From NCBI GenBank assembly GCA_024278345.1, contig JAJRTK010000296.1:1-10161 (forward strand): a stretch of 10,161 nt of DNA, given 5' to 3'. This DNA is from a bacterium (GTDB lineage Bacteria > CSSED10-310 > JAJRTK01). This document shows positions 1-10,161 of this stretch, in pieces; the first letter of the stretch is position 1, and the number at the start of each line of letters is the position of its first letter. The notes beneath the pieces are model-generated. The model worked only from the letters and a program-made list of their open reading frames with translations, was not told the origin of the DNA and did no database searches. The position numbers and the translations under genes are program-made.

Positions 1-2
1 AG

Positions 3-237
3 GGGTATCAACGTAAGCCGGGACACCCGCCAAAACCAAGACGCAACGCGTCGTACATGAATGTGGGTCCAGGGAGCGAGCTCCCTGGTGGGTGCAGGGC
101 AAAGCCCTGCCGGGGACCGGGGCCGGAGGCCCCGGACGACCGCCGAGTCACGCGAAGCGTGACCCGCCGAGCGATAGCGAGGCGTTGGCGCTTGCGGTTC
201 CACAGTCCTGGAATTGTCCCGCGTTACGTGGATGCCC
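3..237. mobile_element. MITE-like palindromic element, copy 1
   Basis: This non-coding element is about 98% identical to copy 2 (3936-4200) over the shared 229 nt, apart from one swapped segment. Its ends are imperfect inverted repeats: positions 3-25 match the reverse complement of 215-237 at 19 of 23 bases, with the shared blocks ATC, ACGTAA and CGGGACA. Inside is a chain of hairpins: 69-77/80-88 (9 bp), 94-100/104-110 (7 bp, loop AAA), 117-124/128-135 (8 bp, loop GGA), 147-153/157-163 (7 bp, loop GAA) and a weaker CGCC/GGCG stem at 165-184. There is no transposase gene, so movement would need an enzyme supplied elsewhere. Only two bases of left flank are visible (AG), so the target duplication cannot be confirmed; they would fit a 9-bp but not an 8-bp duplication with the right flank at 238. 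The right end lies 35 nt before the ATG of the protease gene. Confidence 0.8.
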
Positions 238-272
238 GCCGTGGAGTCTCGTCGGTTAACCGGGCAGCGACC

Positions 273-1754
273 ATGAAGAACCACATTTTTTGGGGAATCC
301 TCTCTTGCCTTTTCGCCTTAGCCGGGGAACCGGGGCTTTCCGTGGCAGGCGCCAGCGAACCAGGACATGGTCTTCGCTGCTCCACGATACAGCGTTTGGT
401 CCTGTTCCGTGATCTGTTGTCCGCTGCCGGCGGACCCGGACCGTTGGACGCCTGTGCCCGGCCTTCGGCCGTGGGCTTCCACGCCTCCACGACGCTGCCC
501 ATCCGCGTCCATTACGCCACCGGTCTTTCGAGCTACGCCGCCAAGGTGCTTGCCGATGCGGAGCTGAGCTGGAGACGTGAAATCGAGGAGATGGGCTTTT
601 TCCAACCCTCAGTCGATGGCCGTGCCGGCGGGAGCGGCGATTTCGATTTCTACGTTCAGTATACTGGAGGTGAGAGCTATTTCTGCTTGGAAGCGGAAGA
701 TACCACCACTGCCTGGACCGACTACTATGGCTTCATCGTTCTCTCTTCAGGCTTGGGATCCGGCCTTAGGAAGGCGACGGTGGCCCACGAGCTGAACCAT
801 GCCTGCCAGTCCGCCACGGACTGGACGGAGCCCGACATCATCTGGGAAGCCACCTCTACCTGGGTGGAAGAGATGGTTTATGGGGATGTCAACGACTATT
901 TCACGGTCCTGGGGGATTTCCAGAAAGAGCCCTATCGAACGATTTCTTGGGTGACTTACGACACCTATTACATGTACGGGGCTTCTCTTTTTCCCTCTTA
1001 CTTTTCCCAACGGTTCGGTTCCCTCTATCCAGGTGGTGGAGGGGCGCTCATCGCCGAGATGTGGAGCCGTTCCCGCCAGGAGAATTTCAGTGGGGAGCCG
1101 GACTTCCTCGATGCGTTGGATCAAATTGTCCGAGAGCTGACCAACGGCTCGTGGGGACTTGAGGAAGCCTACATGGAGTTCGCGGAGTGGCGCTATTTTA
1201 CGGCGGGGCGAAATGATGGACGACACTTCTCCGAAGCGGGGGAGTGGGGTTCGGATACGCTGGTGCCCATGCGATACGTGCTACCGACCGCGGCGTTGCC
1301 TGTTCAGGGGCAGATCACGACCTTGAAGCCCGAGGCGTTTGGCGCCGATTATCTTCAGCTTACGGGACCGCTGCCTGCGGCGGTGGAGTTTGTGCTCACT
1401 CCGGATGCGGCCTCGAACCGTTGGGGTCTTGTCGCCCTAGTGGAGCATTCCGGCCAGGGGAATGTCCGAGTGGTCAGAGCACCCGTAGGGGCGGGAGAAG
1501 GGCGGCTGCTGGTGAGTGGCCTGACAACGGCTGCCCAGGTTACCTTCATCGTGGCGAATCTTGGGAACGGTGCCTTCGATCCGGATTCCGGCGGTTTGCA
1601 ACGTTCGGGTTATTCCTATGCCATTGACCTTGCCGATCCCCTCATTACCGGTATCAAAGGCACATTTTGGATCTGGCTCGCCATGATTTTCGTGGCATCC
1701 CTTGCTAGTTCTTGGACCTGGCGGCCGTCTCCTGGCCCTAGAAGTGTGTGCTAA
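273..1754 (+). CDS. Exported putative zinc metalloprotease (HExxH) with C-terminal membrane anchor
   Basis: The 493-residue product begins with a signal peptide (hydrophobic core about residues 5-18, plausible cleavage after AGA at 25-27). The motif VAHELNHACQ places HExxH at H172, E173 and H176. E192 in WEATSTW, or E199/E200 just after it, is the likely third zinc ligand. This spacing and the W-E-A-T-x-T-W-x-E signature resemble the MXAN_6640-type putative metalloproteases; that assignment rests on motif similarity, and the substrate is unknown. The C-terminal half has no recognised catalytic motif and may be beta-rich. Residues 463-481 form a hydrophobic helix followed by a short tail, so the enzyme is probably tethered with its catalytic domain outside the cytoplasm. 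The reading frame stays open upstream to 57, but that stretch lies in the repeat element; ATG 273 is chosen because the signal peptide begins there. No good ribosome binding site precedes it. The next gene follows after 13 nt, suggesting an operon. Confidence 0.75.
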   Translation: MKNHIFWGILSCLFALAGEPGLSVAGASEPGHGLRCSTIQRLVLFRDLLSAAGGPGPLDACARPSAVGFHASTTLPIRVHYATGLSSYAAKVLADAELSWRREIEEMGFFQPSVDGRAGGSGDFDFYVQYTGGESYFCLEAEDTTTAWTDYYGFIVLSSGLGSGLRKATVAHELNHACQSATDWTEPDIIWEATSTWVEEMVYGDVNDYFTVLGDFQKEPYRTISWVTYDTYYMYGASLFPSYFSQRFGSLYPGGGGALIAEMWSRSRQENFSGEPDFLDALDQIVRELTNGSWGLEEAYMEFAEWRYFTAGRNDGRHFSEAGEWGSDTLVPMRYVLPTAALPVQGQITTLKPEAFGADYLQLTGPLPAAVEFVLTPDAASNRWGLVALVEHSGQGNVRVVRAPVGAGEGRLLVSGLTTAAQVTFIVANLGNGAFDPDSGGLQRSGYSYAIDLADPLITGIKGTFWIWLAMIFVASLASSWTWRPSPGPRSVC

Positions 1755-1759
1755 GGAGG
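1753..1759 (+). promoter_or_regulatory. Ribosome binding site of the 1768 gene, overlapping the upstream stop
   Basis: AAGGAGG overlaps the last two bases of the protease stop codon (TAA, 1752-1754) and sits 8 nt before ATG 1768. This favours 1768 over the ATG at 1761, which is only 1 nt from the site and opens a frame of eight codons. The overlap supports translational coupling of the two genes. Confidence 0.8.
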
Positions 1760-1767
1760 CATGAGCG

Positions 1768-3186
1768 ATGAAAACTGGGGCGTTTAGGTGTTTGACGCTG
1801 ATGGTCGTGGCCTTTTCCACCTTACTTTGTGCCGGAGAACCGGAGAATGACCGTGCGACGCAGACGGTCCAGGGGATCGTCACCCTCCAGGGGGCGTCGG
1901 ACCACGGGGGAACCCACGTGAGCATCACTCCTATCCCCGATGCGGGAACTCCGTTTTCGTGGGCGCTCCTTCTTGGCCTGCTGGGCTTGTTCGGGATCTA
2001 TCTCCTTTTTGTGGGTACTCGAGGAGTGGTCCGTTTTCGGCGCTACTCCGGGAGTCGCCCCAGCAGCGGTGCGACGATGTTTTTCGGATTTGGCCTCGGT
2101 TGCCTGCTCTTGGCCTCCGCGGCTTGGGCGGCGCTTTCGACTCTTTCCGCCTCCGACGGCTCGTACGGACTCGCGCCCGCAAGCGGAGATTTCGCCCCTG
2201 GCAGCTACCGGATCGACTTTTCCCATCAGGGTTACATTTCAGGCAGCATCGTGATTCGGATCGACAGCACTTCCGGAGCCACGGTTTCGGCTCCATCAGT
2301 CGAGCTTCTTCCCGAAGGGAACCGCTGTTCCATCTTTCCCGCGGACAATCCCTGGAATACGGATATCTCGGGCTATCCGCTCCATCCCGACTCCGATCTC
2401 TTCATCGCGTCTATCGGGTCGGGAGGCCGACTGCACCCCGATTTCGGCACCGTTTGGCAGGGCTCTCCCATCGGGATTCCTTTCGTAGAAGTTCCGCCGG
2501 ATCAGCCCAAGCTCCCAGTGGAATTCCTGTACGCCGATGAAAGCGATCCCGGGCCCTATCCAATTCCTCCCAATCCACCCATTGAAGGGGGTCCGGATAG
2601 CGATGGCGACCGGCACATTCTGATGCTCGACCCGACTGCTTGCACGCTCTACGAGCTCTTTTGGGCCTGGCCGCCCGGTACTGGGGAAAACCCCTTCACA
2701 GACCGCTGGTACGCCGGTTCGGGGGCGGTGTTCGATCTGCGGAGCAACGGATTGCGCCCCGATGGATGGACTTCGGCCGATGCCGCGGGCCTGCCCATTT
2801 ATCCGGGCCTAGTCCGGTATGACGAGGTCGTGGGACAGGGGACCATTTCCCACGCTCTTCGCTTCACCGTGAGCCGGTCTCAGCGTGGTTATATCCATCC
2901 GGCGACCCATTTTGCTTCCAACAGTAGCGATCCAGGCCTCCCTCCCATGGGGCTGCGTCTTAGGATGAAGGTTGGCTACGATTGCTCGATCTATAGCTCG
3001 GAGGTCCGGGTGATCTGTGCCGCCCTCAAGACCTACGGAATGTTCGTCGCCGACAACGGCAGTGACTGGTATGTGAGCGGAGCGCCGGATTCCCGCTGGA
3101 ACGACGATGCCCTAGGGGAGTTGAAGCAAATTCCCGGTTCGGCATTCGAGGTCGTCTACACCGGTGAGATCATGACTGGACGGTGA
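1768..3186 (+). CDS. Exported protein of a conserved uncharacterised family, with a membrane hairpin inside an N-terminal beta-sandwich domain
   Basis: The 472-residue product has a signal peptide (about 1-22). Residues 34-54 (VQGIVTLQGASDHGG and on) and 125-183 (ASDGSYGL, then PGSYRIDFSHQGY, then VELLPEG) read as the two halves of one carboxypeptidase-regulatory-like beta-sandwich. Between them lie two hydrophobic helices, about 63-83 and 103-121, joined by an arginine-rich loop (84-98). By the positive-inside rule the loop is cytoplasmic and both halves are outside. Residues 187-465 form the main domain, with blocks NPWN (194-197), ESDPGPYPIP (258-267), GDRH (280-283), LRPDGWTSADAAGLPI (329-344), VRYDEV (349-354), SHALRFT (361-367), HPATH (377-381), PPMGLRLRMK (392-401) and YGMFVADNGSDW (423-434). 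I recognise this as a family found in varied bacteria and some fungi, but know no established function. The conserved D, E and H residues would suit an enzyme or metal/glycan binding, which is speculation. C187, C292, C406 and C417 could form disulfides. It is probably co-transcribed with the protease. Confidence 0.75.
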   Translation: MKTGAFRCLTLMVVAFSTLLCAGEPENDRATQTVQGIVTLQGASDHGGTHVSITPIPDAGTPFSWALLLGLLGLFGIYLLFVGTRGVVRFRRYSGSRPSSGATMFFGFGLGCLLLASAAWAALSTLSASDGSYGLAPASGDFAPGSYRIDFSHQGYISGSIVIRIDSTSGATVSAPSVELLPEGNRCSIFPADNPWNTDISGYPLHPDSDLFIASIGSGGRLHPDFGTVWQGSPIGIPFVEVPPDQPKLPVEFLYADESDPGPYPIPPNPPIEGGPDSDGDRHILMLDPTACTLYELFWAWPPGTGENPFTDRWYAGSGAVFDLRSNGLRPDGWTSADAAGLPIYPGLVRYDEVVGQGTISHALRFTVSRSQRGYIHPATHFASNSSDPGLPPMGLRLRMKVGYDCSIYSSEVRVICAALKTYGMFVADNGSDWYVSGAPDSRWNDDALGELKQIPGSAFEVVYTGEIMTGR

Positions 3187-3196
3187 GTGGCCGGTA

Positions 3197-3223
3197 GGGC
3201 GGTTCGTGAACCATCCGCCCTTT
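3197..3223. terminator. Terminator-like stem-loop between convergent genes
   Basis: GGGCGG (3197-3202) can pair with CCGCCC (3215-3220), followed by TTT on the plus strand. An inner GGTTC/GAACC stem (3201-3205/3208-3212) can stack on GGGC/GCCC as an alternative fold. It begins 11 nt after the plus-strand stop and abuts the methyltransferase stop at 3223-3225, so it could serve both genes. The T-tract is short, so rho-independent action is likely but unproven. Confidence 0.55.
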
Positions 3224-3897
3224 CACGGAACCTTTCCCGTGGCAACGACGAAAGGTTGATCCGGGTCCGACTGAGTTTCGATCTCCACCAGGCCAGCTTG
3301 GGCAAACCAGTTTTGCAGCTCAGCTTTGGTGACAGCTTGGCCGGCGACGAAATGCTTGAAATAGGCGGCGCTCAGGAGCCAGCCACCCGGCAGTTGCCAT
3401 CGCCACAGGCGGCAGAAGTTGCGCGCTCTTTGGGCCGTGGTCTCCCGATCCGCTTCGAGGATTCCCACAAGGCCACCGCTTCGGACGACCCGGGCCATTT
3501 CAGCAATCCCCCGGGCCGGTTCTGGCCAGTGCTTGATGCTGGCGACACTATAGGCGGTGCCAAACCGATCGTCGGCAAGTTCCAAGGCCATGGCGTTTTG
3601 TTCTTGGAAGCAGATGTTTTGGAGGTTCTCCGATTCTTGCCTCTGTTTGGCCCGCTGGATCATCGCCGACGCCAGATCGACACCAAGCACCTGGAGATCC
3701 GGCCGCCGCCTGGCAAGGATGCAGGCCACCGGCCCGGAACCGCATCCCACGTCCAGCACTTCGGCTCGCAGCGGGATCTTTGGATCGATTTCGTTGAGCA
3801 GTCGGATGTAGAGAGGCCCGATTCCCGCCGCCACGACCTCCTCGTAGAGCGCTGACTCCAGTGTGCCCCAGGAGCCTGTCATCTGGAAGATGTTCAT
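3223..3897 (-). CDS. Class I SAM-dependent methyltransferase
   Basis: The 224-residue product shows the Rossmann-fold methyltransferase pattern. Motif I is VLDVGCGSG (48-56), the SAM-binding glycine loop. Motif II is LGVDLASAMI (71-80), with D74 the likely ribose-hydroxyl ligand. NAMALEL (101-107) fits the adenine-contact region, and residues 117-150 cover the UbiE/Methyltransf_11-like middle and post-motif strands (MARVVRSGGLVGILEAD region). The substrate cannot be told; relatives act on lipids, quinones or small metabolites. The frame stays open to 4065, but that extension lies in the inserted repeat element, so ATG 3897 is taken as the start, without a clear ribosome binding site. The element's edge is 38 nt upstream, so the gene is separated from its ancestral upstream sequence. 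If the element and one target-site copy are removed, an in-frame ATG (4218-4216) appears 48 nt upstream, so the ancestral protein may have been 16 residues longer. Confidence 0.8.
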   Translation of the reverse strand: MNIFQMTGSWGTLESALYEEVVAAGIGPLYIRLLNEIDPKIPLRAEVLDVGCGSGPVACILARRRPDLQVLGVDLASAMIQRAKQRQESENLQNICFQEQNAMALELADDRFGTAYSVASIKHWPEPARGIAEMARVVRSGGLVGILEADRETTAQRARNFCRLWRWQLPGGWLLSAAYFKHFVAGQAVTKAELQNWFAQAGLVEIETQSDPDQPFVVATGKVP

Positions 3898-3927
3898 GAA
3901 GGCATTTCCAAGCCGGAGTTCTGCTTG

Positions 3928-3935
3928 ACTCCCAC
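3928..3935. repeat. Target-site duplication, left copy
   Basis: ACTCCCAC directly abuts the left end of the element at 3936 and is repeated exactly at 4201-4208, directly abutting the right end. The match stops at exactly 8 bp on both sides, as expected for a duplication made on insertion. Confidence 0.85.
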
Positions 3936-4200
3936 GGATATCAACGTAAGCCGGGACACACGCCAAAACCAAGACGCAACGCGTCGTACATGAATGTGGG
4001 CTGGGATCCCGTTGCCCTTCGTTGCAACGGGAAGATGAGCGAGCTCCCTGGTGGGTGCAGGGCAAAGCACTGCCGGGGACCGGGGCCGGAGGCCCCGGAC
4101 GACCGCCGAGTCACGCGAAGCGTGACCCGCCGAGCGATAGCAAGGCGTTGGCGCTTGCAGTTCCACAGTCCTGGAATTGTCCCGCGTTACGTGGATGCCC
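3936..4200. mobile_element. MITE-like palindromic element, copy 2, with inverted ends and 8-bp target duplication
   Basis: This 265-bp non-coding element starts GGATATCAACGTAAGCC and ends in TTACGTGGATGCCC. The first 23 bases match the reverse complement of the last 23 at 18 positions. Perfect 8-bp direct repeats abut both ends. Against copy 1, bases 3939-4000 differ at one position and 4037-4200 at three. Between them copy 2 has 36 nt (4001-4036) where copy 1 has 6 nt (68-73). Internal hairpins are 4008-4015/4024-4031 (8 bp, new module), then those shared with copy 1, with loops AAA (one stem mismatch here), GGA, GAA and GATA. No coding capacity is credible. An 8-bp duplication with GG-starting ends is seen in several IS families, including ISL3, IS1595 and IS256; the parent cannot be assigned here. 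Confidence 0.9.
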
Positions 4201-4208
4201 ACTCCCAC
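4201..4208. repeat. Target-site duplication, right copy
   Basis: ACTCCCAC is identical to 3928-3935 and begins at the base after the element's right inverted end. Confidence 0.85.
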
Positions 4209-4344
4209 CAAGGATCATAGGTCATTCGATGGACTGGAGATGACGGAACCCAGGGAGTGCGGGAGCGACAACCCAACCAGCAAATAGAGATTGCGATTCT
4301 TTGATGGCGGATGGGCGGAGAGCCCGACAATCCTTACGTCCGGA
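4209..4344. other. Non-coding stretch, ancestral upstream region of the methyltransferase
   Basis: No open frame here resembles a protein. Before the element inserted, this sequence directly preceded the methyltransferase gene, so it may hold that gene's original promoter. On the minus strand it also contains the in-frame ATG (4218-4216) discussed under that gene. No clear -35/-10 pair was found. A small hairpin GGGC/GCCC (4313-4316/4322-4325) starts the hairpin-rich tract. Confidence 0.4.
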
Positions 4345-4447
4345 GGCCCATGACCTGAACCCAGGCACTGGGTTCAGGTCAAGCGTTTTCCCAGGCGCCG
4401 CCTGGGAAACTGCCGCAATTTGGAAAATTGCGGCTGAGCGGTGGGCC
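4345..4447. other. Cloverleaf-like array of three perfect hairpins inside a closing stem
   Basis: Three perfect hairpins follow in quick succession: 4352-4363/4369-4380 (12 bp, loop GGCAC), 4387-4396/4400-4409 (10 bp, loop GCC) and 4412-4421/4425-4434 (10 bp, loop GGA). Spacers are 6 and 2 nt. GGCCCA (4345-4350) and TGGGCC (4442-4447) pair around all three, making a four-way junction of 103 nt. It could be a structured RNA, a DNA cruciform-forming repeat or the core of another palindromic repeat. The sequence alone does not decide, and no transcript signal is evident on either strand. It lies in the gap between the methyltransferase upstream region and the 3' end of the crotonase gene. Confidence 0.7.
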
Positions 4448-4742
4448 GGAGGAGCCATGATCGACACCACGGCGGAACGCCGCAGGGCTCCGCTCCTGGA
4501 AGGGATCCAGTAGTGAGGAGCTTGAAGCTAAGGAGGCCCCAGGCATCCACCCATCCAAAAACTATGGAAGCAGGCTTGTGGGCTGCTGTCAAGACGTCGG
4601 TTGTTTCCAGATCCCAGGAGCCAGCCGAATGATTGTGGGGTGGCTTGGCGACGGAGGAGCGGCTGCGAGCAGCCCGAGGGGAACGCGACCCAAGAAAAGA
4701 AGGCGGATCGGGGATGCGAGGCGGAAGAGCATGGTGACGGGT
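4448..4742. other. Non-coding hairpin-rich stretch downstream of the crotonase gene
   Basis: No gene is recognised. More small inverted repeats continue the tract: GGAGCC/GGCTCC (4451-4456/4486-4491) enclosing CGGCG-GAA-CGCCG (4470-4482), the near-palindrome AGCTTGAAGCT (4519-4529) and GGCTGC/GCAGCC (4661-4666/4669-4674). The short frames here have odd composition, no start signals and no motifs. It may be decayed repeat sequence. None of the hairpins has a T-tract that would mark it as the crotonase terminator. Confidence 0.35.
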
Positions 4743-5495
4743 TTATGAGCGCTTCATGAGAATCTTCATGGCGGCCTGGGCCACCTCGTCGGAAAAAATG
4801 GTCTCGATGAGTTCAGCCCGTTCCTTGGCGTGATGGGCGGTTTCGATGCGATGGTAGGCGTCTTGCCGGATTTGCCGTTTGGCGATGGCGAAGGTGGCGC
4901 TGGGGTTGGCCGTGACCTTTTGGAGCCAGTGGCGGGCCGCAGTTTCGGCCTCATCGGTGAGAACATCGCCAATGCCAAGCTCGAATGCCTCTTGGGGCGT
5001 GAGGCGATCCGCTGTGTAGACAAGGCGGCGTAGGGCGCGGGGGCCGATGGCGTCGCGCACGATCTCGAAGGCGAGCCGGGGGAAGGGGACGCCCACTTGG
5101 AGCTCCGTGAGTCCCAGCGAATAGCTGCCCTGTTGGAGGGCGACGAAATCGGCGGAGAGTGCCAGGACAAGACCGCCTGCCAGCGCGTGGCCGGCGACGG
5201 CTGCGGCAACGGGTTTATTGCAGTAGAAGCCGGCTCCGATTGCTTTGTCCAGAGCGTCAAGAAAGGCGGTGATGCCGTCCGAGCCCAGGCCTAGAACTTC
5301 ATTGAGATCCAGGCCCGCGGAAAAGCAGCGGCCTTCGGAACGGAGGAGAACGCCTTGGATTGCAGGGTCCCGGGCGGCTCTTTGGAAAGCGCTGGTGAAT
5401 TGGTCAAAGAGCTCGAGGTTCATGGCGTTGACTTTGGGCCTCTGAAGGATCAGATCGGCAATGCCATGGTTGACGTCAACGCGAATTAGGTCCAT
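4743..5495 (-). CDS. Enoyl-CoA hydratase/isomerase (crotonase) family protein, isomerase-like active site
   Basis: The 250-residue product has the usual single-domain crotonase length. The oxyanion-hole segments are visible: GRCFSAGLDL (55-64) and AGHALAGG (101-108), whose backbone amides hold the acyl-CoA thioester. The catalytic glutamate region GLTELQVGVPFP gives E131, aligning with rat hydratase E144. The second hydratase glutamate (rat E164) falls on R157 by the anchor GPRALRRLVYTADR. The segment around E131, G(L)TELQVG, resembles the NETQLG segment of mitochondrial delta3-delta2 enoyl-CoA isomerases. A double-bond isomerase or another crotonase reaction is therefore more likely than classical hydration; the physiological substrate is unknown. 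ATG 5495 is preceded by AAGGAG about 11 nt upstream on the minus strand. The gene is divergent from the GGDEF-EAL gene, with 124 nt between starts, and stands alone with no other beta-oxidation gene in view. Confidence 0.88.
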   Translation of the reverse strand: MDLIRVDVNHGIADLILQRPKVNAMNLELFDQFTSAFQRAARDPAIQGVLLRSEGRCFSAGLDLNEVLGLGSDGITAFLDALDKAIGAGFYCNKPVAAAVAGHALAGGLVLALSADFVALQQGSYSLGLTELQVGVPFPRLAFEIVRDAIGPRALRRLVYTADRLTPQEAFELGIGDVLTDEAETAARHWLQKVTANPSATFAIAKRQIRQDAYHRIETAHHAKERAELIETIFSDEVAQAAMKILMKRS

Positions 5496-5619
5496 TTCCC
5501 TTGGGCTCCTTCCGAAATTTACACGTTTGGCGATTGCAGGTTGTCAAGGCTGGAGAAGCCTGTCAAGATGGAACTTAGGTGGGTGCGAATCTCCTGCGCG
5601 AAGAGGGTGGCTGGGTCCA
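5496..5619. promoter_or_regulatory. Divergent intergenic region, candidate promoter area
   Basis: This 124-nt space lies between the divergent crotonase and GGDEF-EAL starts and must hold promoters for one or both. A direct repeat TGTCAAG (5542-5548 and 5561-5567) flanks a short inverted repeat AGGCT/AGCCT (5547-5551/5557-5561), which could be a regulator site. TTGTCA (5541-5546) could be a -35 box, but no convincing -10 box follows. The functional reading is tentative. Confidence 0.3.
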
Positions 5620-7629
5620 ATGGCGAGTTCGGCGATGATTGTTGTGGCGTTGAAGAGTGTGGAGGCGATTGAGGCTTTGCTCTTGGCGGTGGTCTTGCTT
5701 GCTTTTCACCGGCTTTATCGCCGGGACTACCTGTTGAAGTGGATTTGGAGCTTTATTGCGGCATGTGGATTCTTCGTTGGGCTGGCCGTGATGGTGCCGA
5801 CGCTGGAGTGGCGTTTGCCGTGGTGGGTGGCCAGTTTCTTCTGGGGACTCCTTCTCTTGGCTGGTTACTGGCAAGTGGCGTGGCTCTGGTCCGGGGCGGT
5901 TGAAGCGGTGACGGGAAGCCTGAAGAAGCGTCGGGGGGCTCGGCACCTGCTGGTCGTCTTTTCCAGTGTGGGCCTTGCCACGGGAGTGAGCTTGGCGGTG
6001 GGTCCCCACGGGGAATGGTTTCGAGCCTTCGTCGGTTTGGGGTTGCGATCCCTGGTGGCCGGTGGTCTGTTGCTGGCGGCTGGTTATAGCGTGTGGAATG
6101 CGCGTTACAAGGCGTCTGGTTTGGGGGGGCTATTCTTGGCCATCGCCTTCTTTTCCTACGGGTTGTTTTTCTTTTGTTCGTTTTGCATGACCATCGCACG
6201 GTATGGAATGGGAGGAACTTTCCACGACTTCTCCTATTTGGAGGTTGCTGAAGTCGTTCTCCAGGCGATGCTGGGGCTGGGAATGGTGGTGTGGCTTCTG
6301 GATGAAGAGCGGGAGAGGGTGCTCCGGGCCACGGCCGAGCTTGAGCACCTGGCCTATCACGATTCCCTTACGGGGCTTCCAAACCGAGGTTTGCTCTTGG
6401 ACCGTTTGAAGCTCTCGCTGTCGTTTGCCCAGCGGGGGAACGGGGGCCAGGTCGGGGTCCTGTTCCTAGACCTGGACCGGTTCAAGATGGTCAATGAGTC
6501 GTTGGGGCACCGGGCGGGGGATGAGCTGCTCTGTGCGGTGAGTGAGCGGTTGCGTGAGGCGGTTCTTCCGGGCGACACCGTGGCTCGTGTGGGGGATGAC
6601 GAGTTTTCGATTCTGTTGCCCGGGCTGCGGGAAGCGCGGGAAGTGGAGGTTCTGGCGAAGAAGATCCTCGCCTCATTCAGGACACCCTTCGTCTCATTTG
6701 AGCAGGAGCTCTTTTCCAGTGTCAGCATAGGAGCGGCACTTTCTCCCTCCCATGGGGCTGACGCAGCCGCGCTTTTAAAGCACGCCCAGATTGCGATGGT
6801 TCACATGAAGAGCGATGGCCGCTCTGGTTATCAGCTCTACGATCCTTCCATGGACCGGGGTGCCTTGGAAATCCTCTCCCTGGAGACGAGTTTTCGCCGG
6901 GCGTTGGAGCGGGATGAGTTGATGCTCTATTACCAACCAATCCTCAAGTTGGCGACGGGCCATACGTCAGGGGCCGAGGCGCTCTTGCGGTGGCGCCACG
7001 GGACCTTGGGGATACTTGCGCCCAAGGCATTTCTTTCGGCTGCTGAAAACACGGGGCTGATTGTGCCTCTGGGGATTTGGGCATTGCGCTCCGCATGCCG
7101 GCAGCTCAGGAAGTGGCGTGACGTTGGCCATGGGGATCTCTGGGTGTCGGTCAACCTTTCGGCCCGCCATTTTCAGGACCCGGAGCTCGTGACATCGGTT
7201 CGGGATATCCTAGCGGAAAGCGCGTTGGGACCGGGTTCGCTTGTTTTGGAGATCACTGAAAACGTCGCCATGTACAACCCAGAGGTCAGTTTGAGCGTGC
7301 TCCATCAGCTCAAGCAACTGGGAGTCCAGATAGCCTTGGACGATTTTGGCACCGGTTATTCTTCGTTGAGCTATTTGAAGGACTTCCCTGTAGACAAACT
7401 CAAGATCGACCAGTCTTTCGTCCGGCACCTGGAGCGGACAGGAGAGAGATCCATCGTTGATGCCATCGTCAAGTTGGCGCATAGCCTGGGAATCGAGGTA
7501 GTGGCGGAAGGCGTCGAGACGAGGGAACAATCGAGTTTCCTCAGGGAGCACCAGTGCGACGAGATCCAGGGATACCTTCTTAGCCGCCCTGTTTCGCCTG
7601 GCGATTTTGAGCGGCTCATCATGACTTGA
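5620..7629 (+). CDS. Seven-helix membrane GGDEF-EAL protein, probable cyclic-di-GMP phosphodiesterase
   Basis: The 669-residue product has about seven hydrophobic helices (roughly 12-30, 39-60, 67-90, 108-126, 135-156, 163-188, 203-227), forming an integral-membrane sensor. A GGDEF domain follows (about 245-410), with DSLTGLPNR at 248-256 and FLDLDRFK. Its signature is GDDEF (325-329) instead of GGDEF, the usual ND before LGH is NE, and the inhibitory RxxD site reads LPGD. A working cyclase is therefore unlikely; it may bind GTP as a regulatory domain. The EAL domain (about 430-665) keeps the catalytic set: EALLRW (E453), VNLSARHF, EITE (E544, E547), DDFGTGYSS (D574, D575), LKID (K595), AEGVE (E630, E633) and the QGY end motif. 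It should hydrolyse cyclic-di-GMP to pGpG on the cytoplasmic face in response to a membrane or external cue. ATG 5620 is preceded by GAGG at 5603; ATG 5635 is an alternative. Frame-open sequence before 5620 lacks protein-like character. Confidence 0.88.
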   Translation: MASSAMIVVALKSVEAIEALLLAVVLLAFHRLYRRDYLLKWIWSFIAACGFFVGLAVMVPTLEWRLPWWVASFFWGLLLLAGYWQVAWLWSGAVEAVTGSLKKRRGARHLLVVFSSVGLATGVSLAVGPHGEWFRAFVGLGLRSLVAGGLLLAAGYSVWNARYKASGLGGLFLAIAFFSYGLFFFCSFCMTIARYGMGGTFHDFSYLEVAEVVLQAMLGLGMVVWLLDEERERVLRATAELEHLAYHDSLTGLPNRGLLLDRLKLSLSFAQRGNGGQVGVLFLDLDRFKMVNESLGHRAGDELLCAVSERLREAVLPGDTVARVGDDEFSILLPGLREAREVEVLAKKILASFRTPFVSFEQELFSSVSIGAALSPSHGADAAALLKHAQIAMVHMKSDGRSGYQLYDPSMDRGALEILSLETSFRRALERDELMLYYQPILKLATGHTSGAEALLRWRHGTLGILAPKAFLSAAENTGLIVPLGIWALRSACRQLRKWRDVGHGDLWVSVNLSARHFQDPELVTSVRDILAESALGPGSLVLEITENVAMYNPEVSLSVLHQLKQLGVQIALDDFGTGYSSLSYLKDFPVDKLKIDQSFVRHLERTGERSIVDAIVKLAHSLGIEVVAEGVETREQSSFLREHQCDEIQGYLLSRPVSPGDFERLIMT

Positions 7630-7658
7630 TCCCATTCTGGCGAGTGCGATCGTTTGCA

Positions 7659-7679
7659 ATCCGGTGGCCGTTGCCGGAT
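7659..7679 (+). terminator. Weak stem-loop after the GGDEF-EAL gene
   Basis: ATCCGG (7659-7664) pairs with CCGGAT (7674-7679) around a 9-nt loop, 30 nt past the stop. A short run TTTT begins 7 nt later, so this is a poor match to a rho-independent terminator. The rest of the 141-nt gap before the kinase shows no other signal, and readthrough into the kinase gene is possible. Confidence 0.25.
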
Positions 7680-7770
7680 CATCATTTTGGGAGATCGGTG
7701 GCGCTGGAATCTGAACGGACTCTAGAGCATGAACTAAAATTTCCGAACTGCTTTGATTCGGCTCAGTGCA

Positions 7771-9999
7771 ATGACGACGAGAATTGGAAAGTACGAGATC
7801 TTGGGCCAGCTTGGCGCCGGAGGTATGGGCGTCGTCTATCGGGCCCGAGACACGACTCTCGATCGCTTTGTCGCATTGAAGGTCTTGCGGCAAAAGTTGC
7901 GGGCGGGGGACAATGCTCGCAAACGCTTCCTCAATGAGGCCCGGGTCGCGGCGGCGCTGACCCATCCTAACATCGTGGGCATCTACGAGCTGGGGTTTCA
8001 GGAGGATCAGCCCTTCATCGCCATGGAGTATCTGTCAGGACGGGACCTGGGAGAGCTCATCGAACGAAGGCATCCTTTGAGCCTACGCCAGAGAGCGGGG
8101 ATTGCGCTGCAAGTCGCCCGCGCTCTGGAGCATGCCCATTCCCATGGTGTCATTCACCGGGACGTCAAGCCGGCCAATATCCGCATTCTCAAGAACGGCC
8201 TTGTGAAGCTGATGGATTTTGGCATTGCCAAGGCCACTGGAGAGCTTCTGCCAGGCCTGACCACCACCGGGGCTGTCATCGGCAGCGCCCTCTACATGTC
8301 CCCGGAGCAAGCACGGGGCGAGACCCTGACCCCGGCCTCGGACATCTTTTCGTTTGGCGCCGTTGTTTACGAGATTCTTACAGGGCGCCGACCCTTTGCC
8401 GCTGACAGTATTGCGGCGGTCATCTTTCGCATTCTGGCGGAGGAGCCGCCACCCCTCACTCCAGAGCAGGCCACTCCAGAGCTGAAACAGCTTGTCAAAC
8501 GATGTATGCACAAATCGGTGGGCCAGAGGTTCCAGAGCTTTACACCCATCATTCGCATCCTCCAGAGCATCCGTCGTCAGATCCCCAGGAGCAGCGGGAA
8601 TAAAGATCTCCTGCCGCTGGGGCGAGCGGTGGGCGAGCGAAGACGGGATGGATCGATTACCGACACCAGTGGCAGGGTTCTCCTGGGTTCGCTGTCGGAG
8701 ACCATTGAGCTTCAGGACGAGAATCCCGTGGACCTTGGGAGGGAGCCTTCTGGAGAGATGCTCGCCCTTGCAGAAGATGGGGGCGATGCTTCTCCTACCG
8801 GCCAGTCGACGATGTCCAGGGAATCCCTGCAATCGACGGACATGACCACAAGCTTGCGGGTTCCGGTGGCCTCTACGCCAGCAAGCACGAATTCCTCGCC
8901 TGCTCTTTCCAGCGGTGGCCGCCCATCCGATGGGAACAGTGGGGCCTCTGAGCAAACGGACCGCCCCGACCTGGCAAGTGACTTTGAGCTCAACATCCCG
9001 GGGAAGGGTCTACTCAAGCGCGTTCGGCCGGCCTCCTCAGCCACCGACTCGGCGTTGCTGCTGCGGAAGTTCCGCCCCCTCGATGCCCATGACCCTGCCC
9101 GGTCGCAACCGAACCGCCGGTTTGGCTTTTTGGGGGTCCTTTTGGCCGTCGTCAGTGTGGGGATCTTCGCGGGAGTCGGCGCCAGTTGGTTTTTGGGAAG
9201 CGGGGGCGTGTCGAAGCTGTTGGCTCGGTTCGGTGTTGCCGACAAGCGCGTGGAGCCCACTCCTGTGCCGCGGCCACCAGTCGTACTGCCGCCGTCGAGT
9301 CAGCGTTCGCCTGTGGCGGTTGCAACGGCTGTCCCGACGATCAGAGTGGCTCGGCCCACTCCCACGAAACTGGCTCCAACCAGCTTGCCGGGGAGTTCTA
9401 GAGGGCCTACGAAGCGGGGATCTGGGGCGCTGCAACAAGCTTTCCCAACGCCAGCGGGACGTCAGGCTACTCCATTGCGGGCGCCCCTGGTGGCATCTCC
9501 CACGGGGAGTACACAGGCGGCTCATACGGCGACACCACTCTTGCTCACACCAACCCCGGCAGGCCGGACCATGGGGCAGCTCATCGTCCAGACCGAGCCT
9601 TGGGCCTATTTTACTCTTGACGATGAGCCGACTCAGTACGAGACACCCGCCGGAATGGACTTAGTGGCCCAAACTTATAGGATCAAGATTTTCCGTGACG
9701 GATATCAAAGCATCGAACGTCACGTGATCGTTGAAACGAACCAGATCAACACCCAGCGCTACAAGTTGCTGAAGCTCGAAAGAGGGGCAGTCACCATTAT
9801 GCCCCAGGGGCCTTCCTGGGTCTACTTCCGCATTGACGGCGGGAAGGTCAAGACAACGCCCCATGCCCCACTGGAGCTTTCGGCTGGTATGCATACCGTA
9901 GTGGTTTCCCAGAAAGGCTACAAAAAGGTCATCCAGCGCTTCGAGGTCCAACCAGGCAAGCAGCAAGAAGTTTGGATTCCAATGGAGAAAGAACCATAG
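7771..9999 (+). CDS. Transmembrane Ser/Thr protein kinase (PknB-like) with two C-terminal PEGA domains
   Basis: The 742-residue product begins with a complete Hanks-type kinase domain (about 8-270): glycine loop GAGGMG (15-20), VALK lysine K37, helix-C E56, catalytic HRDVKPAN (H129, D131, K133, N136), DFG (149-151), SPE in place of APE (177-179), D191 and R253. It is an RD kinase with a TTT cluster (164-166) in the activation loop, so regulation by autophosphorylation is likely. A low-complexity Ser/Thr/Pro linker (about 272-445) leads to one membrane helix (about 451-475). A Pro/Thr-rich stalk (about 490-600) then carries two PEGA-type repeats outside (about 602-672 and 673-740), recognisable by the Gly-Tyr strands DGYQS and KGYKK. 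PEGA domains are thought to bind surface or envelope ligands, so this is probably a receptor kinase; its ligand and targets are unknown. ATG 7771 is preferred over in-frame TTG 7753; neither has a clear ribosome binding site. It follows the GGDEF-EAL gene on the same strand after 141 nt. Confidence 0.9.
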   Translation: MTTRIGKYEILGQLGAGGMGVVYRARDTTLDRFVALKVLRQKLRAGDNARKRFLNEARVAAALTHPNIVGIYELGFQEDQPFIAMEYLSGRDLGELIERRHPLSLRQRAGIALQVARALEHAHSHGVIHRDVKPANIRILKNGLVKLMDFGIAKATGELLPGLTTTGAVIGSALYMSPEQARGETLTPASDIFSFGAVVYEILTGRRPFAADSIAAVIFRILAEEPPPLTPEQATPELKQLVKRCMHKSVGQRFQSFTPIIRILQSIRRQIPRSSGNKDLLPLGRAVGERRRDGSITDTSGRVLLGSLSETIELQDENPVDLGREPSGEMLALAEDGGDASPTGQSTMSRESLQSTDMTTSLRVPVASTPASTNSSPALSSGGRPSDGNSGASEQTDRPDLASDFELNIPGKGLLKRVRPASSATDSALLLRKFRPLDAHDPARSQPNRRFGFLGVLLAVVSVGIFAGVGASWFLGSGGVSKLLARFGVADKRVEPTPVPRPPVVLPPSSQRSPVAVATAVPTIRVARPTPTKLAPTSLPGSSRGPTKRGSGALQQAFPTPAGRQATPLRAPLVASPTGSTQAAHTATPLLLTPTPAGRTMGQLIVQTEPWAYFTLDDEPTQYETPAGMDLVAQTYRIKIFRDGYQSIERHVIVETNQINTQRYKLLKLERGAVTIMPQGPSWVYFRIDGGKVKTTPHAPLELSAGMHTVVVSQKGYKKVIQRFEVQPGKQQEVWIPMEKEP

Positions 10000-10054
10000 C
10001 CGGAACCTCGTCAACAAGAGGGAAAGTTGGGATCGTTCTTTGTCTGGCTGGAAA

Positions 10055-10080
10055 GTAGCTCGTGCAGGCGCTACCCTGCA
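10055..10080 (+). promoter_or_regulatory. Two mutually exclusive small hairpins in the leader of the next gene
   Basis: GTAGC (10055-10059) can pair with GCTAC (10070-10074), while TGCAGG (10063-10068) can pair with CCTGCA (10075-10080). The two stems interlock and cannot form together as simple hairpins, although they could form a pseudoknot. They lie between the kinase stop and the start at 10154. No known riboswitch class was recognised. Confidence 0.3.
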
Positions 10081-10142
10081 TCCCAAAAGAGGAAAGACAA
10101 AAACCTGTTTGCGATGAGTTCTACGGTAACGACGTTTCACTG

Positions 10143-10148
10143 AGGAGG
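10143..10148 (+). promoter_or_regulatory. Strong ribosome binding site for the partial gene at the window end
   Basis: AGGAGG sits 5 nt before ATG 10154, a near-ideal Shine-Dalgarno sequence and one of the best in this window. Confidence 0.65.
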
Positions 10149-10153
10149 GATCG

Positions 10154-10161
10154 ATGTCCTG
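10154..10161 (+). CDS. Start of a truncated gene, product unknown
   Basis: Only ATG TCC TG is visible, so the product starts Met-Ser and runs off the window. The call rests on the AGGAGG site at 10143-10148 with good spacing and on the gene-free 154 nt before it. The product cannot be inferred. The plus-strand order suggests it could follow the kinase transcriptionally, although the long leader with hairpins suggests its own promoter. Confidence 0.55.

Follow-up and report, generated by a model that had tools for sequence, protein, structure and literature searches.

A very abundant family of gene-less MITEs with 8-bp target duplications in an uncultured bacterium

Described gene-less repeats and the element in the window

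Among the described systems closest to the element reported here, the Chunjie MITE of Geobacter uraniireducens is a 235-bp element (reviewed in PMC10969869). The present family resembles it, in a likeness of description only, in having tens of copies, conserved ends and direct repeats, variable length and many partial copies, and differs from it in its host and in being several times more numerous. The Correia elements of Neisseria and the ERIC elements are high-copy, gene-less and 100-200+ bp long, with inverted ends (PMC10969869); high copy number, the absence of a gene and inverted ends are all found again here, although the ends are others and the family is built as an ordered train of GC-rich hairpins. 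The Rickettsia palindromic elements, of ~150 bp, encode a conserved peptide and lie in frame within unrelated genes (PMC10969869). Palindromic structure and in-frame positions in genes recur in the present family (at the loci L172, L081, L117 and L114), whereas its members are 169-336 bp long, have clear terminal inverted repeats and 8-bp duplications, are mostly intergenic, and use different frames with no single conserved peptide. Elements of this kind are already well known, but the family is new, as are the details of its copy number, shared hairpin modules and in-frame insertions. The family, undescribed until now and very abundant, comes from a bacterial phylum that has been poorly sampled, and a text search of the literature with the end sequence returned no relevant paper.

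The window, that is, the whole stretch of DNA analyzed (10,161 nucleotides), is an entire contig (C222) of a draft genome of 6,061,821 bases in 550 contigs, which is 87.9% complete. Two copies of the element lie in it, the first preceded by just 2 bases, and the following features are relevant to their comparison:

3..237, forward strand: MITE copy 1, 235 bp, with the left flank lost at the contig start
69..88, forward strand: hairpin module of copy 1, CCAGGGAGCGAGCTCCCTGG; copy 2 has another module there (TCCCGTTGCCCTTCGTTGCAACGGGA and its surroundings)
3223..3897, reverse strand: host methyltransferase gene (Methyltransf_25), its ATG 38 bp from copy 2, with the element upstream
3928..3935, forward strand: left target-site duplication, ACTCCCAC, flush with the element
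3936..4200, forward strand: MITE copy 2, 265 bp, without a gene, with both ends and the flush duplication
3936..3958, forward strand: left terminal inverted repeat, GGATATCAACGTAAGCCGGGACA (family consensus GGGTATCCACGTAAGGCGGGACA)
4178..4200, reverse strand: right terminal inverted repeat, matching the left at 18 of 23 positions
4201..4208, forward strand: right target-site duplication, ACTCCCAC, flush with the element

Copy 2 together with both octamers spans 3928-4208. Its two ends, GGATATCAACGTAAGCCGGGACA and, after reverse complementation, GGGCATCCACGTAACGCGGGACA, form 23-bp imperfect inverted repeats with 18 of 23 positions identical, and the same octamer abuts each of them. Both features had been reported in a preliminary description of the window made from its letters, and both were confirmed, as was the statement that the element has no gene, since no transposase ORF lies within 3936-4200. 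The chance of a given flush 8-mer match is ~1.5e-5, and because a repeat of the same length, 8 bp, is also found at independent copies, the octamer of copy 2 is not a product of chance.

The preliminary description had further counted four to five differences between the two copies over about 229 shared bases, and had taken this near-identity to indicate recent movement. We found 5 differences in 229 shared bases (164 nt at 98% and 65 nt at 97%), plus one difference of a hairpin module, in that copy 2 has, relative to copy 1, a hairpin of ~30 nt swapped or inserted near 4000-4035. The identity itself therefore holds; as a sign of recent movement it is weak, because matches to the element across its own genome range from ~77 to 98% identity and gene conversion is possible; stronger evidence comes from the intact octamer.

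Ends, target duplications and copy number

A search of the host genome with a 20-base end pattern, allowing at most 3 mismatches, returned 268 matches, as against 0 in the reversed control, and with two ends per copy this corresponds to at least ~130 copies. BLAST with the element against the same genome gave at least 56 matches. The copies of the family in this single uncultured bacterium thus number well over 100. The end pattern was found in 0 of 144 other genomes, among them 7 of the same phylum, the nearest relatives compared, and a collection of 84,980 genomes did not contain the exact 23-mer end; searches with the element or its end gave no match in plasmids, phages or viral contigs, and the element had none in Rfam. 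For the survey of copies, ~1.3 Mb of the host genome was fetched. Of 254 ends in this material, 123 are no more than 700 bp away from where a fetched stretch stops, in most cases a true contig end, indicating that these repeats help to break the assembly; the MITE family explains in part why the genome assembles into 550 pieces.

Target duplications were assessed in 49 elements, 100-350 bp long, for which both flanks are present. Exact flush direct repeats of 8 bp border 19 of them and repeats of 9 bp another 4, lengths of 3-7 bp yielding 0-1 cases and lengths of 10-14 bp none. Consistent with these counts, the mean flank identity at 8 bp was 0.63 in the 49 elements, compared with 0.28 when left and right flanks were paired at random. 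Across 1.30 Mb, 37 elements carry a duplication that matches at 7 or 8 of 8 positions, and the length range of 23 elements with a duplication was 169-336 bp. Left and right ends share one common 23-bp consensus, GGGTATCCACGTAAGGCGGGACA, and the duplicated octamers show no strong consensus across copies. Nested insertions were observed at L136 (11782-12427, with the outer duplication TTGCCTTT) and at L133 (13308-13556, with two left ends).

The genome search for the ends and the listing of copies with their flanks had both been proposed in the preliminary description, which named copies without duplications, or with shared flanking homology, as evidence against its reading; the survey instead found flanks that differ and duplications that recur. 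The elements are short, lack a transposase gene, end in terminal inverted repeats, are bordered by duplications of fixed length and are present in many copies. Ends, duplications, copy number and gene-less interior therefore define a MITE family, and the earlier reading of copy 2, as a MITE with defined ends and an 8-bp duplication moved by transposition, is now backed by dozens of copies. Taken as a whole, the data are best explained, almost certainly in our judgment, by a MITE family moved by transposition, with the transposase acting in trans and generating the 8-bp duplications. We infer that a DDE transposase from elsewhere would recognize the 23-bp ends GGGTATCCACGTAAGGCGGGACA and move the element, which would be joined to staggered cuts 8 bp apart, and that host repair of the gaps would then leave the 8-bp duplication. 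The dozens of insertions with intact duplications, the nested copies and the in-frame insertions in genes provide a data set on spread without a visible transposase, and on how often gene-less elements become protein sequence.

Candidate partner transposases

The preliminary description had placed the mobilizing insertion sequence (IS) elsewhere in the genome and suggested looking for a complete IS that shares the ends. No such IS was found in the draft: none of 700-6000 bp with matching ends and a duplication is present in the 1.12 Mb examined, and the transposases that were located, of several families, are without these ends. Searches of the genome with PF01609 returned one ISAs1-like C-terminal fragment with ends other than those of the MITE, and searches for PF13808 and for IS256 returned none. 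Remnants of ISL3 end near GGCTCTTCGCCATC and the flanks of ISKra4-like remnants suggest ends GGGTGCGGCTCTTT, both unlike the MITE ends, and the two copies of IS1595 have no match to the MITE end. These negative results count against the explanation above, and its mobilization in trans is therefore a proposal. The longest non-tandem repeat, considered as a candidate IS, proved to be a paralogue of a host gene. At L109 (2517-2785), an IS110-like transposase fragment, identified by eye, adjoins a MITE copy that has no matching duplication.

Insertion sequences of the ISL3, ISKra4(ISMich2) and IS1595 types have GG or GGG ends and 8-bp duplications, GGG ends being those of the ISMich2 group. The present family, with its GGG ends and 8-bp duplication, fits enzymes of any of these three types, and remnants of ISL3, ISKra4-like and IS1595 transposases are all present in the genome. 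We give about even chances to the proposal that the parent was an IS of one of these types, either lost from the genome or missing from the draft assembly. Set against it are the ends of the members in this genome, the only ones compared, which differ in each case from those of the MITE, including those of the ISKra4-like remnants. This proposal refines the explanation by a trans-mobilized MITE and does not compete with it. The ISKra4/ISMich2 group is placed under p-MULT 4 (PMC3942029).

Insertions in genes and the hairpin interior

Each element with one octamer was excised in silico, and genes were then called by a simple codon-usage model. Insertions are intergenic in 21 of 31 cases, compared with 19% of random positions, and insertion upstream of genes showed no clear excess over the intergenic background. 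Copy 2 itself, 38 bp ahead of the ATG of the methyltransferase gene, may through this position influence the expression of that gene. Element plus duplicated octamer (element + 8) adds a multiple of three bases in 10 of 12 in-gene insertions, against 8 of 25 intergenic insertions (Fisher p = 0.004), a statistic that is approximate because some gene starts are called wrongly (as at L222 and at the copy in the window), several of the 12 in-gene calls being at the very edge of a gene. L222 was rejected as an in-gene copy, as its gene begins just past the element. Four in-gene copies, backed by flanking domains or sequence, are in frame and free of stops:

L172: kinase-AAA-TPR protein, element within the TPR stretch, residues 920-1001
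L081: TPR-containing membrane protein, element at residues 161-218
L117: methyltransferase, element between cysteine pairs at the protein start
L114: DsbD-like protein, element after the DsbD_2 region and ahead of the last hydrophobic segment

Another in-gene copy, at L124, is also open and lies in a protein without a known domain; the copy at L103 adds a multiple of three, yet contains a stop, and that gene is therefore truncated. The reading strands and frames of the element differ between genes, and the open frames vary between copies. The simplest explanation for the survival of in-frame copies is that selection acted against the rest: most surviving copies are intergenic, and those in genes would last chiefly where the added length is divisible by three and no stop interrupts the frame, the host protein then gaining roughly 60-85 residues. 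Separately, the kinase match of L172 (1318-5475) is split by ~100 extra residues (approximately residues 105-225).

In an alignment of the elements, GC-rich hairpins follow one another in order between the ends, and the interior holds no gene. Those of copy 2 include the following:

4007..4032, forward strand: internal hairpin TCCCGTTGCCCTTCGTTGCAACGGGA, a module absent from copy 1
4057..4073, forward strand: internal hairpin module GCAGGGCAAAGCACTGC, with one mispair
4080..4098, forward strand: internal hairpin CCGGGGCCGGAGGCCCCGG
4110..4126, forward strand: internal hairpin GTCACGCGAAGCGTGAC

Single copies are more stable in folding than shuffles (z -5.3 and -6.1). Covariation analysis found two-sided changes at only 3 of 32 consensus pairs, and we therefore claim no selected RNA fold.

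The module CCAGGGAGNNNNCTCCCTGG lies at 59 places close to these MITE ends only, at 18 close to those of a second family only, and at 21 close to both. This second MITE family has ends GGCCTCGGTCATGGTACCGGCCAC, 8-9-bp duplications and hairpin modules in common with the first; it was seen at L073 (~334-535, contig C5), L171 (13166-13412) and L131 (9795-9924), and its copy on C5, with the duplication GTTCAAGCG, lies in an ISL3 transposase gene. As the modules are common to families with different ends, they seem to be exchanged between elements or to arise repeatedly. GC-rich hairpin strings with GGGT-like spacers, including GTGGGTCCAGGGAGCTTGCTCCCTGGCGGG, were also observed at several intergenic-looking sites of the Ruminococcus MAG RUG14638 (L184 4256, L185 7260, L186 2651, L187 63 and L189 3433); they are without these MITE ends, and the loci scanned had no Rfam match.

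From the modules like CCAGGGAGNNNNCTCCCTGG in MITEs with unrelated ends and the similar strings in Ruminococcus, a broader reading can be drawn, which we consider rather unlikely: hairpin cassettes could form a common pool, with the element as one of its outlets and the hairpins swapped, for example by template switching, and with elements perhaps kept coding-compatible, so that insertions would often extend proteins instead of destroying them. Far less probable is that the element is of the REP/REPIN type and owes its movement to a RAYT (Y1) transposase. High copy number, hairpins and a bias to intergenic sites would speak for this; it is largely refuted by the 8-bp target duplications, which Y1 transposases do not make, and the sole Y1_Tnp match in the genome lies under the curated cut-off (E 1e-3), leaving no convincing RAYT. 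Least credible of all is a segment duplicated by recombination and bordered by octamers through chance, a reading to which the window alone, with its two copies, might lead, and which is refuted by the dozens of copies that share the 8-bp duplication although their flanks are unrelated.

Besides the transposed copies, for which we retain the MITE explanation, the window contains hairpins outside the element: with no further copy in the fetched DNA, three tandem hairpins (e.g., GACCTGAACCCAGGCACTGGGTTCAGGTC) occupy 4351-4440, between the MITE and an enoyl-CoA hydratase gene.
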